DNA from: Oscillospiraceae bacterium
Lineage (GTDB): Bacteria; Bacillota; Clostridia; Oscillospirales; Oscillospiraceae
Length of the DNA stretch: 64,000 bases
Assembly: GCA_017550645.1 (NCBI GenBank)
Contig: JAFZOI010000036.1
Coordinates: 186,001-250,000 of the forward strand
Direction of reading: 5' to 3'
Below, piece after piece: positions 1 to 64,000 of this stretch. The number at the start of each line of letters is the position of its first letter. Within the stretch, counting starts at the first letter, position 1. The notes under the pieces are model-generated. The model was given only the letters and a program-made list of their open reading frames with translations. It was not told the DNA's origin and did not search any database. Position numbers and translations under genes: made by a program.

Positions 1-1
1 G

Positions 2-151
2 AGCGGCGACGTCGCCCTCACAATGACAGATCCCGACGCATACAAATACGAGGTCAAGACCACCTCCGGCGACGTGAGAACGCCCTACGGCAGCTCCTCC
101 GGCGTCCTCTGCGACGTCCATACCACCTCCGGCGACGTCGTCATCGGCTGA
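2..151 (+). CDS. C-terminal end of a DUF4097-like beta-repeat protein (5' end outside window)
   Basis: The reading frame is open from the window edge to a TGA at 149-151 and encodes 49 residues. It carries three copies of a Ser-Gly-Asp-Val motif (S-G-D-V, T-T-S-G-D-V and T-T-S-G-D-V) spaced about 20 residues apart. That periodicity is typical of DUF4097/adhesin-like proteins, which fold as a right-handed beta-helix and often sit next to sensor or membrane-stress genes. The function of this family is poorly known. The protein stops 38 bases before the next gene on the same strand, so the two may share a transcript. Only the tail is visible, so upstream domains such as an N-terminal membrane anchor cannot be judged. 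Confidence 0.7.
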   Translation, partial: SGDVALTMTDPDAYKYEVKTTSGDVRTPYGSSSGVLCDVHTTSGDVVIG

Positions 152-189
152 CAAACGCGGCGCCGCATACGCAGGAAGTGAGGTCGTAA

Positions 190-1044
190 ATGAGCGACTT
201 ACGTAAGTCCCGGCCGAACAGGCTGCTGTGGTATCTTATCCTCATCGTCATACTGTCCGCATTTTGCTACGTCACGCTGAACGTATGGCTGCTGCCGTAT
301 TCGATAGAGCACGCCGAAACGGGAAAAATGACCGCGGGCTATTTCCTCTATGCGGCGATAGGACTTCTCTTCTCGACGCCGACGCCTTTCTGGGCGGTCT
401 TCATCATTTCTCTGTTCATAGAAAAGACCGGTATCCGGCAGATGTTCCGGAACATTTTCCGCACGGAAAACAAGCTGAAGACCGTGCTCGTCACGGGCGG
501 GTTCTGTCTGCTCGCTTTCGTTTACGCGATACTGTTCGGAACGCCCAACGGCTCGCCCTGGTACATGTTCCCTCTCGGTTTTCTGATCATGATACCGTTT
601 GTCGGCATAGCCGAAGAGACCGGCTGGCGGGGGCTGCTGCAGCCTGAATTGGACAAGAGGATGCCCTTCCCCTTTTCTGTACTCGTTACCGCAGCGATCT
701 GGCTCGTCTGGCACTTTCCCGTGTTTATAGACCCGACGTCAAATCATTACGGAGACAGCGTCGTCGGATTCGCGATAACGATCTTTATCTGGGCGTTTGC
801 CCTGGCCGCGATATACAGATCGACAAAAAGCGTGATCGCCTGCGCGCTGTATCATACCTTTATCGACGCACTCGGCGCGGTCTACGACTGGAACGCCTTA
901 TTCGACGGCTTCCCGGGAAGTCCGGCGACAAACGTATATCGGGTCGTCTGGCTGGGCGCCGCGATCGTCTTATGGCTCACGGCGAAACGCAAAGAAACAG
1001 ACTCGGCGTCTGAGCCCCCGCCCCTTGAATGCGGGACGTCGTGA
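190..1044 (+). CDS. CPBP-family intramembrane metalloprotease (CAAX protease/bacteriocin-processing family)
   Basis: This 284-residue polytopic membrane protein has about seven to eight hydrophobic segments. The CPBP (Abi) motifs are present: a Glu-Glu pair in E-E-T-G-W-R-G near residue 142, a later H-F-P motif near residue 175, and a third histidine in Y-H-T-F near residue 220. These are the residues that coordinate the catalytic metal in the Rce1-like fold. Family members cleave prenylated proteins in eukaryotes; in bacteria they are linked to bacteriocin maturation, self-immunity or signalling, and the substrate here is unknown. The ATG at 190 follows a purine-rich GAAGTGAGG site. The gene ends just before a hairpin terminator that it shares with the convergent phosphoesterase gene. 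Confidence 0.88.
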   Translation: MSDLRKSRPNRLLWYLILIVILSAFCYVTLNVWLLPYSIEHAETGKMTAGYFLYAAIGLLFSTPTPFWAVFIISLFIEKTGIRQMFRNIFRTENKLKTVLVTGGFCLLAFVYAILFGTPNGSPWYMFPLGFLIMIPFVGIAEETGWRGLLQPELDKRMPFPFSVLVTAAIWLVWHFPVFIDPTSNHYGDSVVGFAITIFIWAFALAAIYRSTKSVIACALYHTFIDALGAVYDWNALFDGFPGSPATNVYRVVWLGAAIVLWLTAKRKETDSASEPPPLECGTS

Positions 1045-1085
1045 AATAAGAACAAAGCGAGATCGCCTGATAATATCGGGCAGCA

Positions 1086-1125
1086 AAAGACTCCGCTCCG
1101 TCATAAGACGGGGCGGAGTCTTTTT
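1086..1125. terminator. Bidirectional rho-independent terminator
   Basis: A 14-bp stem (1089-1102 with 1107-1120, one wobble pair) closes an ATAA loop. It is followed by T5 on the plus strand and preceded by an A-run, so it can serve both the CPBP gene and the convergent phosphoesterase gene. Confidence 0.85.
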
Positions 1126-1130
1126 CAGTT

Positions 1131-1589
1131 TTATCTCGTTCTTTCGAGCTCGCGGAGGACGCCGTCGTCGGCAGAGAAGACGGCGTAGGACCCGTCGCAG
1201 AGGGCCCCGGGATTTACGAGCGTCACCCCTCCCTGCGCGCCGCGGTAGGATAGGTGCGTATGGCCGAAAAACGCGGCGCGGCAGCACGCCTCCTCGGCGG
1301 CGAGCGCGAGGCGCAGCAGGCCGAGCTTTACGCCCTCGGCGTGGCCGTGGACGGCGAGTATCTCCACTCCCCCGACGTTGGTGCGCATGCGGTCGGGCGC
1401 GACGAGCGAAGTATCGCAGTTGCCGCGCACGCAGCGCACGTCGAGCCCCGGGAAGTCCTCAGCGGCCTCGAGCATATCCGGCACGCAGTCGCCGAGGAAG
1501 ATGACGACGTCGGGTTTTTCCCTGCGCACGGCGTTTTTTATGGCCGTAACGTGGCCGTGGGAATCGGAGAGGACCAATATTTTCGTCAT
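1131..1589 (-). CDS. YfcE/MJ0936-type metallophosphoesterase
   Basis: The 152-residue protein is a compact calcineurin-like phosphoesterase. The metal-binding blocks appear in order: S-D-S-H-G-H near residue 8, G-D-C-V near 33, G-N-C-D near 57, a histidine in V-H-G-H near 80, and G-H-T-H near 109. Length and motif spacing match the YfcE/YsnB family, which hydrolyses phosphodiesters in vitro; the natural substrate is unknown. It is soluble, with no signal peptide. In many Clostridia a homologue lies next to the RdgB/Ham1 pyrophosphatase and rph genes, but here it is alone. It is divergent from the small-gene trio, with 70 bases between the two starts. Confidence 0.9.
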   Translation of the reverse strand: MTKILVLSDSHGHVTAIKNAVRREKPDVVIFLGDCVPDMLEAAEDFPGLDVRCVRGNCDTSLVAPDRMRTNVGGVEILAVHGHAEGVKLGLLRLALAAEEACCRAAFFGHTHLSYRGAQGGVTLVNPGALCDGSYAVFSADDGVLRELERTR

Positions 1590-1616
1590 ATGTGCTCACC
1601 TCGCATACGGGATGAA

Positions 1617-1640
1617 TATAATAGTGCAGACGCTGTCTGC
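1617..1640 (+). promoter_or_regulatory. Probable -10 box and start-site palindrome of the small-gene trio
   Basis: A consensus TATAAT lies at 1617-1622, 38 bases before the ATG at 1660. No good -35 box is visible. The expected start point falls on a perfect 6-bp inverted repeat (1626-1631 with 1635-1640, GCT loop), which could be an operator or a short 5' hairpin. Confidence 0.4.
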
Positions 1641-1659
1641 GTCCACGGAGGTATATATT

Positions 1660-1923
1660 ATGTCAACCGATTTGTCGAATCTGCTCAACGCGCTGATGGC
1701 GGCGGGCGGCCGCGAAGCCATAGCTGGAAAAGAGGCCGGGCTCAAAAAGCTCGCCGAGAGCGACGCCGGGATGAAGGTCGGGCAGGCACTCGGCGGCGAC
1801 GAGGATTTCAAGCGCGCCGTCGAGCGCGGCGATACGGAGGCCGTCAGAAAGCGCCTCACGGCGCTGATGAAGACGAAGGAAGGTGCGCAGCTCGCGCAGA
1901 GCCTCTCCGAGCTCATGAAATAG
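1660..1923 (+). CDS. Small hypothetical protein, first of a three-gene set
   Basis: This 87-residue acidic-basic protein is predicted to be almost entirely helical. It shows no signal peptide, membrane segment or catalytic motif. The ATG at 1660 was chosen because GGAGGT lies at 1647-1652, seven bases upstream; the frame is open further upstream, but those codons lie in the opposite-strand gene and the promoter. Twenty bases separate it from the next gene, whose N-terminal half has a similar helical, Leu/Ala/Lys-rich composition, so the two may be distant paralogues or interacting partners. I do not recognise a named family. Confidence is high that it is expressed and low for any function. 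Confidence 0.7.
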   Translation: MSTDLSNLLNALMAAGGREAIAGKEAGLKKLAESDAGMKVGQALGGDEDFKRAVERGDTEAVRKRLTALMKTKEGAQLAQSLSELMK

Positions 1924-1942
1924 GCTGAAAGGACGGGCCGAA

Positions 1943-2272
1943 ATGGACGATCTCGAGGGAAAAATAAATGCGCTCCTCGGCTCCCCGGAGAGCATGGAGC
2001 GAATAATGCAGCTGGCAAAGAGCCTCTCGGGAGAGCAGGGCGGCGCGGAGACCGGGAAGGCCGCCCCCGACCCGCGCCTTATGGGGCTCATCACGAAGGC
2101 GGCGGGAGAATTCTCCGCTCCGGGCGAGACGGAGCGCCTCGCGGAGGCTCTGCGTCCTTTCCTCTCGCCCGAGAGGGCGGAGCGGCTCGAGCGCGCTGCC
2201 AAGATAGCGAGGATAGCCCGCGTCGCGAGGAGCGTCATACCGGAGCTCGGAGGAGGCGGCGGGCTTGTATAA
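1943..2272 (+). CDS. Small hypothetical helical protein, second of a three-gene set
   Basis: The protein has 109 residues. It begins with a short helical block (L-E-G-K-I-N-A-L-L near residue 4, then P-E-S-M-E-R-I-M), followed by a Glu/Ala-rich charged middle and a glycine-rich tail (I-P-E-L-G-G-G-G-G). No enzyme motif is visible. An AAAGGAC site precedes the ATG at 1943. The stop codon overlaps the start of the third gene by eight bases, and the string encoding the Gly-rich tail also supplies a GGAGGAGG ribosome site for that gene, so translation of the two is probably coupled. The family is not recognised. Confidence 0.72.
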   Translation: MDDLEGKINALLGSPESMERIMQLAKSLSGEQGGAETGKAAPDPRLMGLITKAAGEFSAPGETERLAEALRPFLSPERAERLERAAKIARIARVARSVIPELGGGGGLV

Positions 2273-2552
2273 CCGCTATTCGGGAAACACGGGCAGATAC
2301 GTCCGCGTCGAGGAGCCGGAAGAAGCTCCGCGCCGTCCCCCGGAGCCCCCGCGCCGGCCCGTGCAAACGCAGGGAGCCGCGAAGCCATCAGGCCTCCCGG
2401 CTCCCGTCAACGATCTCCTTTCCGGCCTGCTCGGAAGGCTGGAGACGGCGGATATTCTGCTTATCGCGATCCTTCTTCTCCTCTATCTGGAGAAAAAGGA
2501 CGAGGATCTTCTCATTACTCTCGCGGCGCTCGTCGTCTTCTCACTCGGCTGA
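2265..2552 (+). CDS. Small membrane-associated hypothetical protein, third of a three-gene set
   Basis: Of the 95 residues, the first 45 are polar, Tyr/Gly- then Pro/Arg-rich, and probably disordered. The last 45 form a Leu/Ile-rich hydrophobic hairpin (I-L-L-I-A-I-L-L-L-L-Y-L, then D-E-D-L-L-I-T-L-A-A-L-V-V-F-S). A TTG start at 2265 is chosen because it follows GGAGGAGG, itself inside the previous gene's end. The protein probably sits at the membrane through its C-terminus. The last 12 bases overlap the end of the convergent minus-strand gene. The conserved order helical/helical/membrane hints at a small complex, but no function can be given. Confidence 0.68.
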   Translation: MYNRYSGNTGRYVRVEEPEEAPRRPPEPPRRPVQTQGAAKPSGLPAPVNDLLSGLLGRLETADILLIAILLLLYLEKKDEDLLITLAALVVFSLG

Positions 2553-3281
2553 CGGCAGCTCGAAAACGTCTTCGGACGGCGCGGAGAGGACCGGTTCAGA
2601 GGCCTCCATGACGTATACGAGCTTTCCTTCCCCGTCGCGCCTCTCGGCGTGAACGAGCAGCCCCGTCGCCACCGAAACGACGTACTGCGTTTCATATCCC
2701 CCGCTGAGCGCAGTCACGAAGATGCAGCGCTCGCCGCCGTATTCGTCGTAGCGGGCGTCGGTTATGTCCCGCGTCGGAAGGTCGAGCACGTCCTCGTACG
2801 TCACGAGCATATTGAACGCGTCGGCGGAGCGGATAAGGCTCTCGCCGGGATCGCGCGGAGCCTCGAAGACGTCTTCCGTGTCATACCAGATATAGACCTT
2901 GTTCTCCGTCACGAGGACGTTTTTTGTCTCAACGCCCGAGACGGTCAGCCTGACCGAACCGGAACGCACCCATGCCTCGGCCGAGTATAAGGCGCTGCCG
3001 CTGTCCCAGAAAGACTCGACGCCGAGCCGCCGGGAATAGGCCTCGGGGCGCTCGAGCGTCCTCACGACGGCCTGCACGGTCTCACGGGTCACTTCGACGA
3101 GCCCGGTCTTCTCTTCGGGCGCGGTCTGATCCGGCGATACGGCGGCGGCAGGAGGCTCGTCGGGCAGGACGATATCCGTCGGCTTGTTTGAGTCGCCGAA
3201 GATCAGTATCGCGGCTATAGCCAGCGCCGTGATCCCCACCGTTACCGCCACGGCGAGCAGCGTCGACCGGCGGCCGCTCAT
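2541..3281 (-). CDS. Membrane-anchored extracytoplasmic protein, LolA-like beta-sandwich suspected
   Basis: The protein has 246 residues. Residues 5-29 form one membrane segment, followed by a Pro/Ala/Glu linker (30-60) and an extracellular domain rich in alternating hydrophobic residues. The domain contains K-V-Y-I-W-Y-D near residue 128 and ends with V-V-S-V-A-T-G-L-L-V-H-A-E. That layout is reminiscent of LolA/LppX-type outer-surface domains seen in Clostridia next to wall-polymer genes. The similarity is inferred from pattern, not measured. Its ATG overlaps the stop of the TagO/epimerase fusion gene in an ATGA arrangement, so it is translationally coupled to a wall teichoic acid-type enzyme. 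It may act at the envelope. Confidence 0.7.
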   Translation of the reverse strand: MSGRRSTLLAVAVTVGITALAIAAILIFGDSNKPTDIVLPDEPPAAAVSPDQTAPEEKTGLVEVTRETVQAVVRTLERPEAYSRRLGVESFWDSGSALYSAEAWVRSGSVRLTVSGVETKNVLVTENKVYIWYDTEDVFEAPRDPGESLIRSADAFNMLVTYEDVLDLPTRDITDARYDEYGGERCIFVTALSGGYETQYVVSVATGLLVHAERRDGEGKLVYVMEASEPVLSAPSEDVFELPSAE

Positions 3282-5593
3282 TTAGTCTGCGGAGCGAACG
3301 CCTCGGGCGCTTTGCCCGATCCTCCGTAGACATAGAGCAGGGCGTCCGCTATCCTCTCGCAGGCCTTGCCGTCCCCGTACGGGTTGACGGCGCGGGCCAT
3401 GCGGGCATATTTCTTTTCATCCGTCAGCAGGGAGCGCATGGCCTCATACACGCCCTTTTCGGTCACACCGGCGAGCTCCACCGTCCCGGCCTGAACGGCC
3501 TCGGGGCGCTCCGTCTCGCGTCTGGCGACGATAACGGGCTTGCCGAGCGCCGGCGCCTCCTCCTGAAGGCCGCCGGAATCTGTCAGCACGAAACAGCTCT
3601 TATTCATGAGTCTGTGCATCTCGCGCGCATCGAGAGGCTCTATGAGCTTTATGCGCTCCGCCCCGCCGAGAAACAGCTCGGCGGTATTGCGCACAGTCGG
3701 CGCGGGATGGACGGGATAGACGATCACGACGTCTTCAAATTCCTCCGCGATGCGGCGCACCGCCGTGAAGATGGCCTCCATCGGCTCGCCGTAGTTCTCG
3801 CGGCGATGGCAGGTCATGGCTATGACGCGGCGGCCTTCGAAATCTATGGACCGGAGCGTCTCATCGGAGAACTCCCCGTCGCCGACTGTATACTTCATGG
3901 CGTCGATGACGGTGTTCCCCGTTATGAACACGTTTTTGGTCACGCCCTCGCGGCGGAGATTATCGGCGTTCAGCGCCGTCGGAGCGAAGTGGCAGCTTGC
4001 CAGCCGACCGACGAGCTCGCGGTTCATCTCCTCGGGATATGGCGAATAGCGGTCCCACGTGCGCAGGCCGGCCTCGACGTGGCCGACGGGGATCTTTTTA
4101 TAAAACGCCGCGAGCGAGGCGGCAAACGCCGTCGTCGGGTCACCGTGGACGAGCACCACGTCGGGCTTCGCCTCCTCGAGCACGCCCTGCATGGATTCGA
4201 GCACGCGCGTCGTGACGTCGGTCAGGGTCTGATCCTGCGTCATGATGTTGAGGTCGTAGTCGGGCTTGACGCCGAAGACCTCGAGCATGGAATCGAGCAG
4301 CTCCCTGTGCTGCGCGGTCACGCAGCAGAGGCTCTCTATCTCGGGGCGGCGCGCAAGTTCAAGGACAAGCGGGGCCATCTTGACGGCCTCAGGCCTCGTC
4401 CCGAATACGGAGAGCACGCGGAGCTTGTTCTCCGCCGTCTTCGGCTCGGGAACGGGCTCTTTCTTCTCGAGAGCTTTCTCCTTGAGCTGTCTGGCATGGT
4501 GCGTCGAGCGCATGATGAAGACGCCTACCGCCGCCGCCACGACGAAGGCGAGCACGAAGAGCACGGCCTTGACGGCTCCGCTCGTCGTCAGCACGACGGC
4601 GGCGAGGCCGAGCACGATGGAAACGCAGTACAGTATCGCCACGGCCTGCTTCTGCGTGAGCCCCATGTCAATGAGACGGTGGTGCAGGTGCCCCCTGTCG
4701 GGCTTCATGGGGTTTTGCCCCTTGAGGATGCGGCGCAGGAACGCGAATACCGTATCGAATATGGGCAGCGCGAGGACTATGAACGGAACGGCGAAGCTTA
4801 TAAGGGCGTAGACCTTGAACATGCCCATGATCGACACCGTCGCGAGCACGTAGCCGAGCAGCAGCGCCCCGGTATCGCCGGCAAATATCTTCGCGGGATT
4901 GAAGTTATACGGGATGAAGCCAAGGCAGGCGCCGACGAGCGCGGCGAGGATGACGGCAACGTTGCTCTCGCTGACGAGCAGAGCGATGACGAGCATCGTC
5001 ACCGAGGCTATCGCCGAGACGCCGACGGACAGGCCGTCGAGCCCGTCGATGAGGTTGACGGAGTTGGTGATGGCAACGATCCAGATGATCGTTATGGGAA
5101 TGGACAGCCAGCCGAGCTGCAGGAAAAGATGCTCGGAAAACAGGTTCGGATTGGACAGCACGTCTATCACGATCCCGTGGAGGATCGCGACGACGGCGGC
5201 GGCTATCTGGACAAGCAGCTTTACCCAATACTTGACGGATATGATGTCGTCTATGACGCCTATTATGACGATGAGCACGCTGCCGAGCAGGATGCCCTGC
5301 ACGGGCTTGGTGATGTCGGCAAAGAGCAGCACCGCCAGAATGAAGCCGATGAACATCGCCAGTCCGCCGAGCCTCGGGATGGGATGGTCGTGCATGCGCC
5401 GGCCGTCCTTCGGCACGTCCATCGCGCCGACGCGTTGGGCAAAGCTCTTGACCACCGGCGTCGCGGCGAAGCTCATGACAAAGGCGGCGGCGATGGAGAT
5501 GACCACCATCAGGAGCGTGCTGAGATTGACCGGCGTCCTGACGGAGACCCTTATTATACTCGCCGCGGTATTGGTCCAGAACAAGTCAAACAC
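3278..5593 (-). CDS. Fusion of a TagO/WecA-type UDP-GlcNAc:undecaprenyl-phosphate GlcNAc-1-phosphotransferase and a non-hydrolysing UDP-GlcNAc 2-epimerase
   Basis: The 771-residue protein joins two enzymes normally encoded separately. Residues 1-365 are a polytopic PNPT-family transferase: D-G-R-R-M-H at the first cytoplasmic loop, N-L-I-D-G-L-D-G-L, A-G-D-T-G-A, and the substrate loop H-L-H-H-R-L are all present. A charged linker (about 366-389) leads to a complete epimerase (390-770). It carries G-T-R-P-E-A, H-G-D-P-T-T, V-E-A-G-L-R-T, P-E-E-M-N-R, C-H-R-R-E-N and D-S-G-G-L-Q-E-E, so the catalytic Asp, two Glu and His are kept. The first half would start a lipid-linked wall polymer with GlcNAc-1-P. 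The second would make UDP-ManNAc for the next sugar. The GTG at 5593 has an AAAGG site and lies one base past trpS. Confidence 0.92.
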   Translation of the reverse strand: MFDLFWTNTAASIIRVSVRTPVNLSTLLMVVISIAAAFVMSFAATPVVKSFAQRVGAMDVPKDGRRMHDHPIPRLGGLAMFIGFILAVLLFADITKPVQGILLGSVLIVIIGVIDDIISVKYWVKLLVQIAAAVVAILHGIVIDVLSNPNLFSEHLFLQLGWLSIPITIIWIVAITNSVNLIDGLDGLSVGVSAIASVTMLVIALLVSESNVAVILAALVGACLGFIPYNFNPAKIFAGDTGALLLGYVLATVSIMGMFKVYALISFAVPFIVLALPIFDTVFAFLRRILKGQNPMKPDRGHLHHRLIDMGLTQKQAVAILYCVSIVLGLAAVVLTTSGAVKAVLFVLAFVVAAAVGVFIMRSTHHARQLKEKALEKKEPVPEPKTAENKLRVLSVFGTRPEAVKMAPLVLELARRPEIESLCCVTAQHRELLDSMLEVFGVKPDYDLNIMTQDQTLTDVTTRVLESMQGVLEEAKPDVVLVHGDPTTAFAASLAAFYKKIPVGHVEAGLRTWDRYSPYPEEMNRELVGRLASCHFAPTALNADNLRREGVTKNVFITGNTVIDAMKYTVGDGEFSDETLRSIDFEGRRVIAMTCHRRENYGEPMEAIFTAVRRIAEEFEDVVIVYPVHPAPTVRNTAELFLGGAERIKLIEPLDAREMHRLMNKSCFVLTDSGGLQEEAPALGKPVIVARRETERPEAVQAGTVELAGVTEKGVYEAMRSLLTDEKKYARMARAVNPYGDGKACERIADALLYVYGGSGKAPEAFAPQTK

Positions 5594-5594
5594 G

Positions 5595-6596
5595 CTACCT
5601 TTCGATGAAGCCTACTTTCTTATAGACCTTGCGGATAGTCCTCGCCGCGACGGCGGAGGCCTTTTCCGCGCCTTCTCTGTATACGCTCTGCAGATAGGCC
5701 TTGTCCGCCAGCAGGCGCTCGGACTCCTCCCTTATCGGGCGGAGCATCTCAACGACGGCCTCGCCGACGGCGAGCTTGAAGCCGCCGTAGCCCTGACCGG
5801 CAAATTCCCGCTCTATCGTCTCGAAGCTCTTCCCCGTCGCGGAGGAATATATCTGCATGAGATTGGATACGCCGGGCTTGTTCTCCGGGTCGAAGCGCAC
5901 CTCGGAGCCGCTGTCGGTTATGGCGCGCTTGAACATGCGCATGATGTCCTCGGGCCTGTCCATGAGGCAGACGCGGCCCGTGTCCTCGTTTTCGGACTTG
6001 GACATCTTGGCGGTCGGATTCGTAAGGCTCATGACGCGCGCGCCGACCTTCGGGATATAGGGCTCGGGGACCTTGAATACGTCGCCGTATACGCCGTTGA
6101 AGCGGTTGGCTATGTCGCGGCATATCTCGACGTGCTGCTTCTGATCCTCGCCGACGGGGACGTAGTCCGCCTGATACAGCAGGATGTCCGCCGCCATGAG
6201 GGCGGGGTAGGTAAAGAGGCCGCCGTTGATGTTGTCGGCGTTCTTGGCGCTCTTGTCCTTAAATTGCGTCATGCGCGAGAGCTCGCCGAACATCGTGTAG
6301 CAGTTGAGCACCCAGCCGAGCTCCGCGTGCTCCGGCACGTGGCTCTGGATGAATATCGTGTTCTTCTTCGGGTCGAGGCCGCAGGCTATATACTGCGCTA
6401 TCTGCGCGAGCGTCCATCTGCGCAGGTCGGCGGGATTCTGGCGGACGGTTATCGCGTGCAGGTCCGCCATGAAGTAAAAGCAGTCGTATTTATCGGCTCT
6501 TTCGGCCCAGTTTTTTATGGCTCCGAGGTATGAGCCGAGCGTCAGATCTCCCGAGGGCTTGATGCCCGAGAGCATTACTTTTTTCTTTTCTTCCAT
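5595..6596 (-). CDS. trpS: Tryptophanyl-tRNA synthetase
   Basis: TrpRS charges tRNA-Trp with tryptophan using ATP in the cytoplasm. The 333-residue length is usual for the bacterial enzyme. The N-terminal G-I-K-P-S-G-D-L-T-L-G-S-Y-L-G block contains the TrpRS form of the HIGH signature. Further motifs are D-L-H-A-I-T near residue 46, G-E-D-Q-K-Q-H-V-E near 153, and the K-M-S-K-S loop (A-K-M-S-K-S-E-N). The ATG overlaps the stop of the upstream aminotransferase gene by one base (TGATG), and the TagO-epimerase gene begins one base after its stop. It is therefore the second gene of a four-gene minus-strand operon. No T-box leader is visible ahead of the operon. Confidence 0.97.
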   Translation of the reverse strand: MEEKKKVMLSGIKPSGDLTLGSYLGAIKNWAERADKYDCFYFMADLHAITVRQNPADLRRWTLAQIAQYIACGLDPKKNTIFIQSHVPEHAELGWVLNCYTMFGELSRMTQFKDKSAKNADNINGGLFTYPALMAADILLYQADYVPVGEDQKQHVEICRDIANRFNGVYGDVFKVPEPYIPKVGARVMSLTNPTAKMSKSENEDTGRVCLMDRPEDIMRMFKRAITDSGSEVRFDPENKPGVSNLMQIYSSATGKSFETIEREFAGQGYGGFKLAVGEAVVEMLRPIREESERLLADKAYLQSVYREGAEKASAVAARTIRKVYKKVGFIER

Positions 6597-7801
6597 CAGA
6601 CGGTCTCCTTCTTCTGCAGCCCGTATCTCGCCGCGAGCCTTTCAAAGGCGGGCAGACTGCGCTTTATCATGTCGGGCGACACGCAATAGGCTATGCGCAC
6701 GTATCCGGGCCAAGCGAAAGACGAGCCGGGAACGAAGAGGATGAGCTCCTCCTTGGCCTTGGCCACGAAGCTCTTTTCGTCGGGCTCCGGCGATTTGACC
6801 CACATATAAAACGCGCCGTCGGGTCTTACGCACTCGAAGCCGAGCTTGCTGAGCTCGGTATAGAGCAGAGTGCGGTTGCGGGCGTAGGCCCCGATGTCGG
6901 TCGATTCCTTCAGGCAGCGCATGACGACCCTCTGCATGAGCGAGGGGGCGTTGACGAAGCCGAGCACGCGGTTGGATATGCTCGCGCCGGTGCTGACCTC
7001 CTCGAAGTCGTCTATCTCGGACGGAATGGCGAGATAGCCGATGCGCTCGCCGGGCAGGGACAGCGACTTGGACCACGAATAGGCGACTATGGTGTTTCTG
7101 TATATCTTCGTGAGCCAGGGGACCTTTTTCCCGTCGTAGGCGAGCTCCCTGTAGGGCTCGTCGGACAGGACGTAGATCGGGTGGCCTATCTCGGCGCTCC
7201 GGCGCTCGAGGGCGGCCGCGAGACCGGCGAGGGCCTGCTCGGTATAGATGACGCCGGTGGGGTTGTTGGGGTTATTGATGATGACGGCTCTCGTGCGCTC
7301 CGTGACGGCGGCTGCGAGCGCCTCCGGGTCGATCTGGAAGGTCTCCGGATCGGTCGGGACTATCTTCAAAACGCCGCAGAAGTTGCGCACGTAATTGCCG
7401 TACTCGACGAAGAACGGGCTGAAGGCTATGACCTCGTCGCCGGGATCGAGCAGCGTCTTGAACATGACGTTGAGCCCGCCCGCCGCGCCGACGGTCATGA
7501 TGATGTTGTCCGTGCCGAAGCTCGTTCCGAAGCGCGAATTCAGATCGTCGGCTACGGCCTTCCTCACGTCGGCATAGCCGGTATTGGACATATATCCGTG
7601 GACGAACATGCTGTCTTCGGTGTCCAGCACGTCGATTATCGCTTTTTTGACGGCCTCGGGCGGCGCGAAGTTGGGGTTGCCGAGGGAAAAATCATAAACG
7701 TTCTCGCGGCCGTATTTGAGGGCGAGGTTGTTCCCCTCCTCGAACATGGCGCGGATGGCGCTGTTGTCTGCTGCGAGCCTTTTGAGTTCTGCGGAAACCA
7801 T
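6596..7801 (-). CDS. PLP-dependent class I/II aminotransferase (aspartate-aminotransferase-like)
   Basis: The 401-residue fold-type I aminotransferase has N-N-P-N-N-P-T-G near residue 178 (substrate and PLP contacts), D-E-P-Y-R near 215, and the Schiff-base lysine in Y-S-W-S-K-S-L near 245. A conserved Arg lies in the C-terminal V-R-I-A-Y-C block. N-terminal S-L-G-N-P-N-F binds the substrate carboxylate. Such enzymes in Clostridia are usually annotated as aspartate or broad-range aminotransferases; the exact donor cannot be read from the sequence. It heads the operon aminotransferase-trpS-tagO/epimerase-lolA-like, behind a good promoter at 7865-7893. The his operon in this window lacks hisC, but nothing specific assigns that role to this gene. 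Confidence 0.92.
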   Translation of the reverse strand: MVSAELKRLAADNSAIRAMFEEGNNLALKYGRENVYDFSLGNPNFAPPEAVKKAIIDVLDTEDSMFVHGYMSNTGYADVRKAVADDLNSRFGTSFGTDNIIMTVGAAGGLNVMFKTLLDPGDEVIAFSPFFVEYGNYVRNFCGVLKIVPTDPETFQIDPEALAAAVTERTRAVIINNPNNPTGVIYTEQALAGLAAALERRSAEIGHPIYVLSDEPYRELAYDGKKVPWLTKIYRNTIVAYSWSKSLSLPGERIGYLAIPSEIDDFEEVSTGASISNRVLGFVNAPSLMQRVVMRCLKESTDIGAYARNRTLLYTELSKLGFECVRPDGAFYMWVKSPEPDEKSFVAKAKEELILFVPGSSFAWPGYVRIAYCVSPDMIKRSLPAFERLAARYGLQKKETV

Positions 7802-7864
7802 TTCCCATATCTCCTTCTGTACGAGGCGCGGCGCGTTTCGCCGGTCTCGTAAACTAATCGATAT

Positions 7865-7893
7865 ATTTTAGCACAGGCCGACCCGATTGGCAA
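7865..7893 (-). promoter_or_regulatory. Sigma-A promoter of the aminotransferase-trpS operon
   Basis: On the minus strand a TTGCCA -35 box (7893-7888) and a TAAAAT -10 box (7870-7865) are separated by 17 bases. The start codon is about 64 bases downstream, preceded by GAAGGAG. Confidence 0.7.
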
Positions 7894-7993
7894 GATGATA
7901 AACGCCTTTCCGGGCCGTTTCTTTGCTGATTTAAACGAAAAAATCGCGCTTTTTTCGTCGGACGCGCTCCCCGCGGTGCCGGGCGGCCACGGA

Positions 7994-8021
7994 TTGACAA
8001 TCCGGCGAGGATTGATATACT
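7994..8021 (+). promoter_or_regulatory. Sigma-A promoter of gltX
   Basis: A perfect TTGACA (7994-7999) and TATACT (8016-8021) are 16 bases apart. The predicted transcript starts near 8028, which excludes the in-frame TTG at 8026 and supports the ATG at 8071. Confidence 0.8.
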
Positions 8022-8070
8022 ATACTTGAAAGAAACTCCGCCCCGCGCGGGCGGATACCCGGAGGCCGTC

Positions 8071-9555
8071 ATGCTTGATATGCAGTATTTCGCGGACATG
8101 GAAGCCCGCATCCCGAAAAACTCGGTCCGCACCCGCTTCGCGCCCTCGCCCACGGGCTATATGCACGTCGGCAATCTTCGCACCGCGCTCTATACCTACC
8201 TGATCGCGCGGCACGAAAAGGGCACGTTCATCCTCCGCATCGAGGATACCGATCAGGGGCGCTTCGTCGAGGGCGCTACCGACGTCATATACCGCACGCT
8301 CGCCGAATGCGGCCTCGAGCACGACGAGGGGCCCGACGTCGGCGGTCCCGTCGCGCCGTACATCCAGTCCGAGCGCCGCGATACCTACGGGAAGTATGCC
8401 GAGCTCCTCGTCGAGCGCGGACATGCCTACCGCTGCTTCTGCGAGAAGGCGGAGTCTGCCGAGGACGCGGGCGAATTCGACCGCGGGGACGACCCCTGCC
8501 GCTCGCTGAGCAAGGAGGAATCCGACGCGCGCGCCGCCTCCGGCGCTCCCTTCGTCATACGCCAGCGCATCCCCCACGAGGGGATGACGACCTTTCACGA
8601 CGCCTCCTTCGGCGACGTGACCGTCGAGAACAAGACGCTCGACGACCAGGTGCTCATCAAGCGCGACGGCATGCCGACCTACAACTTCGCCAACGTCATC
8701 GACGACCACCTCATGGGCATCACGCACGTCGTGCGCGGCAGCGAGTATCTCTCCTCCGCGCCGAAGTACAATCTGCTCTACGAGGCCTTCGGCTGGGACG
8801 TGCCCGTCTACGTCCACTGCTCCCCCGTCATGCGCGACGCGCAGCATAAGATGAGCAAGCGCAACGGCGACCCGAGCTACGAGGATCTCAAGGCCGAGGG
8901 CTATCTGACCCCCGCCATACTAAACTACGTCGCTCTGCTGGGCTGGTCGCCGCGCGGCGAGATTGCGGAGAAGGAATTCTTCACCCTGCCCGAGCTGGTC
9001 GAGGCCTTCGACCTCGCCGGCATTTCCAAATCCCCCGCCATATTCGACATCGACAAGCTCAAATACTTCAACGCGAACTATATCCGCTCGATGACGCCGG
9101 AGGAGTTCCTCGAGGCGGCGAAGCCCGAGATAGAGAAGGCCGTCGGAACGGGCTTTGACTGCGCGCTCATAGCGTCCCTGCTCCAGCAGCGCTGCGAAAA
9201 GCTCACAGACATAGGCCCGCAGATAGATTTTCTCGCCGCCCTGCCCGAATACGGCGAGGAGCTCTTTGCCAACAAGAAGGCCAAGACCGACTCCGAGGTC
9301 TCCCTGCGCATGCTGCGTGAGGCGCGCCCCGTTCTCGCGGCGCTGGACGACTGGACCGCCGAGGGCGTCAGGAACGCGCTCGTCCCCCTCGCCGAGAAGC
9401 TCGAAGTCAAAAACGCCACTCTGCTCTGGCCGGTCAGGATAGCGATATCCGGCCGCGCAGTCACTCCGGGCGGAGCCTACGAGATATGCCAGCTGCTCGG
9501 CCGCGAGGAGAGCCTTGCGAGGATAGACCGGGCGATCGCCATGCTCTCAAAATGA
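8071..9555 (+). CDS. gltX: Glutamyl-tRNA synthetase
   Basis: GluRS attaches glutamate to tRNA-Glu (and to tRNA-Gln in organisms relying on GatCAB). This version has 494 residues, close to the usual 480-490. The Rossmann domain begins with R-F-A-P-S-P-T-G-Y-M-H-V-G-N, the GluRS form of HIGH. R-I-E-D-T-D-Q follows near residue 62, and the KMSKS loop reads H-K-M-S-K-R-N-G near residue 258. The C-terminal anticodon-binding helical domain is complete. The ATG at 8071 is preceded by GGAGG at 8061-8065 and lies downstream of the promoter. A lipoprotein gene follows after 13 bases and probably shares the transcript. Confidence 0.97.
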   Translation: MLDMQYFADMEARIPKNSVRTRFAPSPTGYMHVGNLRTALYTYLIARHEKGTFILRIEDTDQGRFVEGATDVIYRTLAECGLEHDEGPDVGGPVAPYIQSERRDTYGKYAELLVERGHAYRCFCEKAESAEDAGEFDRGDDPCRSLSKEESDARAASGAPFVIRQRIPHEGMTTFHDASFGDVTVENKTLDDQVLIKRDGMPTYNFANVIDDHLMGITHVVRGSEYLSSAPKYNLLYEAFGWDVPVYVHCSPVMRDAQHKMSKRNGDPSYEDLKAEGYLTPAILNYVALLGWSPRGEIAEKEFFTLPELVEAFDLAGISKSPAIFDIDKLKYFNANYIRSMTPEEFLEAAKPEIEKAVGTGFDCALIASLLQQRCEKLTDIGPQIDFLAALPEYGEELFANKKAKTDSEVSLRMLREARPVLAALDDWTAEGVRNALVPLAEKLEVKNATLLWPVRIAISGRAVTPGGAYEICQLLGREESLARIDRAIAMLSK

Positions 9556-9568
9556 AAAGGATGATTAA

Positions 9569-10321
9569 ATGAAAAAGATCATTCCGCTTATCGCCGCGGC
9601 CGCCCTGCTGCTGACGCTCTGCGGCTGCGGAGGCGACCCCTCCCCGACCGCGCCGCCCTCCCCGCAGACGACCTCGAGCGGCGATCCGCTCTCGCCGGAC
9701 AGTCCCGCTCCCAGCTCGCGCGTGGATCCCGTGCCGCCGGTCATAACGACGGTCCCGATGCCCTCGCCGACTCCGACGCCTCCGCCGGAGAAGATCCCCG
9801 AGCCCGAGCGGCCATCCGACAGCGAGATCGCGGTCTACTACGGCGGCAACTCCGTCACCGTCCCGGCCGAGCTCGTCAGAGGCACGCTGGCCGAGTCCGT
9901 CGGCCTCGGTTTCTCGCTCTACTGCGACTCGGCGGAGTATGAGTACGACGACGGCGGCAATTCGGTGACGTTCCTTCCCCGCTCCGAGGACGATGAAAAG
10001 CCCGATACGCCGCTGACCTTCATGGAGCTGCTCTTCATCGACGGGGCCTCCGTCGCAAGCCTCTCGCAGAACTTCATGGATCTGTATCTGGATTTCGACG
10101 AGGTGGAGTCCTCGCCGAACAGGACGATAGGCCTCTCGGGCCTGGACTGCGAAGTCGTTATAGCTTACAACGCCGAGCAATACGTCACGGCCTTCCTGTA
10201 CGGACGCTCCGGCGGCGTCGCGGCCTTCGTCATAAGCTGCTCGACCGCCGACAACGACTATCACCGCCCGCGCTTCACGGCGATGCTCGACACGATAGCG
10301 CTCTTCGACGAGGGCGCCTGA
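9569..10321 (+). CDS. Secreted lipoprotein of unknown function
   Basis: The 250-residue protein begins with a lipoprotein signal peptide whose lipobox is L17-C18-G19-C20, so Cys20 is the likely lipid anchor. Residues 21-75 are a Pro/Ser/Thr-rich spacer, as in many Gram-positive surface lipoproteins. Residues 80-250 form a mixed alpha/beta domain containing V-Y-Y-G-G-N-S-V-T-V-P and a Glu/Asp-rich strand region. No catalytic motif or named family is recognised. It starts 13 bases after gltX, with only a weak AAAAGGATG ribosome site, and is followed by a strong terminator, so it is the last gene of the gltX transcript. Confidence 0.8.
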   Translation: MKKIIPLIAAAALLLTLCGCGGDPSPTAPPSPQTTSSGDPLSPDSPAPSSRVDPVPPVITTVPMPSPTPTPPPEKIPEPERPSDSEIAVYYGGNSVTVPAELVRGTLAESVGLGFSLYCDSAEYEYDDGGNSVTFLPRSEDDEKPDTPLTFMELLFIDGASVASLSQNFMDLYLDFDEVESSPNRTIGLSGLDCEVVIAYNAEQYVTAFLYGRSGGVAAFVISCSTADNDYHRPRFTAMLDTIALFDEGA

Positions 10322-10336
10322 TAACAGGTAAAAAAA

Positions 10337-10370
10337 GCCCCGCGGACTGAATGGTCCGCGGGGTATTTTT
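10337..10370 (+). terminator. Rho-independent terminator after the gltX-lipoprotein transcript
   Basis: A perfect 10-bp GC-rich stem (10338-10347 with 10354-10363, TGAATG loop) is followed by TATTTTT. An upstream A-run may also let it work on the opposite strand. Confidence 0.88.
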
Positions 10371-10381
10371 ACTAAAACGAT

Positions 10382-10560
10382 CCCGGCGCGGCCGCAGGTG
10401 CGGCCGCGCCGGGAATTGATTATACCACGAGCAAAAATGCTTGCTCGCAAGGGCATTTTTGCGAAGCCGTCACTACCGCAGGCGAGCGCAGCGAGCGGCG
10501 GCAGAGCCGCAAAGACTTGCAAAGCAAGGCTTTACTGCGGATATTATGCCTTGACGATCA
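10382..10560. repeat. Cluster of intergenic palindromes between two convergent genes
   Basis: About 180 non-coding bases hold at least three inverted repeats. The first is a perfect 15-bp GC stem (10382-10396 with 10399-10413). The second is a perfect 10-bp stem (10431-10440 with 10453-10462). The third is a nearly perfect 10-bp stem at about 10510-10532. Between them are reiterated GCGAGCG/GCGGCGG tracts. The first stem, read on the minus strand and followed by a short T-run, can terminate the subtilase gene. The rest looks like a dispersed intergenic repeat rather than a gene. Copies elsewhere in the genome cannot be tested from this window. Confidence 0.55.
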
Positions 10561-10567
10561 ATGGAGC

Positions 10568-13500
10568 TCAGGCAAAGAGCTTGAGCATGCGATCGAAGAT
10601 GACCGCAGCCTGACCGCGGAAAGCGAGGCTCTGCGGATCGAGCGCGTTCTCGCCGGTGCCCTGAATGAGCTTGTTGGCGACGCACCAGGCCATCGCTTCC
10701 TTCGCCCAATCGGAGACGTCGCCGCCGTCAGTGTAGGCGTCGAAGGAGACGTCGGTCGGGCTGACCGCGTTGCCGACGTACTTAGCATAGCGATAGACTA
10801 TCGCCGCAAACTGCTCGCGGGTGATGTCGTCGTCCGGAGCGAACTCGGTCTCGGAGTAGCCATTGACTATGCCCTTGGCGTTTGCCCAAGCGACGGCGTC
10901 ATAGTAGAAGGCGCCGGGCTTGACGTCCTCGAACGTAACGCCGCTCTCGACCTTGTTCTCGCCGTCGATTCGATAGAGTATCGTGACTATCTGGCCGCGG
11001 GTGATGGTCTCATTCGGCTCGTAGGTCGTCTCGGAGGTGCCCTTTATGTACCCGGCCTTGTACATGTTGTACACGGCTTCATAGTACCAGTCGCTCTCAT
11101 AGACGTCCTCGAACGGGAACTCGGGCTCGGTCGGCTGATCAGAGATCGAACCGCCGCCCGGAGGATTGTCGCCGCCCGGAGCAGGAGTATCTCCGCCGGG
11201 AGCGGGGGTGTCGCCGCCCGGAGCGGGAGTCTCGGCGGCAACGGTCTGGGTATCGGTGTAGGTCTCGCCGTTGAATTCGACCTCGGCGGTGTAAACGGTC
11301 TCGGTATCAGTCGTCTCGGAGGTCACTGTGGCCTCGACTTCCCTCGTGATCGAATCATCGTCTATGCAGGTGAAGATGGCGGTGGCGGAGGAGTAATCCT
11401 CGGCCCAGACCCATTCGGGCTCGCCGTACTCATAGCTTCCGATTATCTCTTCTTCCGCTTCCTCGGGGAACTCTTCGCCGAGCTCCTCGGTCGTGACCGT
11501 GACAGTGGACTCGCCTTCGACGAGCTGGTTGAACGTCAGGACGAGTATCTCGTCGTCAGCCGCGACTTCGTCGAGGGTGGCGTAGCCGATGGTGACCATG
11601 CCTTCCTCTTCCTTGATCACGCTGTATTCCGTGATCGGGGACTCGGAGGAGACGAGCTCAAGCTCCTCGGCGTCGTACTCGACGGTGAACAGGCCGTTGT
11701 GGTTGGCCTCGTCGGCGGTAAGAATGAGCTTGTAGGCGCCCTCGGCCGGAGCCTCGGGATCCTCGGAGGTGACTTCCTCAACGGTGATGGCGTTGAGAGA
11801 ACCTCTCGGAGCGTTGCCGTCAAAGATGGACTCGATGCCGTCGGCAAACTGCAGCGGCGCGTAACGGGAAGCGCGCGCGGCGAAGTCGTCTTCGGTCAGG
11901 CTGCCGCCCTCGTCGGGCTCTCCGGATCCGTCTTCAGCCTCGCCGAACTCGATGAGGCCGCCGACAGGCCATACGCCTTCGGCAAACTGTCCGAGGCGGG
12001 TGGTGGGCCCGAGGACGGGATAGTAGTTGTCGTCATACCCGAGGACGGAGGTCATATACACCTCGGCTATACCCTCGTCAGAGGACGCGAAGCGCGACCA
12101 GAATATGTTTTCGCCGTCAAAATACAGGGAGTTGTAGTGGTCTACGCTGACGGGTGCGTTGAAGGTCCCTATCTTCTGGAGTACAAAATGGAAGCCCTCT
12201 TCATAGCCGTCATAGCCGTAAGAAGCAAGCGTTCCGTCGGAGTACATGATCTCGAAGAAATAGACGTTCGAGAGATCGTCGATGATGAAGTAGTCGTCGG
12301 CAAGAAGGCCGTAATTGGGCAGATAGGTATACTCGATATACGCGACGCCCACGACATTGGAGCCCTCGATCTCTCCGGTGAGATCGATGATGGCGTCCTC
12401 ACTGTACGCGCCGGCGTCGGTATCGATGCCGACTATATAGGGACCGTAAGCTGTCAGCATATCGACGTTGCCCGGCATCGTGCCCCAGAACGAGAGGCTC
12501 GGAGCCATGCCGAGGTAGGCGAGCATGGGATCGGTGCCGATCTCGGTGAGTTCGAACGTAGCGGGATCAAGTGTATAGAGCGTAGACGTGAAATCGTCGT
12601 TCAGGCTGGCTGCGTAGATCGCATCTTCGAACAGGTTCCACGACATATCGATAATGCCGGCGTCGGTATCGGCAAGGACGGAATAATCGGTCGAGCCCTT
12701 GAGCAGATCCTTGGTATTGAAGGACACGAAGTGGACGTCCGAATTCTCGTCAAACAGCGACGCATTCAGCACGTACTCGGGGTAATAGACCTCTATCGTC
12801 GCAGTGCCGCTCACGGCGGAATTGGCCTTGGAGACCGCCTCGATGGTCACGACGCCTTCGCCGACCGCGGTAACGACGCCATCGGAGTCGACGGTGGCGA
12901 TGTCGCCGTCATAGGATCTCCACCAGCAGGATTCGTCGGTGGCCCAGGGCTCGGAGGTGGCGGTGAGCTTGACGGTCATGCCCGGGATGAGCTTGGTCTC
13001 CGCGGGGGTGACGATGAGCGCGGTCGGGCCGCCGTCCAGCTCTTCCTGATTGAGGTTGAGCTTGTAGGTGGTATAGTTGGCGGCGTAGTCGTAGACCTCG
13101 ATCATGATGTGCTGATTGGCTTCATCATTGAAGTCTATCCCGTCTTCGCCGTTGGGTATTGCGAGCGAGAGGCCGGCTCCCTCTTCCGCATCGGGATCGG
13201 AAGCGACCGTGAGCAGCGGAGCGCCGGAGTAAGTGTCTTTCCAGCCCTCTTCGTTCCAGATGACGACCGCGGCGATGTAGCGGTTTTCCTCAATGTCTAT
13301 CTGGAGAGCGGTGAACTCGTCGTCCTCGACGACGGGGGTGATATCCGCGACCTCGGGAGCGGTGCCGTCGACGACGGCGGAGAAGGTCATCGCGGAGTCG
13401 GCATATACGCTGTCCCAATCGACGGAGCCGTCCTCCTGCAGATAATACTCGGGGGCGAGCATGTAGGTCAGCTCAACGACCTGACCGTCCTTCAGGCCTT

Positions 13501-16500
13501 CAAACGCGAGGCCGACAGGAGTGTAGGTCCTGGTGTTGTACCACTTGCCGTCGTTGTCGTTATAGTAAGCAGCGGTCTGCGCTCCGATATCCACAGAGGC
13601 GAGCTCCTCGCCGTCGACAGTCGCGGTAAAGCGGCCGCCGGCGGAGTTCCTGACCAGCGAATAGCTGACGCCGGCCAGCGTGCTCGCGGGCGAGATCGCG
13701 TCGCGCTCGGGCATGTATTCTTCGTCGAACTCATACGGGTTGCCGCCGAGAGAGTAGGTTCCGTCGATCCATCCGTAGTTGACGCCGAACCACTCGGCTT
13801 CCTTGGCCCTGTCGCCGAGAGCCGGGGCCATATAGGGCTCGCGCGCCTCTTCCCCGCTCTGGAATTCAAGGAACGAGCCGACGTCGTGCATGGTGGGCTC
13901 GGTCCAGCTTCCGTAGTAGCCGATGACGGGGATGGAGTGCACTACGCCGATATTCCCGTCCTCGCTGTCGAGCTCGGCGGCGTAGACATAGCCTTCGACG
14001 TAAGCGCCGCAGTCGTCATAGTCGGAGATGTCGTTGAGAGTGACGTCCACGCCTATCGTGACGCTGCCGGAGGCGGGGACCGTTATGGCGTCGACGGCGC
14101 TGACAAGTTCGAGGGCGAGATAGGCGTCGTGAGTCGTTTTCTCACCGTCGCCGTCGAGGTCGGCGTCCTCTTCCCCGCTGGCGAGCGGAGTTTCGTTGAC
14201 GACGTACTCGAGCAGCGCCTTGGCGTCTTCTTCGTCAAACTGTCCGTCGGCGTTGAAGTCGAGCTCGGGGATCCCTCCGGGAACGTACAGTTCGCCGTTG
14301 ACCGTCCAAGTCACGTCAGCGTCGAGCCACCACGTCCAGTCGGCGTTATACCACGCGATGACGGGGCTGCCGTCGTCATAGGTCACGGCGTTTCCGTACG
14401 CGTCGTACACATAGTATTGGAAAACGTCCTGCGTAAAGAACTCAGCGTCGACGTAGTAGTATATATCCTCGTCGGTGAGGTTGTTGAGGTCGAACGTGAA
14501 AGAATAACGGCCGGTGCGGTCGGGATCGTCCCCGAGCTCGACCTTGACCTTGCCGTCGGCGGCGGAGGCGGTCGCGTCGTCGCCCATGATTATGTAGGAA
14601 TGGGCGTTGGTGGCCGCGTCGACGTCGGCGAGGCCGGCGCCCTGCTTGATAACGGGATAATAGCATAAGTAGCCGTCAGGATCGATGAGAGGCTCGGCCG
14701 TGGACATGAGCAGGGAGTTGATGAGCTGGCGCTGGGTGAGGCCGGTCTTCGCGCAGAGATCGTTCTCACGGATGTACTGCGCCATGACGGCCGCAAGGCC
14801 CGCGATCTGCGGAGACGCCATCGAGGTACCGCTCATCGACTCGTAAGTGTGGTCCATTCCGTTGATGGAATAGATGTTTCCGCCGGGTGCGGTGATCTCG
14901 GGCTTGAGCGAGAGGTCGCCGGGGACGCCCCAGCTCGAGAAATTGCTCATGGTGTAGTATTCGCTGTTGTAGCTGCCGGCATAGATATCGTCGGCAACGG
15001 TGATCTTTCCGAGATAGACGTCCGCGGAGACGCCGTCAACGGTCGTTTTCGTTGCGTTGGCCTTGAGCATCGCGCCGTCGGCCTGCGTGATGGAGACGGC
15101 GGGAGCCGTGTATTTATAGCCGGTCAGGTTCATGTTGATGACGCCCGACTGGTTATTGGCGATTATGACCGCAACGGCGCCCTGCGCGATCGCGGCGTTG
15201 GCCTTCGCGAAGAAGGAGGAGGAGCCGCGGTTGCAGATGGCGATCTTGCCGGAGAGGAGATCGCTGCCGGCGGCGAGGAAGTCGTCGCCCTCGGCTCCGA
15301 CATTGGCGTTGTCGTCAACGCCGGGGCTGTCGATGTAAACGAAGTCGTACTCGCCGGCGATGGAGGCGATGGGCGTGTTGCCGTAGCCGCTCGTCTCGCT
15401 GTAGAAGATGATTTCGCCGTAGGCGGACAGATACTTGCCGGTCACGCCGTCGTTATCGACGGAAGCGACGCACAGCGAGTTCGTGAACGAGCCGGGAGAA
15501 CCGACCGTATCATAGTTCGCGCCGTCGGAATACATGTATGCGAACGCCTGCTGACGGTTATAGTTGGACGCATTGCCGGCAGATATGGCGACGACCGTAT
15601 CCGTATAGGTGACGGCGTTCATGACATACTGAGAATACGCGCTGTCGGGCGTCGCGAAGCCGGCGGAAGCGGAACCGAGGGACAGGTTGACCGAGTCGGC
15701 TCCGAGTACGATGGCGTCTTCGATGGCGGCCATGTAATCGGAATCGTAAGCGCCGCCGCCCTTGCCGAATACCTTCATGACGAGGACCTGAGCGTCGGGC
15801 GCTTCGCCCTGCGTATAGACGGTCTCAAGCGAATTTTTGAATTCTCCGCCGACCTTGACGAAGCGGTTGGCGGCGGCGATGCCGGCAACGTGGGAGCCGT
15901 GCTCGCCCTTGGAGTCGTTCTGGTGGGTGATATCAAGGTCCAGATCGACGTAGTTGGCGCCGAAAGGCACCTTGGAGTTGAAGTATACGTCGCCGGGATC
16001 GCTGACGAAGGTCGAGGCGTTCAGGTAATCCCAAACGGTCGCGATCTTATCCGCGGTCAGGAGATCGACTTCCCCTTCCGCCTGATCGATGGCATACTCG
16101 AACGCATCGGGCTGGAAGAGCTCATGGTCGATATCGAGGCCGGTGTCGATGATGGCGACGACGCTGCCCGCGCCGGTGTAGCCGTTGGCCCAGACCTGCG
16201 GGCCGCCGACCATCTGGGAGGCGTTGCTCATGTTGACGCCTTCATCGGGATAGTAGCACGTCTCGATGATGACGTCCTTGACGCCCGGAAGAGCCTTGAT
16301 GGCCTCGACGGCCTTGTAAGGCACATTGGCGGAAATGAGGTTGGCCGCCAGAGTCAGGTTCCAGACGACGTCGAGCTTTTTCCCGCCGAGCACTTTGGCG
16401 GAAATGACGTCCGCAATGCTGATCTGCTCGCTGCGGATGGCCTCGCGGTAGCTCTGCGCGCCCGCGTTGGCTCCGATGTTCAGGCCGGAATATCCCGCCC

Positions 16501-16753
16501 TGAGGGTCGGGAGCTTTTCCAGGATGATGGAAACTCGGACTGTGTCGTCCGGTCCGTACGGACTGTCGTTTTCAGGGGTGACGGTCGGAGCTTTGAGCCC
16601 GCGGGGAGCTCCCTCGACCTTTTCCCATGTGACAGTCACAGGACCTGCTGTGTTTTCTCCCTTGTCGCCGGCGGCAAAGCCCGGGCACGCAAGCGCGAAG
16701 AGCATTGCGGCAGCCAGTAGCATAGCGAGAATGTGTTTCCAGCTGTGTCTCAT
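10568..16753 (-). CDS. Giant secreted subtilisin-family (S8) protease with PA, dockerin-like, BIG2, cohesin-like and three SLH domains
   Basis: The precursor has 2,061 residues. A signal peptide spans 1-27, an I9-like propeptide about 65-165, and the S8 catalytic domain about 190-665. The triad is Asp203 (I-I-D-T-G), His285 (E-H-G-S-H-V-A-G) and Ser644 (G-T-S-M-A-S-P), with oxyanion Asn394. A PA insert lies at about 465-570. Residues 831-886 contain two dockerin-like Ca2+ loops (D-F-N-A-D-G-Q-F-D and D-L-D-G-D-G). A BIG2 Ig-like domain covers 1240-1322 and a cohesin-like beta-sandwich about 1654-1755. A Pro-Ala-Pro-Gly-Gly-Asp linker spans 1841-1878, and three SLH repeats (1879-2061) bind wall polymer. 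The ATG at 16753 has an AGAAGGAG site; the upstream in-frame GTG at 16786 lacks one. It resembles lactocepin/C5a-peptidase enzymes that digest extracellular protein. Confidence 0.93.
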   Translation of the reverse strand: MRHSWKHILAMLLAAAMLFALACPGFAAGDKGENTAGPVTVTWEKVEGAPRGLKAPTVTPENDSPYGPDDTVRVSIILEKLPTLRAGYSGLNIGANAGAQSYREAIRSEQISIADVISAKVLGGKKLDVVWNLTLAANLISANVPYKAVEAIKALPGVKDVIIETCYYPDEGVNMSNASQMVGGPQVWANGYTGAGSVVAIIDTGLDIDHELFQPDAFEYAIDQAEGEVDLLTADKIATVWDYLNASTFVSDPGDVYFNSKVPFGANYVDLDLDITHQNDSKGEHGSHVAGIAAANRFVKVGGEFKNSLETVYTQGEAPDAQVLVMKVFGKGGGAYDSDYMAAIEDAIVLGADSVNLSLGSASAGFATPDSAYSQYVMNAVTYTDTVVAISAGNASNYNRQQAFAYMYSDGANYDTVGSPGSFTNSLCVASVDNDGVTGKYLSAYGEIIFYSETSGYGNTPIASIAGEYDFVYIDSPGVDDNANVGAEGDDFLAAGSDLLSGKIAICNRGSSSFFAKANAAIAQGAVAVIIANNQSGVINMNLTGYKYTAPAVSITQADGAMLKANATKTTVDGVSADVYLGKITVADDIYAGSYNSEYYTMSNFSSWGVPGDLSLKPEITAPGGNIYSINGMDHTYESMSGTSMASPQIAGLAAVMAQYIRENDLCAKTGLTQRQLINSLLMSTAEPLIDPDGYLCYYPVIKQGAGLADVDAATNAHSYIIMGDDATASAADGKVKVELGDDPDRTGRYSFTFDLNNLTDEDIYYYVDAEFFTQDVFQYYVYDAYGNAVTYDDGSPVIAWYNADWTWWLDADVTWTVNGELYVPGGIPELDFNADGQFDEEDAKALLEYVVNETPLASGEEDADLDGDGEKTTHDAYLALELVSAVDAITVPASGSVTIGVDVTLNDISDYDDCGAYVEGYVYAAELDSEDGNIGVVHSIPVIGYYGSWTEPTMHDVGSFLEFQSGEEAREPYMAPALGDRAKEAEWFGVNYGWIDGTYSLGGNPYEFDEEYMPERDAISPASTLAGVSYSLVRNSAGGRFTATVDGEELASVDIGAQTAAYYNDNDGKWYNTRTYTPVGLAFEGLKDGQVVELTYMLAPEYYLQEDGSVDWDSVYADSAMTFSAVVDGTAPEVADITPVVEDDEFTALQIDIEENRYIAAVVIWNEEGWKDTYSGAPLLTVASDPDAEEGAGLSLAIPNGEDGIDFNDEANQHIMIEVYDYAANYTTYKLNLNQEELDGGPTALIVTPAETKLIPGMTVKLTATSEPWATDESCWWRSYDGDIATVDSDGVVTAVGEGVVTIEAVSKANSAVSGTATIEVYYPEYVLNASLFDENSDVHFVSFNTKDLLKGSTDYSVLADTDAGIIDMSWNLFEDAIYAASLNDDFTSTLYTLDPATFELTEIGTDPMLAYLGMAPSLSFWGTMPGNVDMLTAYGPYIVGIDTDAGAYSEDAIIDLTGEIEGSNVVGVAYIEYTYLPNYGLLADDYFIIDDLSNVYFFEIMYSDGTLASYGYDGYEEGFHFVLQKIGTFNAPVSVDHYNSLYFDGENIFWSRFASSDEGIAEVYMTSVLGYDDNYYPVLGPTTRLGQFAEGVWPVGGLIEFGEAEDGSGEPDEGGSLTEDDFAARASRYAPLQFADGIESIFDGNAPRGSLNAITVEEVTSEDPEAPAEGAYKLILTADEANHNGLFTVEYDAEELELVSSESPITEYSVIKEEEGMVTIGYATLDEVAADDEILVLTFNQLVEGESTVTVTTEELGEEFPEEAEEEIIGSYEYGEPEWVWAEDYSSATAIFTCIDDDSITREVEATVTSETTDTETVYTAEVEFNGETYTDTQTVAAETPAPGGDTPAPGGDTPAPGGDNPPGGGSISDQPTEPEFPFEDVYESDWYYEAVYNMYKAGYIKGTSETTYEPNETITRGQIVTILYRIDGENKVESGVTFEDVKPGAFYYDAVAWANAKGIVNGYSETEFAPDDDITREQFAAIVYRYAKYVGNAVSPTDVSFDAYTDGGDVSDWAKEAMAWCVANKLIQGTGENALDPQSLAFRGQAAVIFDRMLKLFA

Positions 16754-16868
16754 GTTGTTTCTCCTTCTCGATGGATTTTCCGTCACAGCGGCCGAGGCGG
16801 AGCTTCGCTCCCCTGCCGCCGCCGGGCGGAAGATTTGAGCGCTGAAAGGTCTTTTTTGATAATTAAGA

Positions 16869-16897
16869 ATTTTACTCCATATTTAATTAAAGCGCAA
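16869..16897 (-). promoter_or_regulatory. Promoter of the subtilase gene
   Basis: On the minus strand TTGCGC (16897-16892) and TAAAAT (16874-16869) are 17 bases apart inside an AT-rich patch. This gives an untranslated leader of about 108 bases before the ATG at 16753. Confidence 0.65.
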
Positions 16898-16997
16898 TAG
16901 TTTTTTGGGAAAAAACGGGCCGTTTTTGCGTATGCCGGCGCGGGACAAGCCCCGGCGCGGCTCCGAGGCGGCGAGAGGCGCCGGGCAGCGGCAAAAG

Positions 16998-17026
16998 AAA
17001 AAGGGGCGGATGATCCGCCCCTTTTT
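16998..17026 (-). terminator. Rho-independent terminator of iorAB
   Basis: A perfect 13-bp stem (16998-17010 with 17014-17026) starts with A5 and ends with T5, so it can work in both directions. It lies just past the iorB stop. Confidence 0.88.
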
Positions 17027-17052
17027 CGGGAAATGTCTGTTCAGCAGTCTTT

Positions 17053-17619
17053 TCAGTAGTCCCAGCCTGCCTTGAACGCCGCCTGGTTGATATCGACCAT
17101 CTTGGCGGGGACCGTGTCGGCTATGAGCTTGTTCCAATCGACGTGGTCAAGGCCGAGAGCCTTGGCCAAAGCGCCGAGCAGGCACACGTTCTGCACCTTG
17201 CCGTTGCCGAGCTTTTCGGCGATCTTGCTGGCGGGGATGACGAGGACGTTGCCCACGGTCTTTTTGAGGAGCTCGTCTGCGTCGGAGGGATAGGCCTCCT
17301 CGCCGGTCAGGACGGGCATGGAATATATCTCATGGCTGTCCATGACGATGCGGCCGCCCTTTTTGAGGTACGGGAGCGCGCGCAGCGCCTCGACCTTCTC
17401 GAAGGCCACGATGATGTCCGCGTCGCCCTCGGAGATGTTGGGCGCGTAGACCTTTTCGCCGAAGCGGAGCTGGGTGTTGACCGTGCCGCCGCGCTGGCTC
17501 ATGCCGTGGATCTCGCTCATTTTGACGTCGTATCCGAGCTCGACGAGAGCCTTGGAGAGTATCTTGGTCATAAGGATCGTGCCCTGACCGCCGACGCCCG
17601 TAAGAAGAATACTGGTCAT
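17053..17619 (-). CDS. iorB: Indolepyruvate:ferredoxin oxidoreductase, beta subunit
   Basis: IorB is the gamma-domain-like subunit of the 2-oxoacid:ferredoxin oxidoreductase that oxidises aryl-2-oxoacids such as indolepyruvate and phenylpyruvate to the acyl-CoA with reduction of ferredoxin. The 188 residues start with the family signature G-V-G-G-Q-G-T. S-E-I-H-G-M-S-Q-R-G-G follows near residue 35, and D-I-I-V-A-F-E near residue 68. Length is normal. The ATG shares one base with the iorA stop (TAATG), so the subunits are translationally coupled. A terminator follows. The pair supports oxidative amino-acid fermentation after transamination. Confidence 0.95.
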   Translation of the reverse strand: MTSILLTGVGGQGTILMTKILSKALVELGYDVKMSEIHGMSQRGGTVNTQLRFGEKVYAPNISEGDADIIVAFEKVEALRALPYLKKGGRIVMDSHEIYSMPVLTGEEAYPSDADELLKKTVGNVLVIPASKIAEKLGNGKVQNVCLLGALAKALGLDHVDWNKLIADTVPAKMVDINQAAFKAGWDY

Positions 17620-19397
17620 TATTTGGCACCTCCGACTACGTTAATGGCGCCGAACTTGCACATCTGGGCGCACAGGCCGCAGGCGGTGCAGTTGGCTATG
17701 TCGACTATCTCCGCCTTGCCGTCGGCGAACTTCATGGCCGGGCAGGCGACGCGCATGCAGGCCTTGCAGCCCTTGCACTTGTCGGCGTCGATCTCGCAGT
17801 GCCTGCCGGCGCGGGCCTTGATGACCTCGCGCAGCAGAGCGCAGGGACGGCGGGTGATGATGACGAACGTGCCCTCGGTCGCAAGGGCGGCCTCGATGGC
17901 CTCGTCCATGGCCTTCTGGTCGATGGGATCGACGACCCTGATGCGCTCGGGAGCGAGCCCCGTCGCGGCGACCATCTTGTCGATGGAGATGGCGGGGACC
18001 TCGTAGCCCATGAGGCTTATCTCGGTGCCGGCGTTCTCCTGATGGCCGGTCATGGCGGTGATGGAGTTGTCGAGCAGCACGAGGCAGACATCGGCCTGCT
18101 GGTGTACGGCGTCCACGAGGCTGTTGAAGCCGCTGTGGAAGAACGTCGAGTCGCCGAGGATGCCGAAAGCCTTGCGGGTGTCGCCCTGCGCCTTGAGGGC
18201 GAGGGACAGACCGATGGGGATGGAGAAGCCGCTGCCCATGCAGATACCGGCGTCGAAGCCGAAGAACGGCGCGGAGGCGCCGAGCGCATAGCAGCCGATG
18301 TCGCCGACGGCGACGAGCTTGTCCTTATGCTTGCGCAGAGAATAATAGAAGCCTCTGTGCGGGCAGCCGGCGCAGAGCACGGGCGGACGGTTCGGCGCCT
18401 GGGCGGGGCTGGCGTAAGTCTCGTTCTCGCCGGGCAGGCCGAAGGCCTCGCGGATGCGGCTGGCGGAGAGCTCGCCCTGCGGGCCGAGCTCGGCCTTGCC
18501 GTGGCAGTTGATGCCCATGGCCTTGAGGGTGTTCTCGAGGTAGGGCTCGCCCTCCTCGATGACGATGATCTCATCGTACTTCGAGCAGAAGTCGCGTACG
18601 AGGTTCTCGGCTATCGGGTAGGTGATGCCGAGCTTGAGATAGCCGACGCCCTCGCCGAAGGCCTCGTGGGCATGCATGTAGTTGATGCCGGAGGCCACGA
18701 CGCCGAGCTTGGAGCCGGCATGCTCGACCTTATTGAGCGGAGAAGTCTCGGAATACTCGGCCAGAGCCCTGAGGTTCTCCTCGACCTTATAATGACGCAC
18801 GCGCGCGTGGGCGGGCAGCATCGAGAACTTGGCCGGATTGGACTCGTATTTCTTCGGGGCGACCTGCTTGCGCTCGCCGAGCTCGACTATGCTCTTGGAG
18901 TGGCAGACGCGGGTCGTCATGCGAAGCTCGACGACGAGATCGAACTGCTCGGAGATGTCGAACGCGGCCTTCGTGAAATCGAGGCACTCCTGCGAATCCG
19001 ACGGCTCGAGCATCGCCATGCGCGCATGCGGGGCATAGAGCCTGTTGTCCTGCTCGTTCTGCGAGCTGTGCGCGCCGGGGTCGTCGGCCGTGACGAGCAT
19101 AAGCCCGCCGTTGACGCCCGTATAGGCGACGGTGAACATCGGGTCGGTCGCAACGTTCATGCCGACGTGCTTCATCGCCGCGAAGGCGCGAAGCCCGCCG
19201 ATGGAGGCGCCGATGGCGATCTCGGTGGCTATCTTTTCATTGTTGGCCCACGTGGCGTACACGTCGTCCTTATACTGGGCCATGTTCTCCAGGATCTCTG
19301 TGCTGGGCGTGCCGGGGTACGCCGCCGCGACGGAGACGCCGGCCTCCCATGCGCCGCGGGCGACGGCCTCGTCGCCGCTCAAAAGCACTTTGGACAT
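17619..19397 (-). CDS. iorA: Indolepyruvate:ferredoxin oxidoreductase, alpha subunit
   Basis: This 592-residue subunit carries the thiamine-diphosphate site and the iron-sulfur domain. The N-terminal half (about 1-190) has the pyrimidine-binding domain, with A-A-Y-P-G-T-P-S-T-E and T-A-D-D-P-G-A-H-S-S-Q-N-E. The TPP pyrophosphate region lies at about 370-450 (G-D-S-T-F-F-H-S-G, L-D-N-S-I-T-A-M-T-G). The last 60 residues hold two 4Fe-4S ferredoxin motifs, C-K-G-C-K-A-C followed by C-P, and C-T-A-C-G-L-C-A-Q-M-C. All eight cysteines are present. The enzyme is cytoplasmic and oxygen-sensitive. It is the first gene of iorAB, behind its own promoter, with no neighbouring aminotransferase or phenylacetyl-CoA ligase. 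Confidence 0.96.
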   Translation of the reverse strand: MSKVLLSGDEAVARGAWEAGVSVAAAYPGTPSTEILENMAQYKDDVYATWANNEKIATEIAIGASIGGLRAFAAMKHVGMNVATDPMFTVAYTGVNGGLMLVTADDPGAHSSQNEQDNRLYAPHARMAMLEPSDSQECLDFTKAAFDISEQFDLVVELRMTTRVCHSKSIVELGERKQVAPKKYESNPAKFSMLPAHARVRHYKVEENLRALAEYSETSPLNKVEHAGSKLGVVASGINYMHAHEAFGEGVGYLKLGITYPIAENLVRDFCSKYDEIIVIEEGEPYLENTLKAMGINCHGKAELGPQGELSASRIREAFGLPGENETYASPAQAPNRPPVLCAGCPHRGFYYSLRKHKDKLVAVGDIGCYALGASAPFFGFDAGICMGSGFSIPIGLSLALKAQGDTRKAFGILGDSTFFHSGFNSLVDAVHQQADVCLVLLDNSITAMTGHQENAGTEISLMGYEVPAISIDKMVAATGLAPERIRVVDPIDQKAMDEAIEAALATEGTFVIITRRPCALLREVIKARAGRHCEIDADKCKGCKACMRVACPAMKFADGKAEIVDIANCTACGLCAQMCKFGAINVVGGAK

Positions 19398-19473
19398 TTT
19401 TACCTCACTCCCATTCCTTTATGCCGACGCGCCGTGCAGCGCGTCTTAATTTACATCCACAGTATTAAAAGTT

Positions 19474-19502
19474 ATTTTATCATACGCTTTCGCAAATTAC
19501 AA
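19474..19502 (-). promoter_or_regulatory. Promoter of iorAB
   Basis: TTGTAA (19502-19497) and TAAAAT (19479-19474) on the minus strand are separated by 17 bases. The iorA ATG lies about 70 bases downstream after a GGGAGTGAGG site. Confidence 0.65.
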
Positions 19503-19538
19503 CGTTAAAAATCGCTTTCCCGCGCTCCGCGGGTCCCT

Positions 19539-20663
19539 TCACTTGGCGAAGAGGCTCAGCAGGACGCCCGCAGCGACGGCGGAGCCGATGACGCCCGCGA
19601 CGTTCGGACCCATGGCGTGCATGAGCAGGAAGTTCGAGGGGTCCTCCTTCTGACCGACCTTCTGGGATACGCGCGCGGCCATCGGGACGGCGGAGACTCC
19701 CGCGCTGCCGATGAGGGGATTTATCTTCTCCTTGAGGAAGAGGTTCATGAACTTCGCGAGAAGGACGCCGCCGGCAGTCCCGAAGGAGAAGGCCACGACG
19801 CCGAGCACGATGATGAGCAGCGTCTCGAGGCGGAGGAACTTGTCCGCGACGGCGGACGCGCCGACCGAGAGGCCGAGCAGTATCGTCACGATGTTGCAGA
19901 GAGAATTCGACGCCGTCTCGGAAAGGCGGGCCGTCAGGCCGCTCTCCTTGAAGAGGTTGCCGAGCATGAGCATGCCGACGAGGGGGATGGCGTCGGGAAC
20001 GATGATGGAGACGATGATCGTGCAGACTATCGGGAAGAGTATCTTTTCCTTCTTACTGACGGGGCGGAGCTGTTTCATCTTGATCGCGCGCTCCTGCTTG
20101 GTCGTGAGAAGGCGCATGATGGGCGGCTGGATGACCGGGACGAGCGCCATGTACGAATACGCCGCAATGGCGACGGGGCCGAGCCTGTGCGGGGCGAGCA
20201 GCGTCGTCACGAGGATTGCCGTCGGGCCGTCGGCGCCGCCGATGATGCCTATCGAGCCCGCCTCCTGCGCCGTGAAGCCGAGGAGTATAGCGCCGATGAA
20301 CGTCACGAAGATGCCAAGCTGAGCGGACGCGCCGAGCAGAAGCGATTTCGGGTTGGCTATCAGGGGGCCGAAGTCCGTCATCGCGCCTATGCCCATGAAT
20401 ATCAGCGGAGGCAGTATCCCCCATCTGTTGAGCTTATAGAAATAATAGAGAAGGCCCGTGCCCTCCTCCTCGTTGAAGACCGCCGAGCCGAAGAGGTTGC
20501 TCAGGAGCATGCCCATCGCTATCGGAATAAGCAGCAGCGGCTCGAAGCCCTTGGCTATCGCCAGATACAGCAGGACGCACGCGACGATTATCATGATGAG
20601 GTTGCGCCAGTCGAACATGGCGATACCGGTGCTCTGCGCAAAGCGCACTATCGCGTCTATCAT
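19539..20663 (-). CDS. Na+-transporting carboxylic-acid decarboxylase, beta subunit (OadB/MmdB/GcdB family)
   Basis: The beta subunit of Na+-pump decarboxylases is the membrane component that decarboxylates a carboxybiotin and drives Na+ export. This 374-residue polytopic protein has about ten or eleven membrane segments. It carries the invariant G-G-A-D-G-P-T-A-I motif with the Na+/carboxybiotin-site Asp near residue 145. It ends with the conserved M-A-R-V-S-Q and [12 protein letters not shown] segments. The substrate (oxaloacetate, methylmalonyl-CoA, glutaconyl-CoA or malonate) is set by an alpha subunit not encoded nearby. The ATG overlaps the stop of the preceding OadG-like gene in an ATGA arrangement, so the pair is coupled. 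Confidence 0.93.
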
Positions 20664-21097
20664 TGCGCCGCCTCCTTCTTTTCAAGGACGGCAAGCACGT
20701 CTCCGACGTTGACGGAGTCGCCCGCCTTGACCTTTATCTGCGTTACCTTGCCGGCTTCCGCGGCGCAGACGCCGCTCTCGCCCTGCGGGCCGCTAACCGT
20801 CGCGAGCAGGTCGCCCTGCGCGGCGGTCTTCCCTGCCGCGGCGGCGACGGAGACGACGCTCCCGGCGACGGGGCTCGTCACGAGCAGCACGGATCTCCCG
20901 GCTGCTCTCGCCTCGGCGCTCTCCATGAGCTTGTGCATGATCTTGATGACTATCATGATGAGCGTAAGGACGACGATGCAGGTAAGTATGCCGAGCACCA
21001 TGATGATGAGCGAACCGCCGAGCTTCTCGCCTATGCCCATTTGCGCGAGGATCTCCGGGTCCTTGAATCTCTCTATGACGCCGAGCGATTTGTCCAA
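20660..21097 (-). CDS. OadG-like membrane subunit fused to a biotinyl-like domain that lacks the biotin lysine
   Basis: The 145-residue protein joins an OadG/MmdD-type anchor (membrane helix about 28-53, then a short charged stretch) to a biotinyl/lipoyl-like beta-barrel at about 74-138. The barrel is well preserved: S-P-V-A-G-S-V-V at one end and [13 protein letters not shown] at the other. Where biotin carriers have E-A-M-K-M, this protein reads S-G-P-Q-G (residues 102-106). The spacing is unchanged and the acceptor lysine is replaced by Gln105 (codon at 20783-20785). Carboxybiotin cannot form there. The TTG at 21097 is chosen because GGGAGGGAG lies seven bases upstream and no better start exists. 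The gene is coupled to oadB. Confidence 0.85.
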
Positions 21098-21179
21098 GAA
21101 AGCTCCCTCCCGATGCCGAAATGCAACGCGAGTCCGCTCGCGGGCCCGCGTTATAGCTCTCTTAAAGTTATTAAAAAGA

Positions 21180-21208
21180 ATGATATACCCGTAATCGGTC
21201 AGCGTCAA
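21180..21208 (-). promoter_or_regulatory. Promoter of the OadG-like/oadB operon
   Basis: TTGACG (21208-21203) and TATCAT (21185-21180) on the minus strand are 17 bases apart. The leader to the TTG start at 21097 is about 75 bases. Confidence 0.7.
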
Positions 21209-21265
21209 GCGGATAATAAAACAAAGTTTATTTTCCGTGGCTGCATGATTTTTGCATATTTGAAC

Positions 21266-21303
21266 GAAAAAATACGTGAAGCAGGCCGCTTCGCGTATTT
21301 TTA
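21266..21303 (-). terminator. Terminator of the M20 peptidase gene
   Basis: An A/T-rich 14-bp imperfect stem (21269-21282 with 21288-21301, one mismatch or wobble) is flanked by A and T runs, just downstream of the peptidase stop on the minus strand. Confidence 0.65.
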
Positions 21304-21317
21304 TATCCGTTTCGGGC

Positions 21318-22721
21318 TTATTTGCCGCATATCGCCGCGATGGCGCGGGCATATATGCGTACCGCCTTGAGCGCGTCCTCGACGCTCATGCGTTCGTTGT
21401 TGCCGTGGATGTTGGACTCGAAGCCCGGGAAGGTCGGCCCGAAAGCGACGCCGCCCTCGATATCGTGGACGTAGGTCCCGCCGCCGGTATAGCAGCAGCG
21501 GCCCTCCTCTCCCGTGACCTCCTCGTAGCAGCGCAGCAGCGTGCGGACGAACTCGCCCTCGCCGGGGGTGTTGTGCGGAGCGGAGAAATCCGCCTTCGCG
21601 GAAAAGCCCTCGTTTTCGAGCTTGGCAAGGACGGGCTTAACGCAGTTATCCTCCGTCGCGCAGATGGGCATGCGGCTGTCCAGCGTGCATTCGACGCCCG
21701 CCCCGTCCAGCTTGAGGATGGAGAGCACCATCGTCAGGCGGCCGGAGACCTCGTCGGCCATGTCCACGCCGAGCGCCGCGCCGTTGCAGTCGGCGGCGGG
21801 AAAGAGCTTTGCGATAGAGCGGACAGCCCGCGTCGAGGGGCAGTCTGCCAGCGGAAGCGCGGCGAGCAGCTCGGCCAGCGCCGTAATGCCGTTGACGCCC
21901 GTCTCGGGTACGCTGGCATGGCAGGAGAGGCCCGAGACGGAGAGCTTCACTCCCCCGCCGGCCGTCTCCGTCTTATACGTTACCTTAAGATCGGCGGCTC
22001 TCTTTTCGCAGACCTCTCGGACCGTCTTTTCATCAAGGCCGAGGACGACGGCCTCCGCGTCGGAGGGCAGGACGTTGAACCTGAAGCCGCCGGAGAAGCT
22101 CTCCACGCGCGGCAGAGCCTTCTGCTCATCCCACGCGGCGGAGAAAAAGCCGTGCATATGGCCCTTCTCGACGTTGTAGAGCGGAAAATCCGCGTCGGGC
22201 GAGAAGGTGTTCGGCGCGTTCTTTTCGACCGCGAAGTAATGCGGCAGATCGCGCATGCCGGATTCCTCGTCCGTCCCCATGATGAGGCCGACCGAGCCCT
22301 TGAGCGGCAAGCCGAGCTCCTTGACGCAGCGCATCGCGTAGAGCGCAATGACCAGCGGGCCCTTGTCGTCGCTGACGCCGCGGCCGTAGAGCATGCCGTC
22401 TCTCTCGACGAGCTCGAAGGGGTCGGTCTCCCAGCCCTCGCCGACGTCGACGACGTCCAGATGCGCGAGCATGTCGAGCAGGCGTTCGCCCTCGCCGAAC
22501 GACGCGCAGGCGGCGGCGTGATCGTAATCGCGGACGGCGAAGCCCATGCCGCGGCACATCTCGATCGCCTTGTCGAGCGCGGCGGCCGGGCCCTTTCCGA
22601 AGGGCGCGCCGGGCTCCGCTTCGCCGACGACGCTGCGTATACTGACGAGCTTTGCGATATCGGCCTTCATCTCGCCGACGTGCGAAGCCGTCCATTCGTC
22701 TATCCTGCGTCCTGTATCCAT
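21318..22721 (-). CDS. M20-family dipeptidase (PepV/Sapep-like)
   Basis: This 467-residue cytoplasmic metallopeptidase has the M20 ligands: H-L-D-V-V near residue 87 (His ligand with its catalytic Asp), S-D-D-K-G near 119 (bridging Asp), and T-D-E-E-S-G near 153 (catalytic Glu and metal Glu). A lid or dimerisation domain follows at about 180-370, and the terminal His ligand lies in the last quarter. Size and motif context fit PepV-type dipeptidases, which free amino acids from dipeptides with a free N-terminus. The ATG at 22721 has an AAAGGA site. It lies 25 bases after a small DUF6514-like gene on the same strand, and is followed by its own terminator. Confidence 0.9.
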   Translation of the reverse strand: MDTGRRIDEWTASHVGEMKADIAKLVSIRSVVGEAEPGAPFGKGPAAALDKAIEMCRGMGFAVRDYDHAAACASFGEGERLLDMLAHLDVVDVGEGWETDPFELVERDGMLYGRGVSDDKGPLVIALYAMRCVKELGLPLKGSVGLIMGTDEESGMRDLPHYFAVEKNAPNTFSPDADFPLYNVEKGHMHGFFSAAWDEQKALPRVESFSGGFRFNVLPSDAEAVVLGLDEKTVREVCEKRAADLKVTYKTETAGGGVKLSVSGLSCHASVPETGVNGITALAELLAALPLADCPSTRAVRSIAKLFPAADCNGAALGVDMADEVSGRLTMVLSILKLDGAGVECTLDSRMPICATEDNCVKPVLAKLENEGFSAKADFSAPHNTPGEGEFVRTLLRCYEEVTGEEGRCCYTGGGTYVHDIEGGVAFGPTFPGFESNIHGNNERMSVEDALKAVRIYARAIAAICGK

Positions 22722-22746
22722 GTCTATCGATCCTTTTTTTATTTAT

Positions 22747-22950
22747 TTACGGAAGGAAATCCGTTATGACGTCGAGCATATGTACCAGCTCAAGCCCCTC
22801 CTCGTTCATGAGGGCGCAGAGCCCGCCTACCGCCTCGCGGTCCGGGGAGATGTCATCGGCCTTCGCCACGGAGACGAACGCCTCTATCCCCCACGTCGTC
22901 CCGTTCTCGTTCTCGCTCCGGCACAGACGGTACAGCACTTTTTCTGCCAT
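22747..22950 (-). CDS. Small DUF6514-like protein
   Basis: This 67-residue protein opens with a beta-strand pattern (K-V-L-Y-R-L) and has a W-G-I-E motif near residue 20. It ends L-V-H-M-L-D-V-I-T-D-F-L. The order of a Y-x-L strand, a (Y/W)-G-I-E strand, a short helix and a terminal H-(L/M)-x-D-(I/V) helix matches my memory of the clostridial DUF6514 family, whose function is unknown; this match is not verified. The ATG at 22950 is favoured over a GTG three codons earlier because GGGAGTG lies eight bases ahead of it. It is probably co-transcribed with the downstream M20 peptidase. Confidence 0.6.
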   Translation of the reverse strand: MAEKVLYRLCRSENENGTTWGIEAFVSVAKADDISPDREAVGGLCALMNEEGLELVHMLDVITDFLP

Positions 22951-22984
22951 TATGATCACTCCCGCGATTATTTTTTGCCCTAAA

Positions 22985-23145
22985 GTAACCGCTGATCAAA
23001 TCGACGTGCGCAGATCATCGAGCGGATTTTTCGTCCGGCGAAGACGAATAATCGCAGGAATACTTTGTGTATTTCAAGTTTTTGAGGCAAAGCCGGGCGG
23101 GAAATAAGCCGACAAGATGTGTGCGGCGATTTGATCATCGGTTAC
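22985..23145. repeat. 161-bp MITE-like element with 19-bp terminal inverted repeats
   Basis: The ends 22985-23003 and 23127-23145 are inverted copies that agree at 18 of 19 positions. The interior has no open reading frame and contains a smaller palindrome (CGTC...GACG near 23032-23046). It occupies most of the 299-base gap between the HIRAN gene and the DUF6514-like gene. No clear target-site duplication is visible. It could be a miniature inverted-repeat transposable element or another dispersed intergenic repeat. Confidence 0.55.
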
Positions 23146-23249
23146 CAAAAGGGAAAAGCCCGTCGATAGTAACACGGGACCTGCCCGGTGGCAAGAAAAA
23201 TCAGTCGCGAAATTCGACATAATTTTACATATTATGTTTTTATGTTATC

Positions 23250-23822
23250 TTATTCGTCCACCGAAACGGTGATGAACGGGGCCGTTTTGCCCGCCTCGAC
23301 GGAGACTGTGCAGCAACGGAGCTCCACGCCTGCGTCCAGCAGGGCGGCTATATCGGCGTTGAGCGCGCGGGGGACGTAGCCTATCTTTTCTCCGGCTGCA
23401 TTGTCGATGCGGACGGCGAGCGCGTCATGGGGATTTTCCGGCTCGCGGACGAGCTCAAGCGCGTCGCCCTGTCTCACGGACGAGGCCGCCTCCGGATCGC
23501 AGTATGAGGTCCCGGCGGCGGTCGTCACGAGAAGCGGCCTCGGCTGGCCCACTTTGGGCAGCAGAGGCGAGCGCGGGCGCAGCGCGGAGAGGCGGTTGAA
23601 AAGCCTTGTGCGCTCCGTTCCTTTCGCGTCCGACGCGAGCCGCCACACCGCGCGGAAATCGCGCGGGGAAAGCTTCTCCCCCGCTCTCGCGTCGAGAAGC
23701 GTCAAAAGGAGCCTGCCCGTATTAGGTGGCTCGGGCGATCTCGAGAGCGCTTTTATGCGGGCAAGAGTCCCCCTCGCGTCGCCGCGCTGGGCGAGCTCCA
23801 GCGCCTCGTCGAATACGGTCAT
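23250..23822 (-). CDS. HIRAN-domain protein
   Basis: The 190-residue protein has a helical N-terminal part (about 1-85, Arg/Ala/Leu-rich) and a HIRAN domain at about 100-175. The domain has the typical L-x-L-x-R-E-P-x-N-x-x-D strand-turn (L-V-R-E-P-E-N-P-H-D-A-L-A-V) followed by I-G-Y-V-P-R. HIRAN domains bind ends or 3'-hydroxyls of single-stranded DNA in HLTF-type proteins. Stand-alone bacterial ones are common and uncharacterised. The ATG at 23822 overlaps the XdhC stop in an ATGA junction, which sets the start; the frame continues upstream only as non-genic sequence inside xdhC. Confidence 0.85.
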   Translation of the reverse strand: MTVFDEALELAQRGDARGTLARIKALSRSPEPPNTGRLLLTLLDARAGEKLSPRDFRAVWRLASDAKGTERTRLFNRLSALRPRSPLLPKVGQPRPLLVTTAAGTSYCDPEAASSVRQGDALELVREPENPHDALAVRIDNAAGEKIGYVPRALNADIAALLDAGVELRCCTVSVEAGKTAPFITVSVDE

Positions 23823-24820
23823 CGGCTCTCGCCGACGCGCTCGGCGCGGAATCTGATCATCTCGGCCGCGACGCTTATGGCGATCTCGGCGGGCGTCTCG
23901 GCGCCTATATCGAGCCCGATGGGCGTATGCACGCGGGCGAAGTCCTCCTCGGTATAGCCCTTTTCGGCAAATAGGCGCGCCTTCGTCGCGGCGATCTTGC
24001 GGCGGCTGCCGATGCAGCCTATGTAAGCCGCCGGCGTCGCGAGCGCATGCGCAATGACCTCGTAGTCGAAGCCGTGGCCGCGCGTCATGATGACGACGTT
24101 GTCGCGCGGGCCTATCCGGATGCGCTCGCCTATGGCGGAAAAGTCCCCGAGCACGAGGCCGAACGCAGTCGGGAAAAGCTCCCGCGTCGCGAAGTCGGGC
24201 CTGTCCTCGAATACGATGCAGCGGAAACCCACGTGCTCGAGCACGGGGACGAGCTCCCGCGCGACGTGCCCGCCGCCGAAAACGTACGTCACGCCCGCGA
24301 GCGATATGGGCTCGACGTAGAATTCGTCCGTGAGCACGGCGCCGCTGGCGAGCAGCGGGCGGACCTTCTCGGCGTCGAGCTCCGGGGCGAAGCGGAGCTT
24401 CCCGCCGCGCCAGACCCCGACGGAAGTGAACTCTCCGCCCTCGCGCGCGCGGACGAGCCATGCGTCCTCGCCGAGCTCGAGCGCTTCCCGCAGGCACTTG
24501 AAGGGCTCGATGGCATCGGGCGCGATGAGCTGGAAATACACCGTCACGTCGCCGCCGCAGATCATGCCGAGGTCTTCGACGTCGTTTTTGGCGAGGATGT
24601 AGGCGTGCGAGCCGCCCTTGCCCTCGGCGAGCATCTCGAGCGCCTTCTTCTGCGCCTCGAATTCGACTCTGCCGCCGCCTATCGTCCCGACGGAGGTCCC
24701 GTCCGCCGTGACAGCCATCATGGCGCCGGCCCCGCGCGGCACCGAGCCGGACGACGCCGTCACCGATACGAGCATCAGGGGGACGCCCGCCGTTATTATC
24801 CTGTCGAGTATTTTTCTCAT
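23819..24820 (-). CDS. XdhC/CoxF-family protein (molybdenum hydroxylase maturation)
   Basis: The 333-residue protein has the two XdhC domains. The N-terminal one (about 1-100) carries G-S-V-P-R-G-A-G-A-M-M and the G-T-I-G-G-G-x-V-E-F motif. The C-terminal Rossmann domain (about 170-325) carries F-G-G-G-H-V-A-R-E and I-M-T-R-G-H, then I-G-C-I-G-S-R-R-K. XdhC binds molybdenum cofactor, promotes its sulfuration and inserts it into xanthine dehydrogenase-type enzymes. No molybdenum hydroxylase, molybdopterin or selenium gene is present in the window, so the client is unknown. It is coupled to a HIRAN-domain gene by an ATGA overlap, an unusual partner. Confidence 0.9.
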   Translation of the reverse strand: MRKILDRIITAGVPLMLVSVTASSGSVPRGAGAMMAVTADGTSVGTIGGGRVEFEAQKKALEMLAEGKGGSHAYILAKNDVEDLGMICGGDVTVYFQLIAPDAIEPFKCLREALELGEDAWLVRAREGGEFTSVGVWRGGKLRFAPELDAEKVRPLLASGAVLTDEFYVEPISLAGVTYVFGGGHVARELVPVLEHVGFRCIVFEDRPDFATRELFPTAFGLVLGDFSAIGERIRIGPRDNVVIMTRGHGFDYEVIAHALATPAAYIGCIGSRRKIAATKARLFAEKGYTEEDFARVHTPIGLDIGAETPAEIAISVAAEMIRFRAERVGESR

Positions 24821-24877
24821 TCTTTCAGCTCCCTGCCCGCGCGCCGGAGCGCGCCGTGTTCCGCAAATAATAAACGC

Positions 24878-24899
24878 GGCGGGGCATGAACGCCCCGCC
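24878..24899 (-). terminator. Hairpin terminator after the P-loop gene
   Basis: A perfect 8-bp GC stem (24878-24885 with 24892-24899) closes an ATGAAC loop. On the minus strand it is followed by GCGTTTATTATT, a weak U-tract. Confidence 0.6.
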
Positions 24900-24913
24900 T
24901 GCCTTCCCTTTAT

Positions 24914-25327
24914 TTATTCGAAATACTTCTTCATGCCCTCGGTGGCGTTGGAGACGTCCTCGCTGATGGTGATGAAGAAAAATATGTTCTCTTTCTCGGA
25001 AAACGCGGAGAGCCAGTCAAGGAATTTCTCTGTCTCCGCCGTGTCCTTGGTGCCGACGAGCTTATAAAGGCTGTCTATGAATATGGTCGAAACGTCGTAA
25101 TTGCCGGCGTGCAGTCCGCTTATGAAGCCTTTGAGGAACTCGAAGGTCCCTATGCTGTAATCGCTGGCGAAGATGAGCCTTGCCTCATAGGGTATCTCGT
25201 AAGTGAGGGAACGGTCCTTCTCGATAACGTATACGCTTCCCTTGTCCTCCGCGACGGCCTTCTTTACCAGTTCGACCAGCCGCTTCGTCTTCCCCGAGCC
25301 CTTCAGGCCCATCATTACCTTAACCAA
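24914..25327 (-). CDS. Small P-loop ATPase of unknown function
   Basis: The 137-residue protein has a Walker A motif at residues 7-14 (G-L-K-G-S-G-K-T). A Walker B-like strand ends in Asp near residue 88 (S-T-I-F-I-D-S-L), and a sensor-like F-F-F-I-T-I-S lies near 116. The single-domain RecA-like core is short and lacks nucleic-acid-binding extensions, so it may be a small regulatory or twitching-type ATPase. I cannot name it further. The start is a TTG at 25327 with AAGGAG 11 bases upstream. It has its own promoter and terminator and stands as a single-gene unit between XdhC and pgi. Confidence 0.78.
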   Translation of the reverse strand: MVKVMMGLKGSGKTKRLVELVKKAVAEDKGSVYVIEKDRSLTYEIPYEARLIFASDYSIGTFEFLKGFISGLHAGNYDVSTIFIDSLYKLVGTKDTAETEKFLDWLSAFSEKENIFFFITISEDVSNATEGMKKYFE

Positions 25328-25366
25328 CTTTGACCACGCTCCTTTGCAAGTATTTCTTCTTTTTCT

Positions 25367-25395
25367 ATAATACCATCCCGAACGTGATTGTTCAA
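25367..25395 (-). promoter_or_regulatory. Promoter of the P-loop ATPase gene
   Basis: TTGAAC (25395-25390) and TATTAT (25372-25367) on the minus strand are spaced by 17 bases, 40 bases ahead of the TTG start codon. Confidence 0.65.
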
Positions 25396-25411
25396 CACCG
25401 GTTTTGAAATA

Positions 25412-26665
25412 TTATTCGTTTCTTAACAGTTCGCGCATGATCTTTTTATAATCCTCGACGCCGGGCTGGTCGAACGGGTTCACCCCGTCCATGTACGCGG
25501 ACACGGCGCAGGCGGCTTCAAAGAACCAGATGAGCGCGCCGGCCTCCTCCGCGCAGGGCTTTTCGGCCTCGACGCTCATAACGGGGACGCCGCCCGCGCT
25601 GTGGGCGCTGATGACGGCTCTGCGTATGGCCGAGGCTATGCCCCCGAGGCTCTTGCCGGAAAGGTCGTCGTCGATGCCGTCGCCTGTGGACGGCACGCAC
25701 AGATCTGGCCCGTCTCCGGCAAAATGCAGCATCGTCTCCATGAGCGTCCTCGGCCCCTGCTGGATGAACTGGCCTATCGAATGCAGTTCGGCGGGCATCT
25801 CGAGGCTCACGGGGAATATCCCCCTGCCCTCCTTGCCCTCGGACTCGGCAAAAAGCTGCTCGTACCAGTCGCCCAGACCGCGCAGGCAGGGCTCCCAGCA
25901 GGAGAGCAGCTCGCCCGTGAAGCCATTTTCGGCGAGCAGCCTGCGGGCGGAGGCGTAGCGAAGCTCGGGGCTCTCCGCTCCGAGGCTGAGCATGCAGGCC
26001 TTTTCGGCGCGGGCTCCTGCAAGCAGGGCCTCCGTATCTATCCCCGCTGCGGCGGCGGGCAGAAGCCCGACGGGACTCAGCACGCTGTACCTTCCGCCGA
26101 CTCCCGACGGGATGCCGTAATGCCGCCAGCCGCGCTCACGCGCGAGCGCGAGCAGGGCTCCGCGGCAAGGGTCGGTCGTGACCGTCACGCGGTCCTTCGC
26201 GGCCTCGCCGTATTTCTTTTCAAGCAGGCCGAGCAGCAGTCTGAAAGCGGCGGAGGGCTCGGTCGTGCCGCCGGATTTGGATATGACGTTGACCGAGAAA
26301 TCCCGCTCTCCGAGGTATTTCAAGAGCTCGGCCGTCCTCCTCGCGGAGAGGTCCTTGCCCGCGAAGACGACTTTTTTCGGCCCGAACTCGGGAGTCAGCA
26401 TCTCCATGAGGGCGCGCGCCCCGAGATACGAGCCGCCTATGCCTACGACCACGAGCACCTCGGACATGCCGTTTATGCGCGCGGCCTCGGCCTTTATCGC
26501 GTCAAGGCCGCCCGTCTCCTCAGGCAGGCGGAGCCAATCCGTAAACTCTCCGCCGGCGCCCTTGCCGCTTTCAAGCAGAGAAAGCGCGGGACGCGCGCGG
26601 GAAGCGGCGGCGCGGGCGAGCGCGTCGCCGGATATGCCGGAGGCGGAAGCGTCAAAAGTTATCAC
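25412..26665 (-). CDS. pgi: Glucose-6-phosphate isomerase
   Basis: Pgi interconverts glucose-6-phosphate and fructose-6-phosphate in glycolysis. The 417-residue protein is slightly shorter than most Gram-positive enzymes (about 450). It keeps the sugar-phosphate site V-I-S-K-S-G-G-T-T-E near residue 135, the V-G-I-G-G-S-Y-L-G-A block near 75, and the active-site segment E-L-H-S-I-G-Q-F near 290. The C-terminal N-P-F-D-Q-P-G-V-E motif is present with its conserved Lys region. The start is the GTG at 26665 behind a TGAGGTGA site. The gene follows dacF on the minus strand after 55 bases. Confidence 0.95.
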   Translation of the reverse strand: MITFDASASGISGDALARAAASRARPALSLLESGKGAGGEFTDWLRLPEETGGLDAIKAEAARINGMSEVLVVVGIGGSYLGARALMEMLTPEFGPKKVVFAGKDLSARRTAELLKYLGERDFSVNVISKSGGTTEPSAAFRLLLGLLEKKYGEAAKDRVTVTTDPCRGALLALARERGWRHYGIPSGVGGRYSVLSPVGLLPAAAAGIDTEALLAGARAEKACMLSLGAESPELRYASARRLLAENGFTGELLSCWEPCLRGLGDWYEQLFAESEGKEGRGIFPVSLEMPAELHSIGQFIQQGPRTLMETMLHFAGDGPDLCVPSTGDGIDDDLSGKSLGGIASAIRRAVISAHSAGGVPVMSVEAEKPCAEEAGALIWFFEAACAVSAYMDGVNPFDQPGVEDYKKIMRELLRNE

Positions 26666-26720
26666 GGAAAATCACCTCAGGGATAGTTTATCCCATCCGG
26701 CCGATTTATACAAGCCCCGA

Positions 26721-27923
26721 TCAGTGCGATCTCAGGCAGCAGAGCGTTCGCAGGTAGCGGACGAATATCTGCCCCCACGTCAGGCGCGGGATTTCCTCCG
26801 GCGCGACGACGGCGCGCTCGGCGAGGACTTCCCCCGCCGCGTTTGTTATCGTCAGTGTCCCGATCCGACGACCCGCCGGGACCGGCGCTTCGAGCGAGGC
26901 TTCGAGCTCGACCGAGCGCTCTATGCCCGAGAGCTCCGACTTACCTACGAGGAGCTTTCCCTCGCTTTCGACGACGGGCTGGATATAGTCGCCCGTCCCG
27001 AGGCTCACGGGTATGGGCGGGAGCGGCTCTGCGGGCGAGACTTCCGTCAGGGCGTAATTCGCGAAGGCGTAATTGAGCAGCGTTTTCGCGCTCTCGAACC
27101 TTATGTCCGAAGTGTCAGCGCCCATTATGACGGCAATGTACTCCACCCCGCCGCGCATCGCCGTCGCCGAGAGGCAGTACTTCGCCTCCTGCGTAAAGCC
27201 CGTTTTGAGCCCCGTCGCGCCGTCGTAAAAGCGCACGAGCTTATTCGTGTTGGAAAGCCCGAACTCGCCTCCGCGAACGGAGTCCGTCCAGATGCAGGTA
27301 TACTTCCGGATGAGCTCGTGCCCCATCAGCTCGCGGGACATCAGGGCTATGTCCCACGCGCTCGTCAGGTGCTCAGATTCGGCGGGAAGCCCCGTGCAGT
27401 TGGCAAAGACGGTATCGGCCATGCCGAGCTCGGCGGCGCGGGCGTTCATGCGCGATACGAAGGCCTCTTCGCTTCCCGCGACGCGCTCGGCGAGCGCGAC
27501 GGCCGCGTCGTTTGCGCTGGCGACGGCAACGGACTTGATGAGATCGTCCGCGCTCATGCGCTCGTTTTCCTTCAGATATATCTGCGAGCCGCCCATGCCC
27601 GCGGCGTGAGCGCTCGCGGCGATCTGCTCGTCAAGAGAGAGCTCGCCGCGCTCGACGGCCTCCGTTACGAGCAGCAGCGTCATGACCTTCGTCACGCTCG
27701 CGGGGGCTCTTCGCTCGTGCGCGTTGAGCTCGTATATGACCGTTCCCGTCTCGCGCTCCATGAGGAGCGCCGAGGGGACGGCGAGCGCTATGTCCGAGAC
27801 CTGAGCTATCGTCTCGACGGCGTCCCACTCGTTTTCGTCAAAGGGCTCGTCGGCGGAGGCGGCGCCGGCGAGCGCGAACACGAATACGGCCGCCAGCGCG
27901 GCGGCGAGCAATCTCTTTTTCAT
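26721..27923 (-). CDS. D-alanyl-D-alanine carboxypeptidase (PBP5/DacF type)
   Basis: This secreted, membrane-associated enzyme trims the terminal D-Ala from peptidoglycan pentapeptides. The 400-residue precursor has a signal peptide (1-25) ending near A-S-A-D. The penicillin-binding motifs are S-V-T-K (S-x-x-K, near residue 71), S-A-N (S-x-N, near 127) and K-T-G (G-L-K-T-G-F-T, near 230). The C-terminal beta domain contains V-E-A-S-L-E-A-P-V-P-A-G and ends in a probable amphipathic anchor. The second of two neighbouring ATGs (27923) is chosen because AAGGAG lies eight bases upstream of it, while the first (27929) lies too close. It probably shares a transcript with pgi. Confidence 0.93.
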   Translation of the reverse strand: MKKRLLAAALAAVFVFALAGAASADEPFDENEWDAVETIAQVSDIALAVPSALLMERETGTVIYELNAHERRAPASVTKVMTLLLVTEAVERGELSLDEQIAASAHAAGMGGSQIYLKENERMSADDLIKSVAVASANDAAVALAERVAGSEEAFVSRMNARAAELGMADTVFANCTGLPAESEHLTSAWDIALMSRELMGHELIRKYTCIWTDSVRGGEFGLSNTNKLVRFYDGATGLKTGFTQEAKYCLSATAMRGGVEYIAVIMGADTSDIRFESAKTLLNYAFANYALTEVSPAEPLPPIPVSLGTGDYIQPVVESEGKLLVGKSELSGIERSVELEASLEAPVPAGRRIGTLTITNAAGEVLAERAVVAPEEIPRLTWGQIFVRYLRTLCCLRSH

Positions 27924-27991
27924 GGTCATCTCTCCTTTTCGGGCTTATATCGGATATTATGAGCGCGCGGACGGCCTTATGAGCGCGGAGA

Positions 27992-28020
27992 TTGACAATC
28001 CTTTCCTTCGGGCATAAAAT
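27992..28020 (+). promoter_or_regulatory. Promoter of the thiI operon
   Basis: A perfect TTGACA (27992-27997) and TAAAAT (28015-28020) are 17 bases apart. The expected start, near 28027, gives a short leader of about 22 bases before the thiI ATG. Confidence 0.82.
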
Positions 28021-28048
28021 CAGCTTATCAGACTTTAGGGGGATCCCC

Positions 28049-29218
28049 ATGAACGATATTATCCTTCTCAAGCAGGGAGAAATGGTCCTCAAGGGCCTCA
28101 ACAAGCGCATATTCGAGCAGAAGCTCATGGCCAACGTCAACCGCCGCCTCGCTCAGTTCGGCGAATGGAACGTCTACTGCATCCAGTCGACGGTCTACGT
28201 CGAGCCGAAGGGCGAATGCGACATGGACGGCGCGTTCGACGCGATGAAGACCGTCTTCGGCGTCGCCGCGGTATCGCGCGCGGCCGCCGCGCCGAAGGAC
28301 GCGGCCGCCATAGTCGAGACTGCAAAGACCTATCTCGCGGACACGCTCCGCGCCGCCCGCTCCTTCAAGGTCGAGTCCAAGCGCGCGGACAAGAGCTTCC
28401 CGATGACGTCGATACAGCTCTCGCAGTACGTCGGCGGCGAGCTGCACGACGCATTCCCGCACCTCACGGTCGACGTGCACGAGCCGGAGCTCGTCGTCAA
28501 CGTCGAGATACGCGACCTCGCGGCCTACGTCCACGCGGGCGGCGAGCCGGGCGCGGGCGGGCTCCCCGTCGGCACCTGCGGGCGCGCGGTCACGCTGCTC
28601 TCCGGCGGCATAGACAGCCCCGTCTCGACGTGGATGATAGCGCGCCGCGGCGTCGAGGTCATCCCCGTGCATTTCTTCTCCCCGCCCTACACCTCCGAGG
28701 CCGCCAAACGCAAGGTCCTCGAGCTGGCGCGGCTGCTGCTGCCGTGGTGCGGCAAGCTCATGGTCGAGATCGTCCCGTTCACGGAGATCCAGGAGCAGAT
28801 CAGGCTCAAATGCCCGGAGGAGTATTTCACGCTCATAATGCGCCGCTTCATGATGCGCCTCGCCGAGAACGTGGCTGATCTCAACGGCTGCAAAGCGCTC
28901 GTAACGGGCGAAAACCTCGGGCAGGTCGCGAGCCAGACGATGGAGGCTCTCGCCGTCACGGAGGACGCCTGCTCTCTCCCGATCCTGCGCCCGCTCATCG
29001 GCATGGACAAGACCGAGATAATATCCCGCGCGCGCGAGATAGGGACGTTCGAGACGTCCATCCTCCCCTATGAGGACTGCTGCACGGTCTTCACTCCGCG
29101 CCATCCCAAGACGAAGCCCCGCCTAGAGGACGTCGTCGCGGCGGAATCCGTACTCGATATAGAAGCGCTCGTCGCGGAGGCAGCGGCAAACACGGAGCGC
29201 GTCCGCATACAGCCTTGA
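28049..29218 (+). CDS. thiI: tRNA 4-thiouridine synthase
   Basis: ThiI uses sulfur from a cysteine desulfurase to make s4U at tRNA position 8 and can supply sulfur for thiamine. The 389-residue protein has a THUMP/ferredoxin-like RNA-binding N-terminal region (about 1-165) and an adenylating PP-loop (L-S-G-G-I-D-S-P-V-S near residue 180). It has no C-terminal rhodanese domain, which is normal in Gram-positive bacteria. The ATG at 28049 follows AGGGGGA; the frame is open upstream, but the predicted transcript start excludes that. The gene leads a five-gene plus-strand operon. The matching cysteine desulfurase is not in the window. Confidence 0.95.
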   Translation: MNDIILLKQGEMVLKGLNKRIFEQKLMANVNRRLAQFGEWNVYCIQSTVYVEPKGECDMDGAFDAMKTVFGVAAVSRAAAAPKDAAAIVETAKTYLADTLRAARSFKVESKRADKSFPMTSIQLSQYVGGELHDAFPHLTVDVHEPELVVNVEIRDLAAYVHAGGEPGAGGLPVGTCGRAVTLLSGGIDSPVSTWMIARRGVEVIPVHFFSPPYTSEAAKRKVLELARLLLPWCGKLMVEIVPFTEIQEQIRLKCPEEYFTLIMRRFMMRLAENVADLNGCKALVTGENLGQVASQTMEALAVTEDACSLPILRPLIGMDKTEIISRAREIGTFETSILPYEDCCTVFTPRHPKTKPRLEDVVAAESVLDIEALVAEAAANTERVRIQP

Positions 29219-29230
29219 AGGAGCGAGAAT

Positions 29231-30496
29231 ATGAAAGCTGAGATAATCTCCGTAGGGACCGAGCTGCTGCTCGGCAACGTCGCCAATATAGACGCGAAGG
29301 ACGTCTCCGAGGCGCTCAGCGAGCTCGGCATAGACGTATTCTTTCACACGGTCGTCGGCGACAACGAAGGCAGACTGCGCTCCGCGCTGGAGATAGCCGA
29401 AAAGCGCGCCGACATTATAATTACGACGGGCGGCCTCGGGCCGACCTACGACGATCTGACAAAGCAGACCCTCGCGGACTACTTCGGACGCAGGCTCATT
29501 TTCCATGAGGAAGTGGCCGAGAGCATCAGGGAGTTTTTCAGGAACATACGGCGCGCCGAGATGACGGAAAACAACCTCGCTCAGGCGATGCTGCCCGAGG
29601 GCTGCACGATATTCCACAACTCATGCGGCACGGCTCCGGGCTGCGGCTTCCGCTCGCGCGGAAAGCACGTCCTCATGCTGCCGGGCCCGCCGCGCGAATG
29701 CGACGCGATGATAAAGTCCGGCGTCGTCCCCTACCTCACAGCGCTCTCCGACTCGGTCATCCGCTCGCACACGATAAGGGTCTACGGGCTCGGCGAATCC
29801 GCAGTCGAGCAGCGTCTGCGCCCGCTCATGCTCGAGATGCGCAATCCGACCCTCGCGCCCTACGCCGCTACGGCCGAGATGAGCCTGCGCCTGACGGCGA
29901 AGGCTCACTCCGCGGAGGAGTGCGAGCGCATGATGGAGCCATACCTTGAAAGACTGCTCGACATGCTCGGCGACCGCGCCTACGGGACGGACGTCGGCTC
30001 GCTCGAGGAGGTCTGCGTCCGCGCGCTGACAGCCTCCGGGCGGACCTTCGCCTGCGCCGAATCCTGCACGGGCGGGCTGCTTGCCAAGCGCATAACTGAC
30101 ATCTCCGGCGCCTCCGCCGCCTTCCTCGGCGGGAGCGTTACATATACCGTCGCCGCCAAGCGTCTGCTCGGCGTTCCGGCGGATACCATAGAGAGATACG
30201 GCGTCGTCAGCGCCGAGACGGCGGCCGCCATGGCAAAGGCCGCGCATGATTTTTACGGCGCTGACTACGCCGCCGGCATAACCGGCCTCGCAGGGCCGGA
30301 GGGCGACGGCTCCGACGTCCCGGTCGGGACGGTCTACGTCGCGCTCGCGGACGGAAAGCGCGTATTCCTGCGCCGCCTCTCGCTTGCCAAGTTCGACCGC
30401 GAGAGAGTGCGCATCGTCGCGGCGAGCGAGGCTCTCGACCTGCTGCGCCGCGTCTGCATCGGGCTCGATCCCGCCGCGGAGGAATTCGGGGCATGA
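29231..30496 (+). CDS. cinA: CinA-family protein (nicotinamide-nucleotide amidohydrolase/ADP-ribose pyrophosphatase type)
   Basis: The 421-residue protein has both CinA halves. The MoaB-like N-terminal domain (1-170) has S-V-G-T-E-L-L-L-G, T-T-G-G-L-G-P-T-Y-D-D and M-L-P-G-P-P-R-E. The C-terminal amidohydrolase domain (about 265-410) has C-A-E-S-C-T-G-G-L and A-G-I-T-G-L-A-G-P. The C-terminal domain deamidates nicotinamide mononucleotide in characterised homologues, salvaging pyridine nucleotide. The name recalls competence induction, for which there is no evidence here. It starts 12 bases after thiI, with AAGGAGCGAG, and its stop overlaps the prmA start in an ATGA junction. Confidence 0.94.
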   Translation: MKAEIISVGTELLLGNVANIDAKDVSEALSELGIDVFFHTVVGDNEGRLRSALEIAEKRADIIITTGGLGPTYDDLTKQTLADYFGRRLIFHEEVAESIREFFRNIRRAEMTENNLAQAMLPEGCTIFHNSCGTAPGCGFRSRGKHVLMLPGPPRECDAMIKSGVVPYLTALSDSVIRSHTIRVYGLGESAVEQRLRPLMLEMRNPTLAPYAATAEMSLRLTAKAHSAEECERMMEPYLERLLDMLGDRAYGTDVGSLEEVCVRALTASGRTFACAESCTGGLLAKRITDISGASAAFLGGSVTYTVAAKRLLGVPADTIERYGVVSAETAAAMAKAAHDFYGADYAAGITGLAGPEGDGSDVPVGTVYVALADGKRVFLRRLSLAKFDRERVRIVAASEALDLLRRVCIGLDPAAEEFGA

Positions 30497-31446
30497 CGAA
30501 CAGGTCGGGAGAAAACGACGCGCGCTATATCGAGATGACCGTCGAGGCGGACGGCGATATGGACGCTCTGACGGAGCTTCTCGCCTCGCTCGGCGTGACG
30601 GAGCTTATGATAGAGGACGGGAGCGAATTCGCAGACGTTCTCGCCGACAGCGATAAATACTGGGATTCCGAGCTCGACGAGAGCCTCCTGGCCCGCTCGC
30701 GGGCGACCTTCTATCTGCCCGACGACGAGGAGGGACGGCTCCGCGCCTCCGTGCTCGAAGCCGCGCTGACCGACGCGGGCAGGACCTTTACCCGACGCGA
30801 CGTGCACAGCGGCGACTGGGAAAACGGCTGGCGGGAATATTACAAGCCCATGGACGTCGGCAAAAAGCTCGTCGTCGTCCCCGAATGGCTCGAAACGCCG
30901 GAAAACGGACGCATACCCCTGCGGCTCGATCCCGGCCTCATCTTCGGCACGGGCTCGCACCCGACGACGCGCATGTGCCTCGAGGCGCTCGAGGAATTTG
31001 CTCCGGGCGCTAAAAAAGTGCTCGACCTCGGCTGCGGCAGCGCGATACTAGCAATAGCCGCCCTCCTGCTCGGAGCGGAGAGGGCGACCGGCGTCGACGT
31101 CGATCCGCTCGCGCCCGACGTCGCGCGCGCAAACGCCGCGCTCAACGCCATCGGGCCGGACCGGTTCGAAGCCGTCTGCGGCGACGCGGCAGACTTCAAA
31201 AGCGGCGACTTTGACCTCGTCCTCGCAAATATCGTGGCCGACGTCATTTTGTCCATACTCCCCTCCGTGCCCGCGATGCTCGCGCAGGGCGGGCGCTTCA
31301 TCTGCTCCGGCGTCATCGAAGGCCGCGAGGCGGAGATCGTCTCTGCAGCCGTGGCCGCCGGTCTCGCCGTGCTCGGCCATCTGAGCTCGGAGGGCTGGCA
31401 CTGCTATATTATGTCAACCAAATCGGAGGATAAGGCATGGAACTGA
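30493..31446 (+). CDS. prmA: Ribosomal protein L11 methyltransferase
   Basis: PrmA trimethylates several amino groups of ribosomal protein L11. The 317-residue protein has an N-terminal L11-recognition domain (about 1-60, ferredoxin-like) and a class I SAM methyltransferase domain. Its motif I is L-D-L-G-C-G-S near residue 178, the acidic loop follows at V-D-V-D-P, and the catalytic loop is A-N-I-V-A-D-V near 243. The G-T-G-S-H-P-T-T-R motif near 154 is specific to PrmA. It overlaps cinA by four bases and the following methyltransferase by ten. In many Bacillota prmA is found beside dnaJ; here it travels with thiI and cinA. Confidence 0.94.
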   Translation: MTNRSGENDARYIEMTVEADGDMDALTELLASLGVTELMIEDGSEFADVLADSDKYWDSELDESLLARSRATFYLPDDEEGRLRASVLEAALTDAGRTFTRRDVHSGDWENGWREYYKPMDVGKKLVVVPEWLETPENGRIPLRLDPGLIFGTGSHPTTRMCLEALEEFAPGAKKVLDLGCGSAILAIAALLLGAERATGVDVDPLAPDVARANAALNAIGPDRFEAVCGDAADFKSGDFDLVLANIVADVILSILPSVPAMLAQGGRFICSGVIEGREAEIVSAAVAAGLAVLGHLSSEGWHCYIMSTKSEDKAWN

Positions 31447-32540
31447 CGGCATCCTGTCTTTTCGGCATGGAGGGGCTGGTCGCGGACGAGCTCCGCTATA
31501 TGGGCTTCGACGGGGTCGAGGCGGCGACGGGGCAGGTGTGCTTTCAGGGCGGACCGGCCGAGATCGTCAACTCCAACCTCCGGCTCAGGACGGCCGAGCG
31601 CGTTATGATAAAGCTCGGCGAGTTCCCCGCAAAGACCTTCGATATGCTCTTCGAGGGCGTCAAGGCGCTCCCGTGGGAGGACTACATAGAAAAAAGCGGC
31701 GCGTTCCCCGTGCGCGGCTCGTCGCTCGACAGCGCGCTGCACAGCGTCCCCGACTGCCAGCGGATAATAAAAAAGGCGGCGGCCGTCCGCCTTGCGGAGC
31801 ATTACGGGCTGTCGCGTCTGCCCGAGGACGGCGCCGTCCATCAGATACGCTTTTCCATCATGCGCGACGTCGCGTGCCTTTACCTCGACACGAGCGGCGA
31901 GGGGCTCCATAAGCGCGGCTGGAGGCCGAACTCCAATCTCGCGCCGCTGCGCGAGACGCTCGCCGCGGCGATAGTCAAGCTCTCCCGCTTCAAGGGCAAA
32001 GAGATATTCATAGACCCCTTCTGCGGCAGCGGCACGATAGCCATCGAGGCGGCGCTCGCCGCGATAAACAGGGCTCCCGGCATAAACAGGAGCTTCGCGG
32101 CCGAGAGCTGGCCGCTCTGCCCGCAAAAGCTCTGGAGCGAGGCGCGCGAGGAAGCGCGGGCGGCGGAGTTTTCAGGCGGATATACGATACTCGCCAGCGA
32201 CATAGACCCCGCCTGCATCGAGACGGCGAAGGCCAACGCAAAGCGCGCCGGGGTCGACGGGATAGTACGCTTCAAGACGGCCGACGCGCTCACGCTCCCC
32301 ATCCCCGAGGGGCCCGGCGTCCTCGCGGCGAACCCGCCCTACGGCGAGCGGCTGATGACCCCGCAGGAGGTGCAGAAGCTCTATTCCTCGATGGGGCGGG
32401 CATGGAAGGGACTTGCCGGCTGGAAGCAATACTATCTGACCAACAATCCGGAATTTGAAAAATATTTAGGAAAAAGGGCGACAAAGAGAAGAAAACTTTA
32501 TAACGGCATGATACAATGCAATCTGTACATGTATTTTTGA
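31437..32540 (+). CDS. THUMP-domain RNA methyltransferase (RlmL/YpsC-like 23S rRNA guanine-N2 methyltransferase family)
   Basis: The 367-residue protein has an N-terminal THUMP RNA-binding domain (about 50-155) and a SAM-dependent methyltransferase domain. The latter carries the D-P-F-C-G-S-G-T motif near residue 198, a D-I-D-P loop near 255, and the N-P-P-Y catalytic motif near 299. This is the architecture of YpsC and RlmL, which methylate guanine N2 in 23S rRNA. The single methyltransferase domain fits the shorter Gram-positive form. The ATG lies inside the last ten bases of prmA, and the GGAGGATAAGG just upstream is its ribosome site. The exact target base is not determinable here. Confidence 0.92.
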   Translation: MELTASCLFGMEGLVADELRYMGFDGVEAATGQVCFQGGPAEIVNSNLRLRTAERVMIKLGEFPAKTFDMLFEGVKALPWEDYIEKSGAFPVRGSSLDSALHSVPDCQRIIKKAAAVRLAEHYGLSRLPEDGAVHQIRFSIMRDVACLYLDTSGEGLHKRGWRPNSNLAPLRETLAAAIVKLSRFKGKEIFIDPFCGSGTIAIEAALAAINRAPGINRSFAAESWPLCPQKLWSEAREEARAAEFSGGYTILASDIDPACIETAKANAKRAGVDGIVRFKTADALTLPIPEGPGVLAANPPYGERLMTPQEVQKLYSSMGRAWKGLAGWKQYYLTNNPEFEKYLGKRATKRRKLYNGMIQCNLYMYF

Positions 32541-32573
32541 GACGCCATTACTGAGACGAGGAGGCCCCCGGCC

Positions 32574-33494
32574 TTGAAGCATCTTTTCATAATCAATCCC
32601 GCGGCGGGAAAGAAGCTCGATACCGACGAGCTCGCCGCCCGGATAACCGAGACCGCCTCGGCAAGGGGCGAGCCGTTTGAGATATACGTGACGAAAGGGC
32701 CGATGGACGCCTGCGGAAAGGTCCGCGGCGCGGCGGAGAGCGGCGAGGAGCTCCGCGTTTACGCCTGCGGCGGCGACGGGACGCTCAACGAGTGCGTCAA
32801 CGGCGCGGCATGCCTCCCCAACGTCTCGGTCACGCACTTTCCCACCGGCACGGGCAACGACTTCATCCGCGTATTCGGCGCGGCCGACGTCGAGCGCTTC
32901 CGCGACCTCTCCCTGCTCATGGACGGGACGGCCGTGCCGCTCGATCTAATCGACTGCAACGGGCGCTATTCCATCAATATCTGTTCCGTCGGCATCGACG
33001 CGCGCATAGGCACGCAGGTCCACGAATATTCCTCCAAGCCGCTCCTTTCCGGCGGCGCGGCCTACGTCGCTTCTCTCGTCGTCAACGTCTTCCGCGGGAT
33101 AAACCAGCATCTGAAGATATCCCACGAGGGATTTGAGGAGGGCGACTACGCGCTCGTCTGCGTCTGCAACGGCAGCTACTACGGCGGCGGCTTCCACCCC
33201 GTCCCCGAGGCGGCGCCGGACGACGGAGTGCTCGACTGCCTCGTCGTGAAAAAAGTCAGCGTATTCGGCTTTGCGCGCATGGTCGGGCGCTATTCCAAGG
33301 GGCGCTACGCGGATATGAGCGAGATCATGACCTGCCACAGGGGCGCGGAATTCAAAATTGAGTGCGCCGAGCCGCTGGATATAAACATCGACGGCGAACT
33401 CATGCGCGGCAGCGAGGTGCGTTTTTCCCTCCGCCCCGGCGCGGTCAGTTTCATCCTCCCGAAGGGCTCGGATCACCTCGCGGGACGGGTGTGA
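32574..33494 (+). CDS. Diacylglycerol/lipid kinase family protein (YegS/DgkB type)
   Basis: The 306-residue soluble kinase begins with F-I-I-N-P-A-A-G-K-K, has the G-G-D-G-T-L-N-E nucleotide motif near residue 63 and P-T-G-T-G-N-D-F near 90. The lipid-binding beta-sandwich is C-terminal. Members phosphorylate diacylglycerol or related lipids; DgkB recycles the diacylglycerol released by lipoteichoic acid synthesis. The exact lipid is inferred. The TTG at 32574 is chosen because GAGGAGG lies about eight bases ahead and the protein starts with the conserved hydrophobic strand. It is the last gene of the thiI operon; a rightward terminator is not obvious. Confidence 0.88.
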   Translation: MKHLFIINPAAGKKLDTDELAARITETASARGEPFEIYVTKGPMDACGKVRGAAESGEELRVYACGGDGTLNECVNGAACLPNVSVTHFPTGTGNDFIRVFGAADVERFRDLSLLMDGTAVPLDLIDCNGRYSINICSVGIDARIGTQVHEYSSKPLLSGGAAYVASLVVNVFRGINQHLKISHEGFEEGDYALVCVCNGSYYGGGFHPVPEAAPDDGVLDCLVVKKVSVFGFARMVGRYSKGRYADMSEIMTCHRGAEFKIECAEPLDINIDGELMRGSEVRFSLRPGAVSFILPKGSDHLAGRV

Positions 33495-33604
33495 GATCGG
33501 GAGCAATACGGAGAAATCAGCCGATTTTGCAAGCATTTCCGGGGAAAATTATGAATTTTCCTTAAATTTATCGGATTTTACATCGTTTTTCTTTTATTTT
33601 AGGC

Positions 33605-33674
33605 TTGATATTTAATAATTTGCGGGTTATTATAATAGCGTGTTAGCACTCAGGTACAAAGAGTGCTAACACGC
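33605..33674 (+). promoter_or_regulatory. groESL promoter with CIRCE operator (HrcA binding site)
   Basis: A perfect CIRCE element, TTAGCACTC-N9-GAGTGCTAA, lies at 33643-33669, and the symmetry extends to 14 bp per arm (33638-33651 and 33661-33674). A TATAAT at 33631-33636 lies just upstream, so the transcript starts within or beside the operator. The best -35 (TTGATA, 33605-33610) has a long 20-base spacer. HrcA repression and heat induction follow from established knowledge of CIRCE. hrcA itself is not in the window. Confidence 0.95.
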
Positions 33675-33716
33675 TAACTGTGTTAATCGGTAATTTATTT
33701 TTCAGGAGGAATACCT

Positions 33717-34001
33717 ATGAAACTCATACCTCTGGCCGACAGGGTCATCGTAAAGCAGATCGAGGCCGAAGAGACCACCAAGGGCGGCATCATCCTTTCC
33801 AGCGCCGCTCAGGAAAAGCCGCAGATCTTTGAAGTTATCGCCGTCGGACCCGGCGGCGTGGTCGACGGACACGACGTTGAGATGACCGTGGAGCCCGGCG
33901 ACAAGGTCATCACCGGCAAGTACAGCGGAACTCAGGTCAAAGTCGACGGCGAGGAGCTGACGATAGTCCGCCAGTCCGACATCCTCGCAATAGTAGAATA
34001 A
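33717..34001 (+). CDS. groES: Co-chaperonin GroES
   Basis: GroES is the heptameric lid of the GroEL folding chamber. The 94-residue protein shows the conserved P-L-A-D-R-V-I-V start, the mobile loop T-K-G-G-I-I-L (residues about 21-27), and a closing I-L-A-I-V-E strand. The ATG at 33717 follows TCAGGAGGA. groEL begins 15 bases after its stop, and the pair is controlled by the CIRCE operator immediately upstream. Confidence 0.98.
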   Translation: MKLIPLADRVIVKQIEAEETTKGGIILSSAAQEKPQIFEVIAVGPGGVVDGHDVEMTVEPGDKVITGKYSGTQVKVDGEELTIVRQSDILAIVE

Positions 34002-35654
<1,653 letters not shown>

Positions 35655-35681
35655 GAAGCGCCCCCGCAAGGGAAAACAGAT

Positions 35682-35720
35682 AAAAAGGCAGCCGGTACGA
35701 TGCGTACCGGCTGCCTTTTT
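35682..35720 (+). terminator. Rho-independent terminator after groEL
   Basis: A perfect 17-bp stem (35682-35698 with 35704-35720) starts with A5 and ends with T5, giving a strong terminator for groESL that also serves the convergent SIMPL gene. Confidence 0.93.
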
Positions 35721-35735
35721 GCGTTTATTTCTAAA

Positions 35736-36395
35736 TCAGAATATTTCCCAGACGACCGTGACCTGATCGGAGACCTCGATGTCCTCGGGATTGATGTCCA
35801 TATCGAAGCTCGCCTCGGCCTTCGCAGCGACGTTCATCATGCGCGGCACGGGCATCACCTCGAGGGACGTGCCGCCCCACGAATAGTCAATGACCTGGAC
35901 GGCGCCGAGCTTGACGCCCGCCGCCTCCGCGAGCACGGCGGCCTTGGTCTTCGCGTCCTTTACGGCCTCGGCCAGCAGGGCGTTTTTCGCGCCCTCCGCG
36001 TCGCGCAGGAAATAGCCGATGCGGAATTCCGCCTCGACGGAGCCGTGCGCAAGGGTGTGTAGCGTCCTGCCGAGCAGGGCGTTGTCTCGGTCAAACTCCA
36101 GCTTGAGCGAATGGATGTACTCGTAGCCCGCGAAGCGCTGCTGATAATCGCCGTTTTCGTCCCGATAGCTCTCATAGCGCATGTCCACGGAAAAAGACAG
36201 CGTCCTGAGCTCGTCGCGCCCGAAGCCGAGCGGAGCGAGTGCGTCCTTGAGCGCCTCGGTCTCTTTCGCCGAGCGCTCGAGCGCGTCGGCATATTCCTTT
36301 TCCGTCCCGCGCAGGGTCATGGTCAGCCGCGTCGCGTCCGGGGCGAGCTTGACGCTCCCCTTTCCGGTGACGCGGATGGTTCTCGCAACGTCCAT
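35736..36395 (-). CDS. SIMPL-domain protein (DUF541)
   Basis: The 219-residue protein is one SIMPL domain: it starts with R-T-I-R-V-T-G-K-G-S-V, has the V-D-M-R-Y-E strand, and ends with V-I-D-Y-S-W-G-G and a final T-V-V-W-E-I-F strand. Family members include the oxidative-stress protein YggE and mammalian IRAK1BP1; the molecular role is unclear, and some form large ring-like shells. It has no signal peptide, so it is probably cytoplasmic, unlike periplasmic YggE. It follows the membrane-protein gene at 36414-37064 by 18 bases on the same strand and ends against the groEL terminator. Confidence 0.88.
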   Translation of the reverse strand: MDVARTIRVTGKGSVKLAPDATRLTMTLRGTEKEYADALERSAKETEALKDALAPLGFGRDELRTLSFSVDMRYESYRDENGDYQQRFAGYEYIHSLKLEFDRDNALLGRTLHTLAHGSVEAEFRIGYFLRDAEGAKNALLAEAVKDAKTKAAVLAEAAGVKLGAVQVIDYSWGGTSLEVMPVPRMMNVAAKAEASFDMDINPEDIEVSDQVTVVWEIF

Positions 36396-36413
36396 TTCCG
36401 CTCCTTTCCCGGC

Positions 36414-37064
36414 TCAGCCCTCGAGGGCGCTTTGGAACACTTCCTTCGCCCGGGCGACCTGCTCTTCATGCTTCTCGGCGAGTAGCGCGTTGAGATCGCG
36501 CATCTCGGCCTCGGTGTAGCCGGCGAATTTGTTTTCATCCGGCGAGTGCTCCTTATACTCCGCGTCGTTCACCGCCGCGTAGAGCCCGAGCGGCTCGACG
36601 AGGGCGAAACGCTCCCCGTCTATTTCGAGGAAATACCCGAGAGAGCCGTAATACTCCGCGGTCTCCTTGTCGATGAAGAAAAGCGAATACTCATAGTCGT
36701 CGAGCGCGCCCATGATCAGGCGCTCCCCGCCGGGAGACATGCTCAGCTCCGTCACGCGGACGCGGGACTTTTTGTTCCCCGTGACGCTGCGCACGGCGTC
36801 CTGCGCCCACTCGGTGACGTTCTCGACCTGAGCGGAGTCGGGCTCGCCGAGATGCGCGTAGACGACCTCCCAGTCATAATCGACGCGGACGAGGCTGCTT
36901 ATCAGCCACGCGAGCAGGGCCGTCACGATAAAAAGCGGGATGATGACGTACCACTTGAAGTGGTACCAGAAATAGTTCGTCATCCAGAACTCGAATTTCT
37001 CGGCCTTCGACGAGAATTCGCGTCCGCTGAAAACATCCACGTTTCTGTCCTTTTGATAGTCCAT
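36414..37064 (-). CDS. Single-pass membrane protein of unknown function
   Basis: The protein has 216 residues. Residues 1-33 are polar and aromatic (W-M-T-N-Y-F-W-Y-H-F-K-W-Y), residues about 37-63 form one membrane helix (W-Y-V-I-I-P-L-F-I-V), and the remainder is an extracytoplasmic alpha/beta domain with many acidic residues. No catalytic motif is seen. The N-terminal aromatic block just before the helix is a feature of several small clostridial membrane proteins of unknown role. It is the first gene of a two-gene unit with the SIMPL protein, behind its own promoter. Confidence 0.78.
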   Translation of the reverse strand: MDYQKDRNVDVFSGREFSSKAEKFEFWMTNYFWYHFKWYVIIPLFIVTALLAWLISSLVRVDYDWEVVYAHLGEPDSAQVENVTEWAQDAVRSVTGNKKSRVRVTELSMSPGGERLIMGALDDYEYSLFFIDKETAEYYGSLGYFLEIDGERFALVEPLGLYAAVNDAEYKEHSPDENKFAGYTEAEMRDLNALLAEKHEEQVARAKEVFQSALEG

Positions 37065-37098
37065 AGACGTCCCTCCGGCGAAAATGCTCTCCGGTGAT

Positions 37099-37127
37099 AT
37101 TGTATCATTATCCGAAGCTCATTACAA
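37099..37127 (-). promoter_or_regulatory. Promoter of the membrane-protein/SIMPL operon
   Basis: TTGTAA (37127-37122) and TACAAT (37104-37099) on the minus strand are 17 bases apart, 35 bases before the ATG at 37064. Confidence 0.7.
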
Positions 37128-37154
37128 GTCTCTCCCGCTCGGGGCAATTTCTTC

Positions 37155-37183
37155 TTGACACGGGCGGTCGAAAAGAGTTATAT
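37155..37183 (+). promoter_or_regulatory. Promoter of the HEAT-repeat-like gene
   Basis: A perfect TTGACA (37155-37160) and TTATAT (37178-37183) are separated by 17 bases. The leader to the ATG at 37259 is about 70 bases and shows no strong fold. Confidence 0.75.
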
Positions 37184-37258
37184 TCATTAGGTATTTAAGT
37201 ATTATTCTGCGGCCTTGCCGCTCTCCAAAAAACTCATCGAAAGGAAGCATTTCTAAAA

Positions 37259-37594
37259 ATGGCAGACAACAAGTATATCAAACTCGCCGCCGCCAAGTCC
37301 TGGAAGAAGCTCGCCAAGCTCGCGACCAGCAAGGACGCCGATACCGTCATTGCCGTCGCCGAGGCGTGCGGCACGGGCAGGGCCGAGGAGCCCTATAACA
37401 TCCTCGTCGATCTTCTTTCCAGCAAGGACGACAAGGTCAAGCTCGCCGCCATCCGCGGGCTTGGCACTCTCAGATATGATCTCAGCAGCCAGGCTACCCG
37501 CCTGCATTGGCTCGCAGAGCGCCTTCCCGAGGGCTCCGACGAGCTGCAGGCCGCCATTTCCGACGCTCTCGCGGATATCCGCGGAGCGAAGTGA
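37259..37594 (+). CDS. Small HEAT-repeat-like helical protein
   Basis: The 111-residue protein is all-helical. Two or three HEAT/armadillo-like units are visible, with D-D-K-V-K-L-A-A-I-R-G-L-G-T-L near residues 57-71 as the clearest. Such repeats usually serve as protein-binding scaffolds. The protein has no catalytic site, signal peptide or membrane segment. Its codon choice is strongly biased toward C-ending codons, as in groEL, hinting at high expression. It is a single-gene unit with a consensus promoter and a strong terminator. The ribosome site is AAGGAAG, 11 bases upstream of the ATG. Confidence 0.8.
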   Translation: MADNKYIKLAAAKSWKKLAKLATSKDADTVIAVAEACGTGRAEEPYNILVDLLSSKDDKVKLAAIRGLGTLRYDLSSQATRLHWLAERLPEGSDELQAAISDALADIRGAK

Positions 37595-37611
37595 CGATCC
37601 GATCTGCCGCA

Positions 37612-37645
37612 GACCGCGAGGGCTCTCCCCTCGCGGTCTTTTTTT
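37612..37645 (+). terminator. Rho-independent terminator after the HEAT-like gene
   Basis: An 11-bp perfect GC stem (37612-37622 with 37628-37638) closes a CTCTC loop and is followed by seven T residues. Confidence 0.93.
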
Positions 37646-37693
37646 GTTTTCGGCATGGCGCCGCGCGATATTCGATAATCGCCATTTTCGCTA

Positions 37694-37722
37694 TTGTCTT
37701 TTATCATTTTTTGATATATTAT
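37694..37722 (+). promoter_or_regulatory. Probable promoter of the HAD/LTA-synthase-like gene and his operon
   Basis: TTGTCT (37694-37699) and TATTAT (37717-37722) are 17 bases apart in an AT-rich stretch; an overlapping TATAAT lies at 37720-37725. It is the only convincing promoter ahead of the his genes. Confidence 0.5.
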
Positions 37723-37771
37723 AATTTAATTAGGTAAATCATTATTCATCCCGTCACGGAGGCACTCCCTT

Positions 37772-40051
37772 TTGAATTTCATCTTCTTTGACCGTACCAT
37801 GTGTACAGCAAATATAGACACCCTGTTTTTCAGGTACTGCCTCATACGCCAGCCGTCCCTTATCAAGTTCGTGCTCGCCCGCTGGGTATTCGGCTTCCTG
37901 CACATCTTCGGCCTCGTGCGCGAGGAGCAGTACTTCAACAGGCGCTGGCGCTTCCTCAAGAGCGTCCGAGGAGCTCTGGGCAGGGCGGAAAAGTTCTGGC
38001 TGCGCAAGCGCCCGAAGGTCTATGACATTTTCCCGGGGGAAAACAATCTCTGGATAACGCGCTGGCCGGAGGCCGTCATGCTTCCGCTCGCGAGCAGATA
38101 CGGGGCCGTCCTCATTGCTCCGTTTTTCGACCTCGTGGACGGGCGCTTCGCCCACTTTGAGGATACGGCCGCCCTTTATAAGCGCGCGCTGAAAAACTAC
38201 CGCCCGAAGCTCGCGGCCGACGCGCCGAAGGAGCTCGTGCCGACCGGGCTGGAGACGGTCCACGTCTTCCGCGGGCACGCCTACAAGACCGCAGGGCGCT
38301 GCCGCGCGGCGCAGATGATATACGGTCTTTTCACCTTTATCGTTCTGCTCCTGCTCGGAGTGTTCCTCGGGCTCGTGGGCCTCTATCTGGGGACGTTTTC
38401 CTTCTCCGAGACGATCTTTCCGGAGATTCTCGCGCGGCCGAGCACGGCGCTGCTGAACATCTGGCCGACCGTTTTGCTGATATTCCTGCTCTATTTCATC
38501 TTTAACCGCGTCTGGTCCTCATTTACGCTGACGGCTTTGGCCGCGCTGCTTCTGTCTCTGGCCAACTGGTTCAAGCTCTCCGCGCGCGCCGACCCCTTCA
38601 TGCCCTCCGACCTGCGCTCCCTCGGCGATCTTTTCTCTACCCTGCCGCGAAGCTTCTCCGAGGTCAGCCCGGAGGTCTGGATATGCCTCGGGCTGTGCCT
38701 TATCGCGGGGGTGCTCGCCGCGCTCATAGTAAGGAGCCGCATCGTCTCCTCCAAGCTCCGCTTCTGCGGCCTTTTCGCCGTCGTCTGCCTCATCATCTTC
38801 AGTTACTTCACCCTCTATACCAACGAAAGCATATACGCCTCCGCCGCCCCGGCGACCGCGCCGGGCGAGGAGACGCTGGCATACGTCTCGCGCGGGTGTC
38901 AGTACCCCTTCCTGCACGCGGCGAACTCCGCCCCTGTCTCCGAGCCTGATGGCTACGACAGATATGAGACTCTGTCCGCCTTCTCGCGCTACGTGACGGA
39001 GGATATACCCGCCGACGACAAGGTCAATGTCGTCTTCGTCATGCTCGAATCCTTCTCCGACCTCTCGGAGCTCAACTGCCTCGACATGACCATCGACGTA
39101 TACAGGCCGCTGCACATGCTCCAAAAGGACTCCGTCCACGGCTCGCTGATCTCCGACGTCTTTGCCGAGGAGACGGCGATAACGGAGCGCGAGGTCCTCA
39201 CGGGCAATCTCGACGGGGCGCAGTACCGCTCCGACGCCAGCTCCTATACGCGCTTTTTCAACCGTCAGGGCTACGCGACGGAGTTTTACGCGGACTCCCC
39301 CGCAAGGCTCTTTAACCGCGCCAACGTCTCCGGGTATCTGGGCTTTGCAGAAAGCGTCTTCAACGAGGATGCCCCCGCCGGCTCGGACGAGAGCTTTTTC
39401 GAGGGCGTGCGCAGCCGCTTTGTCGAGCACGCCGCCACAGGGACTCCCTACTTCGGCTTCAGCGTGGGCCGCGTCGCCGCCCCGCCGCGCGACGGGCGCA
39501 CCTTCATCGCCCCGGGCACGATGACCGAGGAACAGCTCGACGCCATCAACGGCTACCTCGGCGGCGTCGAGACGACGGTGCGCGAGATAGCCGATCTCGC
39601 AGACTGGTTCGATACGCGCGAGGAGCCCGTCGTGCTCGTCGTATTCGGGGATCGGCTGCCCGATCTGGGCGAGGAGGTCTACGCCGCGATGGGCGCGAAC
39701 ATCTCCCCCGAGAAGGCCGACGGCTTCCTCAAGCGCTACGGCGTTCCCTACGTCATCCACGCCAACCGGGCGGCAGAATACGTGCTCAACGTCGACTTAA
39801 CCGGCGAAGGCGAGACGATAAGCCCCTGCTTCCTTTTCAACGAGCTCTTCAGGCAGACCGGCTGGGGCGGTACGGCCTATATGAAGGTCGCGGGAGAGCT
39901 CATGGAGAGCGTGCCCGTCATCCACCCGACGGCGCGCTGCATCGAAGGCGGCGAGGTCACGGCCGAGCTGAGCGAAGAGGCGGCGGAAAAGCTCGCCTTC
40001 TTCAAGAACGTCAGCTATCTGCGCCGATGGGACTTTGCCGATTACAGATGA
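37772..40051 (+). CDS. Membrane protein: HAD-IB-like N-terminal domain fused to an LTA-synthase-like sulfatase domain, both apparently degenerate
   Basis: The protein has 759 residues. Residues 1-165 resemble a HAD-IB phosphatase, but the expected D-x-D-G-T motif reads F-F-D-R-T, so the nucleophile Asp is replaced by Phe5. Five membrane helices (about 183-207, 230-248, 250-268, 302-320, 330-349) lead to an alkaline-phosphatase-fold domain of the LtaS/phosphoglycerol-transferase type (417-700). Glu426 and the likely nucleophile Thr468 (E-E-T-A-I-T-E) are retained. The metal motif G-D-H is G-D-R (Arg628, codon 39653-39655), and the N-H-x-P-type substrate motif is missing. The TTG at 37772 follows GGAGG at 37758-37762. 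It lies 13 bases before hisZ. Confidence 0.8.
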   Translation: MNFIFFDRTMCTANIDTLFFRYCLIRQPSLIKFVLARWVFGFLHIFGLVREEQYFNRRWRFLKSVRGALGRAEKFWLRKRPKVYDIFPGENNLWITRWPEAVMLPLASRYGAVLIAPFFDLVDGRFAHFEDTAALYKRALKNYRPKLAADAPKELVPTGLETVHVFRGHAYKTAGRCRAAQMIYGLFTFIVLLLLGVFLGLVGLYLGTFSFSETIFPEILARPSTALLNIWPTVLLIFLLYFIFNRVWSSFTLTALAALLLSLANWFKLSARADPFMPSDLRSLGDLFSTLPRSFSEVSPEVWICLGLCLIAGVLAALIVRSRIVSSKLRFCGLFAVVCLIIFSYFTLYTNESIYASAAPATAPGEETLAYVSRGCQYPFLHAANSAPVSEPDGYDRYETLSAFSRYVTEDIPADDKVNVVFVMLESFSDLSELNCLDMTIDVYRPLHMLQKDSVHGSLISDVFAEETAITEREVLTGNLDGAQYRSDASSYTRFFNRQGYATEFYADSPARLFNRANVSGYLGFAESVFNEDAPAGSDESFFEGVRSRFVEHAATGTPYFGFSVGRVAAPPRDGRTFIAPGTMTEEQLDAINGYLGGVETTVREIADLADWFDTREEPVVLVVFGDRLPDLGEEVYAAMGANISPEKADGFLKRYGVPYVIHANRAAEYVLNVDLTGEGETISPCFLFNELFRQTGWGGTAYMKVAGELMESVPVIHPTARCIEGGEVTAELSEEAAEKLAFFKNVSYLRRWDFADYR

Positions 40052-40064
40052 TACGGAGGTCGGT

Positions 40065-41234
40065 ATGACTATTTTCAAGGCTGCTTCCCCCGAGGGGACG
40101 AGAGACAAGCTCTTTGCGGAGTGTCTCCGCCTGCGCGGCATACGCTCCTCCCTGATGGAGCTCTTTTCAAGCCGCTCTTATAAAGAAATAATGACTCCGG
40201 AGCTGGAATACTACGATCTCTTCGTCCGCGCGGAAAACCCTCTCCCGCAGGAGACAATGTTCAAGCTCGTCGACCGCTCCGGCAGATTGCTCGTCATGCG
40301 GCCGGACTGTACCGCGCCGATCGCGCGGCTCGTCGCCTCGCACTTTAAGGACGCGGAGGGGCCCTTCAGGCTCTGCTATGACGAGACGGTGTTCCGCTCC
40401 GCCGCCGGCCTTGACGGCGCCGACTCGGAGCTCCCCCAGTGCGGGGTCGAGCTCATAGGCGCTCCCGGACTGCGCGGAGACATTGAGATAGTTTCCCTCG
40501 CCGTCGACGCGGTCCGCTCGGCGGGGCTCAGGGATTTCCGCCTCGAGCTCGGGCACGCCGATTTCTTCTTCGGTCTTACCGAGGAGCTCGGCCTTTCGCG
40601 CGAGGATGAGGAGGCGCTTCGCGCCTGCATCGAATCGCGCAGCTTCGCCCTTCTCGACGAGCTCGTGGCAGGATACAGCGGCGAGGCCGCGCAGTGCCTG
40701 CGCCGCCTCCCCTACCTCTTCGGCGGCCCGGAGATACTCGACGAGGCGGCGGCGCTGACTTCCAATCCGCGCGCGCTTGCCGCCGTGGAGCGTCTGCGCG
40801 ATATTTGGCGCGAGCTCGTCTCAGCCGGGCGCGGCGACTGCATAAGCTTCGACCTCGGCCTCGTTCAGGGGCTGGACTACTATACCGGCGTCATTTTCCG
40901 CTGCTGGACGCCCGGCGCGCCGAGCTCTGTGCTCGCGGGCGGCAGATACGACAGGCTGCTCTGCGATTTCGGGCTCGAGCTCGCGGGCGCGGGCTTCGCG
41001 GTATACGTCGGCGCTCTCGCCTCCTGCTTCGAATGCCCCGAGCCCGAGGCCGCAAAAACGCTCATATTCTATGAAAGCGGCTGTCTCGCCGAGGCCGTCG
41101 CCCTGCTGGGCGGCGGCGCGGAGCTCTCCTGCTTCGCCACGGAGGCCGAGTCGCTCGAATACGCGCGCAGGGCGGGCATGAAGCTCCTCGTCGTCTCAAA
41201 AAACGGGATCAAGGAGGTAGACCCGAATGTCTGA
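40065..41234 (+). CDS. hisZ: ATP phosphoribosyltransferase regulatory subunit
   Basis: HisZ is the histidyl-tRNA-synthetase-like partner that short-form HisG needs for activity and histidine feedback. The 389 residues keep the class II aaRS core: motif 2-like R-P-D-C-T-A-P-I-A-R near residue 79, and G-L-V-Q-G-L-D-Y-Y-T-G near 270. It lacks the HisRS anticodon domain. The ATG at 40065 follows GGAGG; an upstream in-frame ATG at 40035 lies in the previous gene. Its end overlaps hisG by eight bases. It opens a nine-gene histidine operon. Confidence 0.94.
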   Translation: MTIFKAASPEGTRDKLFAECLRLRGIRSSLMELFSSRSYKEIMTPELEYYDLFVRAENPLPQETMFKLVDRSGRLLVMRPDCTAPIARLVASHFKDAEGPFRLCYDETVFRSAAGLDGADSELPQCGVELIGAPGLRGDIEIVSLAVDAVRSAGLRDFRLELGHADFFFGLTEELGLSREDEEALRACIESRSFALLDELVAGYSGEAAQCLRRLPYLFGGPEILDEAAALTSNPRALAAVERLRDIWRELVSAGRGDCISFDLGLVQGLDYYTGVIFRCWTPGAPSSVLAGGRYDRLLCDFGLELAGAGFAVYVGALASCFECPEPEAAKTLIFYESGCLAEAVALLGGGAELSCFATEAESLEYARRAGMKLLVVSKNGIKEVDPNV

Positions 41235-41862
41235 ACCTCTCAGGATAGCCATCACGAAGGGCCGTCTGCTCGACGACTCGATTCGCATGTTCCAGAAGGC
41301 CGGAGCCTCCTGCTCCGAGCTTCTCGATCCCGGGCGCAGGCTCGTTCTGGACGTGCCGGAGCTCGGCCTTTCGGCCGTGCTCGCGAAAGCGCCCGACGTC
41401 GTGACCTACGTCGAGCAGGGCGTCTGCGCGCTCGGCATTGTCGGCAAGGACACGCTCATGGAGGTCGGCGGCTCTTTTTACGAGGTCCTCGACCTCGGCT
41501 ACGGGCGCTGCCGCTTCGCCCTCGCCGCGCCGCGCGGCTTCTCCCTCAGCGCGCGCAGAGGGACGCTCCGCATCGCATCGAAATACCCGAACGTGACGAG
41601 AAGCTTCTTCCGTTCGCTCGGGCAGGACGTCACCGTCATCAAAATAGAGGGCTCGGTCGAGCTCGCTCCCGTCCTCGGCCTCGCCGACGCCATAGTCGAC
41701 ATAGTCGAGACGGGAAACACCCTCAAGGCCAACGGCCTCGAGATAGTCTCCGAGGTCGCGCCCGTCTCGGCGCGGCTCATCGTCAACACGGCGGCGATGA
41801 AGCTTCGCAAAAGCGAGATACTGGAACTCACGGAAAAATGCAGAGGTGTTTTGAATGCTTGA
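41227..41862 (+). CDS. hisG: ATP phosphoribosyltransferase catalytic subunit, short form
   Basis: HisG performs the first step of histidine synthesis, joining ATP and PRPP. At 211 residues it is the short form that lacks the C-terminal regulatory domain and works with HisZ, encoded just upstream. The K-G-R-L-L start motif, the G-I-V-G-K-D-T-L segment and the PRPP loop (A-D-A-I-V-D-I-V-E-T-G-N-T-L near residue 152) are all present. The GAGG in hisZ supplies the ribosome site. It overlaps hisD by eight bases. Confidence 0.97.
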   Translation: MSEPLRIAITKGRLLDDSIRMFQKAGASCSELLDPGRRLVLDVPELGLSAVLAKAPDVVTYVEQGVCALGIVGKDTLMEVGGSFYEVLDLGYGRCRFALAAPRGFSLSARRGTLRIASKYPNVTRSFFRSLGQDVTVIKIEGSVELAPVLGLADAIVDIVETGNTLKANGLEIVSEVAPVSARLIVNTAAMKLRKSEILELTEKCRGVLNA

Positions 41863-43132
41863 GATAACGCGCTCATCCGCGGCGGGAGCCGCCGCGCTCG
41901 TAGCTTCGCTTCGCGCGAGGAACGAGGAGCAGAACGAAAAGATAACCGCGGCAGCCGCCGCCATAATGCAGGACGTCCGCGCCCGCGGCTTCGAGGCCGT
42001 GCGCGAATACTCCGTCCGCTTCGACGGCGCGGAGCCGCGCGAGCTGACGGGCGCGGAGCTCGACGCCGCCGTCGCCGCCTGCCCGAAGGAGCTCATAGCG
42101 GCGCTCGAGCGCGCCGCGCGCAACATCGAGGACTACCAGAGGCGGCTCCTGCCCGTATCTTCGAGCTGGGACGTCCCCGGCGGGAGGCTCGGACAGACCG
42201 TGCGCGGCCTTTCCCGCGTCGGCATCTACGTCCCGGGCGGAGTCGGAGCCTACCCCTCCAGCGTGCTGATGAACGCCGTCCCCGCGCGCGTCGCGGGAGT
42301 CGGCGAGATAATCATGGTCACGCCGCCGACAGCCAATCTCAACGCCGCCGTCATGGCAGCCGCCCGCATAGCGGGAGTCGAGCGCGTCATCGCGGTCGGC
42401 GGGGCGCAGGCCGTCGCAGCGCTGACCTACGGTGCGGGCTTCATCCCGCGTGTGGACAAGCTCGTCGGCCCCGGCAACGCCTACGTCGCCGCGGCAAAGC
42501 GCCTCGCCTTCGGTCAGGTCGATATAGACATGGTCGCGGGGCCGTCGGAGGTCCTCGTCATTGCCGACGAGACGGCTGATCCCGCATGGGTGGCGGCCGA
42601 CCTGCTCAGTCAGGCCGAGCACGGAGACCTCGCGGGGACGGTCCTCGTCTCCACCAGCGAGCCTCTTGCGCGCGCCGTCGCGGCCGAGATCGAGAGGCAG
42701 ACCGCGCTCCTGCCGAGGCGCGAGATAATCGAGCGCTCGCTCACGGGCTTCGCGGCGCTCATCGTCACGGACACGATAGAGGACGCCGCCGCGCTGGCTA
42801 ACGAGGTCGCGCCGGAGCACTGCGAGATAATGACGAAAGACCCGCGCGCCGTCCTGCCGCTTATAAAAAACGCCGGCGCGATCTTCCTCGGCCGCTACTC
42901 CCCCGAGCCGCTCGGGGACTACATGGCGGGACCGTCGCACGTCCTGCCGACGTCGGGCACGGCGAGGTTCTTCTCCCCGCTCTCGGTCGAGAGCTTCATA
43001 AAGCGCACCAGCGTCATCGAGTTCACTAAGGACGGGCTCGAAGCGCTTTCCGACGATATAATCAGGCTCGCGGACGCCGAGGGCTTCGGCGCCCACGCGG
43101 CGAGCATTTTGATAAGGAGAGAGAGAGAATGA
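41855..43132 (+). CDS. hisD: Histidinol dehydrogenase
   Basis: HisD oxidises L-histidinol to L-histidine in two NAD+ steps, the last of the pathway. The 425-residue enzyme has G-I-Y-V-P-G-G near residue 118, A-G-P-S-E-V-L-V near 228 and the Zn-ligand and base region Q-A-E-H-G near 251. The E-H-C-E block follows near 325 and the G-P-S-H-V-L-P-T region near 354. Length is standard. It overlaps hisG at its start and hisB at its end (ATGA). Confidence 0.97.
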   Translation: MLEITRSSAAGAAALVASLRARNEEQNEKITAAAAAIMQDVRARGFEAVREYSVRFDGAEPRELTGAELDAAVAACPKELIAALERAARNIEDYQRRLLPVSSSWDVPGGRLGQTVRGLSRVGIYVPGGVGAYPSSVLMNAVPARVAGVGEIIMVTPPTANLNAAVMAAARIAGVERVIAVGGAQAVAALTYGAGFIPRVDKLVGPGNAYVAAAKRLAFGQVDIDMVAGPSEVLVIADETADPAWVAADLLSQAEHGDLAGTVLVSTSEPLARAVAAEIERQTALLPRREIIERSLTGFAALIVTDTIEDAAALANEVAPEHCEIMTKDPRAVLPLIKNAGAIFLGRYSPEPLGDYMAGPSHVLPTSGTARFFSPLSVESFIKRTSVIEFTKDGLEALSDDIIRLADAEGFGAHAASILIRRERE

Positions 43133-43704
43133 GAAAAGCCAAGATCGAACGCTCCACGAAAGAGACTCAGATAACGCTCTCCCTCGACCTCGGCGGCGGC
43201 GCCGTCAAGGTCGATACGGGCATAGGCTTTTTCGACCACATGCTCACGGCGCTCTTCTTCTACGCCGGCTTCGGCGCGGACCTGACGGCGCGCGGGGACC
43301 TGCACGTCGACGCGCATCACACGGTCGAGGACGTCGGCATCGTTGCCGGGCTCGCCCTGCGCGAGGCGCTCGCCGACAAGGCGGGCATTCGCCGCTTCGC
43401 CGACTGCCGCGTCCCCATGGACGAGGCGCTCGCCGAGGTCGCGCTGGACATAAGCGGGCGGCCCTTCCTCCGCTTCAACGCGGACATGCCGCAGGAGACG
43501 ATAGGCGGCTATGAGAGCTGCCTGACGGTCGAGTTCATGCGCGCCTTCGCCGTCGCGGCGGGGCTGACGCTCCACATCGCCGCGCCCTACGGCGACAACG
43601 CGCACCACATGACCGAGGCCATGTTCAAGGCCGTCGGCCTCGCGCTCAAGAAGGCCTGCAAAGTCACGGGCGGCGGCATAGTCTCGACCAAGGGCGTCCT
43701 CTGA
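43129..43704 (+). CDS. hisB: Imidazoleglycerol-phosphate dehydratase
   Basis: This 191-residue monofunctional HisB dehydrates imidazoleglycerol-phosphate. It carries the duplicated Mn2+ motifs F-F-D-H-M-L and D-A-H-H-T-V-E-D in the first half and N-A-H-H-M-T-E near residue 160 in the second. It lacks the histidinol-phosphatase domain found in enteric HisB, so a separate HisK/HisN phosphatase is required; none is in this window. It starts in the last bases of hisD and shares a TGATG junction with hisH. Confidence 0.97.
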   Translation: MRKAKIERSTKETQITLSLDLGGGAVKVDTGIGFFDHMLTALFFYAGFGADLTARGDLHVDAHHTVEDVGIVAGLALREALADKAGIRRFADCRVPMDEALAEVALDISGRPFLRFNADMPQETIGGYESCLTVEFMRAFAVAAGLTLHIAAPYGDNAHHMTEAMFKAVGLALKKACKVTGGGIVSTKGVL

Positions 43705-44300
43705 TGATAGGCATAGTTGACTACGGCTGCGGGAACCTCATGAGCGTGGCAAACTCGCTCGAGTTCCTCGGCTTTGACTGTTTCGTATCCTCCGACGCTG
43801 ATAAGCTCTCGGCTGCGGGCGGGCTCATCCTGCCCGGCGTGGGGGCCTTCCCCGCCGCGATGGAGATGCTCGAGGCCTCCGGGCTCGTCGGCTGCGTCAA
43901 GGGCTTTACCCGCCCGCTGCTCGGGATATGCCTCGGCATGCAGCTGCTCTTCTCCGTCGGCGAGGAGGTCCGCGAATGCGCGGGGCTCGGCCTCGTCCCC
44001 GGGCGCGTCAGGCTCATAGACACGGAGCTGAAGCTCCCGCACATAGGCTGGAACTCGCTCTCTCTGCGCGGGGCTTCGCCGCTTTTCCGCGGCGTGCCGG
44101 ACGGCTCCTTCGTATATTTCGTGCACAGCTTCGCGGGCGCGGCGGAAAATCCCGCCGACGTCGCCGCCGTAACGGATTACGGGACGGAGGTCCTCGCCTC
44201 AGTCTCGCGCGGGAACGTGCACGGGTGCCAGTTCCATCCGGAAAAGAGCGGGGATACGGGCCTTAAGATACTCAAAAACTTTGCGGAGCTCTGCGTATGA
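43704..44300 (+). CDS. hisH: Imidazole glycerol phosphate synthase, glutamine amidotransferase subunit
   Basis: HisH hydrolyses glutamine and passes ammonia to HisF. The 198-residue class I amidotransferase has the Cys nucleophile in G-I-C-L-G-M-Q near residue 78 and the His-Glu pair in C-Q-F-H-P-E-K-S near 176. The oxyanion P-G-V-G-A-F segment lies near 48. It shares one base with hisB and overlaps hisA by four. Confidence 0.97.
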   Translation: MIGIVDYGCGNLMSVANSLEFLGFDCFVSSDADKLSAAGGLILPGVGAFPAAMEMLEASGLVGCVKGFTRPLLGICLGMQLLFSVGEEVRECAGLGLVPGRVRLIDTELKLPHIGWNSLSLRGASPLFRGVPDGSFVYFVHSFAGAAENPADVAAVTDYGTEVLASVSRGNVHGCQFHPEKSGDTGLKILKNFAELCV

Positions 44301-45031
44301 TAATCTTTCCATCCATTGATCTCAAGGACGGCGCGGTCGTCCGCCTGCGCAAGGGCGACTTTGCAAGCGTCCACACGGTAGCGGCCGACGCGCTCGCCAC
44401 GGCAGCGGAATATAAAAAAGCCGGCGCGGAGTGGCTGCATACGGTCGACCTCGACGGGGCGCGCGGCGGCGTGCGCAAAAACGCCGGCATCATCACCTCG
44501 CTCGCCCGCGAGAGCGGTCTCAAGGTCGAGATGGGCGGCGGCGTGCGCTCGGAAAAGGACGTCGAGGACGTCTTCGCCATGGGCGTTGCCCGCGTCGTCA
44601 TCGGCTCGGCGGCCGTCTCCGATCCCGATCTCGTCGGGTGGGCGGCGAAGGCCTTCCCCGGCCGCGTCGCGGTCGGCATTGACGCGCTGGACGGGACGGT
44701 CCGAGTTTCCGGCTGGGAGAAGGATTCCGGCCTCGATTTCATCGAATTTGCAAAAAAGATGGAGGGTCTCGGCGCCGCGACCCTCATCTTCACGGACATC
44801 TCGCGCGACGGGATGCTCTCCGGCCCCTCGCTCGACGCGCTCGCGGAGCTCAACGCCGCCGTAAAGTGCGACGTCGTCGCCTCCGGCGGCGTCACGACGA
44901 TAGACGACGTGCGCGCCCTGCGGGACCTCGGGCTCTACGGCGCGATAATCGGCAAGGCGTACTACGCGGGGACGATAGACCTCGCGCAGGCCATTTCGGA
45001 AGGAGGCGCGCCATGCTCGCAAAACGCATAA
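44297..45031 (+). CDS. hisA: Phosphoribosylformimino-5-aminoimidazole carboxamide ribotide isomerase
   Basis: HisA is a TIM barrel that opens the ribose of ProFAR by an Amadori rearrangement. The 244-residue protein begins I-F-P-S-I-D-L-K-D-G with the catalytic Asp near residue 8. The second catalytic Asp lies in F-T-D-I-S-R-D-G near 165, and the two phosphate-binding glycine motifs are present (G-G-G-V-R, S-G-G-V-T-T). It overlaps hisH by four bases and hisF by 19. Confidence 0.97.
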   Translation: MIIFPSIDLKDGAVVRLRKGDFASVHTVAADALATAAEYKKAGAEWLHTVDLDGARGGVRKNAGIITSLARESGLKVEMGGGVRSEKDVEDVFAMGVARVVIGSAAVSDPDLVGWAAKAFPGRVAVGIDALDGTVRVSGWEKDSGLDFIEFAKKMEGLGAATLIFTDISRDGMLSGPSLDALAELNAAVKCDVVASGGVTTIDDVRALRDLGLYGAIIGKAYYAGTIDLAQAISEGGAPCSQNA

Positions 45032-45768
45032 TACCCTGCCTCGACGTGCGCGACGGGCGCGTCGTCAAGGGCGTCAACTTCAAGGACCTGCGCGACATAG
45101 ACGATCCCGTCGCGCTTGGAAAGTTCTATAACGCCTCCGGCGCGGACGAGCTCGTATTCTACGACATCATCGCCAGCGCGGAGGGCCGCCCCCTCTTTGC
45201 GGACATTCTCCGGCGCACCGCGCGCGAGATATTCATCCCGCTCACGGTCGGCGGCAGCATAAATTCTCTCGACGATTTCGACCGCGTGCTCAAATCCGGC
45301 GCGGACAAGGTCAGCGTAAATTCCGGCGCTGTGCGCGATCCCTCGCTCATCGACGCGGGCGCGGAAAAATACGGCTCGCAGTGCGTCGTCCTCTCGATGG
45401 ATGTCAAGCGCGTCGGGACGGGCTTTCACATCTTCGTCAAGGGCGGCCGCGTCGACACGGAAATAGACGCGCTCAAATGGGCCGTCGAGGGCGAAAAGCG
45501 CGGCGCGGGCGAGCTCGTCGTCAACAGCATGGACACCGACGGCGTGCGCGGCGGCTTCGATATCGAGCTGCTTGGCGAGATATGCTCGCGCGTCTCCATC
45601 CCCGTCATCGCCTCCGGCGGCGCGGGAAAGCGCGAGGACTTCCTCGAGCTCTTCCGGACCACCGACTGCCAGGCGGGGCTCGCGGCGGGCATCTTCCACT
45701 CCCGCGAGGTCGAGATAGGGCCGCTCAAGCGCTACCTCGCCGAAAACGGCGTCAACATGCGCGTATAG
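45013..45768 (+). CDS. hisF: Imidazole glycerol phosphate synthase, cyclase subunit
   Basis: HisF joins ammonia from HisH to PRFAR, giving imidazoleglycerol-phosphate and AICAR. The 251-residue barrel starts R-I-I-P-C-L-D-V-R-D-G with the catalytic Asp near residue 11. The second Asp lies in N-S-M-D-T-D-G near 130, and S-G-G-A-G-K is near 201. The ATG at 45013, not an upstream one, is set by AGGAGG at 45001-45006. hisI follows after six bases. Confidence 0.97.
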   Translation: MLAKRIIPCLDVRDGRVVKGVNFKDLRDIDDPVALGKFYNASGADELVFYDIIASAEGRPLFADILRRTAREIFIPLTVGGSINSLDDFDRVLKSGADKVSVNSGAVRDPSLIDAGAEKYGSQCVVLSMDVKRVGTGFHIFVKGGRVDTEIDALKWAVEGEKRGAGELVVNSMDTDGVRGGFDIELLGEICSRVSIPVIASGGAGKREDFLELFRTTDCQAGLAAGIFHSREVEIGPLKRYLAENGVNMRV

Positions 45769-45774
45769 GAGGTC

Positions 45775-46113
45775 ATGCAATTGGTTGACATAAAGTTTGA
45801 CGCAACGGGGCTCGTCCCTGCGGTGATACAAAACGCCGAGACGGGCAAGGTCCTCATGCTCGGCTATATGAACGCCGAGAGCCTGCACCTGACGCTCGAG
45901 ACGGGGACGGTCTGGTTTTTCAGCCGCAGCCGCCGGAAGCTCTGGAACAAGGGCGAGACCTCCGGCAATTTCCTGCACGTCGTGCGCGCGAAGTACGACT
46001 GCGACGCGGACGCGCTGCTCTTCGAGTGCAGGCCGGACGGCCCCACCTGCCATACCGGCAGCGAGAGCTGCTTTTTCAACGACATCTATCTGGGAGGAAA
46101 CGAAAATGGATGA
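45775..46113 (+). CDS. hisI: Phosphoribosyl-AMP cyclohydrolase
   Basis: HisI opens the purine ring of phosphoribosyl-AMP with a Zn2+-dependent water attack. This 112-residue single-domain protein has G-Y-M-N-A-E-S-L, W-F-F-S-R-S-R and W-N-K-G-E-T-S-G, then the Zn and Mg residues in C-D-A-D-A-L and the final C-H-T-G-S-E-S-C-F. It is not fused to HisE. The ATG follows GGAGG, and the end overlaps hisE by eight bases. Confidence 0.96.
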   Translation: MQLVDIKFDATGLVPAVIQNAETGKVLMLGYMNAESLHLTLETGTVWFFSRSRRKLWNKGETSGNFLHVVRAKYDCDADALLFECRPDGPTCHTGSESCFFNDIYLGGNENG

Positions 46114-46432
46114 AGCTCTTGTAACGCTCTATGAGACGGCCATCGACCGCAAGGAGCACCCCTCGGAGAATTCCTACACGCGCTATCTCTTCGACAACGG
46201 GCTCGACAAGATACTCAAGAAGGTCGGCGAGGAATGCGCCGAGACCATCATCGCCGCGAAAAACGGCGTCAAGGACGAGCTCGTCTATGAGATGAGCGAC
46301 CTGCTGTATCACCTGACGGTGCTCATGGTGCAGACGGGCATCACGCCCGAGGACATCGCGGCGGAGCTGCGCAAGCGCAGCGAGAAGACCGGAAATCTCA
46401 AAAAGACGCATCAGACCGACAAAAATACGTAA
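46106..46432 (+). CDS. hisE: Phosphoribosyl-ATP pyrophosphatase
   Basis: HisE releases pyrophosphate from phosphoribosyl-ATP, the second step of the pathway. The 108-residue all-helical MazG-like protein carries E-N-S-Y-T-R-Y-L near residue 19, K-K-V-G-E-E-C-A-E-T and E-M-S-D-L-L-Y-H-L. The acidic metal residues E-E-x-x-E and the later Glu-Asp pair are present. It is the last his gene; an NSS transporter starts 59 bases downstream without a clear terminator between. Confidence 0.96.
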   Translation: MDEALVTLYETAIDRKEHPSENSYTRYLFDNGLDKILKKVGEECAETIIAAKNGVKDELVYEMSDLLYHLTVLMVQTGITPEDIAAELRKRSEKTGNLKKTHQTDKNT

Positions 46433-46491
46433 CTCAGCCGCGTCGGGAAAGCCCTTCGCGGCACAGATAAAGAGTATTGGAGGAACAGATC

Positions 46492-47832
46492 ATGGATCAT
46501 AACCGCGAGCATCTTGCCAGCCGGCTCGGCTTTATCCTGCTCAGCGCGGGATGCGCCATCGGCTGCGGCAACGTCTGGAAGTTCCCGTGGATGACGGGTC
46601 AGTTCGGCGGAGGCGGCTTCGTGCTGGTTTACATAATATGCCTGCTCGTGCTGGGTCTGCCGGTCATGGTCATGGAGTTCGCCATGGGCCGCGCCAGTCA
46701 GGCGAGCCCGCTCGGCATGTATCAGAAGCTTGAAAAGCCGGGCTCGAAGTGGCACATACACGGCTGGTTCGCCCTGCTGGGCAACGTCGCGCTGATGGCG
46801 TTCTACACGGTCGTCACCGGCTGGATGATCTATTACTTCTGGATGTTCCTGACGGGCAAAAACGACGGCCTCGGTTTCGTCGAGATGATCACGAACCCCG
46901 GCGTCAACGTCCTCTTCCTCGCCATCGCAGTCGTCGTCGGCTTCGGCATTCTCTGCTTCAACCTGCAGGGAGGCCTCGAGCGTGTCACGAAGTACATGAT
47001 GGTGATACTGCTCGTGCTGATGATAGTGCTCGCCGTGCGCAGCTGCACGCTGCCCAACGCGGCCGAGGGCCTCAAGTTCTATCTCGTGCCCGACTTTACG
47101 AAGATAAACGGCAGCGTCGTCGTCGGCGCGATGAATCAGGCCTTCTTCACGCTGAGCCTCGGCATAGGCTCGATGGCCATCTTCGGCAGCTACGTCGGCA
47201 AGGAGCGCTCGCTCATGGGCGAGAGCGTCAACGTCATCATCCTCGACACGGTCGTCGCCCTTGTGGCCGGCCTCATCATCTTCCCCGCCTGCACAAGTTA
47301 CAACATGGAAGTCGGCGCCGGCCCCGGCCTGCTCTTCAACACGATGGCGACCGTCTTTAACAACATGCCCGGCGGACGCTGGTGGGGCGCGCTGTTCTTC
47401 CTGTTCATGGTCTTCGCGGCCATGTCCACGGAGCTCGCCGTCTTCGAGAACATCCTCGCGATGGTCCGCGAGAAGACGAAGTGGTCCCGCCCGAAGGGCA
47501 GCATCATCTGCGGCATAGTTATCTTCCTGCTGGCTCTGACCACCGCGCTGGGCTACAGCAAATTCTCCTTCCAGCCCTTCGCCGAGGGCACCGCTTGGCT
47601 GGACTTCTGGGATTTCATCGTCTCGACCAACCTGCTGCCGATAGGCGCGCTGATCTTCGCGCTGTTCTGCTGCAACAAGTTCGGCTGGGGCTGGGACAAG
47701 TTCGTCGCCGAGGCCAACGCCGGCAAGGGCATGAAGGTCAAAAACTGGATGATGCCGGTATTCCGCTTCGTCGTCCCCATCGTCGTCCTGTTCCTCTATG
47801 TCTACGGTCTCGTCACCTTCCAGTGGAAATGA
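46492..47832 (+). CDS. Neurotransmitter:sodium symporter-family transporter (bacterial NSS/LeuT type)
   Basis: This 446-residue integral membrane protein has about twelve hydrophobic segments. The TM1 signature G-N-V-W-K-F-P-W (residues about 24-31), with the unwound Na+ and substrate site, identifies the NSS family. G-G-G-G-F-V-L and the M-E-F-A-M-G-R loop match further conserved blocks. Bacterial members import amino acids such as Leu, Trp or Tyr with Na+; the substrate here is unknown. The ATG at 46492 is preceded by GGAGG with eight bases' spacing; an earlier in-frame TTG at 46477 overlaps that site. Being next to hisE may mean read-through transcription. Confidence 0.92.
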   Translation: MDHNREHLASRLGFILLSAGCAIGCGNVWKFPWMTGQFGGGGFVLVYIICLLVLGLPVMVMEFAMGRASQASPLGMYQKLEKPGSKWHIHGWFALLGNVALMAFYTVVTGWMIYYFWMFLTGKNDGLGFVEMITNPGVNVLFLAIAVVVGFGILCFNLQGGLERVTKYMMVILLVLMIVLAVRSCTLPNAAEGLKFYLVPDFTKINGSVVVGAMNQAFFTLSLGIGSMAIFGSYVGKERSLMGESVNVIILDTVVALVAGLIIFPACTSYNMEVGAGPGLLFNTMATVFNNMPGGRWWGALFFLFMVFAAMSTELAVFENILAMVREKTKWSRPKGSIICGIVIFLLALTTALGYSKFSFQPFAEGTAWLDFWDFIVSTNLLPIGALIFALFCCNKFGWGWDKFVAEANAGKGMKVKNWMMPVFRFVVPIVVLFLYVYGLVTFQWK

Positions 47833-47837
47833 TAAGC

Positions 47838-47875
47838 AAAGCCGCCGCCTGCTATATACAGACGGCGGCTTTTTC
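47838..47875 (+). terminator. Rho-independent terminator after the NSS transporter
   Basis: A 13-bp stem with one mismatch (47838-47851 paired to about 47858-47871) is followed by TTTTCC, just after the transporter stop. Confidence 0.8.
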
Positions 47876-47950
47876 CTGCGCTGTTTGATCGAAAAAGGGG
47901 CAAGACCGTCCCCGATAGCATAAATAAAACCAAAAAAGAGGCTGTCACGC

Positions 47951-48232
47951 ATGAAGCATTACATCATAGCGAAATTCAGGGACAGAGACGACACGGAAAG
48001 GCTTTTCCCGGAGATAACGGAGCTTTTCCGCAGGACGCTGGCACTGGACGGCGTGGAAAACGTTACGATCCGCAAGTCCAACAGCGCCCGGGAGAACAGA
48101 TACAGCATAATGATAGAGATGGACCTCTCTCACGCAGGTCTCGAAGTCTTCGACGCCTCCGACGTGCACAGGGAATGGAAGGCCGTATACGGAGACAGGC
48201 TCGAGAGCAAGGCGATATTCGACTGCGAGTGA
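47951..48232 (+). CDS. Dabb-like stress-responsive alpha-beta barrel protein
   Basis: The 93-residue protein has the dimeric alpha-beta barrel pattern: a first strand H-Y-I-I-A-K-F, a helix with E-I-T-E-L-F, a second strand V-T-I-R-K-S-N and a third strand Y-S-I-M-I-E-M. The C-terminal helix contains H-R-E-W-K. These features match the Dabb domain, found in small proteins of mostly unknown function, though several bind small aromatic or cyclic compounds. It has a GAGG ribosome site and no operon partner. Confidence 0.75.
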   Translation: MKHYIIAKFRDRDDTERLFPEITELFRRTLALDGVENVTIRKSNSARENRYSIMIEMDLSHAGLEVFDASDVHREWKAVYGDRLESKAIFDCE

Positions 48233-48272
48233 ACCGGGCAAAAATCATACCCAAATGAAATCGGCAAAATAA

Positions 48273-48342
48273 TAGAGCCGATACATGGCTTGAGGGGATC
48301 GGGCTCAAATTGCCATCTGCCTCAAGCCTGCATGGCTCTATA
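48273..48342. repeat. 70-base long-stem palindrome, not a terminator
   Basis: An 8-bp perfect outer stem (48273-48280 with 48335-48342) and a 9-bp perfect inner stem (48288-48296 with 48321-48329) are separated by a 7/5-base internal loop and close a 24-base loop. No U-tract follows on either strand. The flanks lack a matching promoter or open frame. It may be a small structured RNA, a protein-binding palindrome or a dispersed repeat. Confidence 0.5.
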
Positions 48343-48445
48343 GGTAAAGTAACATATTCCGGCAACAATGTCAATATAAAAACCCGGATCGTCACGGGAC
48401 TCTTTTCCCCGCGCCTCTTCCATGCTCCAGGTTCCGATAAACGCA

Positions 48446-48483
48446 TAAAGAGCCTGCGGCGAAATGCCGCAGGCTCTGTTTTT
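48446..48483. terminator. Bidirectional terminator at the end of the arginine operon
   Basis: A perfect 12-bp stem (48449-48460 with 48466-48477) closes a GAAAT loop. T5 follows on the plus strand, and TTTATG on the minus strand, where it ends argF transcription. Confidence 0.8.
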
Positions 48484-48507
48484 CTGATTCTCTGAAAGAA
48501 ATGCCCT

Positions 48508-49413
48508 TTACTTCTCCATGAGCTTGACCATGACGGCCTTCTGGGCGTGGAGGCGGTTCTCCGCCTCGTCGAATATCTCATTCGCGTGCGCCTCGAAGAC
48601 CTCGTCGGTTATCTCCTCTCCCCTGTGCGCGGGCAGACAGTGGAGCACCATGCAGCCGGGGTTGGTCTGCGCCATGAGCTCTGCGCTCACCTGATAGCCC
48701 GCGAAGGCCTCGGCGCGCTTGGCGGCCTCGCCCTCCTGCCCCATGGAGGCCCAGACGTCCGTATAGACGACGTCGGCGCCCTTGGCGGCGGCGAAGATGT
48801 CGCTCGTGCAGGTGAAGTCGCCGTTGGCCGCGGCCCACTCCATTATCGCCGCGTCGGGCTTATATCCGTCGGGGCAGCCTATCGACACGCTCATGCCGGT
48901 CTTTATGCCGCCGACGATGAGGGAATTTGCCATGTTGTTGCCGTCGCCTATGAAGCAGAGGCGGCGGTTCTTCAGCGTCCCCTTGTGCTCGCGTATGGTC
49001 ATGAGGTCGGCGAGCACCTGGCAGGGGTGGCAGTAGTCGGTCAGGCCGTTGATGACGGGGATGGAGCCGTACTCGGCGAGCGCCTCGACCTCGGCCTGCT
49101 CGAAGGTACGTATCATGATGCCGTCAAGGTAGCGCGAGAGCACGCGCGCCGTGTCCTGCACGGGCTCGCCGCGCCCTATCTGCAGGTCGCGGCTGCTGAG
49201 GAACAGCGCCGCACCGCCGAGCTGATACATGCCGACCTCGAAGGAGACGCGCGTCCTTGTCGAAGACTTCTGGAAGATCATGCCGAGCGTCTTGCCCGCA
49301 AGGCGCGGGTGCGCGATGCCGTGCTTCTTTTCGAATTTGAGCTGGTCGGCGAGCGCGAGGAGCTCGCTTATCTCCTCGGGGGTCAGGTCGCCGAGCTTGA
49401 GAAAATGCTTCAT
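48508..49413 (-). CDS. argF: Ornithine carbamoyltransferase
   Basis: ArgF makes citrulline from ornithine and carbamoyl phosphate. The 301-residue protein has the carbamoyl-phosphate loop S-S-T-R-T-R-V-S-F near residue 51, H-P-C-Q near 132, and the C-terminal H-C-L-P-A-H-R-G-E-E near 262. Ornithine-specific D-V-W-A-S-M-G-Q-E lies near 218. It is the last gene of argGHCJBDF, starting 13 bases after argD. No carbamate kinase or arginine deiminase gene is nearby, so an anabolic role is favoured. Confidence 0.96.
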   Translation of the reverse strand: MKHFLKLGDLTPEEISELLALADQLKFEKKHGIAHPRLAGKTLGMIFQKSSTRTRVSFEVGMYQLGGAALFLSSRDLQIGRGEPVQDTARVLSRYLDGIMIRTFEQAEVEALAEYGSIPVINGLTDYCHPCQVLADLMTIREHKGTLKNRRLCFIGDGNNMANSLIVGGIKTGMSVSIGCPDGYKPDAAIMEWAAANGDFTCTSDIFAAAKGADVVYTDVWASMGQEGEAAKRAEAFAGYQVSAELMAQTNPGCMVLHCLPAHRGEEITDEVFEAHANEIFDEAENRLHAQKAVMVKLMEK

Positions 49414-49426
49414 GTCGTTCCTCCGT

Positions 49427-50590
49427 TCACTTGAGAGCTTCGAGCAGTCTGTCCATGCCCTCGGCGAGCTCCTCGTCGCTGATATTCAGCGGCGGGAGCA
49501 GCCTCAGCTTCGTCTTTGCCGTGAGCGTCAGCAGCCCCTTCTCGAGGCACGCCGCGGAGACCTCCGCGAGCGGCTTTGCGCAGGTTATCCCGAGCATGAG
49601 CCCGAGGCCGGAAACGCCTTCGACGCCCTCCGCGCCCGCGAGGCGCGATCTGATGTATTCGCCCTTGGCGGCGACTCCGGCGAGAAATTCGTCCGTCAGC
49701 CTCTCGACGACGCTGAGAGCGCCCGCGCAGGAGACGGGATTTCCGCCGAAGGTGGAGCCGTGGCTCCCGGCGTCGAGCGTATTTTCGACACGCTTCCCGA
49801 GAAGGCACGCGCCTATGGGAAGACCTCCGCCGAGGCCCTTCGCCGTCGAAACTATGTCCGGGGCGAGACCGAAATGCATATAGGAGAAATACTTGCCCGT
49901 TCTTCCGTTGCCCGTCTGCACCTCGTCGCAGATGAGCAGGAGGCCGTATTTCTCGCAGACCTCCTTGACGGCGGCGATGAAGTCCGCAGAGAGGACGTTT
50001 ATCCCGCCCTCGCCCTGCACGCACTCTATCATGACGGCGCAGGCGTCGCCCTTGGCGGCTAGAGCGCGCAGCGAGTCGGGATCGGCGGGGTCTGCGTAGG
50101 CAAAGCCCGCCGGGAAGGGGCCGAATTTCGTGTGGAAAACGTCCTGCCCCGTCGCGGCGAGGGTCGCGAGCGTCCTGCCGTGGAAGCTGTTTAGAAGCGT
50201 TATGACAGTCGAGCGGCTCTCGTCGCCGCAGGCGTCGAACGCCCATTTGCGGGCGGTCTTTATCGCGCACTCGTTGGCCTCGGCGCCGGAATTTCCGAAG
50301 AAGACCCTTTTCATTCCCGTCTTTTCGCAGAGCGCCTGAGCGAGCTTGACGCAGGGCTCGGTGTAATAGAGGTTGGAGGTGTGCTGGAGCTTGCCGAGCT
50401 GCGCCGTGACGGCGGCGACCCATTCGGGGTCCGCCGCGCCGAAGCAGTTGACGCCTATGCCGCTGCCGAAGTCGATATACCTTTTCCCGTCGGCGTCGAG
50501 AAACGTCGCGCCGCTGCCGCTGACGAGGACGGGCGGGAAGCGGTTATACGTATTGGCGACGTATTTTTTGTCGAGCTCTCTGATATCCAT
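49427..50590 (-). CDS. argD: Acetylornithine aminotransferase
   Basis: ArgD is a class III PLP aminotransferase that converts N-acetylglutamate semialdehyde to N-acetylornithine. The 387 residues have G-S-G-I-G-V-N, N-S-G-A-E-A-N-E near 101, and F-H-G-R-T near 141. E-C-V-Q-G-E-G-G precedes the D-E-V-Q-T-G-N-G-R-T-G segment, and the Schiff-base lysine is in T-A-K-G-L-G-G near 245. Size and context (argB three bases upstream, argF 13 bases downstream) support ArgD rather than another class III enzyme. Confidence 0.96.
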   Translation of the reverse strand: MDIRELDKKYVANTYNRFPPVLVSGSGATFLDADGKRYIDFGSGIGVNCFGAADPEWVAAVTAQLGKLQHTSNLYYTEPCVKLAQALCEKTGMKRVFFGNSGAEANECAIKTARKWAFDACGDESRSTVITLLNSFHGRTLATLAATGQDVFHTKFGPFPAGFAYADPADPDSLRALAAKGDACAVMIECVQGEGGINVLSADFIAAVKEVCEKYGLLLICDEVQTGNGRTGKYFSYMHFGLAPDIVSTAKGLGGGLPIGACLLGKRVENTLDAGSHGSTFGGNPVSCAGALSVVERLTDEFLAGVAAKGEYIRSRLAGAEGVEGVSGLGLMLGITCAKPLAEVSAACLEKGLLTLTAKTKLRLLPPLNISDEELAEGMDRLLEALK

Positions 50591-50593
50591 ATC

Positions 50594-51454
50594 TCAGCCT
50601 CCGAGGAACATCGTTCCGAGCCCCTCGTCCGTGAGGAGCTCGATAAGGATCGAATGAGGCACGCGCCCGTCGATGACGAAGACCTTGCTCACGCCGCGGC
50701 GTATCGCCTCGACGCAGCACTCGACCTTCGGGATCATGCCGCCGGAGATGACGCCTTCGCTTATAAGCTGCGGCACCTCGCTGACGTTGAGCTTGCTGAT
50801 GAGCGTCGAGGGGTCGGACGTGTCGCGCATGAGGCCGGCTATGTCCGTCATGGTGAGCAGGCTCTCGGCCTTGAGCTTTCCGGCTATGGCCGAGGCCGCC
50901 GTATCGGCGTTGATGTTATAGACGTTGCCCTTGTCGTCGCAGCCGACGGTCGAGACGACGGGGATATACCCCTTTTCCAGCAGGTCCGTGATGGGCGTGA
51001 TGTTGACGGAGGTGATGTCCCCCACGAAGCCCAGGCGCTCGTCCATGGGCTTGGCCTCGATCATCTTCCCGTCGAGCCCGCAGAGGCCTATCGCCCTGCC
51101 CCCGGCCTCGCCAATGAGGCCGACGAGGCTCTTATTTACCTTGCCGGCGAGGACCATCTGGACTATCTCGATGCTCTCGGCGTCCGTCACGCGCAGCCCG
51201 TCGACGAATTCGCTCTTTTTGCCGACTCTGGCGAGCATATCCGTTATCTCCGGGCCGCCGCCGTGTACGAGCACGACGCGCACGCCTATGAGCGAGAGCA
51301 GCACGAGATCGCCCATGACGGCGCGCTTGAGCTCCTCGTTCTTCATGGCGTTGCCGCCGTACTTGATGACGATGATCTTGCCCGTGTATTCCTGAATGTT
51401 CGGGAGGGCCTCGATGAGAATCTGGGCCCTCTGGGCGTTGGTAAGCTCCATCAT
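50594..51454 (-). CDS. argB: Acetylglutamate kinase
   Basis: ArgB phosphorylates N-acetylglutamate. The 286-residue amino-acid-kinase-fold protein has K-Y-G-G-N-A-M near residue 31, the V-H-G-G-G-P-E motif near 66 and G-D-I-T-S-V-N-I-T near 167. N-I-N-A-D-T-A-A lies near 200, and K-V-E-C-C-V-E-A-I near 248. Two neighbouring ATGs (51454 and 51451) are possible; the first gives the usual ATGA overlap with the argJ stop. The N-terminal helix (about 1-20) is of the type associated with arginine-inhibited hexameric enzymes, which is an inference. Confidence 0.95.
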   Translation of the reverse strand: MMELTNAQRAQILIEALPNIQEYTGKIIVIKYGGNAMKNEELKRAVMGDLVLLSLIGVRVVLVHGGGPEITDMLARVGKKSEFVDGLRVTDAESIEIVQMVLAGKVNKSLVGLIGEAGGRAIGLCGLDGKMIEAKPMDERLGFVGDITSVNITPITDLLEKGYIPVVSTVGCDDKGNVYNINADTAASAIAGKLKAESLLTMTDIAGLMRDTSDPSTLISKLNVSEVPQLISEGVISGGMIPKVECCVEAIRRGVSKVFVIDGRVPHSILIELLTDEGLGTMFLGG

Positions 51455-52695
51455 GTCCTGTAATCTCCGTTTATCTTCACATAGTCGTAGGAGAGGTCGC
51501 AGCCCCACGCGCACGCGTCCGCGCCGCCCTCCGACATGGATATTTCGATGACTATCTCCTTTTCGAGCAGTATCTTCTTGGCGAGCTCCTCGTCGAAGTC
51601 GAGCCCGCGCCCGCCCTCGCAGACGGATATCCTGCCCGCCGCGGAGGAAAAGGCGACGTCCACGCCGTCGGGATCGAAGCTCTCGCCGGAATAGCCCATG
51701 GCGCAGAGCACTCTGCCCCAGTTGGCGTCGGCGCCGAACATCGCGGCCTTGACGAGAGACGAGCCTATGACGCTCTTTGCGATGACGGAGGCCTGCTGCC
51801 TGCTCGCCGCGCCCTTGACGGCGCAGGTCACGAGGTGGTTGGCCCCCTCGCCGTCGGCGGCCATCTTCTTGGCGAGCGTCACGCAGACGGCCGTCAGCGC
51901 GTCGAGGAAGACCCCGTAGGCCGCGTCGGCATGCTCTATCGGCGCATTGCCTGCGGCCCCGTTGGCGAGTACGACGCAGGAGTCGTTGGTGGAGGTGTCT
52001 CCGTCGACGCTGATGCAGTGAAAGCTCGCGTCGGCGGCGCCGAGGAGCGCCTTTTTGAGCATGGGCGCGCTTATCGCGCAGTCTGTCGTTATGTAGCAGA
52101 GCATCGTCCCCATATTGGGGTGTATCATGCCGCTGCCCTTGGCGATGCCGCCTATCGTCACGGCGGCTCCGCCGAGCTCGAAGGTCACGGCGAATTCCTT
52201 TTTTACCGTGTCCGTCGTCATTATCGCGGCGGCTGCCGCGTCGGAGCCCTTTTCGGACAGCGCCTTCGCCGCGACGGGGACGCCGTCCTCTATGGCCTCG
52301 ATATTGAGCCTCTTGCCTATGACGCCCGTCGACCCGACGAGGACCTTGGCGGGCTCCGTCCCTATTGCGGCGGCCGCGGCGGCGCCCATACGGCGGGCGT
52401 TTTCCATGGACTCCGGCGCGCAGGCGTTGGCGTTGCCGCTGTTGGCGACGATCGCGCGGGCGACGCCGGAAGAGAGCAGCTCCTTATCCAGCAGGACAGG
52501 CGCGGCCTTGACGACGTTCTTGGTAAAGATGCCCGCCGCCGCGGCGTCCCTGTCGGAGACTATGAGCGCGAGGTCGAACTTGCCCTCGAAGTATTTATCC
52601 CATGCTTCTCCGGGCTGCCTTTTCTTGACGCCGCAGTTGACGCCCGCGGCCTTGAAGCCTTTTGCGGCGGTCACGCCGCCCTCGATTATCTTCAT
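51451..52695 (-). CDS. argJ: Bifunctional glutamate N-acetyltransferase/amino-acid acetyltransferase
   Basis: ArgJ moves the acetyl group from acetylornithine to glutamate, recycling it, and in the bifunctional form also makes acetylglutamate from acetyl-CoA. The 414-residue precursor has the self-cleavage site in N-M-G-T-M-L-C-Y near residue 195, where Thr becomes the nucleophile of the beta chain. G-I-A-K-G-S-G-M-I-H-P lies just before it, and the second conserved block is D-G-D-T-S-T-N-D-S. No argA or argE is present in the operon, which fits a cyclic route driven by ArgJ. Whether it is bifunctional cannot be told from the sequence alone. Confidence 0.95.
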   Translation of the reverse strand: MKIIEGGVTAAKGFKAAGVNCGVKKRQPGEAWDKYFEGKFDLALIVSDRDAAAAGIFTKNVVKAAPVLLDKELLSSGVARAIVANSGNANACAPESMENARRMGAAAAAAIGTEPAKVLVGSTGVIGKRLNIEAIEDGVPVAAKALSEKGSDAAAAAIMTTDTVKKEFAVTFELGGAAVTIGGIAKGSGMIHPNMGTMLCYITTDCAISAPMLKKALLGAADASFHCISVDGDTSTNDSCVVLANGAAGNAPIEHADAAYGVFLDALTAVCVTLAKKMAADGEGANHLVTCAVKGAASRQQASVIAKSVIGSSLVKAAMFGADANWGRVLCAMGYSGESFDPDGVDVAFSSAAGRISVCEGGRGLDFDEELAKKILLEKEIVIEISMSEGGADACAWGCDLSYDYVKINGDYRT

Positions 52696-52723
52696 ATCGA
52701 ACGCTCCCTTTCTGAGCCTTCAT

Positions 52724-53656
52724 TCAGACGGCAAGCCCCTCCGTCTCGCCGAAGCCGAGCATGACGTTCATGCACTGGACGGCCGAGCCGGAGGCTCCCT
52801 TGCCGAGATTGTCGAATCTGGAAATGAGCAGGATGCGCTCTTCGTTGCCGCGGACGGTTATCTCCATGGCGTCGCTTCCGGAGAGACCGCCGCCGGAGAG
52901 GAACCCGTCCTCGTCCGCGCCGTCAACGAACGTCACGACCGGGCCCTTGTAGAGCTCGGCGTAGACGGCCTTGATATCGTCTATCCCCTTCCCGGGAGCG
53001 AGCTGGGACGCGAATACCGGGACGGTCGTCATCATGCCCGCGTAGTAATCCGAGACTATCGGGCAGAAGACGGGCTCATTTTCAAGTCCGCAGACGGCCT
53101 TCATCTCGGGCAGGTGCTTGTGCTTCTGGGTGAGGCCGTACTGCCTCGGCGCGTCGAGCAGGACGTCCCGCTCCGCGGCCTCGTAGCCCGCGATCATCTT
53201 CTTGCCGCCGCCGCTGTAGCCCGTCACGCTGTGACAGGTCAGCAGAGCCGACGCGGGCAGGACGCCCGCCGCGACGAGCGGGTATACCAGCGAGATGAAG
53301 CCGGAGGCGTGACAGCCGGGATTGGCGACGCGCTTTGCGTTTTTTATGGCCTCGCGGCGCTCCGGCGAGAGCTCGGGAAAGCCGTAGGTCCAGCCGGGGG
53401 CCGTCCTGTGCGCCGTCGAGCAGTCTATTATGCGCACGGCGGGGTTCGTCGTCAATGCGGCGGCCTCGCGGGCGGCGTCGTCCGGCAGGCAGAGGATAGC
53501 CAGATCGCAGGAATTGAGCGCGTCCGCCCTCGCTGCGGCGCTCTTGCGCTCGGCCTCGGGCAGCTTTATGAGCTCTATGTCCGCGCGGCCGGCGAGCCGC
53601 TCATGTATCCGGAGGCCGGTCGTGCCCTCCGCGCCGTCTATGAAAACCTTGTACAT
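52724..53656 (-). CDS. argC: N-acetyl-gamma-glutamyl-phosphate reductase (type 2, short form)
   Basis: ArgC reduces acetylglutamyl-phosphate to the semialdehyde with NADPH. This 310-residue protein is the short type 2 form, about 30 residues less than type 1. It has the NADP start V-F-I-D-G-A-E-G-T-T-G, the D-C-S-T-A-H-R block near 92, and the catalytic Cys in A-N-P-G-C-H-A-S-G-F near 122. G-Y-S-G-G-G-K-K lies near 150. It starts two bases after argH and is followed by argJ after 28 bases. Confidence 0.95.
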   Translation of the reverse strand: MYKVFIDGAEGTTGLRIHERLAGRADIELIKLPEAERKSAAARADALNSCDLAILCLPDDAAREAAALTTNPAVRIIDCSTAHRTAPGWTYGFPELSPERREAIKNAKRVANPGCHASGFISLVYPLVAAGVLPASALLTCHSVTGYSGGGKKMIAGYEAAERDVLLDAPRQYGLTQKHKHLPEMKAVCGLENEPVFCPIVSDYYAGMMTTVPVFASQLAPGKGIDDIKAVYAELYKGPVVTFVDGADEDGFLSGGGLSGSDAMEITVRGNEERILLISRFDNLGKGASGSAVQCMNVMLGFGETEGLAV

Positions 53657-53658
53657 GT

Positions 53659-55038
<1,380 letters not shown>

Positions 55039-55066
55039 GTCTTCCTCCTGATACGCTATACTGCGT

Positions 55067-56284
<1,218 letters not shown>

Positions 56285-56328
56285 TGCAAAAGCCTCCGCT
56301 TAAAGATTCTTTTAATGATATGTACAGC

Positions 56329-56385
56329 ATTATACTCCTGCTTTGCGATTTGTCAATAATTATTCAGCAAATATTGAATATTTGT
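56329..56385 (-). promoter_or_regulatory. Consensus argG-operon promoter with an adjoining palindromic operator candidate
   Basis: On the minus strand a perfect TTGACA (56356-56351) and TATAAT (56334-56329) are 16 bases apart. Immediately upstream lies a perfect 17-base palindrome, 56368-56384 (8-bp arms around one base), and a nested TATTCA-N8-TGAATA (56361-56380). An AT-rich palindrome at an arginine-operon promoter suggests an ArgR/AhrC box, but its arms are in the opposite order to the usual TGAAT-N-ATTCA form, so the regulator is uncertain. The rest of the 401-base gap to 56686 holds an AT-rich patch, a GC-rich stretch near 56448-56505 and the next promoter. Confidence 0.7.
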
Positions 56386-56544
56386 TGGATTTGTTTAATT
56401 TCTCACATGTTTTTGACGGTTTTGTCGCATATTCATACATTTTCGCGCCGTTTCGCGCCCGAACCGGCGCCCGGCCGGACGCAGGCGTGACGCGGAGCGG
56501 CCCGCGTATTACACTTAAGCAATTGAAGAATGGCAAAATGGCAC

Positions 56545-56573
56545 TTGAAAGACGGCGGATTTTGTGATATGTT
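56545..56573 (+). promoter_or_regulatory. Promoter of the CoA-transferase genes
   Basis: TTGAAA (56545-56550) and TATGTT (56568-56573) are 17 bases apart. The leader to the ATG at 56686 is about 105 bases; it shows a weak hairpin but no known riboswitch pattern. Confidence 0.6.
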
Positions 56574-56685
56574 ACATAAGTATCATGCGTATTATACGCT
56601 GGGAACGGCATGTGCCTGCCGCAGCCGCACCGAGCATGGGCAGGATATGAAATAATATTCCACCACTTTTTAAGGAGGATACCAA

Positions 56686-57378
56686 ATGGCAAAAATAATC
56701 TCTGTTGAAGAAGCCATTGACATGATCCCCGACGGCGCTTCGATAATGATCGGAGGCTTCATGGGCTGTGGCAACCCGCACAAGCTGGTCGACGCTCTGG
56801 CCAAGAGCGGCAAAGGCAACTTCACCCTCTTCTGCAACGACGGCGCAATGCCTGTCGGCCCCTGCGGCGAGGAATACTACGGCGTGGCGAAGCTCATCCA
56901 CAATAAGCAGATCAAGAAGATGTACGCGACCCACGTCGGCCTCAACCCCGAGATCGCCGAGCAGAGCAACTCCGGCGAGCTCGAGCTCATCCTCACCCCT
57001 CAGGGCTCTTACGTCGAGATGATCCGCGCCGGCGGCGCGGGCCTCGGAGCCGTCATCACCCCGACCGGCGTCGGCACCATAGTCGAGGACTATGAGCACG
57101 TCATCGGCCGCATGGAGATCGAGGGCAAGACCTACCTCATCGAGAGACCCTACCGCGCGGACTTCGCGCTCATCGCCGGATACAAGATCGATAAGGCCGG
57201 CAACATCTGGTATAAGGGCACGACGCGCTGCTTCAGCGTCGCGATGGCCACCGCGGCCGACATCGTCATCGCCGAGGCGGACAACCTCGTCGAGATCGGT
57301 GAGATCGAGCCCGAAGACGTCGTCACCCCGGGCGTCTACGTCAAGTACATCGTCGAAGGAGGAATTGAAAATGGATAA
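56686..57378 (+). CDS. CoA-transferase subunit A (acetate/butyrate:acetoacetate type)
   Basis: Family I CoA-transferases move CoA between acyl-CoA and a free acid through a glutamyl-CoA intermediate. The 230-residue alpha subunit has the family pattern I-P-D-G-A-S-I-M-I-G-G-F near residue 14, G-M-or-G-C-G-N-P-H, and P-T-G-V-G-T near 127. The T-Y-L-I-E-R-P-Y-R-A-D-F-A-L segment lies near 150, where subunit A enzymes have their conserved glutamate and Arg. In Clostridia such pairs make butyrate or acetate or degrade acetoacetate; the acid cannot be assigned here. It starts behind a strong AAGGAGG site and overlaps subunit B by eight bases. Confidence 0.92.
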   Translation: MAKIISVEEAIDMIPDGASIMIGGFMGCGNPHKLVDALAKSGKGNFTLFCNDGAMPVGPCGEEYYGVAKLIHNKQIKKMYATHVGLNPEIAEQSNSGELELILTPQGSYVEMIRAGGAGLGAVITPTGVGTIVEDYEHVIGRMEIEGKTYLIERPYRADFALIAGYKIDKAGNIWYKGTTRCFSVAMATAADIVIAEADNLVEIGEIEPEDVVTPGVYVKYIVEGGIENG

Positions 57379-58027
57379 GGAAGAAATAAAGAGCTTTATA
57401 GCCAAGCGCGTCGCCAAGGAGATGCACGACGGAGACGTCGTCAATCTCGGCATAGGCCTCCCCACGCTCATCCCGCAGTTCCTTCCCCCCGATATCCACG
57501 TCATAATCCAGGTCGAGAACGGCGTCATCGGCACGGGTACCGTCACCGATGAGAACATCATCCCGCACCACGCCGTCGACTCCAGCGGCGTCCCCACCGT
57601 CGCCGCTCCGCACGGCTGCTACATCGACTCGAACACCTCCTTCTCCCTCATCCGCGGCGGTCACGTCGACTGCACCGTTCTCGGCTCGCTCGAGGTCGAC
57701 GAGAAGGGCAGCCTCGCCAACTGGATAATCCCCGGCAAGAAGGTGCCCGGCATGGGCGGCGCGATGGACCTCGTCGTCGGCGCGAAGAAGGTCATAGTCG
57801 CCATGGAGCACACCAACAAGGGCAAGCCCAAGATCCTCAAGAAGTGCACCCTTCCCCTCACCGCCGTCGAGGCCGTCGACCTGATCGTCACCGAGATGGG
57901 CGTCATGGAGATCACTCCCGAGGGCATACTCCTCACCGAGTACAACCCCGAGTTCACCCTTGAGCAGATCCAGGCCGCCACCGAGGCTCAGCTCATCATC
58001 AGCCCGAACCTCAAGCCCATGTGCTGA
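57371..58027 (+). CDS. CoA-transferase subunit B
   Basis: The beta subunit supplies the catalytic glutamate. The 218-residue protein shows V-N-L-G-I-G-L-P-T near residue 26 and the active-site block Q-V-E-N-G-V-I-G-T-G near 47 with the Glu in E-N-G. M-G-G-A-M-D-L-V lies near 128, and T-E-M-G-V-M-E-I-T near 178. The ATG at 57371 follows GGAGGAA; a longer upstream frame lies inside subunit A and is a shadow. Together with subunit A it forms one two-gene transcript ended by a strong terminator. Confidence 0.93.
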   Translation: MDKEEIKSFIAKRVAKEMHDGDVVNLGIGLPTLIPQFLPPDIHVIIQVENGVIGTGTVTDENIIPHHAVDSSGVPTVAAPHGCYIDSNTSFSLIRGGHVDCTVLGSLEVDEKGSLANWIIPGKKVPGMGGAMDLVVGAKKVIVAMEHTNKGKPKILKKCTLPLTAVEAVDLIVTEMGVMEITPEGILLTEYNPEFTLEQIQAATEAQLIISPNLKPMC

Positions 58028-58047
58028 AGCTCAAAACAGCATAATAA

Positions 58048-58084
58048 AGCGGACCGCTGAAATTCAGCGGTCCGCTTCTTTTTG
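58048..58084 (+). terminator. Rho-independent terminator after the CoA-transferase genes
   Basis: A perfect 14-bp palindrome (58048-58061 with 58063-58076) is followed by TCTTTTTG. It also serves the convergent glycyl radical enzyme gene, whose stop is at 58089. Confidence 0.88.
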
Positions 58085-58088
58085 TCTT

Positions 58089-60524
58089 TTACATCTGGAG
58101 CTCCGTGCGGCGGATGAGGTCGCGCTGGCCCTCGATATGCAGCTCGACGAAATAGGCCGAAAAGCCCGCGACGCGGACGATGAGGTCCTTGTATTCGTCG
58201 GGGCGCTCCATGGCGGCCTTGAGCGTCTCTGTGCCGATGACGTTTATCTGCATCTCCATGCCGCCCATCGAGAAGTACGTCTTCATAAGCTGCGAAAGCT
58301 TGACGACGCCGTCCTCCCCGTTCATGCAGGAGGGCGAGAACTTCATGTTGAAGAGCGTCCCGTTCGGGTAGTCCGTCTGGACTATGGTCGAGACAGAGTG
58401 CAGTATGGCGGTCGGGCCGGAGGTGTCCATGCCCTGCACGGCGGAGATGCCGTCCGAGAGCGGCTCGCCGCGGCGGCGGCCGTCGGGCGTGGCTATGGTC
58501 ATGCGGCCGAAAATGACGTTGGTCGTGACGGGGTACAGCCCCGCGGAAAAGCGCCCGCGCGGGCCGGTCACGGCGTTGACCTCGTCGGCGAAGACCTTGG
58601 CGGCCCAAGCGGCGTACTTGTCCGCCTCGGGATCGCCGTTGCCGTAGTGCGGAGCCTCGTTGACGATGTAGTCGTGCAGGTCCTCGTAGCCCTCCCAGTT
58701 TTTAAGGAGCGCGTCGAGAAGCTCCGCGCCGGTGCAGCGCTTGGTGTCGTAGACAAGATGCTTTATCATCTGCAGGCTGTCCGCGACGTTGCCTATGGCG
58801 ATGCCCGCGATGCCGGTGGAGTTATATTTCGCGCCGCCGTACATGACGTCCATGCCCTTTTCCATGCAGCCCTCTATCGTGCAGGACGCGAGCGGGAGCG
58901 GCAGGTTCTCGCGGGCTACGTACTCGAAGCAGTTGATGCAGTTGGCGTGCCAGCGCACGAAGAATTTGACCTGCTTTTTATAGGCTTCGAGCACGTCGTC
59001 AAAGGTCTTCATGTCGCCGAGGTAGCCCGTCTCGAGCCCGACGGGGACCTCTGAGGGCGGCTGGCCGTAGCGCCCGGGCATGGGATTGATGCCGTTGTTT
59101 ATCGCGAGGACGAGGGCGTTGGCCATGTTCCAGTAGCTCTCCGTCCCCGTTCCGCCGCAGGCGGGCCACTCGTCGCCGCAGCCGGAGGGCTCGACGCAGC
59201 CGATGAGCGTATAGTTGCGCGCGCTCTCGAGCGAGAGGCCGCGGCTCATCAGCGCGGGGATGATGACGTCGTCGTTTTCGAAGGTCGGGACGCCGCCGGC
59301 GCGCTTGGTCGTCTCGATGGCGGCCTCCCAGAGCTCGGGCGGGGTGTTTTTGTGTATCCTCAGCGCCTGCGGGGGATCGTGCAGGAGCAGGCGGCCGGAG
59401 GCCTGCAGCATCATGAAGGTCACGGCGTTGGAGGCGTCGTTGCCGTCCTTGTCCACGCCGCCCATGGTCATGAGCTGGCCGGAGGTATAGCCGGGGTTGG
59501 ACTGCGTCGCGCCGTAGCTCCAGGGCTTGTTCATCTCGGCGACCTTGAGATAGAGAAGGTCCATGATCTCCTGCGCGTACTCGGGCGTTATGCGCCCGGC
59601 GGCGATATCCGCCTCGTAGTACTCGCCGAGGTACTGGTCGACGCGGCCGAAGCTTATCCCGTGCATGCAGGCGTCGAGGCACATGGCCGTCTGGTACATG
59701 AACATGGTCTGCGCGGCCTCGTAGAACGTCCGGCAGGGCTTCTCGACGCACCACGAAAGCCCGTCGGCCATCATCTCGAGCTCTGCCTTCCGCGCGGGGT
59801 CTTTTTCCGCGGCGGCCTTCTCCGCGGCGAGCGCGGCGTAGCGCTTAGTCAGCGTTATGATGCCCTCGCAGACGATGGAGACGGCTCTGTAGAAGTTGTA
59901 CTGATTGACGCTGGTCCCGTAGATGCCGTTATCCTCGAGGGCCTTCATCTTCGCCAGCGCCTCCTCGCGGATGGCGCCGAAGCCCTTTTTCATGGCGACT
60001 TTATAGCCCGCGCAGAAATGCCCGACGGGGCTCTGCGTATTGTCGGAGGCTCCGAACATGCTGACGCCGTTGCGCGTATGGGGCATGAAGCCGTCCGGCA
60101 TGGCGGCGTCGGTCTTGGCCGACTGGCACTCGTGCTGCCAGAAGCCTATCGTGTCGAGGACGTACTTTCTGTCCTCCTCGGAGATGATGTAGGGGTCTAT
60201 CTCGCGCGTCGAGATGTACCTGCTCTCGATCTCGTCCCTGAGCCAATTGACGCTGTTTTCCGGGTAAAGGGCGGCGGCGCGGTATTTGGCGGACTGCGCG
60301 CCGACGATGACTTCCCCGTCGTCTATGCGCACGGGGATATTCGACAGGATGTGCCGCAGGCATTTGGCCCTGCGGAGTATGCCCGTCTGCTTTGCGTTCT
60401 CGGGGTCGGTATAGTACTCGGTTATGAGCTTATAGCGCGCGATGCATATCTCGGGCTTTGTCTCCCTGTATTTTTTGCGCATCGCCGCCACGCGAACGGA
60501 TATGGGTCTGAGCTGATATGCCAT
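58089..60524 (-). CDS. Glycyl radical enzyme of the glycerol-dehydratase/HypD/CutC superfamily, substrate unknown
   Basis: Glycyl radical enzymes perform radical dehydrations, lyase or decarboxylation reactions under anaerobic conditions after an activase installs a radical on a C-terminal Gly. The 811-residue protein has the active-site thiyl Cys443 and Glu445 in G-C-V-E-P, and the glycyl-radical loop V-R-V-A-G-F-S-A (Gly787). The stretch after the active-site motif, S-G-C-G-D-E-W-P-A-C-G-G-T-G, contains two extra Cys (449, 456) and differs from the HypD and CutC patterns I know. No radical SAM activase gene is present in the window. The gene has an AGGAAGG site and an 811-residue length typical of the family. 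Confidence 0.9.
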   Translation of the reverse strand: MAYQLRPISVRVAAMRKKYRETKPEICIARYKLITEYYTDPENAKQTGILRRAKCLRHILSNIPVRIDDGEVIVGAQSAKYRAAALYPENSVNWLRDEIESRYISTREIDPYIISEEDRKYVLDTIGFWQHECQSAKTDAAMPDGFMPHTRNGVSMFGASDNTQSPVGHFCAGYKVAMKKGFGAIREEALAKMKALEDNGIYGTSVNQYNFYRAVSIVCEGIITLTKRYAALAAEKAAAEKDPARKAELEMMADGLSWCVEKPCRTFYEAAQTMFMYQTAMCLDACMHGISFGRVDQYLGEYYEADIAAGRITPEYAQEIMDLLYLKVAEMNKPWSYGATQSNPGYTSGQLMTMGGVDKDGNDASNAVTFMMLQASGRLLLHDPPQALRIHKNTPPELWEAAIETTKRAGGVPTFENDDVIIPALMSRGLSLESARNYTLIGCVEPSGCGDEWPACGGTGTESYWNMANALVLAINNGINPMPGRYGQPPSEVPVGLETGYLGDMKTFDDVLEAYKKQVKFFVRWHANCINCFEYVARENLPLPLASCTIEGCMEKGMDVMYGGAKYNSTGIAGIAIGNVADSLQMIKHLVYDTKRCTGAELLDALLKNWEGYEDLHDYIVNEAPHYGNGDPEADKYAAWAAKVFADEVNAVTGPRGRFSAGLYPVTTNVIFGRMTIATPDGRRRGEPLSDGISAVQGMDTSGPTAILHSVSTIVQTDYPNGTLFNMKFSPSCMNGEDGVVKLSQLMKTYFSMGGMEMQINVIGTETLKAAMERPDEYKDLIVRVAGFSAYFVELHIEGQRDLIRRTELQM

Positions 60525-60574
60525 TTTCCTTCCTCCCTGCCGCGATCTGATTTCCTTCCTTTGTTTTTTCCTTC

Positions 60575-60814
60575 CTATATTTCCTTATACATCGCGGGAG
60601 CGTCGTCCTTGCGCGCGTTTTCCGCAACGGAGACGACCTCCACCTTAGCCTTCCTCTGTCCGAGCGTGAGCTCGATGACGTCGCCGGGCTTTATCTCCAG
60701 GGACGCCCGCGCCGTCCTTCCGTTGACGCTGACGAGGCCCGCGTCGCAGGCTTCGTTGGCGACCGTGCGCCGCTTGATGAGGCGCGAGACCTTCAGATAC
60801 TTATCCAGCCTCAT
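60575..60814 (-). CDS. S4-domain RNA-binding protein (RqcP/YabO-like)
   Basis: This 79-residue protein is one S4 domain: R-L-D-K-Y-L-K-V-S-R-L-I-K-R-R-T at the start, then N-E-A-C-D-A-G-L-V-S-V-N-G-R-T. It ends with a second strand in L-G-Q-R-K-A-K-V-E-V. The length matches RqcP, which helps RqcH add alanine tails to stalled ribosome peptides in Bacillota; Hsp15-type proteins are a close alternative. Its ATG overlaps the end of the upstream membrane-protein gene by 14 bases, and the glycyl radical enzyme starts 50 bases downstream. Confidence 0.85.
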   Translation of the reverse strand: MRLDKYLKVSRLIKRRTVANEACDAGLVSVNGRTARASLEIKPGDVIELTLGQRKAKVEVVSVAENARKDDAPAMYKEI

Positions 60815-61349
60815 TCCCGTCCTCCTCCGTTTTTTCGTCCGTGCTCCTGAGCGGGATCCTCTTCTGGAACGAGATGAACACCGTCGTCAGCACTATCGCG
60901 AGCATGATGCAGCCTATAAAGAGCATCTCGCCCGACCTTTCGCCCTTTTTGCAGACGATGGCCGTGAAGCCTATCTCGATGAGCTCGGTCAGTATCTCGA
61001 GCCCGAGAGCGTACCACGAGGCCTTTTTCATGCGGCCGAAGCCGCGCTTATGCTGCAGAGGGGTCATCTTCCGCGCGAACGGTATCGCGTAAAAAAGGCC
61101 GGCTATGATGAAGCAAAGCGGTATCGCCAGCGCGATATACGGGATCATGACGTATATCCGCAGGACGCCCTCGGCCCCGCTCAGCCCCGCCACGACGTAC
61201 GCCGCCGCGATGAGCAGAGCGAACGCGGCGCAGGCGATGCGGATGCGGAGCACGCCGTCGTTTTCCCCGTCCACATAGAGATACGGGCCCTTGTAGTCGT
61301 ATTCTCCCGTGAGGCCCAGCTGCATATCGGAAAATTCTTCTTTTTTCAT
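60801..61349 (-). CDS. Polytopic membrane protein of unknown function
   Basis: The 182-residue protein has four or five membrane helices (about 38-58, 68-92, 112-131, 138-160) with a soluble N-terminal 35 residues and a charged C-terminal tail. No transport or catalytic motif is recognised. The ATG at 61349 follows GGAGGAGAG; the frame continues upstream, but that extension runs into the M3 peptidase gene and lacks a ribosome site. It is coupled to the S4-domain gene by a 14-base overlap and follows the M3 peptidase by 14 bases, suggesting one transcript peptidase-membrane protein-S4. Confidence 0.75.
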   Translation of the reverse strand: MKKEEFSDMQLGLTGEYDYKGPYLYVDGENDGVLRIRIACAAFALLIAAAYVVAGLSGAEGVLRIYVMIPYIALAIPLCFIIAGLFYAIPFARKMTPLQHKRGFGRMKKASWYALGLEILTELIEIGFTAIVCKKGERSGEMLFIGCIMLAIVLTTVFISFQKRIPLRSTDEKTEEDGNEAG

Positions 61350-61363
61350 ATCTCTCCTCCGGC

Positions 61364-63037
61364 TCATAGCCGACCGGCCTGCGTCAGCAGGTCCTCTGCG
61401 CTGCGGCGGACGGCGGCAAGCGTCTCCGCCTCGAAGGGCGAAGGCAGCCCCGCCAGCTTCAAAAGCCCCGAAAAAGTCTCGGTGCCCCCGGCCCGCGCAA
61501 ACGCGAGATAGGCATTCAAAGCATCCCGCCCGCCGCCGGCAAAGCCGAACGCGGCGGTCTGCGCAAGTCCGTAATCGATGTAGTAAAACGGTTCCTCGTA
61601 TATGTGGCTCTGGCGCTGCCAGTGCTTCCCGTCGCCGAAAAAAGGCGTCTTCCCGTCGAGCCGCACCCACGGCATATACTCGCCTATGAGCGCGCGCCAG
61701 ACCTCGTGCCGCTGCGCCGGCGTCAGCTCCGGGGAGTCGTAGACGGCGTGCTGGAAGGCGTCGACCATGGCGGCGTACGGGATGAGACAGACGGCCGATT
61801 CCATGTGCGTGGCTCTGTATCTTCGCGCGTCAGCTCCGAAAAACAGCTCCGCGCGCGGCATGGCGAGAAGCTCCATCGCCATGGCGCAGGTCTCCTGCGC
61901 CTCCATCGTCGGCAGGCGCAGAGCCTCCGGCCTTATATCCCTCGCGCACCACGTCGCGAAGGCGTGCCCGAGCTCGTGCGTGAGCGTCGTCACGTCGGCT
62001 CCCGTGCCCGTCAGATCGGCAAATACGAACGGCGTCCCGAATTCGGGGAGCTGCGCGCAGAAGCCTCCGCCGGATTTTTTCGCGCCCGCGTCTATGTCGA
62101 ACGCGCCCGCCGTGAGCAGGCAGTCTGCAAACTCCGCCGTCTCCGGCGAGAGCTCTCGCAGCATCGTCAGCGCCGCGTCCCGCATCTTACCGGGCTCGGC
62201 GAGGGGGTCGCCCTCCGGGTCGCGCGGGAGCGTGTCGGCAAAGTCGAGCGGGTACCTCAGCCCCGCCTCGGCGGCTTTGCGCTTATACAGCGCCTCCGCC
62301 AGCGGGACGAGCTCGCGCCTCGCAGCCTCGCGGAAGCTCTCCGCCTCCTCCCTGCCGAAGCAGCGCTCCATGCGCAGGTAAGCGAGGTCGGTGTAGCTTT
62401 TGAAGCCCAGCTTTTCCGCCTCCTCCGAACGGAGGGAGACGAGCTTGTCGAATATATCGTCGAACTTTTTCCCGTTTTTATCAAAGAAGGAGCCGACGGC
62501 GCGCCATGCCTCGTGCCTGCGCTCCGCGTCCGCCTCCTCGGCTATCGGAGCCGTCTGCGGAAGCGACAGCGTCTCGCCGAAGAGCTCTATCCGGGCTCCG
62601 TAGAGCACGTCGCAGTATTTGGCGGCGAGGGCGTTTTCCCTGCGTATCAGAGCCTCGGTCTTTTCGGAGAACGAGGCGGCCTCGGCCTCGAGGCGCTTTA
62701 TGAATATATCCCCGAACCTTTCCGCGAGCTCGCCCTTGAGCGGCGAAGCGAGCACGGCGCGGGTCAGCGCAAGGCGGGCCTTTTCCTCGCGCGGGAGGGC
62801 CTTTTCGAAAAAGCGCGCCTCCTCGCGGTAAAAATCGTCGCCCGTGTCGAGAGCCTGCCGCACAGCGGCGACGGACCATGCGGTATCGAAACGCCTCACG
62901 TCGGCGTCGGCGCCCGCGATGGCGGCAGCGGCCTCCTCGACGTCTTTCGCGCGGGCCAGCCGCGAGGCGTGAGCGCGCATGGCGGCCGCGTAAGCCCGCA
63001 TGTCCGGGCGGTCGTACGGGATATCCGAAAACTTCAT
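61364..63037 (-). CDS. M3-family oligoendopeptidase (PepF/thimet type)
   Basis: This 557-residue cytoplasmic zinc peptidase cleaves short peptides. The zinc motif H-E-L-G-H lies near residue 355, with the third ligand Glu about 25 residues later in M-E-A-Q-E-T. The pattern Y-Y-I-D-Y-G-L-A near residue 505 is typical of M3 enzymes. The ATG at 63037 was chosen because CGGAGGA lies about eight bases ahead; an upstream in-frame start at 63130 has no ribosome site and sits before the predicted promoter. It is the first gene of the M3/membrane/S4 unit. Confidence 0.93.
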   Translation of the reverse strand: MKFSDIPYDRPDMRAYAAAMRAHASRLARAKDVEEAAAAIAGADADVRRFDTAWSVAAVRQALDTGDDFYREEARFFEKALPREEKARLALTRAVLASPLKGELAERFGDIFIKRLEAEAASFSEKTEALIRRENALAAKYCDVLYGARIELFGETLSLPQTAPIAEEADAERRHEAWRAVGSFFDKNGKKFDDIFDKLVSLRSEEAEKLGFKSYTDLAYLRMERCFGREEAESFREAARRELVPLAEALYKRKAAEAGLRYPLDFADTLPRDPEGDPLAEPGKMRDAALTMLRELSPETAEFADCLLTAGAFDIDAGAKKSGGGFCAQLPEFGTPFVFADLTGTGADVTTLTHELGHAFATWCARDIRPEALRLPTMEAQETCAMAMELLAMPRAELFFGADARRYRATHMESAVCLIPYAAMVDAFQHAVYDSPELTPAQRHEVWRALIGEYMPWVRLDGKTPFFGDGKHWQRQSHIYEEPFYYIDYGLAQTAAFGFAGGGRDALNAYLAFARAGGTETFSGLLKLAGLPSPFEAETLAAVRRSAEDLLTQAGRL

Positions 63038-63074
63038 CGCGTTCCTCCGCGAAGCGTAGATTAATTTAGGATAT

Positions 63075-63103
63075 ATTATCCTCTTTTTGGAGTGCGCCGT
63101 CAA
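63075..63103 (-). promoter_or_regulatory. Promoter of the M3 peptidase gene
   Basis: TTGACG (63103-63098) and GATAAT (63080-63075) on the minus strand are 17 bases apart; the ATG at 63037 is 38 bases downstream of the -10. Confidence 0.75.
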
Positions 63104-63185
63104 GCGCATTTTCACTTCGCGCCGTCGCATGGCTTGTGTGCGGATTATGCATTTTCAACAAAAAAACACAAAATGTGCGAAGTCC

Positions 63186-63253
63186 TTGCAAAAGCAGCGA
63201 ATATGTAGTAAAATCCAGATATGATTTTTTGAATGCGGTGAAAGTCCGCATTC
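63186..63253 (+). promoter_or_regulatory. Promoter and leader hairpin of the BMP-family lipoprotein gene
   Basis: TTGCAA (63186-63191) and TAAAAT (63209-63214) are 17 bases apart. The short leader has an 8-bp perfect hairpin (63231-63238 with 63246-63253), 32 bases before the ATG. The hairpin may stabilise the transcript or set its regulation. Confidence 0.6.
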
Positions 63254-63285
63254 AACATTTTTATTAAACAGAAGGGGTACAATCG

Positions 63286-64000
63286 ATGAAGAAAGTTATC
63301 GCGCTGGTCATCGCCGTGATCATGCTCTTCGCGCTGGTCGCGTGCTCTGCCAAACCCGCCGCAAATCCCACTCCCGACGCCTCGACAGGCATCACCAAGG
63401 ACAACATCAAGATAGGCTGCGTCCATATCTCCGACCCGTCCGATATGGGCTACACCTACAACCACGATCTCGGCACCGAGAACATGAAGAAGGCGCTGGG
63501 GCTGCGTGACGATCAGATCATCAACAAGTACAACACGCCCGAGGGCTCCGAGTGCGAGACCGCTATCCGCGAGCTCGTCGAGGCCGGCTGCAACATCATC
63601 TTCGCGACCAGCTTCGGCTTCGAGGACTACATGGTCACCGTCGCCAAGGAATATCCCAACGTCGAGTTCTGCCACGCTACCGGCTACAAGGCCGCCATTG
63701 AGAACCTTCCCAACTACCACAACTACTTTGTCTCCATCTATGAGGCGCGCTACCTCGCCGGTATCGCCGCCGGCCTCAAGACCGAGACCGACAAGCTCGG
63801 CTACGTCGCCGCGTTCGACTTCGCGGAAGTCATCTCCGGCTACACCGCCTTCTATCTCGGCGCGAAGAGCGTCAACCCCGACGTGACGATGGACGTCATG
63901 TACACCAACTCCTGGAACGACCCGACCGTTGAGTCCCAGGTCGCTCAGGCTCTCATCGACGGCGGCTGCGACGTCATCTCCCAGCACTCCGACTCCACCG
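63286..64000 (+). CDS. BMP-family substrate-binding lipoprotein (nucleoside ABC transporter type), 3' end outside window
   Basis: The frame is open from an ATG at 63286 to the window edge, giving 238 residues of what should be about 350-400. The lipobox L-V-A-C places the lipid Cys at residue 20, followed by a short Pro/Ala/Thr spacer. The mature part matches the BMP/Med/PnrA family: K-I-G-C-V near residue 42, F-E-D-Y-M near 112, and the Y-E-A-R-Y-L-A-G-I-A-A-G-L segment near 152. Family members bind purine nucleosides or similar compounds for ABC importers. The ATPase and permease genes would be expected downstream, beyond the window. A GAAGGGG site lies eight bases upstream. Confidence 0.9.
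   Translation, partial: MKKVIALVIAVIMLFALVACSAKPAANPTPDASTGITKDNIKIGCVHISDPSDMGYTYNHDLGTENMKKALGLRDDQIINKYNTPEGSECETAIRELVEAGCNIIFATSFGFEDYMVTVAKEYPNVEFCHATGYKAAIENLPNYHNYFVSIYEARYLAGIAAGLKTETDKLGYVAAFDFAEVISGYTAFYLGAKSVNPDVTMDVMYTNSWNDPTVESQVAQALIDGGCDVISQHSDST

Follow-up and report, generated by a model that had tools for sequence, protein, structure and literature searches.

Among glycyl radical enzymes (GREs), the described systems closest to the one analyzed here are the B12-independent glycerol dehydratase of C. butyricum (GD; PDB 1r8w) and the B12-independent 1,2-propanediol dehydratases (PD; 5i2a and 9rco). The roles of the GD residues used for mapping below, such as diol binding by His164 and His281, we take to be established. 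Both histidines are kept in PD and in most or all sulfopropanediol dehydratases, the (2S)-3-sulfopropanediol dehydratases being of the HpfG type; the two positions hold Asp and Thr in CutC and His and Asp in HypD. GREs in anoxic habitats perform reactions of which few other enzymes are capable. According to a review, the gut contains many abundant GREs to which no function has been assigned (PMC11574389).

The window, that is, the whole 64-kb stretch of DNA that was analyzed, encodes one such protein on its reverse strand (Table 1). The open reading frame is intact from its ATG start to its TAA stop and is preceded by a strong purine-rich, Shine-Dalgarno-like leader. Its product is a genuine GRE: it matches the PFL-like barrel (593.9 bits, E 5.9e-178) and the Gly_radical domain (107 bits) far beyond chance, and it carries the RVxG(F/Y) motif and the active-site cysteine. 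Cys443-x-Glu445, Gly787, Cys449, Cys456, and the DEWPACGGTG stretch, all listed by the earlier note, were found at those positions in the translated frame.

A bidirectional, terminator-like inverted repeat separates the gene, which forms a single unit, from a convergent CoA-transferase pair. A functional tie of this pair to the GRE is putative, being one of position between convergent neighbors. The other genes around it resemble, by eye, arginine biosynthesis and housekeeping functions. The earlier note had observed that no activase, microcompartment shell, or aldehyde dehydrogenase is near. No activase gene lies anywhere within the 64-kb window, and neither a shell gene nor one for an aldehyde dehydrogenase was noticed in the part of the window surrounding the GRE. 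BMP-type transporter proteins are encoded 3 kb from the GRE (window positions 63286-63999 and L009:1286-9489, the BMP call covering L009:2605-4521), accompanied by ABC components and a xanthine phosphoribosyltransferase, both assigned by eye. A purine or nucleoside substrate, prompted by this cluster, was dropped because these genes appear to form a unit of their own and no recurrence of them was noticed in the neighborhoods of relatives.

Table 1. Positions, within the window, of the GRE gene, its mapped residues, and its neighbors.
Feature	Position	Strand	Basis
GRE, 811 aa, unassigned diol-dehydratase-like clade	58089..60524	-	Pfam PF02901 and PF01228, tree, AlphaFold2 model
His169 (GD His164), predicted diol-binding	60018..60020	-	74/74 in clade
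His288 (GD His281), predicted diol-binding, followed by Gly289 (GD Ser282)	59661..59663	-	74/74 in clade
Active-site loop, residues 443-466, Cys443-x-Glu445 and four extra residues relative to GD (GCGDEWPACGGTG)	59127..59198	-	Residues read; group signature
Gly787, glycyl radical site (RVAGFS)	58164..58166	-	Aligned to GD Gly763
Terminator-like inverted repeat, between GRE and convergent CoA-transferase genes	58046..58082	.	Sequence read directly
Probable CoA-transferase subunit B, convergent neighbor	57371..58027	+	ORF and gene call overlapping subunit A; family by eye
CoA-transferase subunit A, convergent neighbor	56686..57378	+	NCBIfam TIGR02429 over cut-off

The position of the window GRE was explored using maximum-likelihood trees of 52-54 sequences, the bipartitions of which were checked with IQ-TREE. 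GD, PD, 9rco, HpfG-type, CutC, HypD, YbiW, and PflD served as references in the trees, while isethionate lyase, HplG, the N-methyl-hydroxyproline dehydratases, and the (arylacetate) decarboxylases were compared outside them by sequence and fold scores. The window GRE falls in a 96-sequence group (A+B+C) that has 100% UFBoot support in the subset tree and leaves out every tree reference. The core clade that contains it, which omits L063 and L123, is likewise supported at 100%. Against the NCBIfam equivalogs, the protein scores far under every cut-off: 589.8 and 508.9 for HpfG/HpsG (cut-off 1000), 511.1 for CutC (1050), and 512.1 for HypD (1100), with PflD and the decarboxylases also missed; the general subfamily TIGR01774 is narrowly missed (617.9 versus 678.2). 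By phmmer and by fold the nearest enzyme is GD. Isethionate lyase, HplG, the N-methyl-hydroxyproline dehydratases, and the decarboxylases all score below it, and in phmmer GD outscores YbiW, PflD, and HplG by a wide margin. Membership of CutC, HypD, HpfG, or YbiW/PflD was rejected by score, residues, or tree.

The window GRE thus clusters, tightly or otherwise, with no characterized GRE among those tested, and it is a member of a large uncharacterized branch related to the glycerol and propanediol dehydratases. No paper describing this group was found in a literature search. The proposal in the earlier note that this may be a gut GRE of unknown chemistry agrees with the lack of fit to any characterized family tested. 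Its statement that the protein matches no known form holds for tree, NCBIfam cut-offs, and residue pattern, but goes too far in that GD and PD are identifiably nearest and both diol-binding histidines are kept.

An AlphaFold2 model of the protein is confident (mean pLDDT 90.8, pTM 0.91). Its best PDB match is GD 1r8w (Z 49.8, rmsd 1.6 over 781 residues, 37% identity); the two PD structures are also among the top matches, and several CutC entries lie within 1 Z unit. The likeness to GD covers the whole fold, the Cys-x-Glu pair, the glycyl radical site, both histidines, and Tyr640: GD Cys433, Glu435, and Gly763 are kept in the clade, and Tyr640 in 60 of 74 members. The window GRE differs from GD, besides its separate clade, in the four additional residues after GCVEP and in the replacement of Ser282, Tyr339, and Asp447. 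The first two of these are Gly in all 74 clade members, and the third position, located in the altered loop, is Thr or Ser in most of them and Thr in the window GRE. PD shares the fold and the histidines, yet the same pocket replacements set the window GRE apart from it, the GD/PD type having Tyr or Phe at the Tyr339 position, and the tree groups the window GRE with neither GD nor PD. The HpfG type shares the histidines and a Gly at the Tyr339 position, but it keeps Asp447, does not have the loop, and forms a separate clade. YbiW and PflD, which are anhydro-hexitol-phosphate lyases, are also GREs with Cys-x-Glu, but are ~30% identical, have another loop, and stand outside the clade.

The active site therefore looks like that of a diol dehydratase with a roomier pocket than GD. 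This residue pattern suggests diol dehydration without proving it, since YbiW, a C-O lyase, also retains both histidines.

The unusual loop is a signature of the group. Compared with GD, nearly all members have an insertion after GC(V/Q)E, where G-x-G-(D/E)-(W/Y) and additional glycines occur, and this pattern is missing from GD, PD, HpfG, CutC, and HypD in the alignment. The constant part of the loop consists of the glycines, the acid, and Trp453: among 74 core-clade sequences, Gly457 is present in 74, Gly458 and Gly460 in 73 each, Glu or Asp at 452 in 73, and Trp453 in 70. The two loop cysteines are poorly kept across the clade (Cys449 in 47/74, Cys456 in 59/74), which makes a catalytic role for them unlikely, and this candidate role was rejected on that ground. 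GREs with GCVW, which have no acid two residues past the cysteine, adjoin clade GREs at L064:12689-15133 and L061:3804.

Scanning species genomes yielded 55 loci in Oscillospiraceae and other Clostridia, the majority 50-83% identical to the window GRE. Within the family, 49 of 300 genomes carry the clade (E <= 1e-290), as do 5 of 391 genomes drawn from the class (E <= 1e-230). Named isolates that carry it are Sporobacter termitidis (L065, L069) and Alkalibaculum sporogenes (L075), and such cultured relatives with genomes permit a direct search for the substrate. S. termitidis is able both to demethylate methoxylated aromatics and to cleave them (PMC8359953); an aromatic connection is a lead only.

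Most clade members are solitary among housekeeping genes. The linkages observed at the other loci are given as raw locus counts, with no formal background rate. Three high-GC loci (L125, L126, and L129) were left out because their genes could not be called reliably, although their BLAST-found activase frames were kept in the activase tree. An activase gene lies within 6 kb of the clade GRE, often adjacent, in 12 loci. An acylating aldehyde dehydrogenase (ALDH) with Ptb, in some cases also Buk, is found nearby in L029, L060, and L130, and an AFOR-family enzyme in L119 and L071. In L130, the GRE is followed on one strand, in order, by activase, transporter, ALDH, Ptb, Buk, and Fe-ADH. These aldehyde-consuming genes, present in five loci, support an aldehyde product, and the view in the earlier note that context offers no clue to the substrate does not hold once relatives, and a likely activase acting in trans, are considered. 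Other recurring neighbors are OYE-type flavoenzymes (6 loci), UroD-like proteins (7), LysR regulators (9), and SDRs; the flavoenzymes, UroD-like proteins, and SDRs would also fit other chemistry. In L041:5975-13959, the clade GRE is embedded in an operon for a molybdenum hydroxylase, with the large subunit on one side and the Fe-S/FAD subunits on the other. In L124:7106-9546, it is split into two frames (307 and 512 aa) by a frameshift or sequencing error.

Six full-length activases over the TIGR02494 cut-off are encoded in the source genome, four beside a GRE and two not. One of the latter, G000:C22:126568-127470 (= L020:6553-7500), lies on another contig than the window GRE. It groups at 99% UFBoot, with 65-69% identity, with the activases that adjoin core-clade GREs in L027, L042, L059, L069, and L124. 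Because of this observed homology to activases of close GRE relatives, it is likely the best candidate partner of the window GRE. Pairing is imperfectly congruent, given that the activase of L119, whose GRE is a 71% relative, stands outside the cognate activase group. The description of the gene as an orphan in the earlier note is accurate for the window and probably not for the genome. The candidate activase adjoins apparent dcw-type cell-division genes. The second activase away from a GRE (L019:3101-7716, also on G000:C22) lies near an OYE-type flavoenzyme and a thymidylate-synthase-like gene.

From clade position and residue pattern we infer, with about an even chance of being right, that the window GRE is a diol-dehydratase-type eliminase that converts a larger diol to a carbonyl compound and is activated in trans. 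The radical-SAM activase encoded elsewhere, for which the C22 protein is the best candidate, would install the radical on Gly787, from which it would move to Cys443. The resulting thiyl would take a hydrogen from the hydroxyl-bearing carbon of a vicinal diol held by the predicted ligands His169 and His288. With Glu445 acting as the base, the adjacent hydroxyl would depart as water to give an aldehyde or ketone, and the hydrogen would then be given back. The substrate should exceed glycerol in size, since the predicted pocket is wider than in GD and PD (Tyr339 to Gly, Ser282 to Gly, and an altered loop in place of Asp447); taken together, the residue map and the aldehyde-linked operons restrict the substrate search to such diols. 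In relatives, the product would probably pass to an acylating aldehyde dehydrogenase, a phosphotransacylase, and a kinase, or to an AFOR-family oxidoreductase. This aldehyde route is inferred from relatives, and the absence of both acylating aldehyde dehydrogenase and AFOR from the source genome (only 87.5% complete), unlike the relatives, counts against it. A counterpoint to diol dehydration itself is the replacement of Asp447, a substrate residue of GD.

The same roomy pocket would suit a lyase acting on C-O (ether) or C-N bonds, with ring opening or amine release as the outcome, as YbiW and PflD act on anhydro-hexitol phosphates or as hydroxyproline lyase does. This reading is unlikely, though it deserves to be taken seriously: YbiW has both histidines together with Tyr339, PflD has Gly at 339, and a gene set including an FGGY-type kinase and Fe-ADH lies near the clade GRE in L120. 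That set is convergent and outside the GRE operon, however, and YbiW and PflD are excluded from the clade, their phmmer scores and that of HplG being well short of that of GD. That the protein is merely a glycerol or 1,2-propanediol dehydratase that has diverged while keeping its substrate appears improbable. GD and PD are its best sequence and fold matches, and the genes downstream in L130 (acylating ALDH, Ptb, Buk, and ADH) are those expected for propanal use, but the strongly supported separate clade and the replacement of all three GD pocket residues argue otherwise. No microcompartment genes were noticed near the window GRE or among the genes listed for the neighborhoods of relatives, which also speaks against this reading, and a microcompartment association was set aside. 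A decarboxylase, radical addition enzyme, or formate-lyase would share the GRE fold, but those families score far lower and Cys-x-Glu with two histidines fits eliminases, leaving this very improbable. That the gene is a superfluous or degenerating paralogue that no longer serves a function, as an isolated gene lacking an activase in a genome with many paralogues might be, is hardly credible given the intact frame, the full set of catalytic residues, a relative at 83% identity (L022), and the occurrence of the clade across the family.

Gene numbers also bear on activation in trans. The source genome holds 11 PFL-like genes against its six full-length activases, and the same-family genomes G621, G485, G649, G488, and G666 hold 29, 24, 23, 20, and 18 against 7, 5, 8, 8, and 6, respectively, where the real gene numbers may be somewhat lower because some counted GREs are contig-end fragments. 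This imbalance, alike here and in relatives, implies activation in trans, and genomes in which 29 GREs face 7 activases would be good places for studying how one activase serves several GREs. More speculatively, and with a small chance of being correct, the clade could comprise dehydratases whose substrates are bulky diols originating from cyclitols or from the aromatics of plants, in O-demethylating, ring-cleaving clostridia, with tens of paralogues per genome sharing a few trans activases as an undescribed GRE catabolic toolkit.

Among the other GREs of the source genome, that at L014:6664-9075 (G000:C16) has GCVD, so that Asp takes the Glu position of the Cys-x-Glu motif, and is accompanied by an activase of its own. 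MoaF-domain (PF10703/PF17409) or clustered MoaF-like genes lie near others, at L011:9473-11289, L012:5693-7378, and L016:5808-6710.
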